From the NCBI RefSeq assembly GCF_011320225.1, contig NZ_JAAOEN010000019.1, positions 38,957-102,956 of the forward strand: 64,000 nt of DNA. The letters run 5' to 3'. Position numbers and translations under genes: made by a program. A model generated the notes under the pieces. The model was not told where the DNA came from and ran no database searches. It saw nothing but the letters and a program-made list of their open reading frames with translations. This document shows, in pieces, positions 1 through 64,000 of the stretch (position 1 is its first letter; each line of letters begins with the position of its first letter). The DNA comes from Phytoactinopolyspora limicola. Its GTDB lineage: Bacteria; Actinomycetota; Actinomycetes; Jiangellales; Jiangellaceae.

Positions 1-730
1 CGAAGAGCTCAGCGATCCACTCCATGCTGCGCAGGTGGTAGACGACCCCACCATCCTGGTTCTGCTCGTTGTGCATCTGCTGAACGGCGTTGAGCGCCTC
101 GCTGGTATTGGTTCCGTCGCACACCACCAGGTGGCTACCGGATGGTAGTGCGCTCATCAGCCGTCGGACGACCGAGCGGGCGTCGTGGTCGTCGAGGTGG
201 CCGAGGATGCCGCTGAGGATGAGCGCGATGGGCTGCTGAAAGTCCAGCGACTCCTGTGCTGCGCGCACGATGGTGTCGGTGTCGTGGACGTCGGCATCGA
301 CGTAGGTGGTTGTACCTTCGGGCGTGCTGGTGAGCAGCGCGCGGGCGTGGACGAGCACGAGTGGATCGTCGTCGACGTACACGATCCTGGACTCGGGCGC
401 TACTCGCTGAGCCACCTCGTGTGTGTTGTCGACGGTTGGGAGACCGGTGCCGACGTCGAGGAACTGGCGGATCCCAGCGTCGGCGGCGAGGTACCGGACG
501 GCACGGCCGAGGAACAGTCGGAACGCGCGGGCGTTGTCGACGATCGCCGGGAAGTTCTCGCGGAACTGGTCGCCGACCATCCGGTCGACGGTGAAGTTGT
601 CCTTGCCGCCCAGCCAGTAATTCCAGACCCGGGCCGAATGAGGAACACTCGTGTCGATGCCGGGCGGCGGCTGGTTCGAATCGGCAGGCTCGGTTGGTGT
701 CGGTTTCATCCAGCCAGGGGTGTCAGGCAT
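1..730 (-). CDS. SAM-dependent methyltransferase, SCO-type (DUF574/Methyltransf_19), 3' end beyond window
   Basis: The reading frame starts with ATG at 730 and stays open to the window edge, giving 243 residues without a stop. It shows the hallmark HSARVWNYWLGGKDNF block (about residues 31-46), the nucleotide-binding DVGTGLPT (92-99) and an acidic YVDDDP turn (118-123) typical of the actinobacterial S-adenosyl methyltransferase family PF04672. Members are usually about 265-280 aa, so only the C-terminal end is missing. These proteins are abundant in actinomycetes; most lack a defined substrate and I do not assign one. The gene stands alone in what is visible; the neighbour at 840 is on the same strand but belongs to a separate regulator pair. 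Confidence 0.9.
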   Translation of the reverse strand, partial: MPDTPGWMKPTPTEPADSNQPPPGIDTSVPHSARVWNYWLGGKDNFTVDRMVGDQFRENFPAIVDNARAFRLFLGRAVRYLAADAGIRQFLDVGTGLPTVDNTHEVAQRVAPESRIVYVDDDPLVLVHARALLTSTPEGTTTYVDADVHDTDTIVRAAQESLDFQQPIALILSGILGHLDDHDARSVVRRLMSALPSGSHLVVCDGTNTSEALNAVQQMHNEQNQDGGVVYHLRSMEWIAELF

Positions 731-839
731 AGCGGCTCGTCCTGTGTTCGATCGATGGTGCGACACAGTGTAGGTGCGCCCACCGGCCATGAAGGAACGG
801 CGGGTCGGTGCGTCGCGTCGGCCCCGTCACGCTACGACA

Positions 840-1286
840 TTAGGCGTCAGCTTGGCGGGTGGCGGCATGCTCGGCCAGTCCGTCGGCGCACCGTTGGATG
901 AATCTGGTGAGGGTGCGACGGTACAGCCCGCCGAAACCGGGCACCTTTGCCCTAAACGTTGAGCTCCAGCGAATGTTGGTGCCCGACGGGCCGGCGGTGA
1001 GCTCTACATCCGCGCGGTAGGCCCGGACGGCCAGGCCTTCCACCAGTTCATAGCTCAGCCCGCGGTCCGGCTGGCATCCGACGATGCGCTCGACGCTACG
1101 GATCCGGCCAGTCTTGAACGCTCGTACCGCTCCAACACTCTCACCACCGTCGGAACCTGGCTGTACGAGCTCGAACGTCTCGACCGGTGACCACCGGGGC
1201 CAACTGGCACCATCGAGGAGCAGGGCGTAGACGGCACTTGGCGGGGCAGACGTGTGAGCGGTGACCTCGATGCGCTGGACAGCCAT
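840..1286 (-). CDS. SRPBCC family protein (polyketide cyclase/dehydrase-like)
   Basis: A 148-aa single-domain helix-grip protein. It begins MAVQRIEVTAHTSAPPSAVY, where the 'APPSAVYALLLD..WPRWSP' pattern is the usual first strand/helix of the START/SRPBCC fold, and continues through 'ERIVGCQPDRGLSYELVEG' and 'GTNIRWSSTF' to a C-terminal helix. The ATG at 1286 is chosen because upstream in-frame sequence is the antisense of the divergent tetR gene. Such proteins bind hydrophobic ligands or act as small cyclases/hydrolases; the substrate is unknown. It is divergent from the TetR gene with a 32-bp palindrome between them, so it is very probably the target of that repressor. Confidence 0.8.
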   Translation of the reverse strand: MAVQRIEVTAHTSAPPSAVYALLLDGASWPRWSPVETFELVQPGSDGGESVGAVRAFKTGRIRSVERIVGCQPDRGLSYELVEGLAVRAYRADVELTAGPSGTNIRWSSTFRAKVPGFGGLYRRTLTRFIQRCADGLAEHAATRQADA

Positions 1287-1298
1287 GGAACTCCTCCT

Positions 1299-1330
1299 TG
1301 TACCGATTGGTACATGTACCATACGGTACA
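1299..1330. promoter_or_regulatory. TetR operator, 32-bp near-perfect palindrome
   Basis: The whole gap between the divergent SRPBCC and TetR genes is a dyad: TGTACCGATTGGTACA followed by TGTACCATACGGTACA. The two halves are reverse complements except for two symmetric base pairs. It overlaps the TetR start codon at 1330 and lies 13 bp from the SRPBCC start, as expected for a site that represses both genes. Confidence 0.8.
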
Positions 1331-2085
1331 TGACGGGACGGAGTGCCGGCGGCGTCGCCGGCGTCGGCGGCCAGAGTGGGGGCGGCCAGAGTGGGGGCGG
1401 TCCGAGTGTGGCTGGCCGGGATGGCGGCCGTGACCACCTGCTGCGCGCGGTGATCGATGACTTCGCCGCCAACGGTGTGGGGGAGCGGAGCCTGCGGCAG
1501 ATCGCGACCGCCGTCGGGACCAGCCACCGCATGCTGATCTACCACTTCGGGTCCAGAGAGGGCCTGATGGTAGCCGTCGTCCGGGCCGTCGAGCAGCAGC
1601 AACGGGAGCTGCTAGCCGGCCTGGTCGCGGACGCTGGGATCGGTGGCGAGGGCCGCGGCAGTCCTGGAGGCGAAGGTCGTGGAGGCGACAGCGGTCAGGC
1701 TGTCGGCGAGGCTCGTGGCGGGGACAGCGGTCAGGCTGCGAGTGGCCAGATCGGGCCGGCCGATATCGCACGTCGATTCTGGGCGACGCTGGCCGATCCC
1801 GCGCTGAGACCCTACGAGCGGTTGTTCTTTGAGATGTGTGGGCGGGCACTGCAGGGCGACCAGGCAGCGGCGCCCCTACTGGACGAGTTCGTCGAGCCGT
1901 GGACACGGTCGCTTTCGGCAGCGCTGGTCGACGCGGGCGTGGCGCCGGCGCGTGCGCAGGCTCGAGCCAGGCTGGGGGTAGGTGTGGCGCGGGGCTTGCT
2001 GCTTGACCTCTTGGCCACCGGCGACCAGGCGGGGGTGGACGCCGCCATGGAGGAGTTCATCACTCTGGCCACCACCCCCACCTGA
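1330..2085 (+). CDS. TetR/AcrR family regulator with Gly-rich N-terminal tail and linker
   Basis: 251 aa. Residues about 33-80 form the TetR DNA-binding domain: 'DHLLRAVIDDFAANGVGERSLRQIATAVGTSHRMLIYHFGSREGL', with the HYHFG-type end of the recognition helix. Two low-complexity stretches are unusual: GGQSGGGQSGGG at 13-24 and a repeated GGDSGQA unit at about 118-137, both made by exact short DNA repeats. The remainder is an all-helical ligand/dimer domain ending in a long amphipathic helix. No Shine-Dalgarno precedes the ATG, whose A is the last base of the operator palindrome, so the mRNA may be leaderless; a GTG at codon 27 is an alternative start. It is presumed to repress itself and the divergent SRPBCC gene. 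Confidence 0.85.
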   Translation: MTGRSAGGVAGVGGQSGGGQSGGGPSVAGRDGGRDHLLRAVIDDFAANGVGERSLRQIATAVGTSHRMLIYHFGSREGLMVAVVRAVEQQQRELLAGLVADAGIGGEGRGSPGGEGRGGDSGQAVGEARGGDSGQAASGQIGPADIARRFWATLADPALRPYERLFFEMCGRALQGDQAAAPLLDEFVEPWTRSLSAALVDAGVAPARAQARARLGVGVARGLLLDLLATGDQAGVDAAMEEFITLATTPT

Positions 2086-2165
2086 CCCCACTGTGGCTGT
2101 TGTCAGGCCGGACACGTCGGTGCGCAGCATGGGCGTAGCGGGCGGCCCTGACAGGTGCCAGCCCG

Positions 2166-4196
2166 CTAGGAGCGATCCAGGCCGCGCCGTTGCAGCAGCG
2201 GCTCGATGCGGGGGTCGCGGCCACGGAAGTCACGGAAGGCGTCCAGCTCCTCAACCGAGCCACCACGAGAGAGCAGCGTCTGGCGGAAATGTTCCCCGTT
2301 CTCCCTGGTGAGTCCGCCGTTGTCAGTGAACCACTCAACCGTGTCGGCGTCGAGCACCTCGCTCCAGATGTACGAGTAATAGCCAGCGCTGTAACCGCCG
2401 GCGAAGATGTGCGCGAAGTACGTCGAGCGGTATCTCGGCGGGACCTCGGCCATGGCCATACCCGCGGCCGCCAGGGCCGCCGTCTCGAAGCCGCCCACGT
2501 CGTCGACGGCCGTACCCGGGGCGATCTCGTGCCAGGCCAGATCGAGCAACGCGGCGCCGAGATACTCGGTCGTTTTGAACCCCTCACCCCAGATCCGCGA
2601 GTCGAGCAGCCGCCGCACGAGTTCCCGAGGGATCGGCTCGCCGGTCCGGTAGTGCCGCGCGTAGTTGGCCAGGACTTCGGGCCACACCGCCCACATCTCG
2701 TTGACTTGCGACGGGAACTCGACGAAGTCGCGGCGGACGTTGGCGCCGGAGAACGTTGGATAGCGCACATTGGACAACAGGCCATGCAAAGCGTGCCCGA
2801 ACTCGTGGAAGAGGGTGTTGACCTCGTCGAAGGTCATCAACGTTGGTTCACCGACGGGCGGGCGGGTGATGTTCAGATTGTTGACGACGACGGGTTTGGT
2901 GCCGAGCAGCGTCGACTGCTCGACCAACGAATTCATCCACGCACCGCCGCGCTTGGACGGCCGAGCATAGAAGTCGGCGACGAACAGGCCCACGGGGGAG
3001 CCGTTCGTTTCGGTGACCTCGAACACCCTGACCTCGGGGTGGTAGCCGACGAGATCGTCGCGTTCGGTGAAGACCAGCCCGTAGAGTGTGCCAGCCGCGT
3101 AGAAGACTCCGTCGTGCAGGACACGTTCGAGCTCGAAATACGGACGCAACTCGGCGCCGTCGATCTCGTAGGTGGCCCGCCGTACCCGTTCGGAGTAGAA
3201 CGACCAGTCCCACGGCTGAAGCTCGAAGTCCGTTCCGATAGCCTTCTGGAGTTCGGCCGCCTCGGCGCGGGCATTCTTCACCGCCACCGGAGCTAGCTTT
3301 CCGAGCATCTCGTGTACGGCGTCGGGTGAGCCGGCCGTGGAGTCTTCCAACACGTACGCCGCGTGGTTCGGGTAGCCGAGCAGCGCGGCACGTTCGGCGC
3401 GGAGGGTAGATATACGAGCGACGGTGGCGGTGGTGTTGTGCTCGTTGGCGTTGTTGCCCCGCTGCACCGACGCACGGTGGATGCGCTCGCGAACATCGCG
3501 GTTGGTCAACGACTCCAGCGCCGGTTGGCCGCTCGGCAGGATCAGCGTCAGCACATACTTGCCGTCGAGGCCGCGCTCACGGGCCGTCTCCGCCGCCGCG
3601 GCGATGGCGTCCTCGGACAGCCCGTCCAACTCGGCGGCATCGTCGACGACGATGGCCGACGCGTTGGTGTCTTCGTGCAGCTTCCGCTGGAACGTCGTCG
3701 ACAGCGCCGACAGTTCCTCGTTGATCTCGCGCAACCTGGCTTGCTGGTCAGGCGCGAGGGCGGCGCCGGACCGAACGAAGTCGAGATGGTACCGCTCCAG
3801 CAGCCGGAGCGACTCGGCGTCGAGGTCCGGCCGGGCATCGCGGACGGCTTGGGTGCGAGCGAACAGCGCCGCGTTGAGATGGATGGCGTCGCTGTGCGCG
3901 GCCAGCTTCGGGGCGATCTCGGCCTGAATGCCGTGGATTGTCTCGTTGGTGTCCGACGAGACCTGGTTGAAGAAGACCACACGGACCCGATCGAGCACCC
4001 GGCCAGCACGTTCCATAGCGACGATCGTGTTCTCGAAGGTCGGCGGTTCGGTATTGGTGGTGATCGAGTCGATCTCGGCCATGTGTTCGGCCATCCCGCG
4101 CTCGAAAGCGGGGAGATAATGCGACTCGTCGATCTGCCCGAACGGCGGTAGCGCGTAAGGCAGGTCGCTTGGCTGGAAGAAGGGGTTGTCGACCAT
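2166..4196 (-). CDS. M3 family metallopeptidase (oligopeptidase A / dipeptidyl carboxypeptidase Dcp-like)
   Basis: A 676-aa cytosolic zinc peptidase that degrades short peptides. The M3 zinc site HEFGHALHG is at about 464-472 and is followed by the conserved SGANVRRDFVEFPSQVNE segment (glutamate third ligand near 500) and the late 'FAHIFAGGYSAGYYSYIWSEVLD' substrate-binding segment. Length matches Dcp/PrlC (about 680 aa) and there is no signal peptide, consistent with an intracellular enzyme. ATG at 4196 gives the usual short N-terminus (MVDNPFFQPSDLPYALPPF); no good Shine-Dalgarno precedes it, and a GTG 12 codons upstream lies within a GGGAGGTGACC sequence. The gene is monocistronic and divergent from the DUF3145 gene. 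Confidence 0.93.
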   Translation of the reverse strand: MVDNPFFQPSDLPYALPPFGQIDESHYLPAFERGMAEHMAEIDSITTNTEPPTFENTIVAMERAGRVLDRVRVVFFNQVSSDTNETIHGIQAEIAPKLAAHSDAIHLNAALFARTQAVRDARPDLDAESLRLLERYHLDFVRSGAALAPDQQARLREINEELSALSTTFQRKLHEDTNASAIVVDDAAELDGLSEDAIAAAAETARERGLDGKYVLTLILPSGQPALESLTNRDVRERIHRASVQRGNNANEHNTTATVARISTLRAERAALLGYPNHAAYVLEDSTAGSPDAVHEMLGKLAPVAVKNARAEAAELQKAIGTDFELQPWDWSFYSERVRRATYEIDGAELRPYFELERVLHDGVFYAAGTLYGLVFTERDDLVGYHPEVRVFEVTETNGSPVGLFVADFYARPSKRGGAWMNSLVEQSTLLGTKPVVVNNLNITRPPVGEPTLMTFDEVNTLFHEFGHALHGLLSNVRYPTFSGANVRRDFVEFPSQVNEMWAVWPEVLANYARHYRTGEPIPRELVRRLLDSRIWGEGFKTTEYLGAALLDLAWHEIAPGTAVDDVGGFETAALAAAGMAMAEVPPRYRSTYFAHIFAGGYSAGYYSYIWSEVLDADTVEWFTDNGGLTRENGEHFRQTLLSRGGSVEELDAFRDFRGRDPRIEPLLQRRGLDRS

Positions 4197-4454
4197 TGAG
4201 AAACGATATCGATATTCACCCCTGTCGGTCACCTCCCGAGGCTGTGCGGATCTGTCGGCCGACCGGCGGACGTGTGTGGGGGAGGGGCGGGCGCGTGGCG
4301 CGAGGATACGGGCGAAGGACAGGAACAGGGACGCCACCGGCGGGGCGCGTGGCGGGAACTGGTCGTGTCATGCACAATAGGACGGTCGGACCGATCCGTG
4401 ATGGATGGGTAGAGGCCGCAGGGGAAGGCGTCCCTCGACCCACAGGAGGATCCG

Positions 4455-4952
4455 GTGACGACGACACGTGGCGTGCTGTACGTCCACGCGAGTACGTCGG
4501 CGTTGTGCCCGCATGTTGAATGGGCAGTCGCCGGCGCTATAGGTGTGCGCGTGAGCCTGGAGTGGACACCTCAGCCTGCCCAGCCTGGCGCGTTCCGGGC
4601 CGAATTGTCGTGGCAGGGCGACGTCGGTACCGGCGCCAAGATCGCATCGGCGCTGCGCGGATGGTTGCACTTGCGGTTCGAGGTCACCGAAGAACCCGCG
4701 GCCGGCACGGAGGGGGCGCGTTATGCGTATACCCCCGCGCTCGGCATCTTCCATGCGGTAACCGGCGTGCACGGCGACATCATGATTCCGGAGGATCGCG
4801 TCAAGGCGGCGATGATCAAGGCCGCGGCCGGTGAGGTCGACCTTCAGGAAGAGCTGCGTAAGCTGGTCGGAAAGCCCTGGGATGACGAGCTGGAGCCGTT
4901 CCGATATGCGGGGGAAGGTGCCCCGGTGCGGTGGCTGCACCAGGTCGTCTGA
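4455..4952 (+). CDS. DUF3145 family protein
   Basis: 165 aa, recognised as the actinobacterial DUF3145 family by its opening TTTRGVLYVHASTSALCPHVEWA and the middle 'RGWLHLRFEVTEEP..GTEGARYAYTPALGIFHAVTG' block. Members are widely conserved, cytosolic and without an assigned function. The GTG start is supported by an AGGAGG ribosome site 7 bp upstream (4443-4448). It is convergent with the fatty-acid operon and shares with it the two hairpins at 5098-5222. Confidence 0.9.
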   Translation: MTTTRGVLYVHASTSALCPHVEWAVAGAIGVRVSLEWTPQPAQPGAFRAELSWQGDVGTGAKIASALRGWLHLRFEVTEEPAAGTEGARYAYTPALGIFHAVTGVHGDIMIPEDRVKAAMIKAAAGEVDLQEELRKLVGKPWDDELEPFRYAGEGAPVRWLHQVV

Positions 4953-5097
4953 AAAAGGTCGACGTGAGGGGCTTCACAGGGCGGTGAGCCGCGTGTAAGG
5001 TCTCAGCCAGGTGAAAGGCCCCCTGTTCGTGGCCGCTCCGGCATCGGTGTTTTCCCCGGCCCGGTGACCCGGGAACCACAGCGGCCTCACCACGTGA

Positions 5098-5134
5098 GCG
5101 GCCCGGCTCCCCCTCGTGGGTTGAGCCGGGCCGC
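5098..5134. terminator. GC-rich hairpin downstream of DUF3145
   Basis: GCGGCCCGGCTC (5098-5109) and GAGCCGGGCCGC (5123-5134) form a perfect 12-bp stem with a 13-nt loop. No T-tract follows. It lies between convergent genes, the usual place for an actinobacterial terminator. Confidence 0.6.
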
Positions 5135-5148
5135 GCCACTATGTCCAC

Positions 5149-5222
5149 CCCCTGTCCCCATGATCATTGGCTTTTGACTACCGGATCCGGTAGTCAAAAG
5201 CCAATGATCATGGGGACAGGGG
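5149..5222. terminator. Perfect 74-bp palindrome between convergent genes (likely bidirectional terminator)
   Basis: The 37 bases 5149-5185 are exactly repeated as reverse complement in 5186-5222 with no spacer (centre CCGGATCCGG at 5181-5190). RNA from either strand would fold into one very stable stem. It lies 15 bp past the accD stop and about 200 bp past the DUF3145 stop, so it can terminate both transcripts. Perfect symmetry with no loop is unusual for a terminator; see findings. Confidence 0.6.
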
Positions 5223-5236
5223 CAGGACAGGGGGTG

Positions 5237-6682
5237 TTACAGCGGGATGTTGCTGTGGGAGCCCCTGCGGGCGGGCGCTTCGGCCAGAGCCCGGGCTAGC
5301 GCGGAACGCGTCGACTTCTGCTCGACGATCTCGTCCACCACGCCGATGTCCATCGCCCGGTCGAGGCCGCCGGCTACCCGCTCGTGTTCCTCGGCGAGTT
5401 CGACCTCCACTTGCGGACGGAGTTCGGGGTCTACTTCGGCCAGCTTGCGCCGATGCAGGATCCGCACCGCCGCCACCGCGCCCATGACGGCCACCTCCGC
5501 CGTCGGCCACGCCAGGACCCGGGTGGCCCCCAGCGCCCGCGAGTTCATCGCGATGTATGCGCCGCCGTACGCCTTCCGCGTCACGAGCGTCACCCTTGGG
5601 ACGCTGGCCTCAGCGAAGGCGTGCAGTAGCTTCGCGCCGCGGCGCACGACGCCGTCCCACTCCTGGCCCACGCCGGGTAAGTAGCCCGGTACGTCGACCA
5701 CCACGACCAACGGCACGCCCAGTGAGTCGCACATTCGGACGAACCGGGCCGCCTTCTCCGCCGAGGTGGAGTCCAGGCACCCACCCAACCGCAGCGGATT
5801 GTTGGCGACGACGCCGACGGTGCGCCCGCCGAGGCGGCCAAGGGTGGTGACGATGTTGGGCGCCCATTTGGCATGCAACTCCACCGCGGTGGACTCGTCG
5901 AGGAGGTCGTCGACGATCGGGTGGACGTCGTAGGCGCGTTTGGCGGACTCCGGGAGATGTATGCCCAGGTCGACGTCGTTGACACCGGCTGTGTCGATCT
6001 CTCCTTGGCTGCCCAGCAGGGACGCCAGCATCCGGGCGCGGCCAAGGGCGTCCTGTTCGGTGGAGGTGAGGACGTGCACCACGCCGGAGCGCCGCCCGTG
6101 TGGTTCTGGTCCACCCAGCCGGAGCATATCGACGTCCTCCCCGGTGACCGAACGTACGACGTCCGGGCCGGTGACGAACACCCGTCCTTCCGGTCCGAGG
6201 ATGACGATGTCGGTCAGCGCGGGGCCGTACGCGGCGCCCCCGGCAGCCGGACCGAGCACCACCGAGATTTGCGGGATTGTGCCCGACGCCCGCGTCATGA
6301 TCGCGAAGATCTGCCCGACGGCGTGGAGAGACAACACTCCCTCCGGCAGCCTGGCGCCACCGGAATGCCACAAGCCGATGATCGGGACACCTTCGGCCAG
6401 CGCCCGTTCGTAGGCCTGCACCACTACGCGGCAGCCGTCGTCGCCCATGGCGCCGCCCATCACCGTCGCGTCGGAGCAGAATGCCACCACCGGCGTGCCG
6501 TCTACGGTGCCGGCCGCGGCTAGCATGCCACTGCGGTCGTCCGGGCTGACCAGCTCCATCGAGCCGGCGTCCAGGAGCGCCTCGAGTCGGTGACGGGGAT
6601 GGCGTGGGTCTTCGTCCCTGGACAGCCTCTCCGCCCCCGCGGCCGCTTGGGCTGGGACGGGACGGCTGTCGAGGGCTGTCAT
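5237..6682 (-). CDS. accD: Acyl-CoA carboxylase carboxyltransferase (beta) subunit
   Basis: 481 aa biotin-dependent carboxyltransferase that transfers CO2 from biotin to acetyl/propionyl-CoA to make malonyl/methylmalonyl-CoA for fatty-acid synthesis. Both crotonase-like halves are present: N-half oxyanion elements SGGARLPEGV and GPAAGGAAYGPALTD, and C-half 'VDVPGYLPGVGQEWDGVVRRGAKLL' and 'RKAYGGAYIAMNSRALGA'. Closest in layout to mycobacterial AccD6, which also ends a fab/kas operon. Its ATG overlaps the fabF stop (TGATG), implying translational coupling. The biotinylated alpha subunit is not in the window and must be encoded elsewhere. Cytosolic. Confidence 0.9.
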   Translation of the reverse strand: MTALDSRPVPAQAAAGAERLSRDEDPRHPRHRLEALLDAGSMELVSPDDRSGMLAAAGTVDGTPVVAFCSDATVMGGAMGDDGCRVVVQAYERALAEGVPIIGLWHSGGARLPEGVLSLHAVGQIFAIMTRASGTIPQISVVLGPAAGGAAYGPALTDIVILGPEGRVFVTGPDVVRSVTGEDVDMLRLGGPEPHGRRSGVVHVLTSTEQDALGRARMLASLLGSQGEIDTAGVNDVDLGIHLPESAKRAYDVHPIVDDLLDESTAVELHAKWAPNIVTTLGRLGGRTVGVVANNPLRLGGCLDSTSAEKAARFVRMCDSLGVPLVVVVDVPGYLPGVGQEWDGVVRRGAKLLHAFAEASVPRVTLVTRKAYGGAYIAMNSRALGATRVLAWPTAEVAVMGAVAAVRILHRRKLAEVDPELRPQVEVELAEEHERVAGGLDRAMDIGVVDEIVEQKSTRSALARALAEAPARRGSHSNIPL

Positions 6683-7941
6683 CAGGGTTTCCTGAAGGCG
6701 AGGACGACGTTGTGTCCCCCGAAGCCGAACGCGTTGTTCAGCGCGGCGACTGGACCGTCGCCGAGTTTGCGCGGCTCACCACGCACCACGTCGAGACCGA
6801 TCACCTCGTCGAGATGATCGACGTTGATAGTGGGCGGGATCTGACCGTGGTGGACGGTGAGAACCGTGGCCAGCGCCTCCACCGCGCCGGCCCCACCGAG
6901 CAAGTGTCCGATCATCGACTTCGGTGCGGTGACCGGGATGCCCGCTATGACCTCGCCGAAGACCTTACGCAGGGCTAACGCCTCGGCGGCGTCGCCGACC
7001 GGCGTAGAGGTGGCGTGGCAGTTGATGTGGTTGATGTCCGACGGCCGAAGTCCGCCGTCGTCCAGCGCCTTACGAGTGGCCGCCATGACACCGGCGCCGT
7101 CGGGCTCCGGCTGCGCGATGTGGTGGGCGTCGGAGGTGATGCCGGCGCCGGCGAGTTCGGCGTAGACCGTGGCACCGCGCGCCTCGGCGTGTTCGGCCGA
7201 TTCGAGGACGAACAACGCGCCGCCCTCACCCAGCACGAAACCATCGCGATCTTTGTCGAATGGCCGGCTGACGGCCGTGGGGTCGCCTTCACGCTTCGAC
7301 ATCGCCATCATGTTGGCGAACGCGGCGATCGGCAGTGGGTGGATCACGGCCTCCGTGCCGCCGGCGACGACGATGTCGGCGCGGCCCGATCGGATCATGT
7401 CCAGCCCGTACGCGATTGCCTCGGCACCCGACGAGCACGCACTAACGGGCGTGTGCACGCCGGCCCGGGCTTGCAGCGCCAGGCCGACGTTGGCGGCCGG
7501 GCTGTTCGGCATCAGCATGGGAATCGCTAGTGGAGACACCTTGCGTGGGCCGTGTGCGAGCAGTTGATCGTAGTTGCCGAGCAGGGTGTGCAGCCCACCG
7601 ATACCGGACGCGCAGACCACGCCGAACCGGTCCGGATCTACCCCGGTCTCCGACGCCTTGCCCTCGAAGCCGGCGTCGGCCCATGCCTGCCGCGCGGCGA
7701 TCAAGGCGATCTGCGCCGACCGGTCGAGCCTGCGGGCCTCGACCCGCGGCAGGACCTCGGAGGGGTCGACAGCCACCGGGGCGCCGATGCGCACCGGCGA
7801 CTGCTCGACCCACTCTTCGGTCAGGTGGCGCACGCCGCTGCGGCCGCTCAGCAGCGCGTCCCAGGTCGACGCGACATCACCACCAAGGGGCGTGCTCGCG
7901 CCGAGCCCCGTGACGACGACAGGAACCTGGGAACGTGCCAT
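6682..7941 (-). CDS. fabF: Beta-ketoacyl-ACP synthase II
   Basis: 419 aa elongating condensing enzyme (malonyl-ACP plus acyl-ACP). The catalytic triad is visible: Cys169 in VSACSSGAEAIAYG, His309 in INCHATSTPVGD and His346 in APKSMIGHLLGGAGA, with Lys341. The length is standard for FabF/KasA. It starts with ATG at 7941, 5 bp downstream of acpP, and overlaps accD by one base. Part of the fabD-fabH-acpP-fabF arrangement known from Streptomyces. Confidence 0.95.
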   Translation of the reverse strand: MARSQVPVVVTGLGASTPLGGDVASTWDALLSGRSGVRHLTEEWVEQSPVRIGAPVAVDPSEVLPRVEARRLDRSAQIALIAARQAWADAGFEGKASETGVDPDRFGVVCASGIGGLHTLLGNYDQLLAHGPRKVSPLAIPMLMPNSPAANVGLALQARAGVHTPVSACSSGAEAIAYGLDMIRSGRADIVVAGGTEAVIHPLPIAAFANMMAMSKREGDPTAVSRPFDKDRDGFVLGEGGALFVLESAEHAEARGATVYAELAGAGITSDAHHIAQPEPDGAGVMAATRKALDDGGLRPSDINHINCHATSTPVGDAAEALALRKVFGEVIAGIPVTAPKSMIGHLLGGAGAVEALATVLTVHHGQIPPTINVDHLDEVIGLDVVRGEPRKLGDGPVAALNNAFGFGGHNVVLAFRKP

Positions 7942-7946
7942 GGTGA

Positions 7947-8201
7947 TCAGGCCTCCGCGCTAGCGTTCTTGATGTACGACACGGCGTCACCGACGGTGGC
8001 GAGGTTCTTGACCTCGTCCTCGGGGATCTTCACCCCGAACTTCTCTTCGGCGCCGACCACTACCTCGATCATCGACAGCGAGTCGATGTCGAGGTCGTCG
8101 GTGAACGACTTGTCGAGTTGGACGTCCGCCGCGGGGACGCCGGTGATCTCGTTGACGATCTCGGCGAGACCCGTCAGGATCTCTTCTTCGTTGCTGGCCA
8201 T
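7947..8201 (-). CDS. acpP: Acyl carrier protein
   Basis: 84 aa acidic four-helix carrier protein. The phosphopantetheine attachment serine is Ser41 in the motif DLDIDSLSMIEVV. It carries the growing acyl chain between FabD, FabH and FabF. ATG at 8201 is preceded by GAGGAG with good spacing. Located between fabH and fabF as in Streptomyces primary-metabolism clusters. Confidence 0.96.
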   Translation of the reverse strand: MASNEEEILTGLAEIVNEITGVPAADVQLDKSFTDDLDIDSLSMIEVVVGAEEKFGVKIPEDEVKNLATVGDAVSYIKNASAEA

Positions 8202-8277
8202 CTCTTCGTTTTCTCCTCGATCTAGGTGGTGCGTCAAGGGCCCCGTCACGCACGTCGTCGGGCGGGCGGGTGCTCGC

Positions 8278-9294
8278 TCAGGGTATGCGGACCACTTGGC
8301 CGGCGTAGACCAGCCCCGCCCCGAATCCGATGATGAGAGCGAGGTCACCACTCGTGGCCTCGCCGTTCTCCACCATCCGCTCCAGGGCCAGGGGGACCGA
8401 CGCCGCCGACGTGTTGCCCTGGGTGGCGATGTCGCGGGCGATGGCCACCGAGTCTGGCAGTTTCAGCTGCCGCGCCATCGCGTCGGTGATGCGCATGTTG
8501 GCCTGGTGTGGGGCGAAGACGTCGAGGTCGGCCATGGTGATGCCGGCGGCGGCAACCGCCTCCTGCGCTACCTTCGCCATCTCGTACGATGCCCAGCGGA
8601 AGACGGGGTTGCCCTCCATGACCAGGTGGGGCATTTCTGGACCGTCCGCACCGAACAGCGCTTCGCGCCAGCCTTTCTTCTGCCGGATGTGGTCAAGGGC
8701 GGATCCGTCGGACCCCCACACCACTGGGCCGATGCCGGGCGGGTCGTCCGGGCCGCCCGGGCCGACTACCACGGCACCCGCGCCGTCGGCGAAGATGAAC
8801 GCCGTCGAGCGGTCGTGCGGGTCGGTGAGGTCGGATAGCCGCTCGACGCCGATGACCAGCACGTGCCGGGACGTGCCGGCCCGGACCATATCCGAGGCCA
8901 GCGATAGTCCGTAGCAGAAGCCGGCGCACGCGGCGGAGATGTCGAACGCCGCCGCGCTGCCGGCGCCGAGTTTGTGGGCGATCTCCACTGCGGCCGACGG
9001 TGTCTGGTAGAGGTGGGTGACCGTGGCCACGACGACGCAGTCGATCTGGTCGGGCTGGATGCCGGCGTGGGCGAGTGCTTTACCGGCCGCGGCCAGGCTC
9101 ATCGATACCACTGTCTCGTCCGGGCCGGCCCAGCGGCGGGATTCGATACCCGACCGGGTCCGGATCCACTCGTCGGACGAGTCGATGTTCTTGACGATTT
9201 CGTCGTTGCCGACGACGCGGGTAGGCCGGTAGGCACCGAGGCCCAAGATTCGGCTGGTCCAGGCCGACGGGGGTAGCGCTATCTGGGCGCTCAT
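8278..9294 (-). CDS. fabH: Beta-ketoacyl-ACP synthase III
   Basis: 338 aa initiating condensing enzyme that joins an acyl-CoA starter (branched-chain in most actinomycetes) with malonyl-ACP. The Cys-His-Asn triad is Cys123 (SAACAGFCYG), His263 (FAPHQANMRI) and Asn294 (TQGNTSAAS). Overlaps the end of fabD by 4 bp (ATGA), so the two are translationally coupled. Cytosolic homodimer in the family. Confidence 0.95.
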   Translation of the reverse strand: MSAQIALPPSAWTSRILGLGAYRPTRVVGNDEIVKNIDSSDEWIRTRSGIESRRWAGPDETVVSMSLAAAGKALAHAGIQPDQIDCVVVATVTHLYQTPSAAVEIAHKLGAGSAAAFDISAACAGFCYGLSLASDMVRAGTSRHVLVIGVERLSDLTDPHDRSTAFIFADGAGAVVVGPGGPDDPPGIGPVVWGSDGSALDHIRQKKGWREALFGADGPEMPHLVMEGNPVFRWASYEMAKVAQEAVAAAGITMADLDVFAPHQANMRITDAMARQLKLPDSVAIARDIATQGNTSAASVPLALERMVENGEATSGDLALIIGFGAGLVYAGQVVRIP

Positions 9295-10475
9295 GGCGAC
9301 ACCGCCTCCGGATGCAGTCTAACGAGGGGTTGGCCGGGGGCGACCGGATCGCCGTCCTCCACCAGCCATTCCAGCACGGTTCCGCCGTGGGCGGCTCGGA
9401 TTTCCCGCGAGTCGCGTAACGACGTGACGGTACCAACGTGGTCACCAGGTGCGAGCTGCGCACCGGCCTCTAGCGTCGCGGCGTTGAAGGTACCTTTCAT
9501 GGGGGCGACGACCAGGCGCCACGTGGGGCTCGCCGTCATGGGACTGGGTGCTCCGTGCCGCTCGACGAAGCGGCGCGCCTCGTCGAGCTGGTCGGGTGTC
9601 TTCAACGCGAACGTCTCGACGCCCGGAATGGCTCGTCGAGCCAAGCCGGTGAGAGTGCCGGCGGGCGGGACCTCCAGGATGCCGGTGATTCCCAGGTCGG
9701 CCATGGTGGCCTGACAGAGATCCCACCGGACCGGGTTGGACACCTGCTCGACGATGCGATCGAGAACCTCGCGACCGCTGTGCACCACGTGCCCGTCCCG
9801 GTTGGACAGCAGCCTGGTCCGGGGATCGTGAGTGCTGATGGCGCTGGCATAGCGGCGCAGTGTGTCTACGGCCGGTGCCATGTGGTGAGTGTGGAAGGCG
9901 CCGGCCACTGACAACGGGCGCAGCCGGGCTCCCTCGGGTGGGTCGGCTTTCAGCGCGTCGAGCTGCTCAAGCGTGCCGGCGGCGACGATCTGGCCGGCGC
10001 CGTTGACGTTGGCCGGGGTCAGTCCGTGTTTGTCCAGGACCTGGAGGACGTGGTCGGAGTCGCCCCCCAGCACCGCGGTCATGCCGGTCGGGGTGGCGTT
10101 GGAGGCGGCGGCCATAGCTCGGCCGCGCTCGCGGACGAACACCATGGCCTGCTCGGCGGTGATGACGCGTGCACCGGCGGCGGCGGTGATCTCTCCGACG
10201 CTGTGTCCGGCCACAGCGGTCACCGCGTGGTAAGCGTCGGCAGGGTGTGGGAAGAGCTCGAGCGCGGCGACGAGGCCAGCGGCCACGAGTAGAGGCTGGG
10301 CGATGGCGGTGTCGCGGATGGTGTCGGCGTCGGCTTCGGTGCCGTAGTGCGCGAGGTCGAGCCCGGCGACGGCCGACAGCCACTCGATCCGGTTGGCGAA
10401 GGTGGGCTCTTCCAGCCACGGGGTGAGGAAGCCGGGGGTCTGAGAGCCCTGTCCGGGCGCGACGATGACCAACAC
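9291..10475 (-). CDS. fabD: Malonyl-CoA:ACP transacylase fused to a C-terminal biotinyl/lipoyl-like domain
   Basis: 394 aa from the GTG at 10475 (VLVIVAPGQGSQTPGFLTPW, the canonical actinobacterial FabD start). The acyltransferase domain, residues 1-305, has GQGSQ (9-13), the nucleophile Ser92 in AGHSVGE and His195 in GAFHTHHM. Ordinary FabD ends near residue 310; here a second domain (about 318-389) follows, reading 'VVAPMKGTF', 'LAPGDHVGTV', then SLRDSREIRAAHGGTVLEW and 'VEDGDPVAPGQPLVRLHP'. That is the beta-barrel pattern of biotinyl/lipoyl carrier domains, but the hairpin that normally reads (E)AMKM is SLRDSREI, with no lysine. It therefore cannot be biotinylated or lipoylated at the usual site. 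The MCAT function is certain; the role of the tail is unknown. Confidence 0.92.
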   Translation of the reverse strand: MLVIVAPGQGSQTPGFLTPWLEEPTFANRIEWLSAVAGLDLAHYGTEADADTIRDTAIAQPLLVAAGLVAALELFPHPADAYHAVTAVAGHSVGEITAAAGARVITAEQAMVFVRERGRAMAAASNATPTGMTAVLGGDSDHVLQVLDKHGLTPANVNGAGQIVAAGTLEQLDALKADPPEGARLRPLSVAGAFHTHHMAPAVDTLRRYASAISTHDPRTRLLSNRDGHVVHSGREVLDRIVEQVSNPVRWDLCQATMADLGITGILEVPPAGTLTGLARRAIPGVETFALKTPDQLDEARRFVERHGAPSPMTASPTWRLVVAPMKGTFNAATLEAGAQLAPGDHVGTVTSLRDSREIRAAHGGTVLEWLVEDGDPVAPGQPLVRLHPEAVSP

Positions 10476-10747
10476 CCTTCCACCCTGCTCGTTACTGGTC
10501 CGTAGAAGGGGGCGGCCCAACGAACAAGGTCGTCCCAGTAACTTTGGGCAGTTCCCACAAACCGGCGTCGGCGGTGGATTCTCCGGTTCCGGGTGACGTG
10601 TCCGGGTTTCCAGCTATCCGGTGACCGATCGTCTCGCCGGACGTGCCGTCTGGGGGACCGTCCAGAGCAGTGATCATGGTTCTGACGAGCACAAACCCGA
10701 CGGCGAAGGACGAGAGCGGCACGCGAGACGACGCCGCCGCGCCGGTG

Positions 10748-11923
10748 TCACTCCGGATGTGGCGGGTGTAGCCGTCCCAACGTCAACGCCAACCGCAGCG
10801 TGTACGAATCGCGGGCGTCGGTGGGTGTGAGTCCTACCACGTCCGTCACCCGGCGTAGCCGGTACCGCACCGTATTCGGGTGGACGAACAAGAACCTGGC
10901 CGCCGCCTCCACGGACGCACCCGTCTCCAGATAAGCCGCCAGTGTCTCCAGGACGACCGGACCCGCCTCAGCCACCGGGAAGTACACTTCCGCGACCAAC
11001 TCGCGCACGGCGTCCTGATCTCCGGACAACGCCCGCTCGGGCAGGAGTGCCGACGCCGCCACCGGGCGAGGGGCATCCGGCCAGCCGTCCGCCGCGACAA
11101 GCCCCGAGACCGCGGCCCGCGCCGACTGCGCCGCCGAGACGAGGTCCGGTACCAGCGGCCCCACCACCACCGGCCCCGGGCCGAAGTGACTCACCAGGCT
11201 CTTCGCCGCCCGCACCGGATCCTCGACGCCACCGAGGATCGCGACCAGTCGATCGCCCTGCATGCCGGTCAGCACGTCGTATCCGGCTTTGCGGGCGCTC
11301 CGGCGGATGTCGTCCACGGTGTTGTCGCGCACCGCGGGAGGCCGGCCGATGATGACGGTCACACCGCCCTCGGCCATCCATCCCAGCGCTGACGCCCGCG
11401 AGCGGACGCCCTCGTCGGCTTCACCTCGCAAGAGCGAATCGACGACGGTCGCCTCCAGTCGCGCGTCCCACGACCCCCGTGCCTCGGCGTAGCGGGCGTA
11501 GACGTGTGCCGCCGAGAACGCCACCTCGCGTGAATACCGCAAGACACCTTCGAGCACCGCGGGCGCGTCGTCATCACCCACGACGTCGGCGACGTTGTCC
11601 TCGACCACCTCGATGGCGACCCGCACGACCTCCACCGTCTGCTGCAGGCTGATCGCGCGGATCAGATCCCGGGGAGCGGTGCCGAAGATGTCCGCGGTGG
11701 GTGTCGGACGGGCGTGGCGCGGGTTGCGATACCAATCGACGAAGGCCGCGATGCCAGCCTGGATCACCAATCCCACCCATGATCGCTGCTCCGGCGGCAT
11801 CGCTCGGTACCACGACAGCTTGTCTTCCATCTTGGCGATGGCCGCCGTGGCGAGCGGTCCCGTGGCACGCTCGAGCAGATGCACGGTGCGCTCGTGACGC
11901 TTGGTGTCGCGGCGTGGAGACAT
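10748..11923 (-). CDS. fasR: PucR/CdaR-family regulator, FasR-like activator of the fab operon
   Basis: 391 aa from ATG 11923 (MSPRRDTKRHERTVHLLERATG). Its opening 'LATAAIAKMEDKLSWYRAMPPEQRSWVGLVIQAGIAAFVDWY' matches the N-terminal domain of Streptomyces FasR, and the C-terminus has the PucR helix-turn-helix 'VEAAARFLFVHPNTVRYRLRRVTDVVGLTPTDARDS' (about 345-380). In Streptomyces FasR lies immediately upstream of fabD and activates fabDHPF; gene order and strand are the same here, with a 272-bp gap before fabD that could hold the binding site. No Shine-Dalgarno before the ATG. The name is by homology and position. Confidence 0.85.
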   Translation of the reverse strand: MSPRRDTKRHERTVHLLERATGPLATAAIAKMEDKLSWYRAMPPEQRSWVGLVIQAGIAAFVDWYRNPRHARPTPTADIFGTAPRDLIRAISLQQTVEVVRVAIEVVEDNVADVVGDDDAPAVLEGVLRYSREVAFSAAHVYARYAEARGSWDARLEATVVDSLLRGEADEGVRSRASALGWMAEGGVTVIIGRPPAVRDNTVDDIRRSARKAGYDVLTGMQGDRLVAILGGVEDPVRAAKSLVSHFGPGPVVVGPLVPDLVSAAQSARAAVSGLVAADGWPDAPRPVAASALLPERALSGDQDAVRELVAEVYFPVAEAGPVVLETLAAYLETGASVEAAARFLFVHPNTVRYRLRRVTDVVGLTPTDARDSYTLRLALTLGRLHPPHPE

Positions 11924-12109
11924 ATTCGGCAGCGTACGCGGCCACCTTCGTCGCCCGGACAACCGCGTGTTGTCGTGTTGGCACAATCGACGGGCTCCGG
12001 CGCCGTCACCCCGGCGTGGACTCCGCCGTCCTCGTGGTAGCTCAGGAGTAGCTCATGGCTGGCACAGGCACTAGGAACAACACCCCGTCCGGCGCTAGGC
12101 TGACGCCCT

Positions 12110-12598
12110 ATGTCCACCTCGGTGCCTTCCGGGCGGCCGCCGGGCCGGTTGTCGCTGGACTCGCTCGGCACTGACTTACGCCCGATCCTGCTGGCGATGG
12201 CCGGTGGCGCCGTGCTGCTCGTCGTCATCGTGCTCCTGGCCATCCCCGACACCGGCGACGGCGTGGGTGTCGCCATCGTGTTGGCGATCGGGCTGGCGCT
12301 TGCCGTTGCGGCGTGGTGGATGCCTGGTGCTCGGTTGACGCCGTTGGACCCCACCCAGCGGGCCGATCCAGCCGCCGCCGCCCAGCTCCTGCGGGGTACC
12401 GGCTTCCTCGCCATGGCGCTGGCGGAGACGCCGGTGCTGGTGGGGGTCGTGGTGAGTTTCGTGACAGGTGGTTGGCTGCCCGCCTTGGCCGGTGGCGTGA
12501 TCGGGACAGCCGCACTGCTCAGCCTGGGGCCGACGCGGCCGCGGCTCGAACTGTGGAAGGAACGGCTCGAGGTGCGTGGCGCACGCACCGGACTGTGA
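12110..12598 (+). CDS. Small integral membrane protein, unknown function
   Basis: 162 aa with four predicted hydrophobic helices at about 25-45, 49-71, 93-117 and 119-135, and a basic C-terminal tail. A cytosolic proline-rich N-terminus precedes the first helix. I do not recognise a family. The ATG has no clear Shine-Dalgarno; a TAGGCT box 12 bp upstream may be a -10 element for a nearly leaderless mRNA. It is divergent from fasR and followed by the pirin gene after 108 bp. Confidence 0.7.
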   Translation: MSTSVPSGRPPGRLSLDSLGTDLRPILLAMAGGAVLLVVIVLLAIPDTGDGVGVAIVLAIGLALAVAAWWMPGARLTPLDPTQRADPAAAAQLLRGTGFLAMALAETPVLVGVVVSFVTGGWLPALAGGVIGTAALLSLGPTRPRLELWKERLEVRGARTGL

Positions 12599-12706
12599 CC
12601 TCGTCACGCCATCACTGCCGCGCGTTGGTGGACGGTATCCCCAGCCGGGGTGATGGCCCGCCGGAGTCCGCTTCGCGCCCATCGGGAACCGCGCGACACT
12701 TGATCC

Positions 12707-13465
12707 GTGACGGATTACGTGATCATGCGGTCGGCCGACCGGTTCGAAAGCACCGAGCCGGGCCTGGTGTCGCGGCATTCGTTCTCGTTCGGGCGGCACT
12801 ACGATCCGGGCAATGTCGGCTTCGGATTGCTGGTGATGAACAACGACGACGTGCTGCGCCCCGGCGCCGGATACGCCACCCACCCGCACCGCGACGTAGA
12901 GATCGTCACCTGGGTGCTCGAAGGGGCGCTCGCCCACCGTGATTCGACCGGCGCCGGAGGAGTGATCCACCCCGGTCTCGCGCAACGCCTGAGCGCCGGG
13001 CGTGGGGTGCGGCACGCCGAGTTCAACGACGACGCCGGGGCCGCGCCGTTGCGATTCGTTCAGATGTGGGTACCGCCGGACGAACGAGGCATCGACCCGT
13101 CGTACGAACAATGTGACGTGGCTACCGACCTGGCCGGAGGTGGCCTGGTGACGGTCGCCAGTGGCATGCCGCGATATGCCGACCGCGCGGCCATCCGCCT
13201 CGGTCAGCGGGCCGCCGCGATGCACGTCGCCCAATGGGGCGCCGACGGCGTTGCGGCGTCGGTCACCTTGCCCGGTGCGCCGTTCGTGCACCTCTACGTC
13301 GCAAGGGGTGTCGTGCACGTCGAAGGCGTCGGTTCGCTGGGGGAAGGTGACGCGGCTCGCCTGACCGACGAAGGAGGACGACGGGTGACGGCGATGTCCG
13401 GTGGCGACGTCGAGATCATCGTGTGGGAGATGCACACAACCGTGGCTGCCGCGCCGCCGGCGTGA
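12707..13465 (+). CDS. Pirin family cupin protein
   Basis: 252 aa. The N-terminal cupin has the pirin signature: SRHSFSFGRHYDPGN (about 22-36), then the metal-binding HPHRDVEIVTWVLEG (62-76) and 'RGVRHAEFN' (about 103-111), which supply the histidines and glutamate of the iron site. The second cupin is degenerate, as in the family. Bacterial pirins act as quercetinases, redox sensors or modulators of pyruvate dehydrogenase; notably aceE is the next gene, convergent, although that may be chance. GTG start at 12707; an in-frame ATG at 12725 is possible. Confidence 0.87.
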   Translation: MTDYVIMRSADRFESTEPGLVSRHSFSFGRHYDPGNVGFGLLVMNNDDVLRPGAGYATHPHRDVEIVTWVLEGALAHRDSTGAGGVIHPGLAQRLSAGRGVRHAEFNDDAGAAPLRFVQMWVPPDERGIDPSYEQCDVATDLAGGGLVTVASGMPRYADRAAIRLGQRAAAMHVAQWGADGVAASVTLPGAPFVHLYVARGVVHVEGVGSLGEGDAARLTDEGGRRVTAMSGGDVEIIVWEMHTTVAAAPPA

Positions 13466-13517
13466 CCTGGTGCGCTTCGGCGCGGCCGGCGTGGCTGCCC
13501 GGGCTGGTGGGGCGGGG

Positions 13518-13566
13518 TGATCAGATGCGCTGTTCGACGTGTGGCGCGGGTTGTGGCATCTGATCA
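13518..13566. repeat. REP-like palindromic repeat, copy A
   Basis: Perfect 11-bp ends TGATCAGATGC and GCATCTGATCA bound a 49-bp unit. A second 49-bp unit with matching ends and shared interior bases lies at 61625-61673, and half-units (CGATCAGATGCGG at 13590, CGATCAGGTGCG at 13671) lie alongside. Intergenic, downstream of the pirin gene. Confidence 0.6.
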
Positions 13567-13627
13567 TCGGGCGTCCACGTGTTGAGATGCGATCAGATGC
13601 GGTGCGGTCGGAATGTCGCGCGCTTCG

Positions 13628-13663
13628 TGCGCCTGATCGTTCCCGCGGGAGCGATCAGGCGCA
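13628..13663. terminator. 36-bp palindrome between pirin and aceE, same repeat family
   Basis: TGCGCCTGATCG and CGATCAGGCGCA flank TTCCCGCGGGAG, giving an almost uninterrupted 36-bp hairpin between convergent genes. The arms contain the same CTGATCG/CGATCAG core as the REP-like copies at 13518 and 61625. Likely used as a bidirectional terminator. Confidence 0.55.
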
Positions 13664-13698
13664 CAAACGACGATCAGGTGCGAAAGCGGACGCGGCGG

Positions 13699-16452
<2,754 letters not shown>

Positions 16453-16775
16453 GACGATCCCTTCGAGGTCGGTAAGCGTCGACGCTGGGGTACAGGTCGG
16501 GCTTGAGCGTTACAGGGTCACTGGTATCTGTTCCTATCCTGCTCGCTTCACCGCCGTTCGTCATCATCGGGGTGCCCACCGAGCGCCTCCGGCGGCTCCG
16601 GCCGCGGTTTCTGCCGCCCGGTTCGGCTGAGAGGTAGGCGTCATGCCACGCTATGTGCAAGCGTTGTGCTGAAGCTATCCGGCGGGTTTACTTGCGCAAA
16701 CCAGCGTCCTTGGGTGGACTACTGGCGGTGAGGTGGTTCGCACGGGCGGATCACGTGAGGTAAGGAGGACGATCG
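16453..16775. promoter_or_regulatory. Divergent promoter region between aceE and DUF3052
   Basis: 323 bp with no gene of coding character. Near the DUF3052 side it holds GGTTTACTTGCGCAAACC, containing the 8-bp palindrome TTGCGCAA, and nearby TGTGCAAGCGTTGTGC; either could be a regulator site. No confident -10/-35 pair is assigned. Confidence 0.35.
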
Positions 16776-17198
16776 GTGGGCCAGACCGCGGGCCAGTTGG
16801 CTCAGGGTGACGGGCCGGCCAGCAGGCTTGGGTTCCGTCCTGGGCAAATGGTTCAGGAGCTCGGTTGGGACGAGGATTGTGACGACGAGCTACGGATCGA
16901 CATCGAGGATGCGACGGGCAACGAGCTCATCGACCAGGGTGGTGGCGATGTCGCCGACGCCGTCCTGCAATGGTGGCGCGAGCACGACGGCGATCTGACC
17001 GACGCGCTCGTCGATGCCATCACCGAGCTGGCACCGGGTGGCGTGGTGTGGCTGCTGACGCCTAAGGTCGGCCGGCCGGGGCACGTCGACCCCAGTGACA
17101 TCGCCGACGCGGCCCTGACCGCCGGTCTGTCGACCACCTCGACGGTGTCGGTAACGGAGGAATGGTCGGGAACCAAGCTTGTCTCCCCGAAGGGCTAG
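16776..17198 (+). CDS. DUF3052 family protein
   Basis: 140 aa acidic actinobacterial protein. The family pattern 'ASRLGFRPGQMVQELGWDEDCDDELR' and 'LVDAITELAPGGVVWLLTPKVGRPGHVDPSDIADAALTAGL' is clear. Function unknown in the family; members are cytosolic and highly conserved. GTG start preceded by AAGGAGG at good spacing (16761-16767). Followed after 9 bp by the peroxiredoxin gene, an order often seen in actinomycetes, suggesting an operon. Confidence 0.9.
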   Translation: MGQTAGQLAQGDGPASRLGFRPGQMVQELGWDEDCDDELRIDIEDATGNELIDQGGGDVADAVLQWWREHDGDLTDALVDAITELAPGGVVWLLTPKVGRPGHVDPSDIADAALTAGLSTTSTVSVTEEWSGTKLVSPKG

Positions 17199-17207
17199 TC
17201 TGACCGA

Positions 17208-17672
17208 ATGGAGATGATCGGCTCGCCGGCCCCCGGCTTTCACCTGCAAGATCAGCATGGGGTCGGTTGGCAGCTCAGCGAGTTGCGTGACCGGCCGGTG
17301 ATCTTGGTTTTCTACCCGTTCGCGTTCACGGGTGTGTGCAGTGGTGAGTTGCGGGCACTACGGGACGAGTTCGTTCCGTCGGTTGGCGATGTCGCCGAAG
17401 TGCTGGCCATCTCCTGCGACTCCATGTTCTCGCTTCGGGTGTTCGGTGAAACCGAAGGCCTGATGTTCCCGTTGTTGTCCGATTTCTGGCCACATGGGGC
17501 GGTGGCGTCGGCGTACGGTGTATTCGACGAAGAGCGGGGCTGCGCCCGGCGCGGTACCTTCCTGATCGACACGGAGGGCATCGTTCGCTGGAGCGTAGTC
17601 AACGATCTCCCCGACGCCCGGCATGTCACGGACTACCGCCGGGCGTTGGACGAGATCATGGCCGCACCGTGA
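17208..17672 (+). CDS. AhpE-like 1-Cys peroxiredoxin
   Basis: 154 aa thioredoxin-fold peroxidase that reduces H2O2/organic hydroperoxides in the cytosol. The peroxidatic cysteine is Cys44 in the motif PFAFTGVCSGEL, matching AhpE proteins; the conserved Arg follows in RRGTFLIDTEG. Length equals mycobacterial AhpE (153 aa). ATG at 17208; a TAGTCT box 6 bp upstream could be a -10 for a leaderless internal promoter, in addition to read-through from the DUF3052 gene. Confidence 0.9.
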   Translation: MEMIGSPAPGFHLQDQHGVGWQLSELRDRPVILVFYPFAFTGVCSGELRALRDEFVPSVGDVAEVLAISCDSMFSLRVFGETEGLMFPLLSDFWPHGAVASAYGVFDEERGCARRGTFLIDTEGIVRWSVVNDLPDARHVTDYRRALDEIMAAP

Positions 17673-17687
17673 TGAAGGGAAGGTGTC

Positions 17688-18311
17688 ATGCCGTGCTACC
17701 GCTGCGGAGCCCGTGAGTCCGATCCTGCTCGCGGTGCGCGCCTCTGGGTGCGAGCGGTGCGATCCGACGCGCAGGTGTTGGTGTGCCCGGAGTGCCAGGA
17801 GTCGCATGGCTGGTCATCGGACGTCGATCACTGCCCCACCTGCAATGGCACCAATCTGGTCCGACGGCTGGGCCAGACGGTGTGCCGGGCCTGTGAATCG
17901 TCGGCCACGGCCGAGTTTCTAGCGGTCGAGAGCACCACGGACCGCGGCGTCGCGGTGGGCGCGGCGGGCCGGCACCGCAGGCCCGACGACGGCCGGGACC
18001 TCACGGCGGAGGTCGCCTCCGCACTCGACCGGGTGTTGGGTAAACATGCTCGACGAGAACCCACCGACGGCCCGCCTGACACCGATCACATCCCGGGGCC
18101 GCAGCGCGACGGTGCCGCACCTGGCCCGAGTGGCCAGTTGCCAGGGCCAGCGGGGGCCGGGCCGCAGCGTGGCCCCGTCCAGCCGGGTCCCGGTGCTGGC
18201 GGTGCAGGCCAGGCGCCCGGTGCTGGCGGCGCGGCAGGAGAAGGCCGTGGGCGGTCGGCCGCAGAGCCGCGCGGACGCGGCTCTCGGCTCCGGCGTGGCC
18301 GCCGCCGGTAG
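17688..18311 (+). CDS. Zinc-ribbon protein with Pro/Gly-rich tail
   Basis: 207 aa. Three or four CxxC pairs lie in the first 70 residues (CYRCGA, CPECQ, CPTCNGTN, CRACES), which form two zinc ribbons. The C-terminal half (from about 118) is low complexity, rich in Gly, Pro and Gln, and ends in an Arg-rich basic run (RRGRRR). I do not recognise a named family. ATG at 17688 follows GAAGGGAAGG. It is 15 bp downstream of the peroxiredoxin gene and probably co-transcribed. A nucleic-acid-binding or redox-buffering role is only a guess. Confidence 0.65.
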   Translation: MPCYRCGARESDPARGARLWVRAVRSDAQVLVCPECQESHGWSSDVDHCPTCNGTNLVRRLGQTVCRACESSATAEFLAVESTTDRGVAVGAAGRHRRPDDGRDLTAEVASALDRVLGKHARREPTDGPPDTDHIPGPQRDGAAPGPSGQLPGPAGAGPQRGPVQPGPGAGGAGQAPGAGGAAGEGRGRSAAEPRGRGSRLRRGRRR

Positions 18312-18417
18312 CGGGTCGGCCGCGAACGAGCCTGACCACCCATGTGGTCAGGCTGGTGGCAGGGAATGGGTCGGACAGTAGGTATGGTGGTAGCGGCCCG
18401 GCGCGAGTTGCCGGGAG

Positions 18418-18492
18418 GGGCGCATAGCTCAGTGGAAGAGCACTGGTCTTACAAACCAGGGGTCGCTGGTTCGAACCCAGCTGCGCCCACCA
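18418..18492 (+). tRNA. tRNA-Val (UAC)
   Basis: Complete cloverleaf: acceptor GGGCGCA/TGCGCCC, D arm AGCTCAGTGGAAGAGC, anticodon stem CTGGT/ACCAG with loop CTTACAA (anticodon TAC, decoding GTA/valine), and T arm CTGGTTCGAACCCAG. The CCA end is encoded at 18490-18492. The 3' half is overlapped on the opposite strand by the C-terminus of a serine-integrase remnant, which marks this gene as a former integration site. Confidence 0.95.
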
Positions 18493-19474
18493 TGATGTCG
18501 TTGTTCAAACCGGCGACATCGCCGGTTTGAGTCCCAGACTCCGTGGCCCGCGACTGTCGGCGGGCCGCGGTTTCCTGCATCTGGGGGTTGAAGAACACGT
18601 TGAACGGGGTGCCGGGTTCACCGTCGACGCTGTCGTCGGTGACGATGAGGCGCTCAAAAAAGGCTTGGTTGGCGATGCGGCGGAGCGAGTCGTCGATGCT
18701 CATGTAGACCGCGTGGCAGTCTGCTGCGAGGGCGAGGCAGTCGTCGAGGTGGGCTTGGGCTTGTTCGTACTCGATGTCTCCGGCGTTGATCTGGGCGTCG
18801 AGGAACGCGATCCGTGAGGCGATGCGGTCTTGTTCGGTCTTGAGAAGGTCGAGGGGGACGGCTCTGGCGTAGTGGGCTTGGAGCAGCTTGGTGCGCTCCT
18901 CGCGCAGATCGTCGCGCTCGGATGTGTAGGCGTGTCGTTCTTGTTTCGCGGTGGCGTGGAGCCGGTCGAATTCGGCGGTGATGAGCTCGCGGAGCGCAGT
19001 GACTGTGTGCTCGGGTACTTGGACGCGCCGAAAGTAGTTCTCGACGGCGGCTTCCACGTCGGGCACGAACATTGAGCGCTGTTCGCAGTTGGTGCGTTTG
19101 GCATGCCGGCCGGCGCAGATGAAGTACGGGTAGATGACCCCGCGGCGGCTTTTGGCGTTGGTTAGGATCAGCCGTGACCTGCATTGCCCGCAGTAGAGCG
19201 TGCCTTTGAGGTAGTGATCGTGGGCTTGGGTCTTCTCCCCGGAGCTCTGATGGGCGGTGGGGACGGCCTGGACCCGGTACCAGATCTCGGGGCTGACCAG
19301 TGGTTCGTGGATGCCTTCGTAGGTCGCGCCGCGGAACCGGACGTCGCCTTTGTAGTACGGGCTGGTGAGCATATTCTGGATGGTGGACAACGCCGGCGGC
19401 TTCGAGGGTCGTTTCGGGGTCGGCACGGTCGTCAGTCCACGGTCGATCAGTTCCTCACGGCGGCTCCGGAACAT
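18449..19474 (-). pseudogene. Large serine integrase, C-terminal remnant integrated at tRNA-Val
   Basis: 341 codons matching only the C-terminal part of a large serine recombinase: end of the recombinase domain (STIQNMLTSPYYKGDVRFRG), zinc ribbon (LKGTLYCGQCRSRLILTNAK then ICAGRHAKRTNCEQR) and a long coiled coil. The N-terminal catalytic resolvase domain (about 150 aa plus linker) is missing. The last codons (VGAAGFEPATPGL) are the antisense of the tRNA-Val gene, the classic end of an integrase that reads through its attachment site. The upstream end breaks at about 19,440-19,475, where a decapitated PPOX gene begins on the other strand. Confidence 0.85.
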
Positions 19475-19709
19475 TCACGAGAATCCGCGGGTCGCCCTCC
19501 TGTGCGATCACTACGACGACGACTGGACGCAGCTGTGGTGGGTCCGTGCCGACGGGGCAGCGTTGATCGCCGACGACGGGCCGGCCCGGGCCGCGGCCGT
19601 GGAGATGCTCGTCAACAAGTACGAGCAATACGCCGACGACGTGCCGTCCGGCCCGGTGATCGTCGTGGACATCGATTCCTGGTCTGGCTGGGCGTACTCC
19701 TCGGCATAG
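19455..19709 (+). pseudogene. PPOX-class F420/FMN-dependent oxidoreductase, 5'-truncated
   Basis: About 85 codons of the C-terminal half of a TIGR03668-like split-barrel flavoprotein: RRLRNIHENPRVALLCDHYD, then 'WTQLWWVRADG' and 'VIVVDIDSWSGWAYSSA'. The N-terminal half is absent; upstream in-frame sequence is antisense integrase. The break sits at the same place as the break in the integrase, so one deletion probably removed the start of both genes. Confidence 0.75.
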
Positions 19710-19718
19710 CGAAGGGGC

Positions 19719-19796
19719 ATCTGCACGATCGTGCAGATAGATGGTGAACTCGCATGGCGGCAGCAAGAAAAGGCAAGGATCTGCACGATCGTGCGG
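19719..19796. promoter_or_regulatory. Two copies of a hipB-type palindromic operator, 60 bp apart
   Basis: A perfect 20-bp palindrome ATCTGCACGATCGTGCAGAT lies at 19719-19738, 15 bp upstream of the hipB start. The same ATCTGCACGATCGTGC recurs at 19779-19794 inside the first hipB codons. Both are followed by TGGTGAACTCGC, so the sites belong to a tandem repeat of about 60 bp. Confidence 0.65.
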
Positions 19797-20023
19797 CCAC
19801 TGGTGAACTCGCCGCGCATGTCCGTCGTCGCCGGAAACATTTGGGCTTGCGGCAGGGTGAACTGGCCGACCTGGCCGGCTGCTCCGAGCGGTTCATCCAC
19901 ATGTTGGAGGCCGGTAAGCCGACGGTGCGACTGGACAAGGTGCTCGACGTCCTGCGGGTCCTTGGCTTGCACCTCGAGGTGCAACGCGGTGTCGCCGAGG
20001 GAATCACAGTGGACGAGGCGTGA
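19754..20023 (+). CDS. hipB: HipB-like XRE-family antitoxin/repressor
   Basis: 89 aa. The Cro/C1 helix-turn-helix spans about 20-68 ('HVRRRRKHLGLRQGELADLAGCSERFIHMLEAGKPTVRLDKVLDVLRVLG'). HipB proteins bind palindromes in their own promoter and neutralise the HipA kinase. The gene overlaps hipA by 4 bp (GTGA), typical of a toxin-antitoxin operon. Two copies of a candidate operator lie at 19719-19794, the second inside this coding sequence. Confidence 0.85.
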   Translation: MAAARKGKDLHDRAATGELAAHVRRRRKHLGLRQGELADLAGCSERFIHMLEAGKPTVRLDKVLDVLRVLGLHLEVQRGVAEGITVDEA

Positions 20024-21271
20024 GTCCGAACCCCGGATACTCCCTGGATGAGCTGGTCGATGTCGGACGAGCCGATGTCTACAAGCAAGGCGCGCTGGCC
20101 GGCCACATTGAACGCGACGGCGACGACGTCGTGTTCCGGTATGACGACGGTTGGATCGATCACGAGGCCGCGCCGATCGCCACGACGCTGCCGCTGACCG
20201 GCACGCCCCATCGGACAGCAGGAGGTGCGGTCCCGGCGTTCTTTGCCGGTTTGCTTCCCGAGGGGCGACGGCTAACGGCGCTATGGCGGGCCACCAAGAC
20301 GTCGCCGGACGACGCTGACGCTTCTTCTAGGCGTCGGAAGCGACGTCGTCGGCGATGTCCAGGTGGTCCCCGAGGGGATCACGCCAGACGAGGTCACTCC
20401 CGTTTTGGAGGTCGATCATGCTCGTGGCTGGGATGAGATCCGCTTCGCCGACATCATCCGCACGCTCGACACTCGGGTGGATCGCGTCGGGCTGGCCGGC
20501 GTTCAGGACAAAGTCAGCGCGGCCATCGTCAATCTGCCAGTTGCCCGCGCCGGACACCACTTCATCCTCAAGCTCGAACCACCGGAGTATCGGCACCTGG
20601 TCGACAACGAGGCGTTCTTCATCGATGTCGCGCGTAGGTCGGGGTTGGAAGTGGTCGACGCGGCGGTGGTGACCGACGCGGAAGGTGCTCGCGGCTTGCT
20701 GGTCCGCCGGTTCGACCGGTACGCCGTCGGCGGCGTCGAGAAGGCGTACGCCGTCGAAGACGGGTGCCAGGTGCTCGGCCGTCATCCAGCGGCGAAATAC
20801 CGGATCTCTACCGAGGATGCTTTCATTGGGCTCGGCCGGGCATGCGGCGCGCCCGTCGTCGCCGCGCGGACGTTCCTGACCCAGCTGGCCTTCGCCTATC
20901 TGACGGCCAATGGGGACGCCCACGCGAAGAACTTTTCGATCGTCCAAGATGACCACGGCGAATGGCGTCCGGCCCCCATGTACGACGTGACCAGCTCGCA
21001 ACCGTACGGCGATACCACCTTGGCGATGCCGATCGGTGGCCGCCGCGATGCCGGACTGCCGGCGTCGTCCTTCGTCGATCTAGGTCGAGCAGTCGGCGTG
21101 CCTGAACGGGCGAGCCGCAGGCTCTTCGCGGAGATAGCCGATAGGGTCGATGGCTGGCTGCCCGATCTAGATCAACTGCCGTTCGACGCTGGCGTCATCA
21201 AGAAACTTCGGCGGGTCGTCGAACGACGACGCGCCACCCTCGCACATGCGGCAACGTCCACCGGGGCGTGA
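20020..21271 (+). pseudogene. hipA: HipA-like Ser/Thr kinase toxin with a frameshift
   Basis: Two frames together make a full HipA of about 416 aa. The first (GTG 20020) covers the N-terminal subdomain through 'FFAGLLPEGRRLTALWRATKTSPDD'; at 20314 a single extra base (or 2-base loss) shifts the frame, and the second continues with LTLLLGVGSDVVGDVQVVPE. The kinase core is intact: AGVQDKVSA, catalytic ANGDAHAKNFSI and the metal-binding YDVTSSQPYG. HipA phosphorylates glutamyl-tRNA synthetase in E. coli. Either the toxin has been inactivated or the shift is a sequencing error; the rest of the sequence shows no decay. Confidence 0.8.
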
Positions 21272-21274
21272 TGA

Positions 21275-22270
21275 TCACCGGGTGTGCTCGGCTCCCGCGC
21301 GGCTCTGCGTGGGGTTTGCGGCCGTCCATTTGGGGCGTTCGGCCAGTCGACGCAGCGCCCGGTAGAGCATGCTCCGGACGACGCGCGGGTGCACGCGCCG
21401 CACTATGGCCATGTAGAGCCGGCCACGCCGACTGTGGATCTTGGTCACCGTCGTGATCGTCACGGTCTCCGACTCGACCAGCACCGATGCGCGGAAGTCG
21501 AGGTGCGGCGCGTCGGCGCCGAGCATGACCTCGTCGTCGCTACGCTCCACCGGATCGAACGCGCTCTTGTCCGCGACCTCGATGCCGACCAGGCGCACGG
21601 CGCCGTTGCGCAGGCGGAGGAGCGCGGCCACCCAGCCCGGCGGCTCATGAAAGATCGCGTCGGCCCAGACCTGCGGATCAGTGGACGCGCCGGGCATCAA
21701 CGGCACCTGCCAGGCGTCCGCGAAGTCCACCCGGTCGAAGGCATTGAGAGCGAGGACGGCCGTGTCCGGGATCTCGACGGCCCGCGGCTTGGAGAACTCG
21801 GTCTGCCGGCGCCACAACCGCACCCACGGTGACCAGGGGGCTGCGCTTTCGAGCCGGCCGGTTGCGGCCAGTTCCGCGTTGTCGAACAGGTCCTCGACCA
21901 AGGCGTCGTGCAGCCACCGGACGATCAGCGGTGTCAGTACACGCATCAGCCCGCGCGGCCGACCTTCGAGTACATGCCGGATGACGCATCGGTCTGCGTC
22001 GAGTGGCTCGACGCTGAGTTCGTGGTATCCATCGATGCCGGTCACGGGGCGAAAGGTGAACTCCGCCCGGCGGCCGGGCTCGTAGGCGCTCACCCAGTAT
22101 CGGACGTCGCCGTGTCCGCCGTCGGCGCCCACCTGGAGCGGGCGGTCGAACCGCATGGGCAACCACGCCGGCGAGGGAAACAGCGGATCGTCGTCGCTAC
22201 CCAGCTGATCGAGTAAAGCGCCGACCTCCTCGGCCGGCGCGTTGATAGTGCGGTCGTGCACGTTTCGCAT
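21275..22270 (-). CDS. SRPBCC-DUF2867 two-domain protein
   Basis: 331 aa from ATG 22270 (MRNVHDRTINAPAEEVGALL). The N-terminal half is an SRPBCC/START-like domain ('INAPAEEVGALLDQLGSDDD..FPSPAWLPMRFDRPL', then 'RRAEFTFRPVTGIDGYHELSVEPL'). The C-terminal half (about 180-310) is a DUF2867 domain: 'DFADAWQVPLMPGASTDPQVWADAIFHEPPGWVAALLRLRN' through 'RGRLYMAIVRRVHPRVVRSML'. No enzymatic residue set is known. Divergent from a TetR gene with a palindrome between, so it is probably the TetR target. Stop lies 3 bp from the convergent hipA stop. Confidence 0.8.
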   Translation of the reverse strand: MRNVHDRTINAPAEEVGALLDQLGSDDDPLFPSPAWLPMRFDRPLQVGADGGHGDVRYWVSAYEPGRRAEFTFRPVTGIDGYHELSVEPLDADRCVIRHVLEGRPRGLMRVLTPLIVRWLHDALVEDLFDNAELAATGRLESAAPWSPWVRLWRRQTEFSKPRAVEIPDTAVLALNAFDRVDFADAWQVPLMPGASTDPQVWADAIFHEPPGWVAALLRLRNGAVRLVGIEVADKSAFDPVERSDDEVMLGADAPHLDFRASVLVESETVTITTVTKIHSRRGRLYMAIVRRVHPRVVRSMLYRALRRLAERPKWTAANPTQSRAGAEHTR

Positions 22271-22280
22271 GGACCTCTCC

Positions 22281-22323
22281 TTCCATACGGTTGCGTATTG
22301 TTTCCATACGGTACCGTACGGAA
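22281..22323. promoter_or_regulatory. TetR operator region with shared CCATACGGTAC core
   Basis: A 22-bp imperfect palindrome at 22302-22323 (TTCCATACGGTACC followed by GTACGGAA; one mismatched pair) plus an extra half-site TTCCATACGGTTGCG at 22281, 21 bp upstream, i.e. two helical turns. The CCATACGGTAC core also occurs in the operator at 1299-1330. Confidence 0.65.
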
Positions 22324-22324
22324 G

Positions 22325-22933
22325 GTGGGATCGAAACATCAGGGCGACGGCACGAGCGCTCCGGAGCCGCAGCGGCGCCTCTCCGCGACAGACTGGGCGC
22401 AAGCCGCACTGGCCGCCATAGGTGAAGGCGGTCTGGCCGGAGTGGCGGTCGAGCCGTTGGCCGTCCAGCTCGGAACGACGAAGGGCAGCTTCTACTGGCA
22501 TTTCCAGAATCGGAAGGCGCTGATCGAGGCGGCGATGCAGCTGTGGGAACACGAACACACCGAAAGGATCATCGCCCTGACCGACGCGGACCCCGATCCT
22601 GCGGTGCGGCTTCAGAATCTCTTCACGTTCGTCGTCGGCTACAGCCGGAATGATCGGATCGAGGTCGCGTTGCTGGCCACGGCCGACGACCCGCTCGTCG
22701 CGCCGGTGATGCGGCGCGTCACCGAGCGTCGCGTCGGCTACGTCGCGTCGTTGTTCGAAGAGCTGGGCCTGCCGGCCGACGAAGCCAGGCACCGGGCGCT
22801 GCACGCGGTCAGCGTCTACCTGGGCCATGTCCAGCTGGCGCATGCCGCACCGGACACGCTGGCCATGCAGCCGGAGCAATGGCAACGCCACATGGACGGC
22901 ATGATGGACGCCCTGCTTCCCAAGCCCACCTAG
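22325..22933 (+). CDS. TetR/AcrR family regulator
   Basis: 202 aa from GTG 22325, directly after the operator palindrome, so probably leaderless. HTH: 'DWAQAALAAIGEGGLAGVAVEPLAVQLGTTKGSFYWHFQNRKALIEAAM' (about 20-70). The C-terminal helical domain resembles the TetR_C_33-like ligand domain ('DRIEVALLATADDPLVAPVMRRVTERRVGYV'). It likely represses itself and the divergent SRPBCC-DUF2867 gene. Ligand unknown. Confidence 0.85.
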   Translation: MGSKHQGDGTSAPEPQRRLSATDWAQAALAAIGEGGLAGVAVEPLAVQLGTTKGSFYWHFQNRKALIEAAMQLWEHEHTERIIALTDADPDPAVRLQNLFTFVVGYSRNDRIEVALLATADDPLVAPVMRRVTERRVGYVASLFEELGLPADEARHRALHAVSVYLGHVQLAHAAPDTLAMQPEQWQRHMDGMMDALLPKPT

Positions 22934-22985
22934 ATGGCGGCCGTCCACCTGCGCTGACCGGCTGTGGCCTGCTAGTTTCAGACCT

Positions 22986-23867
22986 ATGATCACAGGGCTG
23001 CCGCGCCGGGTCCTCTTCGGTCTCGCAACGAACTCCCAGTTCGAATCGCTCGTCCGGTCCAACCGGTTCACCGAGGACCTTGCCTACCGTGCCGCCAAGC
23101 GCTACGTCGCCGGGATCACTCTGGACGAGGCCCTCGAAACCGTCCGGCACCTCATCGAGGTCGGCTTCGGAGTGACCCTTGATCTGTTCGGTGAAGGTGT
23201 CGAGGACGAGCTCGGCGCGGCCGCCGTCGTCGACGGATACCGCGAGGCCGTGTCCGCCGTGGCCGACATCAATGGGGACGTGTACCTGGAGATAGTCCCG
23301 TCCCATCTCGGACTGGACATCAGTCTGGACATGTGCCGCCGCCACGTCGAGCAGCTCGTCGAACTTCTGCCTCCGGGTGCCCGGCTGGAGATCAGCGCCG
23401 AGGAGAGCTGGCGCACCCCGCACATCATGGACCTGACGGTTGCGCTGGTCGAGGCAGGAGCACCGGCCCTGGCCACCGTGCAGGCGAACCTGCGACGCAG
23501 CGCCAACGATGTCGACCGTCTTATCGCGGCGCAGGTCCCGATTCGGCTGGTCAAGGGCGCCTATCTGGAGGCGCCCGACGTCGCGTATCCGTGGGGTGAG
23601 CAGACCGATATCGCCTACGTCCGGCTGGCCCATCAGATTCACGCGGGTGGCGTCGGCCTCGCGTTGGCCACGCACGATCCGGTGATCCGGGAGGCGCTGC
23701 TCGGGGTCTTGGACAACGCGACGGTAGAGATGCTGCACGGCGTCCGGCGCGACGACGCGGTGCAACTCCTCGAGCGGGGCCATTCGGTGCGGATCTATGC
23801 CTGTTATGGCCAGAGCTGGTTCCGTTATTGGATGCGCCGGGTGGCAGAGGCCCAAGGCAGCCCGTGA
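22986..23867 (+). CDS. Proline dehydrogenase
   Basis: 293 aa single-domain FAD-dependent ProDH, the monofunctional type of Gram-positives. It oxidises proline to pyrroline-5-carboxylate. Barrel strands and ligands visible are 'VTLDLFGEGV', RLEISAEESWRTPHIMDLT, PIRLVKGAYLE, 'LALATHDP' and the C-terminal YACYGQSWFRYWMRRVAE, which matches the substrate-binding RRxxE end (YGxxWFxYxxRRxAE). No pyrroline-5-carboxylate dehydrogenase gene is adjacent. The stop overlaps the start of the histidine kinase gene (GTGA), so the sensor pair may be co-transcribed with it. Confidence 0.88.
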   Translation: MITGLPRRVLFGLATNSQFESLVRSNRFTEDLAYRAAKRYVAGITLDEALETVRHLIEVGFGVTLDLFGEGVEDELGAAAVVDGYREAVSAVADINGDVYLEIVPSHLGLDISLDMCRRHVEQLVELLPPGARLEISAEESWRTPHIMDLTVALVEAGAPALATVQANLRRSANDVDRLIAAQVPIRLVKGAYLEAPDVAYPWGEQTDIAYVRLAHQIHAGGVGLALATHDPVIREALLGVLDNATVEMLHGVRRDDAVQLLERGHSVRIYACYGQSWFRYWMRRVAEAQGSP

Positions 23868-25048
23868 GAATTCGGGGCCGGCGCGCCGATGTGCTCATCG
23901 CGGTGGCAGCCTGGGCGGTCGACACGGCCGACCTCCTGGTGCGCACCCATGACGACGTGTCGGCGCCGCGGATTCTCGCGGCCGCCGCCGGCCTGGTGAT
24001 CGCGGCTGCAGCACTGACGGCGCGTCGTCAGCGGCCGACGGCGGTCCTTGTCGTCGTCGTGGCCGCCGAGGCCGGGCTGGGGCTGGCGGCCGGACCGCAG
24101 ACCGGTCTGGTCAGCACGGTGACCCTGGTCGCGCTGTACAGCGCCGGGCGATACCTGCCACTCACGACGGGCTGGGCGGCGGGCGCTGGTGCGATCCTGG
24201 TCCTGGCCGCGGCCACCATGGTGCGGACCGAGTCCTGGAGTATCGGCCTGGAGTTCGCCGTGAACTTCCTGGTGATCGTGGTCGGTCAGTTCATCCGGGC
24301 CCGCGCGGAATTGGTCGAGCAGCGGCGCGCTCAGGCGGCGCAGGCTGCGGTGCATGCCGAACGACGACGGATCGCGCGCGAGCTGCACGACGTCGTGGCG
24401 CACCACATCAGCGTGATGAACGTGCTGGTCGGTGCGGCTCGCACGACAATGATCGACGATCCAGGCAAGGCGACCGAGGCCCTGAGCGCCGGGGAGCGAA
24501 CCGGCCGGGAAGCCATGACGGAGATGCGCCAGCTGCTCGCGGTCCTGCGTGCCGACGACGCCGACGACGCCGACGACGGTCCTGACGGCACGGAGCCCAC
24601 CCCGGGGTCGGGGACGGCCGGGCTGCCATCCTTGGTGGCGCTCACCACCGAGACCGGCGTTGCGGCGACCCTGGAGGTCACGGGTGAGCCGCGTCCGTTG
24701 CCCGCGGCGGTGGATCTTGCCGTCTACCGCGTTGCGCAGGAGGCATTGACCAATACCCGCAAGCACGCTGGGCGGGTGCGGGCGAGAGTCCGGTTGAACT
24801 ACGAACCGGATGCGATCGAGATCGAGGTCGCCGACGACGGCCCGAACCCGCAGGCTGGAACGGACGGCGGCGGTTATGGCCTCACCGGCATGGCCGAGCG
24901 GGTCGCCCTGTGTGGGGGCCGACTGATGGCCGGTCCACGTCCCGAAGGGGGATTCATCGTGGCTGCCCGGATACCGCTGCCGGCAGCACCGCCGGATCCG
25001 GACCACGCCGGCCGGGTGGATCCACTCACGGAGGGCCGCACCGGATGA
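23864..25048 (+). CDS. NarL-type sensor histidine kinase (HisKA_3)
   Basis: 394 aa from GTG 23864. The N-terminal about 150 residues contain four to five membrane helices with almost no extracytoplasmic domain. The DHp domain has the HisKA_3 phosphoacceptor His175 in IARELHDVVAHHISVMN. The ATPase domain shows the N box 'AQEALTNTRKHAG', the D box EVADDGPNPQ and the G box GGYGLTGMAERV. It phosphorylates the response regulator encoded next, with which it overlaps by 4 bp (ATGA). The signal is unknown; small loops suggest sensing within the membrane. Confidence 0.92.
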   Translation: MRIRGRRADVLIAVAAWAVDTADLLVRTHDDVSAPRILAAAAGLVIAAAALTARRQRPTAVLVVVVAAEAGLGLAAGPQTGLVSTVTLVALYSAGRYLPLTTGWAAGAGAILVLAAATMVRTESWSIGLEFAVNFLVIVVGQFIRARAELVEQRRAQAAQAAVHAERRRIARELHDVVAHHISVMNVLVGAARTTMIDDPGKATEALSAGERTGREAMTEMRQLLAVLRADDADDADDGPDGTEPTPGSGTAGLPSLVALTTETGVAATLEVTGEPRPLPAAVDLAVYRVAQEALTNTRKHAGRVRARVRLNYEPDAIEIEVADDGPNPQAGTDGGGYGLTGMAERVALCGGRLMAGPRPEGGFIVAARIPLPAAPPDPDHAGRVDPLTEGRTG

Positions 25049-25722
25049 CGGCTGTGCCGGACCGGATCCGGGTGCTCATCGTCGATGACCACTCGCTCGT
25101 GCGCGTCGGCTTCCGGATGATCCTCGACGCACAGCCCGACATGGTCGTGGCCGGGGAGGCGAGTGACGGGCTGGCCGCCGTCGCCGAGGCTGAAGCGCTG
25201 GTGCCCGACGTCGTCCTGATGGACATCCACATGCCTCGGCTGGACGGCGTCCAGGCCACCAAGCGGATCATCGAGGCCCTGCCGGCTGTACGCGTGCTGG
25301 CGTTGAGCACTTTCGACCTCGACGAGTACGTGGCAGAGGCGCTGCGGGCGGGCGCCTCGGGGTTTCTCCCGATGGACGTGTCACCGGAGGAGCTCACCGA
25401 GGCGGTCCGGGTGGTCCACAGGGGCGACGCGGCCGTGGCTCCACGGCTGCTGACCCGGCTGATCGGCACGTTCATCCGGGCCGCCCGGCCACGCCCGGCG
25501 ACGGTGCCGCCCATGGTAGCCGGACTGACCGCGCGCGAGCGGGACATCCTGGTGCTCATCGCGCGTGGCAAGTCCAACACCGAGATCTCCGAGTCCTTCG
25601 GCATCTCTGAATCAACCGTCAAGAACCATGTGACCAGCGTGTTCGGCAAGCTCGCCGTCCGCGACCGGGCCCAGGCGGTGATCGTGGCGTACGAGGCAGG
25701 GTTGGTGACGCCCGGCGGATGA
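25045..25722 (+). CDS. NarL/LuxR-family response regulator lacking the conserved switch lysine
   Basis: 225 aa. Receiver domain 1-125 has the acidic pocket Asp14/Asp15 (LIVDDHSLVR), phosphoacceptor Asp60 (VVLMDIHMPRLDG) and Ser88/Thr89 (LALSTF). Where the near-invariant lysine should be (family: GFLLKD) it reads GFLPMDVSPEE, so the position is Met110 with a preceding Pro. The C-terminal LuxR HTH is intact (GLTARERDILVLIARGKSNTEISESFGISESTVKNHVTSVFGKL). Pairs with the upstream kinase. Confidence 0.92.
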   Translation: MTAVPDRIRVLIVDDHSLVRVGFRMILDAQPDMVVAGEASDGLAAVAEAEALVPDVVLMDIHMPRLDGVQATKRIIEALPAVRVLALSTFDLDEYVAEALRAGASGFLPMDVSPEELTEAVRVVHRGDAAVAPRLLTRLIGTFIRAARPRPATVPPMVAGLTARERDILVLIARGKSNTEISESFGISESTVKNHVTSVFGKLAVRDRAQAVIVAYEAGLVTPGG

Positions 25723-25742
25723 GCGGGCCTCATCGCTGGTGC

Positions 25743-26575
25743 TCAGACGCCGTCTGAAGCCGGCAGCCGGGTGGCCGCCTGAACTCTGTGGAGGTGGATG
25801 AGACGGACCTGGTCGAGGACATGTTCATTGGTGCCTTCTGCAGCCGGGTCGACGGAGAATTCCTGCCACCGTTGCTGTTCATCGTCTTTGCCCACGGAGA
25901 GGAACGAGCCCTGGTTGAACGTGAATCCGATATTGACGAAACGATCACCGATGAGCTCGCGGAGAAACTCACCCTGGATCTTGGGGTATTCGATCGGGGT
26001 GGGGGTGGCGGTCTGAGCGATGACGCGAGCCTGCTGGGTCACCCACTCGTGTGCCCGTTCGTCCGGGCCGGCCAGGCCTTCGATGATCCCCAGGGCACGT
26101 CGGGCGTCGTCGGCGTTCCGCCGTTCGCTCTTTCAGCGGGCGTTGGATGTATTCGAAGCCGTTCTCAATCGGGTTGATCGGTTCGTACAGTTCGGTGAGT
26201 TCGTCGAGCCGGTCCGGGTGGTGCTGGGCGACGTACGAGGAAACCGGATCGAAGACTGCGCCGCCGAGATTCAGGAAGTCGACGTCGTTGCCCATGAACT
26301 GGACGGGATCGTCCGGGTCGCGTTTGTTGTGCGCCCGCATCCAGGTGACGAGGTCGACGTATTCCTGGACGTACCACGGTGTCGGTTCCAGCTCCTCGGC
26401 CAGGATCTGCTGGGGTTCACCGGTGCCGTGCAGGACGTGGTCGTTGAGGCGGAGCCCGGCACTCCAGCCGGCTTCGAGAGAGAACGTACGGAAGCCCTTC
26501 TCTTCCACGAGGTAGCGGAAGACGCGTGCTTCATGGTGAAGAACTCGCGGGAGCCGTGGGGGGCGACGGCAACAT
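25743..26575 (-). pseudogene. Erythromycin esterase-family paralog, decayed
   Basis: A second esterase copy downstream of the intact one. It begins abruptly at APHGSREFFTMKH (about 26,560; signal peptide and first about 80 residues gone), loses one base in 'AAGCACGCGTC' near 26,525, then reads 'GFRTFSLEAGWSAGLRLNDHVLHGTG'. A second frameshift lies near 26,125. After 'ARVIAQTATP' about 50 residues including the conserved AHNGH region are missing, and about 60 more are missing after 'NEHVLDQVR'. Non-functional. The start overlaps the 3' end of the intact gene in another frame, suggesting a deletion between the two copies. Confidence 0.8.
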
Positions 26576-27970
26576 TCGAGACGCCCGCACCGAATCCAGA
26601 TGGATCACGATGTCGAAGAAGTCGGCCAGGGCGATTTCGTCCGCCGGGTTCGGCATGGGGTAGAGGCCGCCGATGTAGTAAGTCGGCCTGGGCTCGCTCA
26701 GCCATCCGTGGGCCGTGGCTGGAACGGTGCGAGTATCCAGCAGGTAGTTCTTGTACCGCACCTGGCTGAGTGCGTGTTCGTTGGAGCCCTCTTCGGCGGG
26801 TCCGACCGAGAACTCCTGCCAGACGTCTTCCCCTTCTTCGGCCTCGGCGTTTTCGGCGTTGAATGCGCCCTGGGCGAAGGTGAAACCAATGGTGGTGTAA
26901 GCGTCGCCCAGGAGATCGCGCAGAATGCCACCCTGCACGACCGGCAGCAGTTCGGCACGAGCGCTCTCGTAGGCGACGTGGCCGTTGTGTGCCGAGAGCA
27001 AGATGCGGTCTCCGGTGTGCTCCCTCCACCAGACCACGTTCTCCGCCATGGCGTTCTCGCGGTGCAGCACCGCCTTGATGGCCTCGGCCTCGTCGTCGAG
27101 GTCGAACGCATATATGGTCGCCACCTGCGTGATCTCCGTCGCGTGCTGGATGGCGACTGCGCGCTCGGCCGAATCCGGGCCGTCCTGCTCTCGCAGCAGA
27201 TTCAGTGCTCGTTCGGCGCGCTCCGCGTTGGCCTCCCGTTCGGCCAGCGGCAGCCCCGGGTACGCGTCCAGCCAGGTGGCCATGGTGGTCGCGGGGCGCA
27301 GGCCGTGGTACAGGTCGGTGATCGTGCTGAGCTGTTCGGGATGCTGTTCGCGGACGAACTCTGTCACCCGGTCGAACAGCTCGGGACCGGCGTAGTCGAT
27401 GTCGTTGCCCGAATACTGGACGGGGTCGTCGGGATGCCGCTTGTTGTACGCGCGCATCCATTCGAACAGGTCCAGGTACTCCTTGGTGTTCCACAGCTGA
27501 GTTCCGCCTTGGAACTCCTCACGCATGATCTGGCGAATATTTCCGGTGCCGTGGAGTACGTAGTCGTTGATCCGCAGGCCTGCGGACGGGTGCACTTCTT
27601 GCGAGAACGCCCGGAATCCTTCCTCCTCCACCAGATAACGGAAGACCCGGTGCTTCATGGTGAAGAATTCACGGGTTCCATGGGTGGCCTCGCCCAGTCC
27701 GACGACGTCGGCGTCGCCGATCATGTCGCCGAGTGGACGCAGATCGCGGAGGCTGCCGGGCGCTTCGGTGGAGCGCAAAGGATGGGCATGGTCGTCGAGC
27801 TCGGCGATGACGTCGTCGCCCTGCGTCGAACCGGCCGTGGCGGGCGAGACGGTCGCGACCAGTCCGACAGCGACCAGTACGACCGTGATCAGGCCGACCG
27901 TGATCGATCGGATCGGCGACGACGACGGAGGGTACAGGGACGTCAGCCGCCTGGGGATTGCCATGTTCAT
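26531..27970 (-). CDS. Secreted erythromycin esterase-family hydrolase
   Basis: 479 aa from ATG 27970 (GAGGAG 9 bp upstream). A signal peptide (about 1-50: basic start, then a hydrophobic run VGLITVVLVAVGLVATVSPATAG) indicates export. The EreA/EreB-like fold shows VVGLGEATHGTREFFTMKH with the catalytic-type Glu-His, then 'FSQEVHPSAG' and LLSAHNGHVAY. Characterised members open macrolide lactones, but many homologs have no antibiotic activity, so the substrate is open. Its C-terminal residues (MLPSPPTAPASSSP) look abnormal because the frame runs into the decayed copy. Confidence 0.85.
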   Translation of the reverse strand: MNMAIPRRLTSLYPPSSSPIRSITVGLITVVLVAVGLVATVSPATAGSTQGDDVIAELDDHAHPLRSTEAPGSLRDLRPLGDMIGDADVVGLGEATHGTREFFTMKHRVFRYLVEEEGFRAFSQEVHPSAGLRINDYVLHGTGNIRQIMREEFQGGTQLWNTKEYLDLFEWMRAYNKRHPDDPVQYSGNDIDYAGPELFDRVTEFVREQHPEQLSTITDLYHGLRPATTMATWLDAYPGLPLAEREANAERAERALNLLREQDGPDSAERAVAIQHATEITQVATIYAFDLDDEAEAIKAVLHRENAMAENVVWWREHTGDRILLSAHNGHVAYESARAELLPVVQGGILRDLLGDAYTTIGFTFAQGAFNAENAEAEEGEDVWQEFSVGPAEEGSNEHALSQVRYKNYLLDTRTVPATAHGWLSEPRPTYYIGGLYPMPNPADEIALADFFDIVIHLDSVRASRMLPSPPTAPASSSP

Positions 27971-28089
27971 GGGGTGGTGCTCCTCGAAGATCACCGGGAC
28001 CTTGGCGGCTTCCAGCGTGACCGGTGTACCAGGTCCAGTTCCATCGGGATCCTCCCTGCCACGGCCCGGATCCGGCCCCGAGAGAACCC

Positions 28090-28537
28090 TGACGACGGTG
28101 GATGACAGCGGCTTGCAGCGCGTTCACCATCTCTGGCCGATCACGATCACGCTCGCCCCACCGAGTCGGGTCGATCATGGTAGCGCTGGCGGCAGCCTCG
28201 GCGTCGACCCGGAAGGTCTGCGGCAGCGCTCGCACGAGCTTGCGCAGGGCGGCCTTCGCCTCATCGGAGACCGCCGCGGCCGGGCCGACGAGCAGAAACA
28301 GCGCCTGCGCCTCGACCGACGACAGACCGCTGAGGTCGGTGCGGGCACCACCGACCAGCGACCAGCCGCCACCCCGGCCAGGCTGCGGGTAGACCGGAAC
28401 GCCGGCGGCGGACAACGCTCCAGGTCCCGGCGGGCGGTCGCTACGGACACCTCCAGCTCGCTGGCCAGCTCAGATGCCGTCACCTGACCCCGTGACTGCA
28501 TCAGTAACAGGGCCGCCACGAGCCGATCCCCACGCAT
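28090..28537 (-). pseudogene. YafY-type HTH/WYL regulator, frameshifted and truncated
   Basis: The start MRGDRLVAALLLMQSRGQVT and 'SELASELEVSVATARRDLE' are a DeoR-like winged helix. At about 28,418 one base is lost (GGAGCGTTG where GAGGCGTTG is expected) and the frame shifts to LSAAGVPVYPQPGRGGGWSL and the linker 'TDLSGLSSVEAQALFLL'. Homology ends near 28,090, so most of the WYL ligand domain is gone. It is divergent from the VOC gene with a palindrome between them, so it once probably controlled that gene. Confidence 0.75.
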
Positions 28538-28556
28538 GAGTTCAAGTTTGCCAAAC

Positions 28557-28581
28557 AAAGTGCTCAGTTGGTGAGCACTTT
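28557..28581. promoter_or_regulatory. Palindromic operator between WYL remnant and VOC gene
   Basis: AAAGTGCTCA (28557-28566) and TGAGCACTTT (28572-28581) are perfect inverted repeats with a 5-bp spacer, placed between the divergent genes. A likely operator of the (now broken) WYL regulator. Confidence 0.6.
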
Positions 28582-28645
28582 AAGGCGAATGATGGAGTCA
28601 TACAGAAAGAAGGCGGCATCCCCGCCCCGACGAAAAGGGAACACC

Positions 28646-29062
28646 ATGTTGCGAGGACTCACCACTACGAACTTCTTTGCCGACGACCTCACGGCCGCGA
28701 AAGACTGGTACACCCGGCTTTTCGGCGTCGAGCCGTATTTCGTGCGCCCCGTCGAAGGTGACCCGGCCTACGTCGAGTTCCGCATCGGTGACTACCAGCA
28801 TGAGTTCGGCCTCCTCCACAGCAATTACGCACCGCACGAGCTGTCGGGCCAGCCCGGCGGTGCACTGACCTACTGGGCGGTGGACGATGTCCAGGCCAGC
28901 TTCGAACGACTGCTCGCCATGGGTGCCACGGTGCATCAGGAACCGATCGAGCGCGGGCCGGGATTCATCACCGCCTCCGTGGTCGATCCGTTCGGGAACA
29001 TCCTCGGCGTCATGTACAACCAGCACTACCTGGACATGCTGGCATCGCGGACGGGAGCGTGA
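28646..29062 (+). CDS. VOC/glyoxalase superfamily protein
   Basis: 138 aa with two beta-alpha-beta-beta-beta modules. The first reads LRGLTTTNFFADDLTAAKDW and 'VEPYFVRPVEGDPAYVEFRIGDYQHEFGLL'; the second 'YWAVDDVQASFERLLAMGATV' and 'ASVVDPFGNILGVMYNQHY'. Reaction unknown; such proteins are often dioxygenases, isomerases or binding proteins. ATG chosen at 28646 after AAAGGGAA; it lies 64 bp after the operator. Followed directly by the YdeI-like gene. A 5'-truncated paralog lies at 44149-44484. Confidence 0.82.
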   Translation: MLRGLTTTNFFADDLTAAKDWYTRLFGVEPYFVRPVEGDPAYVEFRIGDYQHEFGLLHSNYAPHELSGQPGGALTYWAVDDVQASFERLLAMGATVHQEPIERGPGFITASVVDPFGNILGVMYNQHYLDMLASRTGA

Positions 29063-29063
29063 C

Positions 29064-29687
29064 ATGAACACCGTCGTCGCACATACACCCGCCGAGTGGC
29101 GCGCCTGGCTGGCGCAGAACTGCCAGACCGAGAAGGAGGTGTGGCTGGTCATCCACCACAAGGACAGCGGCATACCGAGCCTTCGTTATCACGAGGCGAT
29201 CGAACACGCGTTGTGCTTCGGGTGGATCGACGGCGTGCACCGCACTCGCGATTCGGACAGCTCGCAGCTCCGGTTCACCCCGCGCCGCCCGCGCAGCACG
29301 TGGAGCCGAGTGAACCGGCAACGCGCCGCGAAGATGACCGAGCTCGGCTTGATGACCGAGCATGGCCAGGCACAGATCGACCTGGCCAAGGCCAACGGCA
29401 CGTGGCAGATGGTCAGTGACGCGGAGATCTTGGCCATACCTGCTGACATGCAGGAGCTGTTCGACCGGAACGAAGCCGCGCGCACGAATTTTCAGAGCTT
29501 TCCGCCGTCCTCGAGGCGCCTGATCCTGGAGTGGATAGCGAAGGCGAAGCGGCCGGAGACGAGGCAGCGCCGGATCCATCGCACGGTCAGCCTCGCGGAG
29601 GTGAACGTCCGAGCCAACCATCCTGGCGTGCGCATGCATGATGCCGGATCCGTCCCGGGTACCACGGCAGTAGGAGTGAGCTCCTAG
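29064..29687 (+). CDS. YdeI/OmdA-like protein (bacteriocin-protection family)
   Basis: 207 aa. Family markers are 'AEWRAWLAQNCQTEKEVWLVIHHKDSG', 'RYHEAIEHALCFGWIDGVHR', 'FTPRRPRSTWSRVNRQRAAKM' and the C-terminal 'FPPSSRRLILEWIAKAKRPETRQRRI'. Related YdeI/OmpD-associated proteins have been linked to stress or peptide resistance, but the mechanism is not established. Starts 1 bp after the VOC stop, so both are on one transcript. Confidence 0.82.
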   Translation: MNTVVAHTPAEWRAWLAQNCQTEKEVWLVIHHKDSGIPSLRYHEAIEHALCFGWIDGVHRTRDSDSSQLRFTPRRPRSTWSRVNRQRAAKMTELGLMTEHGQAQIDLAKANGTWQMVSDAEILAIPADMQELFDRNEAARTNFQSFPPSSRRLILEWIAKAKRPETRQRRIHRTVSLAEVNVRANHPGVRMHDAGSVPGTTAVGVSS

Positions 29688-29754
29688 CTCGCCGCGTTCT
29701 CGATCGTCCCAGCGGTGGAGGTATTGTCGCAGGTCACGGGCTTACGGTCGATGT

Positions 29755-30975
29755 ATGAGAGCAACTTCGGCGTCGGCCCAACCAGTCGTGAACCCCGGAC
29801 GACGCATCGGCGAGCTTGATGCGATCCGGGGATTCGCGCTGTTCGGCATCCTCATCACCAACGTCATCGTGGTCTCGACCCTGTTGACCGTCAGCGGTGA
29901 CGATGGTGCATCGCTGCTGTTCGACGGCGCGGTCGACAACGCCGTGGGGGTGGTGGTCGACGCCCTGTTTCTCGGCAAGTTCTTCCTGCTGTTCTCGTTC
30001 CTGTTCGGGTACTCGTTCACGCTGCAGCTCGACGCCGCCGCCCGGGCCGGTGCGCGGGCGGTGCCGCGCTTGCTGCGCCGATGTGCCGCCTTGTTCGTCA
30101 TCGGTCTGCTGCACGCGGCGTTCCTGTGGTTCGGCGACATCCTCACCCTGTATGCGGGGCTCTGCCTGATCCTGATCGTCCTGCGCAACATCCGCCCCAT
30201 CACCGCGTTCATCGCCGGCGTCGGCATACTGCTGGCTCCCGCGGCATTGCATCTGCTGCCGGACGATGAGGACAAGGCCGCCAATGTGCACGCGCCAGGC
30301 GGCTCGGACGACAGCCTGGCCTTCCTCGATTTCTCGTGGGTCCACGAGGCATTCACCGGCGGGCCGATGGACACGTTGGCCGCGCAGCTCACCGTCGCCC
30401 CCGACTTCATGGGGGTCATCTGGAGCGGCCAGGGACCGTCGGCGCTGGGTATGTTCCTGCTCGGGATGGCTGCCGGGAAGATCCGCTTCATGAACTCTCC
30501 GGTCCTTTCCGCGTGGTCGGCGCGGCTGCAATGGATCGGGTTGCTGATCGGCGGCCCGGTCGTGGTCTGGACGATCGTCGTGGGCTTGGGCGACGGCGAC
30601 CTGCCCGGTTACGCCGACGCGATCACGACCGTCACGAATCCGCTGATCACCTTCTTCTATGCGGCCACGATCATCCGGTTGGCCCAGGGCAGGGCAGGCG
30701 CTCGTCTTGTGGCCGCACTGGCTCCGGCCGGGCGGATGGCGGCGACGAATTACATCGCGCAGTCCGCCGTGTTCATGCTCATCTACACCGGTTACGGGTT
30801 CGCCTTGGTCGACCGGGTGCCGCCGCTGGGCGTCATCGCCATCGCCCTGGTGACTTTCGCCGTTCAGCTTGCCGGCAGCCATTGGTGGCTGCGACGGTTC
30901 AAGTATGGGCCGGTCGAATGGGTATTGCGGGCCGTCACCAACGCTCGGATCCCCGCTTGGCGCCGACCCTCGTGA
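29755..30975 (+). CDS. DUF418 family membrane protein (YeiB-like)
   Basis: 406 aa with about eight to nine membrane helices. Family signature at the N-terminus: GRRIGELDAIRGFALFGILI, then the 'FLGKFFLLFSFLFGYSF' segment and the C-terminal DUF418 end 'GSHWWLRRFKYGPVEWVLRAVT'. Members are thought to act in transport or cell-envelope modification; no substrate is known. ATG 29755. The last codons overlap the PH-domain gene (GTGA), implying coupled translation. Confidence 0.88.
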   Translation: MRATSASAQPVVNPGRRIGELDAIRGFALFGILITNVIVVSTLLTVSGDDGASLLFDGAVDNAVGVVVDALFLGKFFLLFSFLFGYSFTLQLDAAARAGARAVPRLLRRCAALFVIGLLHAAFLWFGDILTLYAGLCLILIVLRNIRPITAFIAGVGILLAPAALHLLPDDEDKAANVHAPGGSDDSLAFLDFSWVHEAFTGGPMDTLAAQLTVAPDFMGVIWSGQGPSALGMFLLGMAAGKIRFMNSPVLSAWSARLQWIGLLIGGPVVVWTIVVGLGDGDLPGYADAITTVTNPLITFFYAATIIRLAQGRAGARLVAALAPAGRMAATNYIAQSAVFMLIYTGYGFALVDRVPPLGVIAIALVTFAVQLAGSHWWLRRFKYGPVEWVLRAVTNARIPAWRRPS

Positions 30976-32510
30976 GATCTGACAGCGCGGGCGAGGGCGG
31001 CGCCGACTGGCGACGGCTGGCGGCGCGGACCATCGTCGTCATGACGCTGACGTGGGTCGTCTTCGCCGCGGTCGCCGGGGTCCCTGCGGCGGCCACTGTC
31101 ACGTTCGTGTTCCCTGTCTCACTTGAGACGGTGCTGGCGTGGGGGCTCCCGCCTGCTGCGCTGCTCGTCGTCGCCGGGTTCAGTGGAGATTGTTTGCGCT
31201 GGTGGAAGACGAGATATCGGGTGCACGGCGGTCGCTTCGAGATATCCAGCGGGGTCTTCGTGCGCAGGCATCGGGTGATACCGCTGGACCGGATCCGCAG
31301 CGTGGATCTGACTGCCGAGCTGATGCTGCGCATCTGTGGCTTGGCCAAGGTCGAGATCGGTACGGGAGAACAGGCCGACCCGGACGAGAGCTCGGTGGAG
31401 CTCGAGTTGGTGACCAGGGCGGAAGCCGATCGGTTGCGCCGTGTGCTGCTCGGGCGCCCGTCGGCGACGCCCGAGCCGGAAACGACGTCGGAGACCTTGG
31501 CCAAGCTCGATCCGCGCTGGGCCCGTTTCGCGCCGCTGTCCGTCGAATCGGCCCTCCTGGGCGCCGGCGCGCTCGGCGGCGCCCTGAGCGCCGCCGAGTT
31601 CTTCGGTCTGCGGCCGGACGCCATGGCATGGGCCTTCGAGCTATTGAGCAGCCTGCCGCTCGCCGTCGCCATACTCCTGGTGATCGGGGTCGGTTCCATC
31701 GCCGGATCGGCCGGTGCGCTGCTCGTGTATGTCATGACCTGGTGGAACTTCCGGCTGGAGCGTGAATCACGCGGCGTGCTCCGGATCCGACGTGGTCTGC
31801 TGACGTCGTTCTCGGTTTCCTTGGAGGAATCACGGCTGCGCGGCGTCGAGGTCACCGAGTCACTGGGGCACCGGATACTGCGGGCGGCCCGAGTGGATGC
31901 CGTGGAGACCGGGCTCGTCCAGCAAGTCGATGACGAGGAGAGCGATCACCAGACGGTGCTGCCTCCGGCGCCACGCGCCCTGGCGCATCAGGTGGCAGGA
32001 CTCGTGCTGCGGGATCCGGCGTTGCCGACCGATCCGTTGTACTTGCGCGGACATTCGCGTGCGGCGCGCGACCGCCGGCTGGTGCGGGCTGTGGTGTTCG
32101 TGCTGACGGTTGCGGTCGCTTTGGTGATCCTCGGCGTCGCGCTGGCCGAGATGCCGCTGTACGTGGCATGGATCTGGATGGTGACGATGCTGCCGCTGGC
32201 CATGCTGGTCGCGGTGGATGCCTACCGGAACCTGGGCCACGGGATCGTCGGCGGATATCTCGTCGTGCGCAGTGGATCGCCGGCGCGCACCACGGTGGCG
32301 CTGCAACGAACCGGCGTCATCGGCTGGGTGATCCGCGAATCGATGTTCGAGCGCAGGCGCGGGCTGATCACGCTGACGGCGACGACGGCCGCCGGCTCCG
32401 GCGAATACTCCGCGTACGACGTGGGCTTGGCCGAGGGACTGGCGCTTGCCGACGCGGCCACCCAGGGCGTCGTCGGACCATTCGTCGAGCGCGGGCGCCA
32501 TTGCAGTTGA
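30972..32510 (+). CDS. Tandem bacterial PH-domain membrane protein (YdbT-like)
   Basis: 512 aa from GTG 30972, overlapping the DUF418 stop. It has three pairs of membrane helices, each followed by a bPH_2 domain: RYRVHGGRFEISSGVFVRRH with 'RVIPLDRIRSVDLTAEL'; then 'NFRLERESRGVLRIRRGLLTS' with 'SLEESRLRGVEVTES'; and 'GGYLVVRSGSPARTTVALQRTGVIGW'. YdbT-type proteins usually follow a smaller YdbS; here that partner is absent and the gene is coupled to DUF418 instead. Function in the membrane is unknown. Confidence 0.85.
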   Translation: MRSDSAGEGGADWRRLAARTIVVMTLTWVVFAAVAGVPAAATVTFVFPVSLETVLAWGLPPAALLVVAGFSGDCLRWWKTRYRVHGGRFEISSGVFVRRHRVIPLDRIRSVDLTAELMLRICGLAKVEIGTGEQADPDESSVELELVTRAEADRLRRVLLGRPSATPEPETTSETLAKLDPRWARFAPLSVESALLGAGALGGALSAAEFFGLRPDAMAWAFELLSSLPLAVAILLVIGVGSIAGSAGALLVYVMTWWNFRLERESRGVLRIRRGLLTSFSVSLEESRLRGVEVTESLGHRILRAARVDAVETGLVQQVDDEESDHQTVLPPAPRALAHQVAGLVLRDPALPTDPLYLRGHSRAARDRRLVRAVVFVLTVAVALVILGVALAEMPLYVAWIWMVTMLPLAMLVAVDAYRNLGHGIVGGYLVVRSGSPARTTVALQRTGVIGWVIRESMFERRRGLITLTATTAAGSGEYSAYDVGLAEGLALADAATQGVVGPFVERGRHCS

Positions 32511-32667
32511 TGTCGCGGTGGATCGGCAGTCCGACATGACGACCTGACTACCTACGCGTGATTCGCGTCCTCGTCGAGGACGAGCATTCCGGTGCGTCGG
32601 CAAGCTCGTCATTGAGCATCTGACGCACGCCAGCGTCAAGCCCGACCCCGAACAAGGCTGGCCCTCT

Positions 32668-33102
32668 GTGTTCCCCTGGCGCGACCAGCAACTCACCGAC
32701 GGGCACCCGCTGCTCCGCATCGAACCGGGAGCATCGACCGCTCGACGCCTGAGTTGGCGAACGCCCTGGAACACACGAGCAGACTTCTACGTCGACGCCG
32801 TAGGCGACGACAAGCGCGTCATCGCCGTGTTCTGCGACTCAGACCTCTGGAACATCGAACGGTTCCACGCTCCCATCCAGCGCGACTTCGACACCCGCCC
32901 GCTGCTCACGGGGTCGTGCTGCGGAACCACCTTCGAACGGCGAGGGTACCCGTGCTCAGACTGTCGACAACCGTTCTGCCCTCGTTGCGACGATTGCCGG
33001 TGCGAGCGAGACGCCAACCGGCCAGTGACCTGTACCCAGTGCTTCCTCCAGTTACAGCCACACCTGGTCACCGACGGCCTCTGCGTGGACTGTCGCTCCT
33101 GA
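32668..33102 (+). CDS. Cys-rich zinc-finger protein, possibly a 5'-truncated gene
   Basis: 144 aa, not recognised. The C-terminal 60 residues carry ten or more cysteines in CxxC pairs (CSDCRQPFCPRCDDCRC, CTQCF, CVDC), probably two or three zinc knuckles. Coding character and frame continue upstream of the GTG without a start codon (back to a stop near 32,549), which suggests the gene has lost its 5' end or that the GTG is internal. It opens the accessory region. Confidence 0.45.
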   Translation: MFPWRDQQLTDGHPLLRIEPGASTARRLSWRTPWNTRADFYVDAVGDDKRVIAVFCDSDLWNIERFHAPIQRDFDTRPLLTGSCCGTTFERRGYPCSDCRQPFCPRCDDCRCERDANRPVTCTQCFLQLQPHLVTDGLCVDCRS

Positions 33103-33187
33103 CCCTAACTCCGAACGCCCCTATCTCGACTACCCAGTGAGAGCCCCCGCAGAACGGACCTGGGCTGTCGGGATGGAGGTGAGAGAG

Positions 33188-33343
33188 ATGGCTAAGAACA
33201 CGGGACGAGGACAGCGCGTCGGTGCCGTCAAGAACAGTAGCGAGTTCAAGCGCGGCACGACGTGGTTCAAGCGCGACACCGGCACGGGCCGCATCCTCAA
33301 CGGCAGCCCCAACCAGCACAAGGGCGTCCGCAACGAGAAGTGA
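33188..33343 (+). CDS. Small basic protein, 51 aa
   Basis: Starts at ATG 33188 after GGAGGTGAGAGAG. The sequence is MAKNTGRGQRVGAVKNSSEF followed by 'KRGTTWFKRDTGTGRILNGSPNQHKGVRNEK'. It is strongly basic and polar with no membrane segment. Similar short 'MAKNTG..GVRREK' proteins occur in actinobacterial accessory DNA; function unknown. Lies 95 bp upstream of the SinR/Cas2-like gene on the same strand, so the two may form one unit. Confidence 0.6.
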   Translation: MAKNTGRGQRVGAVKNSSEFKRGTTWFKRDTGTGRILNGSPNQHKGVRNEK

Positions 33344-33438
33344 TCCCGCGGCCGGCGGCGCCTTGGCGTCGTCGGCCATCCCCTTGCCCATAGCGGGGGT
33401 GCAATGCAGAACCGACTTCGGTACAGCAGGAGGACGAC

Positions 33439-33711
33439 ATGCCAGTTCACTGGGTCAACTACGACCTCAACAAGACGGGACAGGACTACACGAGGCTCAT
33501 CGAATACCTGAAGTCTCATCAGAGTTGGGCCAAGCCGCTCAAGAGCAGCTTCTTCGTCAAGACATCGCTGACAGCCGGACAACTCCGAGATGGTGTCCAG
33601 AAGCACATCGACACGAATGACGACGTCGTTGTGGTGACGGTCACTGGTGCGTTCTGGGCCACCTACGGCATCTCTTCGGAGGTGACCGAATGGATGAAGA
33701 AGAATCTCTAG
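33439..33711 (+). CDS. SinR-family protein with Cas2/VapD-like ferredoxin fold
   Basis: 90 aa. The start 'VHWVNYDLNKTGQDYTRLIEYLKSH' followed by 'KSSFFVKTSLTAGQLRDGVQKHI' and 'DDVVVVTVTGAFWATYG' is the pattern of the small SinR/Cas2-like family: first strand ending in YDL, second strand with W/F-x-K, third strand DxxxVV. Cas2 and VapD members are nucleases or structural dimers. No cas1, no CRISPR repeats and no vapX partner are nearby. Strong Shine-Dalgarno (AGGAGG) before ATG 33439. Confidence 0.62.
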   Translation: MPVHWVNYDLNKTGQDYTRLIEYLKSHQSWAKPLKSSFFVKTSLTAGQLRDGVQKHIDTNDDVVVVTVTGAFWATYGISSEVTEWMKKNL

Positions 33712-33731
33712 TGCCCGACGCAGCCCTCTGT

Positions 33732-34226
33732 TCATCCAGTCAAAGGCGGGGAGTGGAGGGAATGCGTCAGGTTGCTGGCGATGCTGCGGCGGGCCACGTG
33801 TGCACCGTAGGCTGTTGCCGCGCGAGCACCGGTTATCGTGACCAGCCCCGGCAACGAGGTCGTCAACAAGCTGGCGACGCCGCGCGTCCACAGCGCCAAC
33901 GGAGCGCGGTCGCGCAGCACAGCGAACCCTGCGGGCCAGGCCTTGTCGCGTGGGATCAGGACAACGAGTCCCCGCGTTTCGGCCGCCCGGACTGTGGAAC
34001 GGATCAGCGAGGCGTCCGCACGCTCGCCCAGGCGCATGCGCCACAGCCCCGCCTCGACCCGGCTCATCCCCGCCACCGTGCCCTGGGAGCCCACCAGGCC
34101 GACCGTCTCGACAGCCCCGAGCTTCCTGACCAGACGCCCCGTGACGGCATCGCCTGGCTCGGTCATACACGCCAGAACCATCCTCGCGCGTCGATCGTCC
34201 GTGGCCAGCGACGTGATCGTGTGCAT
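33732..34226 (-). pseudogene. DprA-like DNA-processing protein, N-terminal part only
   Basis: 164 codons. It matches DprA from the start (DRRARMVLACMTEPGDAV, 'VRKLGAVETVGL') through 'PLALWTRGVASLLTTSLPGLVTITGARAATAYGAHVA', i.e. into the first strand of the Rossmann fold. The rest of the nucleotide/ssDNA-binding domain is absent; the frame ends in unrelated residues (SLHSPPLTG). DprA loads RecA onto ssDNA. Whether the short form is functional is doubtful. Lies 51 bp downstream of an HTH gene on the same strand. Confidence 0.65.
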
Positions 34227-34277
34227 GCCCGTCTCCTCCCGTCGTCAACGAGAAGGTGAGCACTCGATTCCACGCCA

Positions 34278-34748
34278 TCAGGCGTGGACGCGGCGGCGCC
34301 CTGCCGGACGGACCGTGCCCCCGTACGCGATCACCGCCGCACGAACCGAGTCATCGCTGATCCCAAGCTGCGCAGCCACCCCAGCAAGCGTCAGCCCCTC
34401 TCCGTACAGGCGTGCCGCCTCCGCACGGGTCGCTTCGGAGAGTTCCGGTCGACGTAGCTCCAGACCTGCCCGGCGCGCGACCTCCCACACGGCCCCGCGA
34501 TGCACGTCGAAGCGTGTCGCCAGCTCCCGAACCGGCACCCCAGCGGCGTAGCCTGCGAGCAGCTCAGCCCGATTCGAGGCGCTCAAACGGGTTTGAGGGC
34601 GAAGCGAATTTTCCGCCACCGGACCGCGCACGTCGCCGAGCCGAGGACGCTGGACACGCGGCCGACGAGCCCGCGACCCCTTGATAACGTGCGAAATCAG
34701 CGCACGGAGCGGCTTCCGGGGGTTTGAGAAGCACCCACGGAGGTCCAC
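34278..34748 (-). CDS. Helix-turn-helix protein paired with DprA-like fragment
   Basis: Up to 156 aa; the start is uncertain because the first about 50 residues are low in family character. The core has two HTH units: 'NRAELLAGYAAGVPVRELATRFDVHRGAVWEVARRAG' and 'ELSEATRAEAARLYGEGLTLAGVAAQLGISDDSVRAAVIAYGG', each resembling the resolvase/Hin-type HTH, and a basic tail RPAGRRRVHA. A frameshifted copy of the same gene with its downstream flank is at 41870-42165. A role as a recombinase partner or regulator of the DprA-like gene is possible but unproven. Confidence 0.6.
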   Translation of the reverse strand: MDLRGCFSNPRKPLRALISHVIKGSRARRPRVQRPRLGDVRGPVAENSLRPQTRLSASNRAELLAGYAAGVPVRELATRFDVHRGAVWEVARRAGLELRRPELSEATRAEAARLYGEGLTLAGVAAQLGISDDSVRAAVIAYGGTVRPAGRRRVHA

Positions 34749-34866
34749 CCATGGACTATCCAGGTCACGGCCACACTCGGCAGAACGCTTTCGGGTCGTG
34801 CCACCGACGTGCCACTAAGCCATCGGGAATTGTTGTTGGAGATGGAAGTAGCAACACGGCGTATTA

Positions 34867-34886
34867 ATGTGCTACAAATAGCACAT
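34867..34886. promoter_or_regulatory. vapBC operator overlapping the start codon
   Basis: ATGTGCTA and TAGCACAT are perfect 8-bp inverted repeats around CAAA. The last two bases of the palindrome are the first two of the vapB ATG at 34885. A TACAAAT box six bases before the ATG could be the -10 of a leaderless transcript, so repressor binding would cover the promoter. Confidence 0.6.
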
Positions 34887-35160
34887 GACATCGGTTGGTG
34901 TGCGTGAGCTGCGTCAGCGAGCTAGTGAGTTACTGCGCCTGGTTGGAGAGGGCGAGACGATCGAGATCACCGATCGTGGTCGTCCTGTGGCGTTGCTGAC
35001 TCCCACGCCACAAGGGAGTCCGCTGGAGCGGATGCGTGCTGCCGGCGAGATCGAGCCCGCAACCGAGGACTTTGACGATCTGCCCGAACCCATGGTTGTG
35101 TCCGCTGGTGTTGAGTCCGCCTCGCAAGCTCTAGCGCGGTTGCGTCGTGATGAGCGCTGA
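34885..35160 (+). CDS. vapB: Phd/YefM-type antitoxin (VapB)
   Basis: 91 aa. Phd/YefM DNA-binding half: 'SVGVRELRQRASELLRLVGEGETIEITDRGRPVALLTP' (residues 3-40), then a flexible acidic C-terminus that would wrap the toxin. It overlaps vapC by one base (TGATG). No Shine-Dalgarno precedes the ATG; see the operator entry for autoregulation. Confidence 0.88.
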   Translation: MTSVGVRELRQRASELLRLVGEGETIEITDRGRPVALLTPTPQGSPLERMRAAGEIEPATEDFDDLPEPMVVSAGVESASQALARLRRDER

Positions 35161-35552
35161 TGGCTGCGATTTATCTGGACTCGTCTGCCATCATCAAGCT
35201 TGTGGTGCGGGAGGCTGAGTCTGCGGCGCTGCGGCAGTACTTGCGGCGACGTCGGCCGCTGGTCTCCAGCGCATTGGCCCGCACCGAGGTGGTGCGGGCG
35301 TTGCTGCCCGCTGGGGAGAAGGCGGTGGCAGCTGGGCGCAAGGTGCTGAGCCGGATCGATGTCGTCCGTATCAGTAACGGGATTCTTGAGGATGCGGCGA
35401 CGCTGCGGCCAGATGAGGTGCGATCTCTGGACGCGATTCATTTGGCCACAGCTTTCCAGCTAGGCGAGGATCTCGGCGCGCTCGTCACATACGACGAACG
35501 TATGGCCGAGGCGGCCAAGCAGTCCGGTCATCGCGTCGTCATGCCGCATTGA
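35160..35552 (+). CDS. vapC: PIN-domain toxin (VapC)
   Basis: 130 aa RNase of the PIN family. The acidic metal site is complete: Asp7 (IYLDSSAIIKL), Glu43 (ALARTEVVRA), Asp91 (SLDAIHLATA) and Asp112 (LVTYDERMAEAA). VapC toxins cleave tRNAs or rRNA. Co-transcribed with the antitoxin. A remnant of a close paralog's last 25 codons lies at 52400-52475. Confidence 0.92.
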   Translation: MAAIYLDSSAIIKLVVREAESAALRQYLRRRRPLVSSALARTEVVRALLPAGEKAVAAGRKVLSRIDVVRISNGILEDAATLRPDEVRSLDAIHLATAFQLGEDLGALVTYDERMAEAAKQSGHRVVMPH

Positions 35553-35898
35553 CCGTTGTCGAAGCTGATGGTCGGGCGGTCACTGATTGCCAAAGCTAAC
35601 TGGTGCCCGCGCTGGGGCGACACGCCGATGGTGATGGCCACGTCGGGGCAGGCTGAGTCCGTTAGACCACAGCAATCATGCCGCAGTACGGCGACATGCA
35701 CGAAGCGGCCTGCGGAGTTGTCCAGGTGTATGCGCACGGCCTCTGGGGAGGCGGGTGTTTCACCCTTCACATACCGCGTACAGATCTTGGATCTGTCGCT
35801 ATGAGTCGGGTGCCAGTCGCCGAGCGATTCGGCCGCTTGGTTTCTCATCCAAGATGAGGTACGTGAGCGGCGGAGACGCGGTCCAGTGGGGGATTCCG
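35553..35898. other. Gene-free stretch with a possible decayed ORF on the minus strand
   Basis: 346 bp without an intact gene. The minus strand from about 35,790 to 35,528 reads YVKGETPASPEAVRIHLDNS and on to 'FVHVAVLRHDCCG..CPDVAITIGVSPQRGHQLALAISD' with a GC-rich third codon position, so it may be the remains of a gene. I do not recognise it. Confidence 0.3.
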
Positions 35899-36144
35899 AT
35901 GACTCGTCAGGCTCAGGACGTGCTCCAGGCAGCGCTGGCTCTGCCCGCACATGGTCGGGCTGACGTCGCCGCGGAACTCTTGGCCAGCCTGCATGATCGA
36001 CCGGAGGCTGATAAACGGGAGTTCGAAGAGGCCTGGGGTCGCGAGATCGAACGTCGCGGCAGGCGTGTGATGGCTGGAACCTCCGAGGGCGAGACGTGGA
36101 CGGATGTCCGTGCCCGGCTGGTTGAACGACTCACCGAGCGTTGA
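35899..36144 (+). CDS. RelB/Unstab_antitox-type addiction-module antitoxin
   Basis: 81 aa. It fits the PF09720 pattern: 'TRQAQDVLQAALALPAHGRADVAAELLASLHD' (dimerising helix) followed by 'EFEEAWGREIERRGRRVMAG' and 'TWTDVRARLVERL'. Start ATG 35899. Overlaps the toxin start by 4 bp (TTGA), the usual coupling for these systems, but the toxin is cut short. Confidence 0.75.
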   Translation: MTRQAQDVLQAALALPAHGRADVAAELLASLHDRPEADKREFEEAWGREIERRGRRVMAGTSEGETWTDVRARLVERLTER

Positions 36145-36233
36145 ACCGTCACATTCGGATCGAGCCCGGGGCGGCGGCGGAACTCGAAGAGGCTGTCCTG
36201 TGGTACGACGAGCAACATGCCGGGCACGGACTC
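36141..36233 (+). pseudogene. ParE/RelE-like toxin, N-terminal fragment
   Basis: Only about 31 codons survive: MNRHIRIEPGAAAELEEAVL then WYDEQHAGHGL, the first strand and helix of a ParE-type toxin. At about 36,225-36,233 the sequence changes into a fragment of a nucleotidyltransferase gene, so the catalytic C-terminal half is lost. The antitoxin upstream is intact. Confidence 0.7.
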
Positions 36234-36363
36234 CGTCCACGTCTCGCGCTCGGAGGTGCCGATGCTGTCAGCCCATCTTGCGGGTCGCCTCGACGTGTGG
36301 ACGGCGGCCGACGGTGCGTTGCGGCCGCTCCTCCCAGACGCGCTCTGGCCCCATCGTTCATGA
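36221..36363 (+). pseudogene. Nucleotidyltransferase fragment, paralogous to 60879-61433
   Basis: In a different frame from the toxin remnant this reads DSVHVSRSEVPMLSAHLAG, then RLDVWTAADGALRPLLPD, closely matching residues about 14-48 of the gene at 60879. The remainder is missing. It shows that a copy of that gene was once inserted here or recombined with the toxin gene. Confidence 0.7.
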
Positions 36364-36489
36364 TTCTCACCTTAGAGCCTGTTGTCGAACCTCGCGTCAG
36401 CGAGCATTCGTGACGCCGTCGCGGTATATCACCGCCGGCCGGTACTTCGTCTTAGACTCCATCTGTCACGCGATGAACAGGAGTCTGAG

Positions 36490-37362
36490 GTGGCCGAGAA
36501 GACGGACGTGTATCTGGTGGACGGCACCTACGAGCTGTTCCGGTATCACTACGCACCGAACAACAAGGATACGAACCTTGGAGCCACCCGCGGTGTCGTC
36601 GGCACCTGCCTGCAGCTCCTCGAAGAAGGCGCCACCCATGTCGGCATCGCTACCGACCACGTCATCGAGTCATTCCGGAATGACCTCTGGCCCACATATA
36701 AGGACGGGTCGGGCGTCGATCCAGCACTGAAGGCGCAGTTCCCGCTGGTTGAGGAGGCTCTCGCCGCCGCTGGGTTCACCGTGTGGCCCCTGGTCGAGGT
36801 CGAAGCCGACGACGGCCTCGCCGCCGCCGCACGCATGGCCGAACAGGACGAACGCGTTGGCCGCGTGATCATCTGCACCGTCGACAAAGATCTCGCCCAG
36901 TGCGTGGGTGGCAAGGTGGTGCAGTGGGACCGTCGCCGTGACATCACCTTCGATGACGCGGCGGTGTGGGCGAAGTTCGGTGTCGGACCGGCGTCGATCC
37001 CGGACTATCTCGCGCTCGTCGGTGACACCGCGGACGGCTTCCCGGGCCTTCCGGGATGGGGCGCCAAGGCGACCGCCACCGTCCTGGCCGAATATGGCCG
37101 GCTGGAGAACATTCCCGCCGATGCCGCCGACTGGACGGTCACCGTCCGAGGTGCGGCCAAACTCGCGGCTACCCTGCAGGCGAACTTCGCCGACGCCCTG
37201 TTGTTCCGGCGTATCGCCACCGTCGAACTCGACTCACCGGTCAGCCAGTCCATCGATGAGCTCGAGTGGAGCGGCCCTACCGGGGAGTTCGCCGCTATGG
37301 CCGACCGCATCGGCGGCCCTCAGCTCTATGCCCGGGCGGCCAAAATCGCCGCTGCGGGCTGA
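36490..37362 (+). CDS. Stand-alone 5'-3' exonuclease (PolA N-terminal/FEN family)
   Basis: 290 aa from GTG 36490 (AGGAG 7 bp upstream). Flap-nuclease motifs with metal-binding acids: YLVDGTYELFRYHYAPN, 'IATDHVIESFRNDLWPTYKDGSG', EVEADDGLAAAA and CTVDKDLAQCV, then the helix-hairpin-helix 'DYLALVGDTADGFPGLPGWGAKATATVL'. It corresponds to the 5' nuclease domain of DNA polymerase I without a polymerase; such genes are common in actinomycetes. Likely acts on RNA primers or flaps in replication/repair. Confidence 0.9.
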   Translation: MAEKTDVYLVDGTYELFRYHYAPNNKDTNLGATRGVVGTCLQLLEEGATHVGIATDHVIESFRNDLWPTYKDGSGVDPALKAQFPLVEEALAAAGFTVWPLVEVEADDGLAAAARMAEQDERVGRVIICTVDKDLAQCVGGKVVQWDRRRDITFDDAAVWAKFGVGPASIPDYLALVGDTADGFPGLPGWGAKATATVLAEYGRLENIPADAADWTVTVRGAAKLAATLQANFADALLFRRIATVELDSPVSQSIDELEWSGPTGEFAAMADRIGGPQLYARAAKIAAAG

Positions 37363-37503
37363 CTCGCTGCCAGCCACACCGTAGCCGACCAGCGCATCGA
37401 GCGGCCGAGGCAAGGTGCCCCAGCCGCGCCACACCGCGACCAGCTCGTGGAGTTTGGCGGTCTTCCTGACGCCAAGCGAGGTTGTCGACCTCAGCCTCAC
37501 CCC

Positions 37504-38085
37504 TCATTTCACGATGTTGTACATCAGATGTGTGGCGGGCGGGGTGTCCACCACGCTTGCCACCTCGAGTTGGATGTGTTCGTCCCCGATGTGATCGAAC
37601 ACGCGCAGTCCCCCGCCGAACAGAACCGGCACGACGTGAAGTCCGATCTGATCGAGCAGTCCCGCCCGGAGAAACTGCCGCCCGACGTCCCAGCCACCCA
37701 TCACGTAGATGTCTTTTTCTGCCGCAGCTTCCTTGGCCTGCCTGAGGGCGCTTTCGATCCCGTCGGTCACGAAGGTGTAGACACCGTTCTCGGGAACGGT
37801 CGCGGGTATCTGGTGGGTCACGATGAACAGCGGCAACCGAGCCACACCGGTAGGCCCATCGGCTCCCCAGAAGCGGATGGAATCGTCGTACGTGCGCCGC
37901 CCACCGATGAACGCACCCGCCCGCGCGATCGCCGTGCCCAGCAGCTCGATGCCGGCCGGGTCGCTGCCCCCAGCCCATTGATGCAACCGCTCGCCGCCCT
38001 GACCGAGCGGTTCTTCCGGCGTGTGGGCGGCCGCCCGGATGTATCCATCGAGCGACATGCTCATGTCGAAGATCACCTTACTCAT
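37504..38085 (-). CDS. RibD/DHFR-like reductase family protein
   Basis: 193 aa of the RibD C-terminal (dihydrofolate-reductase fold) family. Signature MSKVIFDMSMSLDGYI at the start, 'GAFIGGRRTYDDS' at the NADPH site, 'FVTDGIESALRQAKEAA' and 'IYVMGGWDVGRQFLRAGLLDQIGLHVVPVLFGGGLRVFDH'. Probably an NADPH-dependent reductase; substrate unknown. A paralogous neighbour ends 32 bp upstream on the same strand (38117-38725), and both lie beside the SARP regulator on the opposite strand. Confidence 0.85.
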   Translation of the reverse strand: MSKVIFDMSMSLDGYIRAAAHTPEEPLGQGGERLHQWAGGSDPAGIELLGTAIARAGAFIGGRRTYDDSIRFWGADGPTGVARLPLFIVTHQIPATVPENGVYTFVTDGIESALRQAKEAAAEKDIYVMGGWDVGRQFLRAGLLDQIGLHVVPVLFGGGLRVFDHIGDEHIQLEVASVVDTPPATHLMYNIVK

Positions 38086-38116
38086 GGGACTCCTTAGTAA
38101 CTACGTCGTTTCCTGG

Positions 38117-38725
38117 TCAGGACAGCACGCGATAGGTCACGTGCGTGACCAGGCTTGCTGCCCGCGACGTCACCTGCTCGAGTATGAGCGGCGGAACGCC
38201 GTCAAAAATCCTGGTGCCGGCGCCGAGCGTGAGTGGCGCGATGTGCAGCCGCAACTCGTCGATCAGGCCGGCGGCGAGGTACTGGTTGATGGTGGTCGCG
38301 CCGCCCATGACCGTGACGTCGCCGTCACCGGCAGCTTCGCGCGCCTGGGTCAGAGCCGACTTGATTCCGTCAGTGACGAAGTAGTACGTGGTGCCGCCCT
38401 CCATTGGCTGCGGGTCACGCGGATAGTGGGTCAGCACGAAGACCGGGGCATGGAATGGTGGATTATCACCCCACCAGCCGTTCCACTGCCGGTCCCACTC
38501 GCCGCGGATCGGGCCGAACATGTTGCGTCCCATGATGAATGCGCTGGCAGCGGTCATCTGGTCGGCCTCGGCCCGGTTCTCCTCGGGAGTCTCGAACATC
38601 CAGGCGTGCAGCTTGTCACCGGTGCCGTCGCCGCCGTCGTCGCCGAACGGGCGTTCTTCGGTCTGGTTGAGCCCGGCCGAATACCCGTCGGCCGAGATCG
38701 TAATGTTGCCGATCACCTTGCTCAC
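38117..38725 (-). CDS. RibD/DHFR-like reductase family protein
   Basis: 202 aa. Start GTG 38725 (VSKVIGNITISADGYSAG) is supported by GGAGG 6 bp upstream and by alignment with the neighbour's MSKVI; an ATG four codons earlier is possible. NADPH-binding pattern 'SAFIMGRNMFGPIRGEWD', 'VFVLTHYPRDPQPMEGGTTYYFVTDGIKSALTQA' and 'VTVMGGATTINQYLAAGLIDELRLHIAPLTLGAGTRIFD'. Forms a two-gene operon with the DHFR-like gene at 37504 and is divergent from the SARP gene. Confidence 0.85.
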   Translation of the reverse strand: MSKVIGNITISADGYSAGLNQTEERPFGDDGGDGTGDKLHAWMFETPEENRAEADQMTAASAFIMGRNMFGPIRGEWDRQWNGWWGDNPPFHAPVFVLTHYPRDPQPMEGGTTYYFVTDGIKSALTQAREAAGDGDVTVMGGATTINQYLAAGLIDELRLHIAPLTLGAGTRIFDGVPPLILEQVTSRAASLVTHVTYRVLS

Positions 38726-38891
38726 GCATGCCTCCATCTCATTCGCCCTCAACCAGATCTGACCGCTAGCCTGCCCGACGCGAGGTGGCAGAGTTGTGTC
38801 ATTCTGGTGAAACTCGGCGCCGGGGCAGGCAGTGCTAGCGCTAGGTGGTGCTGGGCCGGACGGTGCCGGACCAGGCAAGGAGGCTGTCCAC

Positions 38892-41738
38892 GTGCTGACT
38901 GTCGACGTGCTGGGGCCGTTGCGCGTATCGGTGGGTGGACGGCAGGTCGAGCTGCCAGCCGGGCGGCTGCACGTGTTGCTAGCCGTGCTGGCGATGTCGG
39001 CGGGCCGGGCCGTCGCAACGGATACGCTGGCTACCGCGGTGTGGGGGACGGACCCGCGTGGAGTTTCGCGAGCCAATGTCCGCACCAACATCAAGCGGTT
39101 GCGAGCCGCCATGGGGAGCCTCGATGGCCAGCTGATCGTCGCCCGGTCAGGTGGGTACCTGCTGTCGATCGAGCCGGAACAGATCGACGCCCTGCGCTTC
39201 GGCATTCTGCTCGACGAGGCCGCGGCCGCACAGCATCCAGCGGCCGAGCGATCCCGGCTGGAGGCCGCTCTGGCACTGTGGCGTGGTGCTCCGTTCGAGG
39301 GGATTCGATCGGACTGGCTGGATCATTCGATCGCCCCGGCGCTGCAGGAACGCTACCTGTCCGCGGTGGAACGACGCACCGATTTGAATCTGGCAGAAGA
39401 ATCGCGTCGGTACCCGGCTGAATCGCCTGATTCGTCCAGTCGAGTTGATCTGACCCAGCTAGCTGACCTGGCCGAGCAGCATCCGCTCCGGGAATCCCTG
39501 TGGGTCCGGCTGCTGCGGGTTCTGGAATCGGCTGGCCGCCCGGCGGAGGCGCTGGAGCGATACGAGACGATTCGGCTCAGGCTCGCCGACGAGCTTGGAG
39601 CCGATCCGAGCCCGCAACTCCAGCAGGCTCACAAGGAGCTGCTAGCCGGAGGCGCACAGGCCAGTACTCGGGTGACACCGAGGCACCACGGCGCTCGGAT
39701 GATACCAAGGCAGCTGCCCCCGGCGTTCGATGGATTCGCCGGACGACGATCCGAGCTGGCGGCGCTGGACGCGCTGGTCGAACCGCCTAGCGAAACACCG
39801 TCCCGGTCGCCGCTGATCACGGTAATCGCTGGGACGGCAGGCGTCGGGAAGACCACGCTCGCTGTGCACTGGGCGCACCGTATCGCCCGGCACTTCCCAG
39901 ATGGCCAGCTCTATGTCAATCTGCGCGGATACGACCCATCAGGGCAGTCCGCACAGCCGGCGGCGGTCATTCGTGAGTTCCTCGACGCGCTACATGTGCC
40001 GCAGCATGAGATTCCGGACAGCCCGACGGCCCGGGCCGGGCTGTACCATAGCCTCCTGGCCGAGCGGCGCATGCTGGTGCTGCTCGACAACGCCCGCGAC
40101 ACCAATCAAGTCGCCCCGTTATTGCCTGCGGCACCAGGCTGCCTGATCGTGATCACCAGCCGTGACCACCTTACTGGCCTAGTCATGACCTATGGTGCCC
40201 GGCCAGTCACCCTCGACCTGTTACCGCCAGACGAAGCCAGACACCTGCTGGCCAGCCGCCTCGGGCACGAGCGGGTCGACGCCGAGCCCACCGCCAGTGA
40301 GGAGATCGTCCGGCGCTGCGCCGGGCTTCCGCTGGCTCTGGCGATCGTTGCCGCTCGCGCCGCGATCCAGCCCGGCTATCCACTCGGTGCGCTTGCCACC
40401 GAACTCCGGGACGTCCTTGGTGCGCTCAGCACCGGCGGCGACGCCGACGTCCGGGCGATCTTCTCATGGTCGTACGAGACGCTCAGCGATCCGGCGGCCA
40501 GGCTGTTCCGGCTGGTGGCCGGGCTGCATCCCGGGCCCGACAGCACGGTCACCACGGCCGCCAGCCTGGCCGGTGTCCCGGTCTCGCAGGCCCGGGGACC
40601 GATGGCCGAGCTGACCCGCGCCAATCTACTCACCGAGTACGCCCCTGGCCGCCATTCGTGCCACGACCTGCTGCGTGCCTACGCGACCGAACTCACCACC
40701 GCTCACGACGCCGACAGGGACGCTGCGCGAGAGCGCATAGTGGACCACTACGTCCACACCGCCCATGCCGCCACGCTGCACCTGCACGGGCACATCGAAA
40801 CCGTTGCCCCTTCCACGATTCGGCCCGACGTATCGGTCACCAACCTTGCCGGACCGGACGAGGCCATGGCCTGGTTCCGGGCCGAGCGGCCCGCCCTGCT
40901 CGCGTCCCTGGAGCTTGCCGCAGATCTCGGCCTGGACCGGCACGTCGGCGACCTCGCGAGAGCATTGTTCGTCTTCCTGCACCGCCACGGCCACTGGCAG
41001 GACCGAGCAGAAACTCAGCGAGCCGCCGTGGCCGCGGCCCAGCGGCTGGACGACCCTGTCGAGGAATCGCGCGCCCTGCGCAACCTGGCGTGGGCGTTGG
41101 CCGACATGGGCCGCTTCGACGATGCTCACGACACTCTCGACGCCGCCCTGGCCCGGTCACACGAGGATCTCACCGCCGAGGCGTGGACGCACTACTACCG
41201 GGACCTTGTGTTCGCGACTGAAGGCCGCGAGGCGGACGCGCTCAATGCCGCCCGCCGCGCGCACGATCTCTTCGACCAGCTTGGCGACCAGAAAGGCCGG
41301 GCCATTGCGCTGACCAACCTCGGCTGGCATCACGGCCGCCTCGGGCACGGAGATCGGGCCGTGGATCTCTGTGAACAGGCCCTCGTCCTGCACCAGAAGC
41401 TTGGCAATCGCCAGCACGAGACCCACACGTGGTCATGTCTCGCCGACACTCACCTTCGGCTCGGCGAGCCAGCCCGGGCGATCCCCTGCTATCGCCAAGC
41501 CCTCGACATGTTCCGTGAGTTCGGTGACCTGTTCGGCGAGGCCAGCACGCTCGCACACCTCGGCGCATGCCACCGTCTCGGTGGCGACGACGCCACCGCC
41601 CGCGCGTGCTGGCGCCGCGCCCACTCCCTCCTCGGCGAACTAGACTTGTCCACCATCGACCAGATCCACACCCAGCTGGCCACCATCGACACGTCGTCCG
41701 CCAACGCCTTCCGGCACCACCAGACTTCGATCGCCTGA
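38892..41738 (+). CDS. AfsR/SARP-family regulator with NB-ARC and TPR domains
   Basis: 948 aa from GTG 38892 (AGGAGG 8 bp upstream). Residues 1-92: OmpR-like winged helix (LTVDVLGPLRVSVGGRQVEL). 97-250: BTAD. 281-600: NB-ARC ATPase with Walker A GTAGVGKTT (314-322), Walker B-like MLVLLDNARD near 400 and the GLPLAL motif. About 690-930: tetratricopeptide repeats (ALRNLAWALADMGRFDDA, ALTNLGWHHGRLGHGDRA, CLADTHLRLGEPARA). AfsR-type proteins activate secondary-metabolism or development genes and are often controlled by phosphorylation. Divergent from two DHFR-like genes that may be targets; no biosynthetic cluster is seen here. Confidence 0.92.
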   Translation: MLTVDVLGPLRVSVGGRQVELPAGRLHVLLAVLAMSAGRAVATDTLATAVWGTDPRGVSRANVRTNIKRLRAAMGSLDGQLIVARSGGYLLSIEPEQIDALRFGILLDEAAAAQHPAAERSRLEAALALWRGAPFEGIRSDWLDHSIAPALQERYLSAVERRTDLNLAEESRRYPAESPDSSSRVDLTQLADLAEQHPLRESLWVRLLRVLESAGRPAEALERYETIRLRLADELGADPSPQLQQAHKELLAGGAQASTRVTPRHHGARMIPRQLPPAFDGFAGRRSELAALDALVEPPSETPSRSPLITVIAGTAGVGKTTLAVHWAHRIARHFPDGQLYVNLRGYDPSGQSAQPAAVIREFLDALHVPQHEIPDSPTARAGLYHSLLAERRMLVLLDNARDTNQVAPLLPAAPGCLIVITSRDHLTGLVMTYGARPVTLDLLPPDEARHLLASRLGHERVDAEPTASEEIVRRCAGLPLALAIVAARAAIQPGYPLGALATELRDVLGALSTGGDADVRAIFSWSYETLSDPAARLFRLVAGLHPGPDSTVTTAASLAGVPVSQARGPMAELTRANLLTEYAPGRHSCHDLLRAYATELTTAHDADRDAARERIVDHYVHTAHAATLHLHGHIETVAPSTIRPDVSVTNLAGPDEAMAWFRAERPALLASLELAADLGLDRHVGDLARALFVFLHRHGHWQDRAETQRAAVAAAQRLDDPVEESRALRNLAWALADMGRFDDAHDTLDAALARSHEDLTAEAWTHYYRDLVFATEGREADALNAARRAHDLFDQLGDQKGRAIALTNLGWHHGRLGHGDRAVDLCEQALVLHQKLGNRQHETHTWSCLADTHLRLGEPARAIPCYRQALDMFREFGDLFGEASTLAHLGACHRLGGDDATARACWRRAHSLLGELDLSTIDQIHTQLATIDTSSANAFRHHQTSIA

Positions 41739-41869
41739 GCCGCGATCAGACGCCTTCGACCCCGAAACCGGTGAACGCTAGACGTCGTCGTCTTCTGGGT
41801 GGCTTCTGAGGCGTGTCCATGTCCCGTCCTCTCCTCATCAACGAGAAGGTGAGCACCCCGATTCCGCCG

Positions 41870-42165
41870 TCAGGCGTGGACGCGGCGGCGCCCCGCTGGG
41901 CGGATTGTGCCCCCGCACGCGATCACCGACGCACGAACAGCGTCGTCGCTGATCGCAAGCTTCGCGGCCACGCCAGCAAGCGTCAGCCCTTGTTCGTACA
42001 GGCGTGCCGCCTCTGCGCGGGTCGCGTCCGAGAGCTCCGGGCGATGTGACTCCAAACCTGCGCGGCGTGCGACCTCCCACACGGTTCCCGCGATGCACCT
42101 TGAACCTCCCCGCCAGCTCCTGAACCGGCACCCCAGCCGCGTACCCTGCGAGCAGTTCAGCTCGA
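41870..42165 (-). pseudogene. Frameshifted copy of the HTH gene at 34278
   Basis: The reading NRAELLAGYAAGVPVQELAG..FKVHRG' equivalents, then after a one-base insertion near 42,085 VWEVARRAGLESHRPELSDA and 'EAARLYEQGLTLAGVAAKLAISDDAVRASVIACGGTIRPAGRRRVHA', parallels the 34278 gene throughout. The conserved flank TCAACGAGAAGGTGAGCAC follows at about 41,840, as at 34,240, but the DprA-like gene is not present after it. The remaining 41739-42313 sequence has no other gene. Confidence 0.75.
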
Positions 42166-42313
42166 TTGCCCCGATCCTTCCGGAGTGACGCCGGCCAGCC
42201 CGTAGAGTTCGTCCGCTATCTCGCGGCCGTCGCGGCGGCTGATCGTGTCGAGGTGGCAATCTCGCTCGGCAGGACAGATTCGCCGAGGAACTGGTGTCGG
42301 ACGTGGCGATTGG

Positions 42314-43826
42314 TCAACCAGTCCGCCAGGGCGTGGTCGGTGACGGTACGGGCGCACGGCCTAGAATCTTCAGTTGGTTCGCGCTGTCGGGATCTTCGAA
42401 CGCGTTTGCCTCAGTCAGCTGTCTCTTCGCCTTCGCGTAGTCCGTGTAGTCGACGCTGGCCGTGAAGTCGTGTGCGTACCGCATCGCCTTGATGAACACG
42501 CTCGCATCGTTCCGGCGCGATAGCATGCGCAACCCATCGAGGTAGTCCTGACGGAACACTGTCGGAATGATGATCCGCGACCGGCTCGCAGCCTGGAGCT
42601 CAGCATTCATCATTACCCGCGCAGTACGACCGTTTCCGTCATCGAACGGATGCACTTCAGCCACCACGAACGCCACCAGGAGCGCCTTCTCCCATGCGGT
42701 GTCGAGGTCGTTACGCAACCGGTACCCAGCTCTGAGTGTCCCTTCCACCAACTCCGGCTCGACGAAGTATGTCCCTCCAACCCGGTTGACCACGTCCTTG
42801 AACGCGCCCGGTCGCTTGTGTGGCCGGCCATCCATGATCGTCGCGTTGCGCCGCTTCACCAACGCGACGAACTCATCGGCGTTGTGCCCGGTGTGAACCA
42901 TCTCCTCCGGATCAGCCACAAGTCGGTACGTGCCGATGATGTCGTGGGCGTCCTCTGGCCGACTTGCCGGAATCTCCTTGTCGAACACGATGCGGGCAGC
43001 CTCGTCTACCTCGAATTCGGTGCCTTCGATGAAGTTGGAGAAGTAGGCTTCGAAAAACGGCAGGTACGCGTAACGGTCCGGGTCCGCGTCGAGCGGACGC
43101 GACTGCGGTGCGGCCCGTCGCAGCGCCTCGACAAGCAGCTCGAAGCGCTGCACCCGCGCCTGGGTCCACCGGATGTCCTGCGCGACGCGACGCCAACGCC
43201 CTGGATTCAGTCGCCCCCTCAGGCTGTGTGCCCAACGCGATGCCAACGAGCGTGTTCAATATCGCCATGTGCTGTGGCTCCACGCCTAGCTGAGGTGCTA
43301 GCTCCTCGGCCTGGCGCCGAAACGAGGAAAGGCGCTCGGGCCCATCGTTCTGGACGATGTAGTCGACCCAGTCGCCCAGTTCGTCGGCATCCAAGGTGCG
43401 CCGTGCACCCTTGCGTGCCCGCGACGGTCTGCAGTTCTCCGCCAAACCCCGGGGTCGCGAGGCTAAGAACAAGCCGCCGGGATAGGCAATGTCGCCCGGT
43501 AGCGGGCCAGCTCCGGGACGGGCCCGCACTGTCAACCCGGGAAGCTCCACGTCGCGGGCGCGGCCGTCGCGCGCCAGATACAAGACGCCGTCGACCGCTG
43601 TCCCGTTGCGCGCGCTGCAGTCAGTGATCACGGCAGCGGGTATCAGCCGGCCCACAATCTCAAACATGTGCTCACGACACACGTCAACCGGATCCCGCTC
43701 GACGTGTGTCGTGTAGACGCCTGGTGCCAGTCGCACAAGCTCGCCTCGGTTGGCGCGGCTCGTGATCGTCGACGATGGCAGGTCGCCCTGGAACACAAGA
43801 GCGTTATCCACGCGCCCCTCCGGCAT
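42314..43826 (-). pseudogene. AbiEi-like/Fic-domain fusion protein with a frameshift
   Basis: Start ATG 43826. N-terminal half: winged-helix/AbiEi antitoxin-like region 'FQGDLPSSTITSRANRGELVRLAPGVYTTH'. C-terminal half: Fic AMP-transferase with HPFDDGNGRTAR (about 42,630-42,665) and the inhibitory SNFIEG motif N-terminal to it, i.e. an autoinhibited class II Fic. Near 43,214 a run of five G shifts the frame between 'NTLVGIALGTQPEG' and RLNPGRWRRVAQDIRW; four G would restore one ORF of about 503 aa. Either a real inactivation, a slippage switch, or a sequencing error. Confidence 0.8.
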
Positions 43827-44019
43827 TCTTGGACTTTTCCGTACTTAGCCCATCAGTTGTCGAGTATTTATGTGTTTAAGATGCTCCGACAGTGCATGCG
43901 TCAGGTCCTACGGGTCGCACCGTAAGGTCATATGGGGCCGACAGAAATGGCATCACGTGTACTTAGCAGCGCGTTCCCGGCATAAACCGTATTTAGGTGT
44001 GCCGCGTGCTTCGTTGCCA

Positions 44020-44125
44020 CCGGTCCTGTCGACAGGTCGTCGGGCTACTCAGCGGAGCCGGCCGGTCCTGTCGACAGGTCGTTGGGGGGTACTCGGCGGA
44101 GCCGGCCGGCCCTGTCGGCTCGGCC
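44020..44125. repeat. Tandem repeat of about 42 bp containing CCTGTCGACAGG
   Basis: CCGGTCCTGTCGACAGGTCG occurs at 44020 and again at 44062, each followed by a similar tail ending GCGGAGCCGG; a degenerate third start (CCGGCCCTGTCGGCTCGG) follows at about 44105. Each unit contains the 12-bp palindrome CCTGTCGACAGG. The surrounding 43827-44148 has no intact gene. Confidence 0.6.
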
Positions 44126-44148
44126 GGATCCGCCGCTCGGCCCAGCGC

Positions 44149-44484
44149 GTCGAGCCGTACTTCGAGCGCCCGGTCGAGGGGCCACCCGCATATGTCGAAT
44201 TCCGGATCGGTGACTACCAAGCTGAGCTGGGACTGATCGACCGTCGCTGGGCACCTCCCGTCGCGGCGACAACGCCGGGTGGGGCCGTCATGTACTGGCA
44301 CGTTGACGACGTCGAGGCGACATTCAGCCAGCTGCTGTCGATGGGCGCGAAGGAATACCAGCCGATCACCCCGCGCGAGGCGGGCTTCGTGACGGTGGCC
44401 GTCGTCAACCCGTTCGGGAACGTGCTGGGCATCATGCACAACCCGCACTACCTGGAAATCCTTGAGGCGACCAGTTCGGCGTAA
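44149..44484 (+). pseudogene. VOC/glyoxalase remnant, 5'-truncated
   Basis: From VEPYFERPVEGPPAYVEFRI to the stop it aligns with residues about 28 onward of the VOC protein at 28646 (GDYQAELGLI, YWHVDDVEATFSQLLSMGA, VVNPFGNVLGIMHNPHY). The first beta strand and helix are missing and are replaced by the 42-bp tandem repeats. No start codon with a ribosome site is evident. Confidence 0.75.
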
Positions 44485-45245
44485 GCAAGACCGCCAACCT
44501 CACGTCCTATCGTCGGGGTACGCGATCGCATGGTCGCGGCTGATGTCGGCATGGCCGAGCTCATCCGACACGGTGCGTTACTACACCCTGGAATGTGCTC
44601 GGCGGTCACCTCATCCAGTGGAGCACCGAAGACGGATTCCAGACGGCGGGACCTCAGAGCACTCACGGCTCAATCCTCGCAGGTCCTACTGACGTATCCC
44701 GCGAAACCACCAATCCGAGACATTCTTTCCAGGCCTACGTAACCGGGGGTCGATCTCGACCGGCGACGTACGTCACTCCGCCGCGAAGGTTAGGGGCCGA
44801 TCGGAGAGTTGCGGCGGCACGGGCTTAGGGGCACGGACGTACTCGTAGCGCTCGGCCGTAGAAGCACAGTCGGGGTGTGCAGACGGCCAAACAGTGCCGG
44901 TTGACGGGTAATGGACGGCATCTGTTCACCGGTTTCGGGGGCAGGCTCGACTCGGGCCGCGATCGGGGGCGGGGCCGGTATGGTTTGATCGGCCCGGTCC
45001 TTCATGGGCAGTGTTTCCTGCCACTGCGCGCGCACAGTGTAGAAGATCTGAGCCTTGTGTTCAGCCTCCTTGTGCAGCGCGTACCAGCAGTCGGCGTCCG
45101 CGTTGGTGGGGACGTAGTCCGGGTCGTCGTCGTGGCGATGCAGTTGTTCATGAGCTGCATCCAACGCCGCTGCCAGGTGGACGGGAGGGACCGGTGAACT
45201 GGCCACGTGTTTCGGGTAGGGCATGTATCCCGGGTGGCCGCTATG
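44485..45245. other. Intergenic remnant region; one doubtful minus-strand ORF
   Basis: 44485-44789 shows no coding signal. The minus strand 45266-44790 has a 158-codon ORF whose middle (HLAAALDAAHEQLHRHDDDP, 'DADCWYALHKEAEHKAQIFYTVRAQWQETLP') has acceptable codon use, but I cannot assign it and its ends look degenerate. It may be the remains of a plasmid or phage gene. Confidence 0.35.
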
Positions 45246-45470
45246 GTGCCGTAACCATCGAGTCAAACATGCATCAACGCGTGGCGGACCAACGGGTCAA
45301 CCGGGTGAACTTTCGCCGCGAATTCTTCTACACAACTCCCACGGAGGTCCGTGAACACCTCAAGGCGTTCACCGGTGAACTCCTCTCCTTCGAGGAGAAC
45401 CCGGGAAGCCCTCGAATACCACCAGAGCTTGAAGTCTACCGAGGGCAATGCCAAGCCAATGACCGTGTAA
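45246..45470 (+). pseudogene. GIY-YIG/T5orf172-domain nuclease, C-terminal remnant
   Basis: The frame VTIESNMHQRVADQRVNRVN and 'RREFFYTTPTEVREHLKAFTGELLSFEE' is the end of a T5orf172/MUG113-type GIY-YIG domain (RVN..REFF..TPxEV is its hallmark). At about 45,385 the frame shifts and continues REALEYHQSLKSTEGNAKPM to a stop at 45468. The catalytic GIY-YIG half is missing. Probably a relic of a phage or restriction gene. Confidence 0.6.
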
Positions 45471-45908
45471 GTGACATGCCGCCTGTGACCCGCTCCACCG
45501 ATCAACTCGAATGCGCGTCATGCCGCCGCGATGCGGACGCGATGGTGAGCTGTTCCGGCTTCTCGTGGCATGTTCACCTTCTCGTCTGTTTACAAATTAG
45601 GCGCGGAATCGAACATTATCTGTTATGTCGTCGGATGGAGCGTTCGGCTACGAAGACTCCATCCTGCCCAACGGCATGCCAGTCGGCACCGCTCAAGAAG
45701 CCCTCGACTGCGCCTGCGGGCTCTACCTCAACGCCACACCGCCTGGCAGACCGACTAACACCCGACGAACTTACGGGCGCGGACCACTTAGCCCTGAGCC
45801 GCGCACGGAGCGTTGCAGCGATGACTAGAGCCAGGAAGTCGAGTCCGAGGATCACGATCCTGTCGAATCGTGCGTGTCGTCAGAGCGTTGATGCGGCACA
45901 ATTACACC
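45471..45908. other. Degenerate stretch without a confident gene
   Basis: 438 bp, noticeably less GC-rich around 45,560-45,650. Plus-strand frames read MPVGTAQEALDCACGLYLNA and, in another frame, RLTPDELTGADHLALSRARS, which may be pieces of one broken small gene. I do not recognise it. Confidence 0.3.
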
Positions 45909-46292
45909 GTGAGCGCGATTGGCCCCGACGAGACGCAGGTTTGTGCGATGCTGCGTCGCGCGGGTGCGCGGTTTGCGTTTGTACATGGCAGCCGTGCGAC
46001 TGGACATGGTGTTCGGGAGAACAGCGATCTCGACGTTGCGGCCTGGTGGGGAACGTCCGCGCCCCAGTCGTGGGAGGTCAGCGTCCCGGTTGGTGTTGAC
46101 TTGGTTGTGCTTGATCGTGCGCCACTGTGGCTGGCTGGTCGCATCGCGCTGCACGGTCGACTGTTGTTCGATGACGATCGGCCAGCGCGCGTGCGGTGGC
46201 AGGCGGATACTCGCCGGATCTGGCTTGACGAGCGGCCTTACGTGATTCAACGGCAACGAGAGTGGCGTGATGCCGTGTTGCGACGTGGTTGA
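45909..46292 (+). CDS. mntA: MntA-type minimal nucleotidyltransferase antitoxin
   Basis: 127 aa from GTG 45909 (an ATG at 45891 is possible). Nucleotidyltransferase motif FVHGSRATGHGVRENSDLDV with Gly27-Ser28 and metal ligands Asp40/Asp42; a third acid, Asp64, lies in VGVDLVVLD. MntA antitoxins add AMP to a tyrosine of the HEPN partner and so block its RNase. It overlaps the HEPN gene by 8 bp, the standard pairing. Confidence 0.82.
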   Translation: MSAIGPDETQVCAMLRRAGARFAFVHGSRATGHGVRENSDLDVAAWWGTSAPQSWEVSVPVGVDLVVLDRAPLWLAGRIALHGRLLFDDDRPARVRWQADTRRIWLDERPYVIQRQREWRDAVLRRG

Positions 46293-46650
46293 CGAAGAGC
46301 GCGTCATGCGACTCGCGGGGGAGGTCACCAGAGACGTAGCGCGGCTGCGCACTTTGTCCGAGGCCGACAACCTTACTGATCTTCCTGATCAGCTCGACGC
46401 AGTGAAGTATAGATTCATCACGGCGATCGAAGGATGCGTGAGCATTGCGCACCACGTGCTTGTTTCTGAGGGCTGGTCGGCACCCGACAGCAACGCTGAA
46501 GCTATACGAGGTTTAGCGGCGCACGGGGTTGTCAAGAGTCAACTGGCCGCAGAAGTAGCGAAGGCCGCTGGCTTTCGGAATCTGCTTGTCCACCGGTACG
46601 GCGACATCGACGACGAGGCGGTCGTGGCTGCCCTGGGTCGTATCGGTTGA
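46285..46650 (+). CDS. hepT: HepT-type HEPN toxin
   Basis: 121 aa from GTG 46285 (46267 is an alternative). All-helical HEPN domain; the catalytic RX4HXY motif is RNLLVHRY at 98-105, with the AMPylated tyrosine Tyr105. Preceding helices contain 'DQLDAVKYRFITAIEGCVSIAHHVL'. HepT cleaves tRNA unless modified by MntA. Both genes appear intact, making this one of the few complete toxin-antitoxin systems in the region. Confidence 0.82.
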   Translation: MVDEERVMRLAGEVTRDVARLRTLSEADNLTDLPDQLDAVKYRFITAIEGCVSIAHHVLVSEGWSAPDSNAEAIRGLAAHGVVKSQLAAEVAKAAGFRNLLVHRYGDIDDEAVVAALGRIG

Positions 46651-46763
46651 TCTGGAGCAATTCGTTCGTGCGGTGCTGGAGTGGGCTGCGTCAAGCGAGC
46701 AGAATGGTTTATAGGGCTGGAAGAGCTGCTACTGGCCACACGTGGTTGTTCGTCGCTACTTTC

Positions 46764-46957
46764 GACGGTTGTAGGTGGCAACCGGCGGCGGGGCGAAGAC
46801 GACGACGAACACGGTCGTCCAGATCAGCGTGTCCATGAAGGGGCCGGCCACCGGTCCGCCCCATCAGGCAGCGAACAGCGTCCACGAGATGACCGACCGG
46901 GTTCCAGCAGGCGAGCGGGCGCGCGATAAATGTGGCGACGTCGGCGATCATCCCTGG
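46764..46957 (-). pseudogene. ABC-2 type permease, C-terminal remnant
   Basis: Two frames together give the end of a DrrB-like permease: ARPLACWNPVGHLVDAVRCL followed, after a frameshift near 46,865, by GGPVAGPFMDTLIWTTVFVV and 'VFAPPPVATYNRRK'. The WNPV motif and final membrane helix are typical. No other part of the gene remains in 46651-46971. Confidence 0.6.
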
Positions 46958-46971
46958 GATAGTGGTCGGCC

Positions 46972-47718
46972 ATGGATGAGGTCAAAGTCGTCGTCGCCCA
47001 TTCTGAGCGCGCGACGCTGCGCGTCGGCGACGTGTTCCTGAAGGTGGACGGCGATCAGGCGCGCATCGACGTCGAGGTCGAGGCGATGGCTCTGGCACCG
47101 GTTCCGACCCCGGAGGTCCTGTGGCGCAAGCCGTCCGTGCTCGCGATCGCCGCACTTCCGGGGAGGGCGCTCGGCCGCCTTGGTGAGCCGTCGACGGCGT
47201 CCCCGGCGGCGTGGACGGCGGCGGGTGCCGCCATCCGGAAGTTGCACGAGGCGCCGTTGCCGCCCTGGCCCGGCCGGCGCCGACGGGATCCCGACGAGTT
47301 GGCGGCGGAACTCGACCGTGAGTGCGAGTTGCTCGTGACGAACGGCGTCCTGCCCGCCGACCTGGTCACCCGCAACCGCCAGGTCGCCGAGGCCGCGATC
47401 CGGCCGTGGGCTCCCGTGTTCACGCACGGCGACCTGCAGATCGATCACGTCTTCGTCGACGGCGACGAGGTCACGGGCATCATCGACTGGTCCGAAGCGG
47501 GCCGGGGTGATGCCTTGTTCGACCTCGCCACCTTCACGCTCGGACACGAGGAGCACCTCGACGACGTCATCGCCGGTTATGGCGCCGACGTCGACTTCGA
47601 CGTGATCCGCGCGTGGTGGTCGTTGCGAAGTCTGCTGGGGGTTCGCTGGCTGGTCGAGCACGGCTTCGACGCGTTCGCGCCGGGCTGTGAGGTCGACGTG
47701 CTGAGATCCCGGATGTGA
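46972..47718 (+). CDS. Aminoglycoside phosphotransferase-like kinase
   Basis: 248 aa of the APH/choline-kinase fold. Catalytic loop FTHGDLQIDHVFVDGDEVTG supplies the Asp, with His where most APHs have Asn (HGDxxxxN), and the metal site is IIDWSEAGRGDALFDLA. The N-lobe is short (GDVFLKVDGD). Such small actinobacterial members are annotated as resistance genes without evidence; the natural substrate is unknown. The ATG at 46972 is preceded by a TGGGATAGTG sequence, so it may be leaderless. Followed by a broken Phd/VapC pair 7 bp downstream. Confidence 0.82.
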   Translation: MDEVKVVVAHSERATLRVGDVFLKVDGDQARIDVEVEAMALAPVPTPEVLWRKPSVLAIAALPGRALGRLGEPSTASPAAWTAAGAAIRKLHEAPLPPWPGRRRRDPDELAAELDRECELLVTNGVLPADLVTRNRQVAEAAIRPWAPVFTHGDLQIDHVFVDGDEVTGIIDWSEAGRGDALFDLATFTLGHEEHLDDVIAGYGADVDFDVIRAWWSLRSLLGVRWLVEHGFDAFAPGCEVDVLRSRM

Positions 47719-47724
47719 GGCTGC

Positions 47725-47949
47725 GTGCAGGACACGAGCAGGGCCAAGGCTGCGGCTCACCAGGGTCCGGTGTTCATTACCGATCGTGGGCGTCCTGCTC
47801 ATGTGTTGTTGACGTTCGAGGACTATGAGAAGCTCAGCGGTGGTGGGGGCAGTATCATCGACATGCTCGGATTGCCGCCAGGCGTGGAAGACGTCGAGCT
47901 GGAGGTTCCGCCGATGCGGGACCGCGCTCGGCCGGCGGATCTGAGCTGA
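47725..47949 (+). CDS. Phd/YefM-type antitoxin, N-terminally shortened
   Basis: 74 aa from GTG 47725. It reads QDTSRAKAAAHQGPVFITDR and 'GRPAHVLLTFEDYEKLSG', which in full-length relatives is preceded by about 8 residues (xxTSREFN). A stop codon sits two codons upstream of the GTG, so those residues, part of the first strand of the DNA-binding fold, are lost at a junction with the kinase gene. Overlaps the toxin gene by one base. Toxin-binding C-terminus (IIDMLGLPPGVEDVELEVPPM) is complete. Confidence 0.7.
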   Translation: MQDTSRAKAAAHQGPVFITDRGRPAHVLLTFEDYEKLSGGGGSIIDMLGLPPGVEDVELEVPPMRDRARPADLS

Positions 47950-48152
47950 TGTTTCTGCTCGATACCAACGTCGTTTCTGAACTGCGTAATGCCAGGGCAG
48001 GCAGGGCCGATCGGAACGTGACTGCTTGGGCAGCGCAGGTGTCGGCTGCGAGCGCACTGGTGCATGGCATGACGGTTGTGACCTGCAACGTCGTCGACTT
48101 CGAGCCAACCGGCGTCAAGATCTTCGACCCGTGGACTGATCCGGCCACGTGA
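47949..48152 (+). pseudogene. VapC PIN toxin with in-frame internal deletion
   Basis: 67 codons instead of about 135. The start FLLDTNVVSELRNARAGRAD and the end 'SALVHGMTVVTCNVVDFEPTGVKIFDPW' are both normal for this VapC type, but the middle, including two of the four acidic active-site residues, is missing and the ends are joined in frame at about 48,050. It cannot be a normal nuclease. A recent deletion or a retained decoy are both possible. Confidence 0.8.
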
Positions 48153-48155
48153 CCC

Positions 48156-48700
48156 GGGAGAACGCTGGAGACCTTGTATCCGGGCCGGATCGACCTCGGC
48201 GTGGGCCGCGCCCCGGGTGGCGACCGCGAGACGTTCCTGGCGCTGCGCCGTGATCCGGCCGCGGCCGAGTACTTCGCGCAGGACGTGGCCGAGTTGCGCG
48301 GCCTGCTCGGAGCTGTGCAGCCCGGCCAGCACGTGCAAGCCATACCCGGGACCGACACCAACGTCCCCATCTACATCCTCGGCTCGTCGCTGTTCGGTGG
48401 GAAGCTGGCGGCGTCGCTGGGGATGCCCTATGCCTTCGCTTCGCACTTCGCGCCGGCCGCCCTGGACGACGCGCTGGCCACCTACCGGCAGGATTTCCAG
48501 CCGTCCGAGCAGCTGTCCGAGCCGTACGCGATCGTGGCGATGAACGTGTACGCGGCCGCGACCGGCGCCGCCGCGGAGGCGCTGATGACCACGAACCTGG
48601 TGCGGATGGCCCGCGGGCTGGTGGCTCGAAGTGGCTCGCCGCTGCCTGAGGTCAGCGACGAGACGCTGCTCGCCTCGCCGATGTGGTCGGCGGATAGTTC
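48156..48700 (+). pseudogene. Luciferase-like (LLM) flavin monooxygenase, internal fragment
   Basis: Reads TLETLYPGRIDLGVGRAPGG, 'VPIYILGSSLFGGKLAASLGMPYAFASHFAP' and 'YRQDFQPSEQLSEPYAIVAMNVYAA'. These are the central barrel segments of the MsnO8-type LLM family. About 90 N-terminal and 80 C-terminal residues are absent: the 5' end breaks right after the VapC remnant and the 3' end breaks at the ArsR promoter. Confidence 0.75.
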
Positions 48701-48729
48701 GACGACTCGGCATCGGCACAAAATATTCC

Positions 48730-48767
48730 TTGACACGAATATGCGTCTTGGAGAATACTTTGCTCCG
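48730..48767 (+). promoter_or_regulatory. Promoter of the ArsR-SRPBCC gene, leaderless
   Basis: -35 TTGACA at 48730-48735, 17-bp spacer, -10 GAATAC at 48753-48758; the GTG start is 8 bases further on, so the transcript starts at or next to the start codon. Flanking AAATATTC (48721) and GAATACTTT (48753) form an imperfect dyad suited to ArsR binding. Confidence 0.65.
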
Positions 48768-49657
48768 TGGACGCACTCCTCACCGCGCTGGCCGACCCGG
48801 CTCGCTGGCGGCTCGTGAATCTGCTGGCCGAGCGGCCCCGCTCGGTCGGCGTCCTCGCGCAGCTGGCCGGGGCACGCCAGCCGCAGACCACCAAGCACCT
48901 GCAGGCTCTGGAGCGCGCCGGGGTGGTCGCCTCCCAGCGCACCGGACAGCGCCGCATCTACGCGTTGCAGCCGGGTCCGTTGCGGGAACTGGCAGGTGTG
49001 CTCAACCGGCTCGCCGACACCGCGGATCAGGCCGGCGGCCCGCGCGAGACCTTCGATCGCTACCAGCTCAGCCTCGACGCCGAGCGGCTGGCCGCGGACG
49101 AACCGGGGTGGGCCGACGACCGCTCGTTCACCTTCGTCCGGTCCCTGGCCGGGCGCCCTGAGCTGGTCTGGCGCCACCTGACCGAAGCACCCCTGCTCAC
49201 ACGATGGTGGACACCTGACGATCTCCGTGTCTCCGAGCTCGTCTTCGAGGCGCGACCGGGTGGACGGGTGGTTCAGGAGTACCGCGATGCCGAGGACGCC
49301 GACGGCTCCGACCTGGTCGCCGGGCGCGCTGAGGGCGTCGTCGTCGAGGCGATCCCTGGTGAGCGACTCACCTACCGGTCGTCCCCGGAGCTACCCGGTG
49401 GGGGCGGCCCTGCCTTCACCGCCCACGTCGAACTCGGCCTCCGGCCCACGGACGCCGGAACCGATCTCCACGTCCACTACCGGATCACCGACAGCACCGT
49501 GGGCTCCGCGGATTTCATCGCGGGCATCGAGATCGGCTTCGGCCAGAGCCTCGACAAGCTCGCCGCGACCCTCGTCGCTGATGCTCACCGCACCGACAAC
49601 CCTGAGCCCGGCACCAACGACGCCGGGCACGGCACCGAACCGAGGAGCACGAAATGA
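48767..49657 (+). CDS. ArsR-type HTH fused to an AHSA1/SRPBCC domain
   Basis: 296 aa. Residues 1-90 are an ArsR winged helix (MDALLTALADPARWRLVNLL, 'GARQPQTTKHLQALERAGVV'), without the cysteine metal site. Residues about 115-270 are an AHSA1/CalC-like domain ('FVRSLAGRPELVWRHLTEAPLLTRWWTPDD', 'GGRVVQEYRDAED', 'FIAGIEIGFGQSLDKLAATL'). In relatives these are encoded by two neighbouring genes; here they are one polypeptide, a ligand-sensing repressor by inference. Overlaps the DHFR-like gene by 4 bp (ATGA). Confidence 0.88.
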   Translation: MDALLTALADPARWRLVNLLAERPRSVGVLAQLAGARQPQTTKHLQALERAGVVASQRTGQRRIYALQPGPLRELAGVLNRLADTADQAGGPRETFDRYQLSLDAERLAADEPGWADDRSFTFVRSLAGRPELVWRHLTEAPLLTRWWTPDDLRVSELVFEARPGGRVVQEYRDAEDADGSDLVAGRAEGVVVEAIPGERLTYRSSPELPGGGGPAFTAHVELGLRPTDAGTDLHVHYRITDSTVGSADFIAGIEIGFGQSLDKLAATLVADAHRTDNPEPGTNDAGHGTEPRSTK

Positions 49658-50253
49658 CAGCACAGACCACCGGCCGCAGGGTCGTCACCCACATGGGCCT
49701 CTCCCTCGACGGCCACTATGCCGGCCCGGACCCTGAGGACATGGGCTGGGTGATGCCGTACGCCGTCACCGACGTCGCCCGCGACCACATGACCAGCCTC
49801 TGGGAACCGGCGACGACGGCACTGCTCGGGCGGGTCAACGCCGAGGGATTCCTCGGCTTCTGGCCCACCGTCATCGGCATGGAGGGTGCCGACCCGCGCG
49901 ACGAGGCCTTCGCGAAGTGGCTCGTCGACACCGACAAGGTGGTGCTCTCCTCCACCCTCGACGAGGCGCCGTGGGAACGGACGACGATCGTCGACAAGCC
50001 GGCCGCCGACGTGGTCGAGGACCTCAAGGCGACTGAAGGCGGCGACATCGTCGTGTTCTCCAGCGCGAGCGTCATCAAGGCATTGCTGGCTGCCGACAAG
50101 GTCGACCGGATGGCGATGGCGATCTTCCCGATCTTCCTCGGCGGCGGCCCGCGCCTCTTCGACGACGACCTGCCCGCCGGGAAGTGGGCTCTTGTCAGCG
50201 AGGCCGCGGGCGAGCACGGCATGCTGACCCTCGTCTACGACCGAATTCGCTGA
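49654..50253 (+). CDS. RibD/DHFR-like reductase family protein
   Basis: 199 aa. 'RRVVTHMGLSLDGHYAGPDPEDMGW' at the start, 'TTALLGRVNAEGFLGFWPTV' at the cofactor site and 'DRMAMAIFPIFLGGGPRLFDDDLPAGKW' at the end match the family. Translationally coupled to the ArsR-SRPBCC gene, an arrangement common in actinomycetes. Third member of this family in the window (others at 37504 and 38117). Confidence 0.87.
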   Translation: MTAQTTGRRVVTHMGLSLDGHYAGPDPEDMGWVMPYAVTDVARDHMTSLWEPATTALLGRVNAEGFLGFWPTVIGMEGADPRDEAFAKWLVDTDKVVLSSTLDEAPWERTTIVDKPAADVVEDLKATEGGDIVVFSSASVIKALLAADKVDRMAMAIFPIFLGGGPRLFDDDLPAGKWALVSEAAGEHGMLTLVYDRIR

Positions 50254-50320
50254 GCCGGCCCTTGGCCTGCGGGCGCCCGGTCATGTCCGGGCGCCCCGCA
50301 TCCGGCGACGGCCGACCGTT

Positions 50321-50963
50321 TCAGGAGGCGGTCCAGGTATAGAAGAGGGTGAACGCCTGGCCACCGTCGTTCGACACGACGATCGACTCTTCCAACGCCA
50401 CGTACACGGTTCCGTCGGCCGCCACCGTCATGGCTTGCGGGCGCTCACCCAGGGTGGCGCCCTCCTGCCAGCTCTGGCCGCCGTCGACACTGCTGTGCAC
50501 ATCGCCGGCCGGGCCGACACCGTCCAGCTCGTCCGGCCGCGCCCAATCGGCCAGCATCACGACGGGTGCGTCGCCGAGTACGGCGAACTCACCGCCGCCG
50601 TCGACGCTCAGCTGCGCGCCGTCCTCGGTGGTGACGATGACCGTGTCGGGGTCGTCCGGGCTGATCGTGACGTCGGCCATCGCGATCTGCCCGAGCCGGT
50701 CCCAGCTTTGTCGATCGTCGCTCACCATGAGCTCGGACGTACCGCTGTCGAGCCCGTAGACCATCCCGTGCTTGGCATCGAGTGCGTGGAAATCCACCCT
50801 CGCCGGAGAGCGAGACGTCGGTCCACGTGCGCCCACCGTCGGTGCTTTCGAGCAGGCCGAGGTTGGCCGGGAGATCGGTTCGGCCGTTCGGATGGCCGGT
50901 GGCGAGGAAGGTGGTCTCGTCGACCATGGTGAAGCCCATGAAGCTGGAATCGGCGACGCGCAG
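50321..50963 (-). pseudogene. F510_1955-type exo-sialidase-like (BNR repeat) protein, truncated and frameshifted
   Basis: Begins abruptly at LRVADSSFMGFTMVDETTFL directly after a stop codon; signal peptide and first repeats are gone. BNR/Asp-box elements remain (STDGGRTWTDVSLSG, VSDDRQSWDRLGQ, SVDGGQSWQEG, SNDGGQAFTLF). An extra G near 50,805 shifts the frame between 'SLSGE' and VDFHALDAKHGMVYGLDS. Relatives are secreted beta-propellers of unknown function. Confidence 0.7.
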
Positions 50964-50969
50964 CTACCG

Positions 50970-51383
50970 TCAGAGGGAAATGATGAGGATCCAGACGCCG
51001 ACCGCACAAGCCGCGGCAGCTAACGTCATCGGCACGTAGAGCCGCGCTCCCGATATCACCTCGACCTGCTCCGGATCGGCGGGGTCATACGTCACCCTGA
51101 CCTTGCTCCCCTTCTTCGGTTCCGACGAGTACACCTTGATGAACGTCCGCCGCTGGCCGCCAGTGTCGGTGAACCGAAGCTTGGTGGGGTATTCCGAGGT
51201 CGGGCCGTATTGACCACTTGCAGGCACCGCTCGCTTCTTGGTCGAGGCCACTTTCGCCTCAACCTGCACCCAGGTCCCTCGTTTCCGACGCTGCCGCACC
51301 AGGTCATAGACGGCCGCCGGCACCGGAATCAGGATGAGGGCCGCTCCCAGCAACAGCATGAACAGCACCGTGGAGTCCTCCAT
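50970..51383 (-). CDS. DUF3592 family membrane protein
   Basis: 137 aa with an N-terminal helix (about 5-27), an extracytoplasmic or cytosolic beta domain, and a second helix (about 115-137). The domain has 'GTWVQVEAKVASTKKRAVP', 'YPTKLRFTDTGGQRRTF' and SKVRVTYDPADPEQVEVISG, typical of DUF3592. Function unknown. Monocistronic; start ATG 51383. Confidence 0.8.
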   Translation of the reverse strand: MEDSTVLFMLLLGAALILIPVPAAVYDLVRQRRKRGTWVQVEAKVASTKKRAVPASGQYGPTSEYPTKLRFTDTGGQRRTFIKVYSSEPKKGSKVRVTYDPADPEQVEVISGARLYVPMTLAAAACAVGVWILIISL

Positions 51384-51516
51384 CCGTAGCGCTCCCCTTC
51401 GTGCTGTCTACACACCGCCGTACATAGCGGCTTTGGGCCTGGCATGGCCAGGCGGTGATTCTATTGGCGTCAGTTCCTCGGCGCGAGTTGAACTCGACGG
51501 CCGGAGAGGACGTGCC

Positions 51517-52029
51517 GAAGGTCGGCTCTTGGGGACGAGGAGTTCTTCTGCGAACCGTGTGCCGGCTGCTGGACAGTTCATCGGCGCGAGGAGGTTCGGG
51601 CCGAGAGCGTCGATGGCTCGGGCGATTGGGTGATCGACTACGTCCTTCCCGAACCCAACCCTGCTCCGGTCACCACCATCGCGTGGCGTCTTGTCCACGT
51701 TGTTGCGGTCAACCATCTCTACTGGGACTACGGCTTTTGGCCCCGCTGAGCTGGATTTTGATCTCGAGATGCCGGGGAATGCGGCTGACGCGAGGGCCTG
51801 GCTTCGGGAGAGCCGGGAGCCGGTGTCGCAAGAGTTCCGACGATTGACCAACGCGGACCTGGATGAGCTGCGGCTCACGAACTGGGGCGAACGTCGCTCT
51901 ACTGACTGGCTTCTCACCACATTGATCCGCGAGCAGGACCATCACGGAGCCGAGATCAGCTTGCTCCGCGATCTCTATCGCAACCGTCACACGCTCAGGT
52001 CGCAGCCCGTCAGTGGTGGGCGCGTTTAG
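51517..52029 (+). pseudogene. DinB-family protein remnant
   Basis: The reading LGDEEFFCEPCAGCWTVHRR, then 'GDWVIDYVLPEPNPAPVTTIAWRLVHVVAVNHLYWDY', is the central part of a DinB_2 protein. At about 51,745 a TGA and frameshift intervene and the second frame resumes ELDFDLEMPGNAADARAWLR and 'TLIREQDHHGAEISLLRDLYRN', with one conserved metal-binding His region. The N-terminal helix is missing. Inactive. Confidence 0.75.
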
Positions 52030-52498
52030 AACACACAACAGCTTGTTATGGCTTGGCAAGGAAGGCCTGAGCGAAAGCGAGCACGGTGGTTCGTTCCGGG
52101 TCGCCGTCGTCGGGGATCGAGCGTCGACGCCAACTGAGTTGATGCGCCACGGTCTTGAGTCTGCGTTCACCGGTAGCGGCTGTGGTGGCCTGTTGATCGA
52201 TCTGGGCGGTTGGGGCTGATGTGCCGGCTTCGCGGCCGCGCTTCGGTCGGTGAGGGCTTCCGCATGTGGGTTGGGACTCTTCGGATCTCTGCGGGGCTGG
52301 TGCGCTGAACGCTCGCTGGAACCCGGTATCTGGGCCGATCGAGCGAGGACTCACCGCACCAGGCCGTGCTCCCGACGCTTCGTATGGACCAACCGGCGGC
52401 GCGCTCGTCACGTACGACGAGCGGATAGCTGAGGCAGCCGAGCAGTCTGGCCATCGCGTCGGCGTGCCGCGCTAAGGAATGTCAGCCTGGATCTAGTG
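52030..52498. pseudogene. Non-coding stretch ending in a VapC C-terminal remnant
   Basis: 52030-52399 shows no supportable gene. 52400-52475 (plus) reads GGALVTYDERIAEAAEQSGH then RVGVPR and a stop, nearly the same as the last residues of the VapC at 35160 (LGALVTYDERMAEAAKQSGH). Only the C-terminal tip of that paralog is left. Confidence 0.65.
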
Positions 52499-52981
52499 TC
52501 ACGACCGGGCGCGGCGTTGGCGTTGTTCGGCGGTGGCGCCGGGGCCCGCCACGGCGACGATGTTGTCGACGGCGGGGGCGTCACCGCAGGTCCGGCAGGT
52601 GGTCGCCAAGTGTACTGGGCCGCCGCACTCGTCGTGCTCATAGCGGATTGGCGGACCGTTCGGCGCCGCCCATCGGTCGCCCCATTCGCTCAAAGCGATC
52701 ACCACCAGCCCGAGCTCACGGCCTTTCGGCGTGAGGAGATATTCGTGGACGCCGGGTGTGTCGTCGGTGGGGCGCAGCTCCATCAACCCGTTGGTGAGGA
52801 AGTCGTCCAGCCGCTTGGCCAGGATGTTCGGCGCGATGCCGAGGCGGCGCTGAAACTCCGAAAAGCGCGTCATATCGGCGAAGACGGCGTTGCGAATGAT
52901 CAGGAGGCTCCAGCGCTCGCCGACCAGTTCGAGGGCCCGCGCGGCCGAGCAGTTCTCACGTTCGTACATGCGTCCCAGCAC
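52499..52981 (-). CDS. HxlR-family winged-helix regulator
   Basis: 160 aa from GTG 52981, which keeps the family start LGRMYERENCSAARALELVG; 'ERWSLLIIRNAVFADMTRFSEFQRRLGIAPNILAKRLDDF' is the winged helix. The C-terminus has 'HDECGGPVHLATTCRTCGDAP', a cysteine cluster often seen in this subgroup that could bind zinc. Divergent from the DUF899 gene with an exact palindrome between them; presumably regulates it. Confidence 0.87.
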   Translation of the reverse strand: MLGRMYERENCSAARALELVGERWSLLIIRNAVFADMTRFSEFQRRLGIAPNILAKRLDDFLTNGLMELRPTDDTPGVHEYLLTPKGRELGLVVIALSEWGDRWAAPNGPPIRYEHDECGGPVHLATTCRTCGDAPAVDNIVAVAGPGATAEQRQRRARS

Positions 52982-53034
52982 ACTTCGACTTTAGCCGATC
53001 GGGACTTGCGTCATGAAAGTCAGTCCATTACGTT

Positions 53035-53051
53035 ACTTGCATGATGCAAGT
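53035..53051. promoter_or_regulatory. HxlR operator
   Basis: ACTTGCATGATGCAAGT is a perfect 8+1+8 palindrome between the divergent hxlR-type and DUF899 genes, 22 bp before the DUF899 start. Confidence 0.65.
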
Positions 53052-53072
53052 TGAACGGATTGAGGTCCCGTG

Positions 53073-53813
53073 ATGAAGCACCCGAAGATCGTTTCTCCCG
53101 TCGAATGGCTGGCCGCACGCAGAGAGCTACTCCGTCGGGAGAAAGAACTCACCCGCGCTCGCGACGCGGTGAACACTGCACGGCGTGAACTGCCGATGAC
53201 GCGGATCGAGAAGGACTACCGATTCATCGGGCCAGACGGCGAGCTCGGTCTGGCCGACATGTTCGATGGACACCGGCAGCTCGTCATCCAGCACTTCATG
53301 TTCGACCCGGCCTGGGAGACCGGCTGCGGCAGCTGCACCGCGATGGCAGATGGCGTCGGCCAGGGGGTCTTCGAACAACTCGCCAAGCGCAGCACAGCAT
53401 TCGCCGCCGTGTCCCGCGCGCCGTACCCGAAGCTGCGGACGTATCAAGAGTCGAAAGGATGGACGTTCGCCTGGTACTCCGCCCACGGCAGCGACTTCAA
53501 CTACGACTTCCACGTCACCCTCGACCCGGCGGTGCGCCCGGCGAGCTACAACTTCAAGGCCGGCGACGAGCTGGTCGCCGCGGGGTTCGACTGGATGCTC
53601 GACTATGCCGGCGAACAGCCTGGGATCAGCACGTTTCTGCGCGACGGCAACGACATCTTCCACACGTATTCGACGTACGGCCGCGGCTTGGAGGCCATGA
53701 TGGCCGCCTACAGCCTGCTCGACCTCACCGCACTCGGCCGCCAGGAGGACTGGGAAGAGCCCAAAGGGCGAGCGCCTGTGTCGTATCCGGCTAACCCAAG
53801 CTTCCCGGCCTGA
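53073..53813 (+). CDS. DUF899 thioredoxin-like family protein
   Basis: 246 aa. Family start 'KHPKIVSPVEWLAARRELLRREKELTRARD', then 'RRELPMTRIEKDYRFIGPDG', 'LVIQHFMFDPAWETGCGSCTAMADG' (the CGSC-type motif in place of the thioredoxin CxxC) and 'DIFHTYSTYGRGLEAMMAAYSLLDLTALGR'. Members are predicted redox or CalU12-like proteins; activity unproven. ATG at 53073 with GAGG 7 bp upstream; GTG 53070 is an alternative. Confidence 0.88.
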   Translation: MKHPKIVSPVEWLAARRELLRREKELTRARDAVNTARRELPMTRIEKDYRFIGPDGELGLADMFDGHRQLVIQHFMFDPAWETGCGSCTAMADGVGQGVFEQLAKRSTAFAAVSRAPYPKLRTYQESKGWTFAWYSAHGSDFNYDFHVTLDPAVRPASYNFKAGDELVAAGFDWMLDYAGEQPGISTFLRDGNDIFHTYSTYGRGLEAMMAAYSLLDLTALGRQEDWEEPKGRAPVSYPANPSFPA

Positions 53814-53936
53814 TACCCACGACCACGTCGTACTCATGCGCTGATGTGGGGCCCGTTGGGTGGCCACTGCGAATGAGCATCGGCAGGTCATCAGGGTCAG
53901 AACCGTCGTCCTCGGCGGCGGAATTACAGTCTGGGC

Positions 53937-54215
53937 ATGCGGCCTACGACGGACGAGCAGAAAGACATCGCCAAGTCGCCACGCCGACGAGTGAACGACT
54001 ACGAAGCCTTTGCCGTGGCTTACTCGGCGGAGAACGACGACAGCCTCGCCAACGCCTACTACGAGCGGCCCGCCATGCTGACGCTGGCGGGCGACGTGGC
54101 GGGCCGCAGTGTCCTCGATGCCGGATGCGGCTCGGGGGCCCTGTCCGCCGCTCTGCGGGATCGCGGGGCTATCGTCACCGGCATCGACGCCAGCGCCGGG
54201 ATTCTCGACCTGGCG
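53937..54215 (+). pseudogene. Class I SAM methyltransferase, N-terminal fragment
   Basis: 93 codons: 'YEAFAVAYSAENDDSLANAYYERPAMLTLAGDVAG' and the SAM motif RSVLDAGCGSGALSAALRDR, 'IVTGIDASAGILDLAN'. It is clearly paralogous to the N-terminal third of the methyltransferase at 59992-60690. At about 54,215 it breaks off next to the 3' end of the convergent ABC transporter gene. Cannot be active. Confidence 0.8.
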
Positions 54216-54252
54216 AATCATCGGTGTTGGTCACACCAGCCGACCGCGAGGA

Positions 54253-55965
54253 TCACCGTCCACTCCCTGCCGCGGACACCTCCCAGAAGTCGGCGTAGCG
54301 GCCGCCGCGGCCCAGTAGCTCGTCATGGGTGCCTTGCTCCACGATCCGGCCATTGTCCAGGAAGACGATGCGAGCGGCGCGTTGGACGGTCCGTAGCCGG
54401 TGTGCCACCATCACCACCGTCCGGCCTTTCATGAGGTGTTCGATGCCCTCGTGGACGGCCGCTTCGTTGACCGGGTCCAACGCGGAGGTCACCTCGTCCA
54501 GCAGCACGATGGGCGCATTCTTCAGGAGTGCTCGGGCGATCGAGACGCGTTGGCGTTCGCCGCCGGAGAGCAGGGCGCCGCCCTCGCCGACATTGGTCGT
54601 CCATCCGCCGGGCAGTCGCTCGATCACCTCGTCCAGCCGTGCCGCGGTCGCAGCGGCTCGCACCTCGGATTGGTCGGCGTCGGGACGGCCGAGACGCACG
54701 TTCTCCTCGATCGTGCCATCGAAGAGGTAGACATCCTGGAAGACGAAGGCGATCCGCGACATCAACACCTCGGAGTTGATGTCGCGCACGTCCACGCCGC
54801 CCACCCGCACCGCGCCAGAGTCCACGTCGTAGAACCGCGCGAGCAACTGCAGCATGGTGCTCTTACCCGCACCCGACGGTCCGACAACGGCGATCCGCTG
54901 CCCCTCCGGCACGATCAGCGACACGTCGTCCACCACCGTGCGGTCGCCATGCTGGAAAGTGACGGACTCGAACTCCACGTCATGGCGGTCCGGCTGGATC
55001 GGTTCGTGAGCTTCCGGCAGCGGCTCGGTGCGTAATACCGACTCGAGCCGCGCCAGCTCAGAACGTGCGCCGCGCAGTTTGCCGCCGATGTCCGACAGCG
55101 ACAGCAGCGGATCTACGGCGCGAGCGGCCAGCACCAAGATCGTCAACACCTCCGCCACGCCGATGTTCCCGCCGAGTGCGAGGTAGGTGCCCAGAACCAA
55201 CAACCCGGTGAACACTGCCTGCGCCGTGAGGGCCAATCCCACGGCGCCCGGCAGCGCGGACAGCGTTTGACGGCGGGACGTGCGCTCGATGTCTCGCAGC
55301 GAGTCGTCGAGCAACTGGAAGCGTTCAGCGGTCCGGCCGCCGGCTCGCAGTACCGGCTGGGCCTGGAGATATTCGATGACTCGCCCGGTGGCCTCGTTGT
55401 CGCGTTCGTGACGCTCCGCATCGGTCGCCGCCGTCGAGCGTGCCGTCCGGATCTGGATCGCCGCCACGATGGGCGCGGCGAGCAACGCGGCCAGCCCTAG
55501 CTGCCAGTTGAAAACAAACATCACGACGACGATCGTCAGGGGAGTCACCAGGGCGGAGATGAACGGTGCCAGCAGATGCGCCGCTACACCGAGGGCCGCC
55601 AGGAGGCCGCGGCTGGCCATGACGGACACGTCCCCGACCCGGCCCGCGTTGTACCAGCCGATGGGCAATCGGGCCAGATGGTCCCCGAGCCGGTGATACA
55701 TGCCGCGCAACATCGTGGTCCCGACCCGCATGCCGGACAAGTCGCTGATGTAGCGCAGGACCGCGTAGGCCGCGACGGCAGCGCCGAACGCGATCAGCCA
55801 AGGCCACGCGTCGTCAGGCGTGTCGCCGAAGAGCGCCCGTAGCACCGGAACCAGCAGCGCATAGGAAAGGCCCTCGGCGATCGCGGTGACCGTCATCAGG
55901 GCCACGGTGCGGCGCATCGGCCGGGCATACTCGTCGCCCAGCACGCGCAGCAGCAGTCGAATCAT
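54253..55965 (-). CDS. ABC exporter, fused permease-ATPase (half of heterodimer)
   Basis: 570 aa. Six membrane helices in 1-290; ATPase with Walker A GPSGAGKST (362-370), signature LSGGERQR (466-473) and Walker B IVLLDE (486-491). Composite of an IrtB-like or multidrug half-transporter. It overlaps the upstream exporter gene by 4 bp (ATGA), so the two subunits should be made together and form a heterodimer. Substrate is not evident; siderophore genes are not seen nearby. Confidence 0.92.
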   Translation of the reverse strand: MIRLLLRVLGDEYARPMRRTVALMTVTAIAEGLSYALLVPVLRALFGDTPDDAWPWLIAFGAAVAAYAVLRYISDLSGMRVGTTMLRGMYHRLGDHLARLPIGWYNAGRVGDVSVMASRGLLAALGVAAHLLAPFISALVTPLTIVVVMFVFNWQLGLAALLAAPIVAAIQIRTARSTAATDAERHERDNEATGRVIEYLQAQPVLRAGGRTAERFQLLDDSLRDIERTSRRQTLSALPGAVGLALTAQAVFTGLLVLGTYLALGGNIGVAEVLTILVLAARAVDPLLSLSDIGGKLRGARSELARLESVLRTEPLPEAHEPIQPDRHDVEFESVTFQHGDRTVVDDVSLIVPEGQRIAVVGPSGAGKSTMLQLLARFYDVDSGAVRVGGVDVRDINSEVLMSRIAFVFQDVYLFDGTIEENVRLGRPDADQSEVRAAATAARLDEVIERLPGGWTTNVGEGGALLSGGERQRVSIARALLKNAPIVLLDEVTSALDPVNEAAVHEGIEHLMKGRTVVMVAHRLRTVQRAARIVFLDNGRIVEQGTHDELLGRGGRYADFWEVSAAGSGR

Positions 55966-57797
55966 CGGTGCTCATCTCCTTGCAGCGCGCCATCCTGGGT
56001 TTCGATCTCGTCGGCGATCGCCGATCGATGGGATTGCCAGAACTCCGCGAACGCTCCGCCTCGTGCCAGCAGTTCGGTGGGCTTGCCACGCTCGACGATC
56101 GACCCGTTGTCCAGCACGACGACGGTGTCGGCGTCGGCGACCGTCTCCAGGCGATGGGCGATCACCAGAATGGTCCGATCGCCGCCCAGTGTCGCCAGCG
56201 CCTCGCGCACTGCCTGTTCGGTCTGCGGGTCGGCGAAGGCGGTCGCCTCGTCGAGCACGAGAATGGGTGCGTCGGCGAGCAGGGCACGTGCGATCGAGAT
56301 CCGCTGCGCCTCGCCGCCGGACAGTTCGGCATCTTCACCGATCACCGTCTCGTAGCCGTGCGGGAGCTCAAGAATTCGATCATGAATATTGGCTAGCCGG
56401 GCGGCGCGAACGACGTCCTCGTGTTCGGCCTGCGGTACTGCCAGCGCGATGTTGTCGGCGATCGAGGCGCGCAGCAGGCGAACGTCTTGAAAGACGAAGG
56501 ACACCATCCGGTAGAGCTCCCGGCTGCTGATCTGGCGCAGATCGGCACCGCCAAGGACCACTGAACCGTGGGTCGGGTCGAAGAACCGCGGCAGCAGCTG
56601 GACCAGCGTGGACTTCCCGCTTCCGGACGGCCCGACGATCGCGGTGACCGTCCCCGGCTCGAGCACCAGGTCGACCCCGCGCAGCACCTCGTGGCCGTCG
56701 TCGTACCCGAATCGAACGTCCCGCAGCTCCACCCGGTGACCCTTTGGTGCGACGGGGCGCTCGGGCTCCGGCAATGACCGCACGTCGAGCACGTCCTTGA
56801 TCCGGCCAACCGCGCGCCGGGCGGCCTGCATATCGTCGAAGCCGTGGCCCAGCGCCGCCACCGGTGCGGTCAGGCCCAGTCCGAGCAGCAGGAAGGGCAG
56901 CAGATCGGCCGGGGCCAGGCCGCCGCCAGTGATCATCGACGTGCCGCCGAGCAGCACTACCAGCAGCACGAACGGCGGTGACAGGGCAAGTTGCATTCCG
57001 GCGGCGACCGCGGACATGCCGCGCACCCAGCGGGAGAAGATGCTGACGAACGCGTCCGCGGCGGTGAGGAACCTGCGGTGAGCCCGCTCGGATCCGCCGA
57101 ACGCCTTGACCACCGAGATGCCCTGGACGAACTCGACGACGGAACTGGCGATGTTGCCCATGGCCGCGTCGTACTCCTCCTGCTCGCGCAGCCGGGCCGG
57201 CAGCATCAGCAGCGGGACCAGCAACAATGCCGTCAGCACTGGTATCAGCGTGATCAGCGTCAGCTGCCAGTTGATGCTGAGCAGGTAGATCAGCGATACC
57301 AGCGGCACCACGAAGGCGGACACCAGTTCGCCGGGCGCGTGGGCGATGAACGGGTGTACGGCACTCACGTCTTCCCCGACGACCTTCGCCAGCTCGCCGG
57401 TTCGGCGTCGGGAGAACCAGCCGATCGGTACGCGCCCTAGCTGTGCGGCTAGGGCTCGTCGAAACGTCAGCTGCACTTGACCGTCGACGATATGCCCGAT
57501 GCCGGAGGACGCGGCGGTGAACAGCAACCGGACGAACAAGCCGACCGCGCCCGCGATCACGACGAACCAGACATGACGGTGATCGACCGGGCCGGGCGTC
57601 AGCAGCGTGCGACCCAGCTCGACGACGGCGAGTAGCGGCGCCAAACCCGCAACGGCGCCAACCACCTGCAAGATCACCACGACGGCGAAGCGGCTCGCGA
57701 AGGGGCGCAATAGCCGGGCCATGTTCTGCCCCGATTCAGCATCGGCATCGTGTGATCGCGTGGACGGCCCCCGGGTCGCGAGGTCAACGGTGGTCAT
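55962..57797 (-). CDS. ABC exporter, fused permease-ATPase (half of heterodimer)
   Basis: 611 aa with a 30-residue polar N-terminus, six membrane helices and an ATPase domain: Walker A GPSGSGKST, signature LSGGEAQR and Walker B 'ILVLDEATAFADP'. The 'DEATAFADPQTE' form is typical of IrtA/IrtB and YbtPQ-like siderophore transporters, but the N-terminal siderophore-reductase domain of IrtA is absent. Divergent from a TetR gene, which probably regulates it. ATG 57797. Confidence 0.92.
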   Translation of the reverse strand: MTTVDLATRGPSTRSHDADAESGQNMARLLRPFASRFAVVVILQVVGAVAGLAPLLAVVELGRTLLTPGPVDHRHVWFVVIAGAVGLFVRLLFTAASSGIGHIVDGQVQLTFRRALAAQLGRVPIGWFSRRRTGELAKVVGEDVSAVHPFIAHAPGELVSAFVVPLVSLIYLLSINWQLTLITLIPVLTALLLVPLLMLPARLREQEEYDAAMGNIASSVVEFVQGISVVKAFGGSERAHRRFLTAADAFVSIFSRWVRGMSAVAAGMQLALSPPFVLLVVLLGGTSMITGGGLAPADLLPFLLLGLGLTAPVAALGHGFDDMQAARRAVGRIKDVLDVRSLPEPERPVAPKGHRVELRDVRFGYDDGHEVLRGVDLVLEPGTVTAIVGPSGSGKSTLVQLLPRFFDPTHGSVVLGGADLRQISSRELYRMVSFVFQDVRLLRASIADNIALAVPQAEHEDVVRAARLANIHDRILELPHGYETVIGEDAELSGGEAQRISIARALLADAPILVLDEATAFADPQTEQAVREALATLGGDRTILVIAHRLETVADADTVVVLDNGSIVERGKPTELLARGGAFAEFWQSHRSAIADEIETQDGALQGDEHR

Positions 57798-58011
57798 CGC
57801 GCGTCACGCTCGGGGTGCCGGTGGCTGGTGCCTTGGCGAATGTGGGTGCCGAGCGGAGCCTTCGCGCTCACCGCGTCGTCCTTGCCGTGGAGTGGTCGTT
57901 CATGTTTTCGTACATGTATTAAAAGTACCCTGGGTCGAGCCAGGCTCACAACTGGCCCTCAGCCGCACCCGTGGGTGGAACATCACGGCGACGGCAGGAG
58001 AAGATGGGACC
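57798..58011. promoter_or_regulatory. Divergent promoter region, ABC exporter/TetR
   Basis: An AT-rich patch at about 57,900-57,930 interrupts GC-rich sequence and holds TACATGTA (57911-57918, palindrome) and TATTAAAAGTAC. It is the natural place for both promoters and a TetR site; assignment of boxes is uncertain. Confidence 0.45.
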
Positions 58012-58707
58012 GTGTCCCCAGTCAAGTCGCCGCATGGCCGGACCGGCCGACCACCGCGAACCTCCCGCGCGGAAGTTCTCGCGGCGGCCCGCGACATCAT
58101 CGACCGCGACGGTTGGCAGAAGCTGACCATTCGGCGACTGGCCGCGGAGATCGGCGTCGGAACGATGACGGTGTATCACCACATCCGAGACCGGGAAGAC
58201 CTGCTGGTCCAGCTGGTCAACGACATCGCCGACCAGGCCCCTCGCCCCGACTTGCCCGATGAACCGCGCGACCGGATCGTCGTTGCCGCCGAGGCGATCC
58301 ACGATGGTCTGGCCGCGCACCCGTGGGCTACCGAAATCATCACCACCGATGGCTTCCTCGATCGCCTCGGCGAATCAGCCCTCACGATGGTCGAAACCAT
58401 CGTGGCCGGCGCCGTCGACTGCGGATGCACACCCGAGCAGGCCGTCGATGTCTTCCGCGGCATCTGGTACTACACCGTCGGCGAGATCGTCGTCCGCGCC
58501 AACTCCGACCAGCTGCAGGCCGAGATGGAGCGGACCGCCGACCGCGAGATCTTCTTCAACAACCTCGACGCGTCGCAGCAGCCTCACCTGGCCGCCATCG
58601 GTGACCAATGGCCAGCGCTTGCCGCGCGAGACACCTACCGCCCGACCCTCCACGCCCTTGTCGACGGACTGCTCGCCCAGGCCACGCCGGCGACATCAGA
58701 CGGCTGA
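58012..58707 (+). CDS. TetR family regulator (TetR_C type)
   Basis: 231 aa from GTG 58012. HTH 'SRAEVLAAARDIIDRDGWQKLTIRRLAAEIGVGTMTVYHHIRDREDLLVQLVND' at about 20-72, i.e. the 'YHHxxxRE' type, and a TetR_C domain with 'AIHDGLAAHPWATEIITTDGFLDRLGESALTMVETI'. Such regulators usually control neighbouring efflux genes; the divergent heterodimeric ABC exporter fits. The exact start is uncertain because no good ribosome site is seen. Confidence 0.85.
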   Translation: MSPVKSPHGRTGRPPRTSRAEVLAAARDIIDRDGWQKLTIRRLAAEIGVGTMTVYHHIRDREDLLVQLVNDIADQAPRPDLPDEPRDRIVVAAEAIHDGLAAHPWATEIITTDGFLDRLGESALTMVETIVAGAVDCGCTPEQAVDVFRGIWYYTVGEIVVRANSDQLQAEMERTADREIFFNNLDASQQPHLAAIGDQWPALAARDTYRPTLHALVDGLLAQATPATSDG

Positions 58708-58746
58708 GCAGCACCTCTTCAGGTCCGGGCATCGGCCCGTACCCGG

Positions 58747-59679
58747 CTAGCTGCGGAAGAAGCGAGAGATCGCGGACGCGATGCGGGTGAGTTCTAGCGA
58801 GGCGAGGAAGCGTCCCGCAGGGGCATGCTGGCGTTGCAAGGCGAGATGTAGCCGCGTGCCGCCCGGCTCGGCGTCGAGTTCGACACGTAGCCGTTCGACG
58901 CGGCTGCGGTGCATGTGCGGGAACGAGGTCCGCCATTCCAGCAAGCGCGGTTCCTCCCGGGCTATGCGTTCGATCGTGCGGGTGCGGGCGCGGCGTGGGA
59001 TCGGCCACCGCAGTCCCGGCAGCGACGTGGGCCCCCGTGCTGTCCACTTGTCGGGGCCTGCGGGTTCGATCGAGACGATGGCGGTGTCCCATTCGGGATG
59101 TCGCCGAACGTCATCGAGCAGCTCCCACACCCGCTCCGGCGAAGCGGGCACGAAGGCGTCGTAGGACACCCACCGTCCCGCGAAGGGTGCGACGCTCTGT
59201 CCACTCGCGGCCTCGTCGCCTGCCGGGTCCACGTCCTGGCTCGATCGCACCAACTCGTCCGGGTCGACGCCGAGCCGCCCGACTACGCCGGCGACGAAGC
59301 CTCCGGGCTCGGAGACCAGTGTTCGCAGCAGTGTCATGCCGCTGATGTCGCCGCCTGACTCGGCGAACAGGGCGTTGGCGCGTTCGTTGTACTCGACCTG
59401 CGTTGGACCGTCAGCGGGAACGTGTCCGGGTGGAAACCGAACACCGTCGATGCCCAGCATGGACAGCCGCTCGACGTGCTGGTCCTGCACCGCCGTCCGG
59501 GCCTCGTCGAGCCCGATGCCGCGGCTGCGAAGCAGTCGGCCGGCGTCGGTCTGGCTGACCAGCAGCGCGAGAAACAGGTGCTCCACGTCGACGGCGGGAT
59601 GGCCGAACCGCTGGGCTTCTTCGGCGGCGGTTATGGCAAGTCGTTGTGAGTTCTCGAAGATGGCGCCGAGTCTGCTCAT
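58747..59679 (-). CDS. Clp N-domain fused to an SRPBCC domain
   Basis: 310 aa. Residues 1-145 match the double Clp N repeat used by ClpC/ClpA for substrate or adaptor binding ('AITAAEEAQRFGHPAVDVEHLFLALLVSQTDAGRLLRSRGIG', 'GMTLLRTLVSEPGGFVAGVVGRLGVDPDEL'). Residues about 165-310 are SRPBCC ('FAGRWVSYDAFVPASPERVWELLDDVRRHPEWDTAI'). No AAA+ domain is present. It starts within a 4-bp overlap with the HTH gene, forming a two-gene operon. An adaptor or ligand-sensing partner of a Clp machine is an inference; the fusion is unusual. Confidence 0.85.
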   Translation of the reverse strand: MSRLGAIFENSQRLAITAAEEAQRFGHPAVDVEHLFLALLVSQTDAGRLLRSRGIGLDEARTAVQDQHVERLSMLGIDGVRFPPGHVPADGPTQVEYNERANALFAESGGDISGMTLLRTLVSEPGGFVAGVVGRLGVDPDELVRSSQDVDPAGDEAASGQSVAPFAGRWVSYDAFVPASPERVWELLDDVRRHPEWDTAIVSIEPAGPDKWTARGPTSLPGLRWPIPRRARTRTIERIAREEPRLLEWRTSFPHMHRSRVERLRVELDAEPGGTRLHLALQRQHAPAGRFLASLELTRIASAISRFFRS

Positions 59680-59924
59680 GAGCGATGCCTCCTTGGCACG
59701 GGGATCGAGGGATCGATTCGCTTGGCGTACTTCCGGTGCACCGCCTGGCGGGTCACCCCGAGTCCATCGGCGACATCCTGCCAGGTCAGCCCGGCCCGCA
59801 GGGCGGCTTCGACCTGACGCAGCTCCAAGGTCTCAGTAAGGAGACGCAGCGACGCGACGGCACGCAAACCCGCTTGTGGATCGGACGTGTCCGCCGCGAC
59901 GACAACCGTCTCAGGGGCTTCCAT
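59676..59924 (-). CDS. Small HTH protein paired with Clp_N-SRPBCC
   Basis: 82 aa from ATG 59924, chosen because a -35/-10 pair ends 7 bp upstream, so the mRNA is probably leaderless; an ATG four codons earlier falls inside the -10. Sequence: 'AGLRAVASLRLLTETLELRQVEAALRAGLTWQDVADGLGVTRQAVHRKYAKRI', an HTH with the recognition helix TRQAVHRKY. In actinomycetes this HTH type often precedes Clp N-domain genes. Direct repeats flank its -35 box, so autoregulation is likely. Confidence 0.82.
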   Translation of the reverse strand: MEAPETVVVAADTSDPQAGLRAVASLRLLTETLELRQVEAALRAGLTWQDVADGLGVTRQAVHRKYAKRIDPSIPVPRRHRS

Positions 59925-59931
59925 GTCTATC

Positions 59932-59976
59932 AACATAGGTTGCTAACGCTAGAGCTGTCAACAATTGTTGCTAACG
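59932..59976 (-). promoter_or_regulatory. Promoter and direct-repeat operator of the HTH/Clp_N operon
   Basis: On the minus strand: -35 TTGACA (59961-59956), 18-bp spacer, -10 TATGTT (59937-59932), start ATG at 59924. CGTTAGCAAC occurs twice, at 59976-59967 (upstream of -35) and 59948-59939 (in the spacer), 28 bp apart, and CAACAATTGTTG overlaps the -35. Confidence 0.7.
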
Positions 59977-59991
59977 GCTGCCGCCGACCGC

Positions 59992-60690
59992 TCAGCTCGC
60001 TTCGAGGACGAAGAAGAGGTAGCCCAAAAATGACGTCCGGTCGCCGAGATGAGGAGGGAAGAGTTCACGCGGCGCGTCGGGAGACGCGGGTGGCTCGCTG
60101 ATGACCGAGATGCGGAAGCCCGCCGCGGCGAACGCGTCCGTCATGGCGTGCAGCGGCCGATGCCAGAACGTCAGCGCCACGGCCTGGCCGTTGAAGGTGT
60201 ACTCCTCCGAATACTCGGTTAAGGCGAAATAGTCGGCGTCGCGATACATCAGCTTGTAGATGGTGGGATGATTTACCGAGAGGACGAGGCGGCCACCCGG
60301 CTTCAGAACACGCCGCAGCTCAGCTAGGGGTCCCGTCCAGTCTTGTAGGTAGTGCAGGACGAGAGATGCAACTGCGTCGTCGAACACATCGTCGTCGAAA
60401 GGCAGTGGCTGATTGAGGTCGGCCACGTGCAGGTCTGCATTCTCGCCCAGTCTCCGCCGCGCCAGCGTGATCATCGCCGGGCTGGCGTCGAAGCCGGTGA
60501 CGATGGCACCCTTCGCGCGCAGCGCTGCGGACAGCGGCCCTGAGCCGCACCCGGCGTCAAGCACGCGGTGACCGTTGACGTCGCCGGCAAGATTGATCAT
60601 CGCCGGTCGCTCGTAGTAAGCGTTGAGGAGGCTGGATTCGTTCTCTGCTGCGTAGTTCACCGCGAAGCTGTCATAGTGGTTGGCTTTCAT
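59992..60690 (-). CDS. Class I SAM-dependent methyltransferase
   Basis: 232 aa from ATG 60690. SAM site RVLDAGCGSGPLSAALRAKG (about 52-71), acidic loop 'VTGFDASPAMITLARRRLG', 'DLHVADLNQPLPFDDDVFD', 'ASLVLHYLQDWTGPLAELRRVLKPGGRLVLSVNHP'. This is the UbiE/COQ5-like Methyltransf_11 pattern; the substrate is not known. A truncated paralog lies at 53937. Convergent distances show it is not part of the HTH/Clp_N operon, although it lies on the same strand 15 bp... upstream of nothing coding; the 60691-60878 gap separates it from the next gene. Confidence 0.88.
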   Translation of the reverse strand: MKANHYDSFAVNYAAENESSLLNAYYERPAMINLAGDVNGHRVLDAGCGSGPLSAALRAKGAIVTGFDASPAMITLARRRLGENADLHVADLNQPLPFDDDVFDDAVASLVLHYLQDWTGPLAELRRVLKPGGRLVLSVNHPTIYKLMYRDADYFALTEYSEEYTFNGQAVALTFWHRPLHAMTDAFAAAGFRISVISEPPASPDAPRELFPPHLGDRTSFLGYLFFVLEAS

Positions 60691-60878
60691 CAGGTCCTCA
60701 CGTTGTTCAACTCGTGGATGAGCAGCCCAGTCGATCATGGCACGGAAGGGTTATCCGCGTGCTCATGCCGATGGCCGCGTGCCTTGACTGACGGGGCGGG
60801 TGGTTCCACTTCGGGGGCTCGTTGAGACGCAATAGAGTTCCGCAAGGGCGCGGTCGGTAGGGGAGTGTTCGGTGGGCG

Positions 60879-61433
60879 TTGCGGGCGTTCACCGGGGTCG
60901 AGCGGCGGCATGGCGACATCGATCCGTGTGTGTTGCGCTCGGAGCTGCCGCTGCTGCTGGCCCACCTTGCTGGCCGTATGGACGTGTGGACGGCGGCTGA
61001 CGGCGCGTTGCGGCCACTCCTCCCGGACGACGACGTACTCCCGGACGGCTGCCATCAGGTGTGGACCAGGCGCAGCGCCCTTGACCCGTGGGAATACGAC
61101 ATCCTGCTCGCGCCTGGCACTGCCGATACCTGGGTTTACCGTCGAGACCCGTGCATCACGATGCCGATGGTGGACGCGCTCTGGGAACGTGCCGGCGTGC
61201 GCTACCTCCAGCCGGAGATCCAGTTGCTGTACAAGGCGCCGGGCCTGCGACCCAAAGACCAGGCCGATTTCGAGGCAACTCTGCCGCTGCTCGGTCGGCG
61301 GCGTAGGAGTTGGCTACTCGAAGGTCTGGTGGCGACGCTGCCGGATCATCCCTGGATCGACAGCCTCCAGCATGGCGGCGGCCGGAGCTGTTGCTCCGAG
61401 CGCGATGTTTGCCGGGCCACGGGTGACAACTGA
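60879..61433 (+). pseudogene. Aminoglycoside nucleotidyltransferase-like protein, probably 5'-truncated
   Basis: 184 codons. Fits the ANT(2'')/Lnu-like family: ERRHGDIDPCVLRSELPLLL, 'GRMDVWTAADGALRPLLPDD', 'WEYDILLAPGTADTWVYRRDP', 'LQPEIQLLYKAPGLRPKDQADFEATLPLL' and 'HPWIDSL'. The usual first about 25 residues (…GGWALD) survive only as WALRAFTG after an in-frame stop five codons upstream of the TTG; there is no good start codon. Family proteins adenylate small molecules. A fragment of a paralog is at 36221. Confidence 0.65.
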
Positions 61434-61624
61434 CCACCGCGATGCGTCCCTACGATTCCCTCGCTGGACGGCCCCGGGAGGTGTAACTATCGCCAGGGTC
61501 CGACGGCCGCTGAGCGTGGTTGCATCGGCATCCCGTCAATTTCGCGCCCGGTGAGTTGGCTGGAGCATCGCGGCGATGCTGCGGCTATTCGCGGCGACGT
61601 CGAGCTGACTTCCACCGTGCGCGG

Positions 61625-61673
61625 CGATCAGATGCGCAACTCGACACATGTTGGCGGTTATGGCGCCTGATCG
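61625..61673. repeat. REP-like palindromic repeat, copy C
   Basis: CGATCAGATGCGC at the left and GCGCCTGATCG at the right bound a unit of the same 49-bp length as copy A at 13518; TCGAC, GGTT and TGGC positions inside also agree. Intergenic. Confidence 0.55.
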
Positions 61674-61816
61674 TTTTGCCGCTCGCCTGGTTCTGAGTTC
61701 AGTTCGACTCAACCGGGCCATTCTCGGTCGTTCAGGTGTGCTGACGATGGCGAAAGCCGCCCTGTGGTGATGGTGAGCCGGATGAGTACCAGATCCCGGC
61801 GCGACCTCGCGCACTG

Positions 61817-61876
61817 CGCTACCGCCAGATGGCGTTAAGAGCCGGATTCGGGCTTTAACGCCATCTGGCGGTAGCG
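61817..61876. terminator. Long hairpin with 22-bp stem
   Basis: CGCTACCGCCAGATGGCGTT plus AA (61817-61838) is exactly complementary to 61855-61876; the 16-nt loop can pair further (AGCC/GGCT). No T-run follows. Could be a terminator for the nucleotidyltransferase remnant or a structural repeat. Confidence 0.5.
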
Positions 61877-62220
61877 GAGTCCGGGGCGGGCAGCACGATC
61901 ATCGCCGTCAGAGAAGCGTGGCGAGCGTCAGGGCAACAGTAGGGAGGTTTACTGCGGTATTCGCCGCGGGCACAAGGACGCTTGCTGTCGCCAGGGCGAC
62001 CACGAGGAGGCTTACTGCACACGGCGGCGTGCCGTGAGGAAGCTTGTTGTGCCCAGCCGAGGATGGGTATCGCCGGAAAATACGCCAAAACCGCCGGACG
62101 CGATGAACTCGGTCGAACCGGCAACGGATGCAGACGCCCTCAAGACAGGTTGCTGCCCGCCGCCGTGATGAGGGCGGCCTCCGTGCCGATGGTGATGCTC
62201 GTCTACAGGCTGTCACCCGT

Positions 62221-62367
62221 TCAGGTGACCAAGAGCTTGGCGACGAGTTCAACTTCGACGGGCACGCCGAGGGGAAGGCTGGCTACGCCGACCGCGGATC
62301 GGGCATGGCGGCCACGTTCGCCGAGGACATCATGGAGTAGCTGGCCGTCGTGCGGTTGAACGACGGC
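62221..62367 (-). pseudogene. RidA/YjgF-like protein, C-terminal remnant
   Basis: Minus-strand frame after a stop codon: AVVQPHDGQLLHDVLGERGR, then HARSAVGVASLPLGVPVEVE and 'LVAKLLVT' stop. 'GRHARSAVGVASLPLGVPVEVE' is the end of a RidA-type deaminase with the conserved arginine. Only 48 codons remain. Confidence 0.55.
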
Positions 62368-62578
62368 TCACTGCTCGCAGTCATGAGAACACCGGCCCGC
62401 AAGCGGCAACCTTGCCGCTCTAGGTGGCGCTGGCATTGCGCTGACCGCTCGCGCCCGTAGCAGTTTGTCCGCCTCATGTCGCCGTCCGGCGTAGGGTATG
62501 GGGTCGTGAACGGATGGCGGGTTGTCGAAGCGGCTGTCGATTGTGTGGGACGTCGGTTGTGTTGCCGCCGCGGTGACC

Positions 62579-63799
62579 ATGCCTGAGCAGCGACGGCCAG
62601 GATGGCTCGAGGCTGGAGGTGGGCGCGGCGGGCACGACATGCGGCGGCGAAACGCCTCCAGAGTGGTACGGGCCCTGGTGGAACGCGGGCCGATGCCGCG
62701 GATCGATCTGGCCGACGCGGTCTCGTTGAGTACGGGGGCGGTCACCCGGATTACGCGGGAGCTGGGCACGATCGGTGTTTTGCGGGAGCTCGATCCGGTG
62801 GCGTCGACCGATGCGGGGCGTCGCCGGATACCCGTCGACTTGGATGATCAGAATCTGCTGGCTATCGGGGTGAATATCGGGTTCGACGACATCATCTACG
62901 GATTGGTCGATCTGCGTGGCCGGCTGGTGGGGTCGGCGCACCGGGAGCCGCAGCGATCCACGGATCCCGCCGCTACGGCCGACCAGATCGTGGCGGTGGT
63001 CGATGGGCTGGTGGCGTCGCTCCCGACCGGAGCGCAGGTGGTGGGCACCGGTGTCAGCGTCGGCGGAACGGTGGATCATCCGTCTGGTTTGGTGACCGAA
63101 CCGGACGTGCTGGGCTGGGTCGATGTCGACGTGGCGGTGCTGCTGCGGGGCAGGGTTCCCGGCCCGGTCATGGTGGGCAGTATCTTCCGGGCGTTGGCCA
63201 GGGCGGAGTCCTGGTTCGCCGCGGCGCGGAACCGGCAGCACATCGTGTACGTGTTCCTGCGCCACGCGGTTGGTGCGGCGTTCGTGTTCAACGGTGCCGT
63301 CTACGACGGCGCGCGGTCGCTGGCGGGCAACATCGTGCATTGGCCGGTCTCGGTTGATACCGGACGGACGTGTACGTGCGGCCGGTCAGGATGTTTGATG
63401 TCGGTGGCGAGCCTGGCGGCAGTCGTCGATCGGGCCCGCGATGTCGGCGTGGACGTGAGCGAGCCGGGTGAGGTCAGGCGGATGCGTGACGACGAACGCG
63501 TTGCGGCGATCCTCGCCGACCGCAACCGCGCCGTGGGTGAAGTGTTGGGCCTGATGCTGGACGCCCTGGCGCCGGAGTTGGTCGTCATCTCGGCGGCGGT
63601 CGCGGAGGATGTGGATTTCGCCGCGATTCGCACGGCCGCCCAGCGGCATTCGACCGGTTCGCGTGATTTGGCCTCGGTCATCGTCCCCACTGATCTGGGC
63701 GACCCGTACCAGGCCAACGTCGTTGGCACGGCAACTCTGGTGCTGAACGAGTTTTACGACGACCCGCTGGGCTGGCCTATTGAGGGCTCACGCGGATAG
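62579..63799 (+). CDS. ROK-family transcriptional regulator, kinase site degenerate
   Basis: 406 aa from ATG 62579. N-terminal winged helix 'NASRVVRALVERGPMPRIDLADAVSLSTGAVTRITREL'; then a ROK sugar-kinase fold. The phosphate-binding DxGGT is degenerate (IGVNIGFDDI), and the zinc motif is CTCGRSGCLM, keeping the three cysteines but lacking the usual following Glu. Such proteins are sugar-responsive repressors (NagC/XylR type) rather than kinases. Target and ligand unknown; the next gene may be related. Confidence 0.85.
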   Translation: MPEQRRPGWLEAGGGRGGHDMRRRNASRVVRALVERGPMPRIDLADAVSLSTGAVTRITRELGTIGVLRELDPVASTDAGRRRIPVDLDDQNLLAIGVNIGFDDIIYGLVDLRGRLVGSAHREPQRSTDPAATADQIVAVVDGLVASLPTGAQVVGTGVSVGGTVDHPSGLVTEPDVLGWVDVDVAVLLRGRVPGPVMVGSIFRALARAESWFAAARNRQHIVYVFLRHAVGAAFVFNGAVYDGARSLAGNIVHWPVSVDTGRTCTCGRSGCLMSVASLAAVVDRARDVGVDVSEPGEVRRMRDDERVAAILADRNRAVGEVLGLMLDALAPELVVISAAVAEDVDFAAIRTAAQRHSTGSRDLASVIVPTDLGDPYQANVVGTATLVLNEFYDDPLGWPIEGSRG

Positions 63800-63850
63800 G
63801 GCGTTGGGACCCCGTGCCCGTGGCTGCCTTCATAGGCGCAGGCGCTGATC

Positions 63851-64000
63851 ATGAGCGAGTTTGCCCCCCTCCTCAGCCTGTTGCTTTTTGCATTGGTGCT
63901 GGTCGGCGTGTCGTGGTGCCTGGTGGGTGGTGCTTTGGCATGGTTCGGCGTTATGGCGAAGGGGTACCGGCGTGTGGATCGTGAGCAGGCGTTTTTGTTG
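63851..64000 (+). CDS. Membrane protein, partial (continues past right edge)
   Basis: 50 codons open to the end: MSEFAPLLSLLLFALVLVGV then 'SWCLVGGALAWFGVMAKGYRRVDREQAFLL'. One hydrophobic helix at about 5-35 followed by basic residues, an N-out/C-in type anchor. Too little for family assignment. 51 bp after the ROK stop on the same strand. Confidence 0.5.
   Translation, partial: MSEFAPLLSLLLFALVLVGVSWCLVGGALAWFGVMAKGYRRVDREQAFLL

What the first reader, a model, noticed from the sequence alone, without database searches (positions are those of the whole stretch)
9291..10475. FabD fused to a lysine-less biotinyl/lipoyl-like domain
After a complete malonyl-CoA:ACP transacylase (Ser92, His195) the protein continues for about 75 residues that follow the biotinyl-domain barrel pattern (…LAPGDHVGTV, GTVLEWLVEDGDPVAPGQPL). 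The hairpin that should present (A)MKM reads SLRDSREI, with no lysine. The operon also encodes the AccD carboxyltransferase, whose partner is a biotinyl domain. The tail might dock to the carboxylase, handing malonyl-CoA to FabD, or bind ACP. I know of no described role for such a tail.
Basis: partly seen in the sequence, partly recalled or inferred. Interest (0 to 1): 0.7.

Follow-up and report, generated by a model that had tools for sequence, protein, structure and literature searches.

The report
Lysine-less biotin-carrier-like tail on FabD
In many actinobacteria the enzyme that loads malonyl groups for fatty-acid synthesis carries an extra end domain that is predicted to fold like a biotin carrier but lacks the lysine that holds biotin, and because it nearly always occurs with one particular carboxylase subunit, it likely serves to dock the enzyme onto the machine that makes its substrate.

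Summary
Window 9291-10475 (-) encodes a complete FabD (Ser92, His195) plus a 78-residue tail. AlphaFold2 and Foldseek give the tail the biotinyl fold (E. coli BCCP 1bdo). The biotin lysine is an arginine, R354: R in 88 of 96 distinct tails, K in none.

AccD6 accompanies 46 of 50 tails in one sample and 48 of 50 in another, though AccD6 without a tail is common. On the tree, AccD6 followed 6.9 of 8 tail changes, opposing none. Four of five tails kept without AccD6 show excess deviations. AccD6 carries an apparent partner mark: Arg188 in 58 of 60 tail-bearing and 1 of 40 tail-less genomes, the best of 1,623 columns in five operon proteins; 32 of 33 held-back tail-bearing genomes agree.

Best reading: a pseudo-BCCP docking domain tethering FabD to AccD6. 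Contact is not shown; a distance-matrix coevolution test was negative. No described role was seen in the listings.

The parts
9291..10475 (-). fabD with C-terminal pseudo-biotinyl tail, 394 aa
   Evidence: ORF and translation; Pfam Acyl_transf_1 E=6.9e-20; TIGR00128 E=3.4e-47, below its cut-off
9576..10475 (-). malonyl transacylase (AT) domain, residues 1-300, with Ser92 (10200-10202) and His195 (9891-9893)
   Evidence: solved malonyltransferase 1nm2 E=9e-108 over residues 1-307
9528..9554 (-). variable linker, residues 308-316
   Evidence: model confidence of the block 311-320 drops to 59 in the full-length model; residues vary between relatives
9294..9527 (-). lysine-less biotinyl-like (pseudo-BCCP) tail, residues 317-394
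9414..9416 (-). Arg354 codon at the position of the biotinylated lysine
   Evidence: read; R in 88 of 96 tails, K in none
5237..6682 (-). accD6-type carboxyltransferase, 481 aa
   Evidence: AccD6 chain 4fb8 E=1.7e-193; Carboxyl_trans E=7e-115
6089..6133 (-). AccD6 loop VDMLRLGGPEPHGRR, residues 184-198, with Arg188 (6119-6121)
   Evidence: R188 in 58 of 60 tail-bearing and 1 of 40 tail-less AccD6; codon read
8278..9294 (-). fabH, start codon overlaps fabD stop (ATGA)
7947..8201 (-). acyl carrier protein gene
   Evidence: PP-binding E=6.7e-14; start codon inferred
6682..7941 (-). fabF, stop overlaps the accD6 start (CTGATGA)
10748..11986 (-). PucR-family regulator upstream of fabD (MabR/FasR type by position, my inference), start uncertain
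   Evidence: HTH_30 E=3e-19, GGDEF_2 E=4.9e-16

Best explanation
The tail of this FabD is predicted to fold as a biotin-carrier-like domain that lacks the biotin lysine, and it likely works as a docking module that would hold FabD on the AccD6-type carboxyltransferase encoded in the same operon. Shown: the ORF, the arginine in place of the lysine, the strong sequence constraint, the dependence of the tail on AccD6 across genomes, and Arg188 of AccD6 marking tail-bearing genomes. Predicted: the barrel fold and the flexible linker. Inferred: that the tail, with its acidic EWLVEDGD stretch, binds AccD6 through the Arg188/Gly-Arg-Arg loop of the CT N-domain; that it is a former carrier domain that gave up biotin; and that the tether lets malonyl-CoA made by the carboxylase reach FabD and ACP quickly. 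A swinging, biotinylated carrier must still come from another protein; the genome holds nine other biotin/lipoyl-type domains, not told apart here.
For: Fold. No carrier lysine: 0 of 96 tails with K at 354, R in 88; R in 120 of 120 of the nearest homologs, a list chosen by tail similarity. Constraint: W319, G328 and E369 in 95-96 of 96 tails. Dependence on AccD6: 46 of 50 tail-bearing loci have AccD6 next door against 2 of 22 tail-less (72 callable of 80, with L046 corrected); 48 of 50 against 38 of 70 in a second, slightly overlapping sample (120 of 128 genomes). Tree-controlled: 8 independent tail changes, AccD6 goes the same way in 6.9 on average, opposite in 0, median p 0.0156; started from AccD6 changes, 10 pairs, 6.0 same, median p 0.031. 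Both samples together: 10 pairs, 5.6 same, 0 opposite, median p 0.031; from AccD6, 14 pairs, 5.3 same, 0.015 opposite, median p 0.0625. Control gene AceE, 57 rows: 7 pairs, 1.1 same, 0.2 opposite. AccD6 looks lost, not moved: of the 24 callable loci without adjacent AccD6, 21 lay in genomes searched whole, and none of those has a CT above 50% identity to this one. Relaxed constraint: 4 of 5 tails without AccD6 rank 6, 7, 8 and 10 of 96 for excess deviations, one-sided p 0.013, not tree-corrected. Partner mark: Arg188 in 58 of 60 against 1 of 40; difference 0.94, next best of 1,623 columns in AccD, FabF, ACP, FabH and FabD-AT is 0.76; six of the eight top AccD columns lie in 187-198; independent pairs 4.2 same of 5, 0 opposite; held back: 32 of 33 tail-bearing have R, the one tail-less has A.
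Against: No physical contact was tested. Distance-matrix coevolution of tail with AccD6 beyond background is nil (partial r 0.02, 399 of 1000 permutations as high; FabH 0.15 and FabF 0.10 are higher). AccD6 often does without a tail (38 of 86 AccD6 genomes), so the tail is an accessory. In that second sample alone the pairs are too few (4 pairs, 1.7 same, p 0.5; from AccD6 7 pairs, 1.5 same). Five of 96 tails persist without AccD6, one of them (L008) fully intact at the conserved positions. G085 lost the tail but keeps Arg188; L086 and L026 keep the tail without it. The AccD6 tree test has only 5 supported pairs (median p 0.125). Most held-back genomes are kin of the first set. In Leishmania PCC the carrier's lysine loop contacts the C-CT domain (PMC10148081, passages), whereas Arg188 is in the N-CT half, so the tail would not sit where a true carrier sits.
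Confidence: 0.52

Rival explanations
1. The tail is a regulatory pseudo-substrate: it occupies part of AccD6 that the true biotin carrier uses and throttles carboxylation when free FabD is abundant.
For: Same fold as the carrier, arginine where the lysine would be; depends on AccD6.
Against: The partner mark Arg188 lies in the N-CT half, while the carrier loop contacts C-CT in Leishmania PCC; nothing shows inhibition.
Confidence: 0.15
2. The tail binds another part of the carboxylase (AccA-type biotin carboxylase, its BT domain, or the true BCCP) and AccD6 matters only because it defines the complex.
For: The AccD6 dependence would look the same. In a mycobacterial interaction map no AccD6-epsilon contact was detected (PMC4347857, passages), so AccD6 complexes may need other contacts.
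Against: It does not predict the strong AccD6 mark at Arg188. An epsilon-subunit match is present in 120 of 128 genomes, tailed and untailed.
Confidence: 0.12
3. No contact: the tail and AccD6 Arg188 are separate traits of one lineage of fab operon, lost together when the operon is remodelled; the tail is a fading fossil of an ancestral carrier.
For: Negative distance-matrix test; few independent events; degenerate tails exist with AccD6 present.
Against: Near-invariant residues over a wide range of genomes; four of five AccD6-less tails deviate more than expected; no other column of five operon proteins comes near Arg188; FabH, ACP and FabF stay when the tail goes.
Confidence: 0.13
4. The tail docks FabD to ACP, or to the pyruvate dehydrogenase E1 (AceE) encoded upstream, as lipoyl-like domains do.
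Against: AceE presence does not follow the tail (1.1 same, 0.2 opposite of 7 pairs); ACP is there with and without the tail; biotinyl domains fit somewhat better than lipoyl ones.
Confidence: 0.05

Closest known systems
Biotinyl domain of BCCP (E. coli AccB, PDB 1bdo; Pfam PF00364)
   Different: No biotinylation lysine (Arg354), no AMKM motif; extra near-invariant W319, R320, W370, R386; fused to FabD
Solved FabD proteins 1nm2 and 2qc3 (S. coelicolor and M. tuberculosis; organisms recalled)
   Same: AT domain, Ser-His pair; 1nm2 E=9e-108, 2qc3 E=1.1e-81
   Different: Their matches end at residue 300-307 of this protein; no tail (317- and 303-residue chains)
AccD6 (4fb8; M. tuberculosis, organism recalled) and its FAS-II locus
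   Same: Orthologous CT (E=1.7e-193); similar FAS-II neighbourhood (gene order recalled)
   Different: The 4fb8 chain has Ser where this AccD6 has Arg188, and the solved FabDs are untailed
Acyl-CoA carboxylase epsilon subunit (PF13822)
   Same: An accessory piece tied to actinobacterial carboxyltransferases
   Different: Different family and target; matches in 120 of 128 genomes, tailed and untailed; no contact with AccD6 detected in a mycobacterial map (PMC4347857, passages)

Membership tests
FabD (malonyl-CoA:ACP transacylase) | AT fold with GHSxG serine and catalytic histidine | tested here: met
   Ser92 and His195 invariant; PF00698 E=6.9e-20; fab operon
FabD (malonyl-CoA:ACP transacylase) | NCBIfam TIGR00128 equivalog cut-off (260.9 bits) | tested here: not met
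   161.3 bits; the mdcH model scores 182.6, also below its cut-off. I still call it FabD, on operon and best solved matches
Biotinyl/lipoyl domain fold | flattened barrel of two four-stranded sheets, best structural matches biotinyl domains | tested here: met
   predicted model; PF00364 25.1 bits over cut-off 22.1 when the tail is scanned alone, 21.0 (below) in the whole protein
Biotin carboxyl carrier protein | modifiable lysine in (A/V)MKM on the hairpin | tested here: not met
   Arg354; 0 of 96 tails with K
Biotin carboxyl carrier protein | biotinylated in the cell | not testable with these tools
   needs avidin blot or mass spectrometry
AccD6-type carboxyltransferase (the partner gene) | closest to AccD6 among solved CTs and inside the FAS-II operon | tested here: met
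   4fb8 E=1.7e-193 against 2.7e-120 for the first non-AccD6 chain, PccB; overlaps fabF
Carboxylase docking domain | direct binding to AccD6 | not testable with these tools
   no complex prediction or binding assay available; only co-occurrence and the Arg188 mark

The most novel reading that the evidence does not exclude
A biotin carrier domain that gave up its lysine has been reused as a scaffold: it clamps FabD to the AccD6 carboxyltransferase through the Arg188/GRR loop, making a type II fatty-acid synthesis metabolon in which malonyl-CoA passes from carboxylase to FabD to ACP, and lineages that lose AccD6 go on to lose the clamp.
Probability: 0.42. Interest if true: 0.82.

Novelty: new variant of a known kind. 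Interest (0 to 1): 0.66.

Why it matters
Whether type II fatty-acid synthesis channels malonyl-CoA between separate enzymes is, to my knowledge, open. This would be a natural, widespread, genetically separable tether (1,458 proteins match the tail at E <= 1e-3) between the committed carboxylase and the first consuming enzyme. It also gives two concrete handles to test it, the tail and AccD6 Arg188, and would be a case of a carrier domain reused as a pure protein-protein module.

Tried and rejected
Carrier with another lysine: K327 is in the first turn, not the hairpin, and is not K in 24 of 96 tails; rejected. Stand-alone tails: 130 short proteins at E <= 1e-3, 120 listed; of the 21 read, most look like fragments or frame-shifted FabD ends; no convincing free-standing family, though one (P0236) has its own N-terminus and was not followed.

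Epsilon-subunit substitution: PF13822 matches in 120 of 128 genomes, so no replacement. Distance-matrix coevolution of tail with AccD6: negative (35 loci with all genes out of 45). AceE partnership: no association.

Residue pairing: both tail-bearing AccD6 without Arg188 in the first set (L086, L026) have His373 in the tail, but G045, G051 and G070 have His373 with Arg188, so I dropped it as a post hoc lead.

Placement in the N-CT half is from sequence order only.

Rows dropped and biases: one search set aside 8 of 80 loci (contig ends) and miscalled L046 (5' cut), which I corrected by hand; the Fisher value printed (4.8e-11) still uses the miscall. One search uses 120 of 128 genomes: 3 had no match, 4 had only weak matches, 1 (G152) is split over two contigs; its Fisher p (1.3e-7) ignores the tree. 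A tail was called there by FabD length of 355 or more, which counts the half tail of G131. AccD6 was scored there from the listed matches, a capped list sorted by E-value, so a short partial copy could be hidden. mixes adjacency (first sample) with genome-wide presence (second) and drops 4 duplicates. In one search the conserved positions were chosen on AccD6-bearing tails, which slightly favours the result, and L129 (G121) is inflated by a contig end. One search read AccD6 from 99 of 102 loci, adds the window. Of the 40 genomes asked for, 2 were not held.

Full report
What is there. The - strand ORF 10475-9291 reads as FabD with GTG start, Ser92, His195 and a C-terminal extension. The order on the - strand is aceE (13699-16452), a PucR-type regulator, fabD, fabH, acp, fabF, accD. 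fabD/fabH and fabF/accD overlap by start and stop codons. The accD product is closest, among solved chains, to AccD6 (4fb8, E = 1.7e-193; first non-AccD6 chain PccB, 2.7e-120), so I call it AccD6.

The missing lysine. In the HMMER alignment to BCCP the biotin lysine faces Arg354. It is R in 120 of 120 nearest proteins, a list chosen by tail similarity. Positions near-invariant in the 96 include W319 (95), G328 (96), E369 (96), W370 (92), D376 (94), R386 (94). W319, R320, W370 and R386 are not part of the usual biotinyl pattern as I recall it. Constraint on these suggests a working surface, not only a fold.

Who has it. Loci were fetched by two AT motifs, not by the tail, so the motif step does not favour tails, though the best 80 of 569 were kept by similarity to tailed proteins. 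Of 80 loci 72 are callable: tail with adjacent AccD6 46, tail without 4, AccD6 without tail 2, neither 20 (L046 corrected). A second sample drawn evenly from the class gives 48, 2, 38 and 32 of 120 (AccD6 scored genome-wide at 55% identity or more). So the tail almost always comes with AccD6, while AccD6 often does without a tail. Of the 24 callable loci without adjacent AccD6, 21 lay in genomes that could be searched whole, and none of these has a CT above 50% identity to this one, so AccD6 looks lost rather than moved; some are draft genomes from metagenomes.

Shared ancestry. On a tree of AT domains alone, 8 independent tail changes are matched by AccD6 in 6.9 on average and opposed in none (median p 0.0156); started from AccD6 changes, 10 pairs give 6.0 same, with an opposed pair only in rare draws (median p 0.031). 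Examples are Kribbella albertanoniae inside tailed Kribbella and Nocardioides sp. Root682 beside tailed Nocardioides. The second sample alone is uninformative (4 pairs, 1.7 same, 0 opposed, p 0.5). Together: 188 rows, 10 pairs, 5.6 same, 0 opposed, median p 0.031 (range 0.0156-0.125); from AccD6, 14 pairs, 5.3 same, median p 0.0625. The same test with the neighbour AceE shows nothing; FabH, ACP and FabF are present in all 72.

Deviations without AccD6. Five of 96 tails are in genomes without AccD6. Four of them rank 6, 7, 8 and 10 for deviations at 26 conserved tail positions beyond what their AT domains predict; one, L008, ranks 78 (one-sided p 0.013, no tree correction). Rank 1 is G120, whose AccD6-like CT is far from the fab operon; but G131, G070 and G051 also rank high with AccD6 adjacent, and rank 2 (G121) is a contig-end artefact.

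The partner mark. Comparing AccD6 of 60 tail-bearing and 40 tail-less genomes, column 188 stands alone: Arg in 58 of 60 and 1 of 40, otherwise Ser, Leu, Ala, Gly, Thr, Lys, Gln. Neighbours 187, 194, 196, 197 and 198 are also among the top eight columns. As control I ran the same comparison on FabF, ACP, FabH and the AT domain: over 1,623 columns in all, the next best difference is 0.76 against 0.94. On an AccD6 tree built without columns 180-200 the pairs are 4.2 same of 5, none opposed, median p 0.125; fewer than 6 differing pairs cannot reach 0.05. I then read AccD6 in genomes not used for this: 32 of 33 tail-bearing ones have Arg188 and the one tail-less has Ala (two look like repeats of earlier genomes, and most are kin of the first set). 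The exception is G120, with a degenerate tail and an unlinked CT.

Mechanism. The simplest account is that the tail touches AccD6. The tail has an acidic stretch (EWLVEDGD) and the AccD6 loop is basic (LR…GRR); their pairing is a guess. Arg188 is in the N-CT half, whereas in Leishmania PCC the carrier's lysine loop touches C-CT and the BT domain touches N-CT (PMC10148081, passages). So the tail could sit beside a working carrier rather than replace it. In a mycobacterial interaction map AccD6 and AccA3 were found together in one direction only and no AccD6-epsilon contact was detected (PMC4347857, passages), while AccA3-AccD6 was later purified at the size expected for a dodecamer (PMC5407890, passages). 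How AccD6 complexes are completed is therefore not settled, and a FabD-borne domain would be a new sort of component. Against this, tail and AccD6 distances do not correlate beyond background (partial r 0.02; FabH 0.15, FabF 0.10).

Known or new. No described role turned up in five literature searches, of which I saw the listings: 20 of 48 papers, 2 of 2, 15 of 136, 2 of 2, 10 of 18. I saw passages of PMC10863985, PMC4347857, PMC5407890, PMC4673880, PMC11077971 and PMC10148081, none in full. Source databases name relatives acyltransferase domain-containing protein, [acyl-carrier-protein] S-malonyltransferase or, for fragments, biotin/lipoyl-binding protein. The parts are of known kinds; the fusion without lysine, its tie to AccD6 and the Arg188 mark are the new part.

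Noticed in passing
L176 (G131), FabD C-terminus: FabD is shortened to 359 aa: the central hairpin of the tail is deleted, but WRLLVAP and GDPVSAGQPLARV remain; a natural hairpin-less variant beside an AccD6 with Arg188.
   Followed up: partly
window 9291-10475, AT residues 36 and 72-76: AT-domain residues V36, L72, F75 and P76 also differ between tailed and untailed FabD (differences 0.68-0.76), a possible contact patch between AT and tail.
   Followed up: no
   Followed up: no
P0236: A 118-aa protein named biotin carboxyl carrier protein by its source has the tail pattern, lacks the biotin lysine and has a different N-terminus; could be a genuine free-standing pseudo-carrier or a fragment.
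   Followed up: no
window 9291-10475: NCBIfam scores this FabD higher with malonate decarboxylase epsilon (mdcH, 182.6 bits) than with fabD (161.3 bits), both below cut-off: such FabDs may be misnamed by automatic annotation.
   Followed up: no
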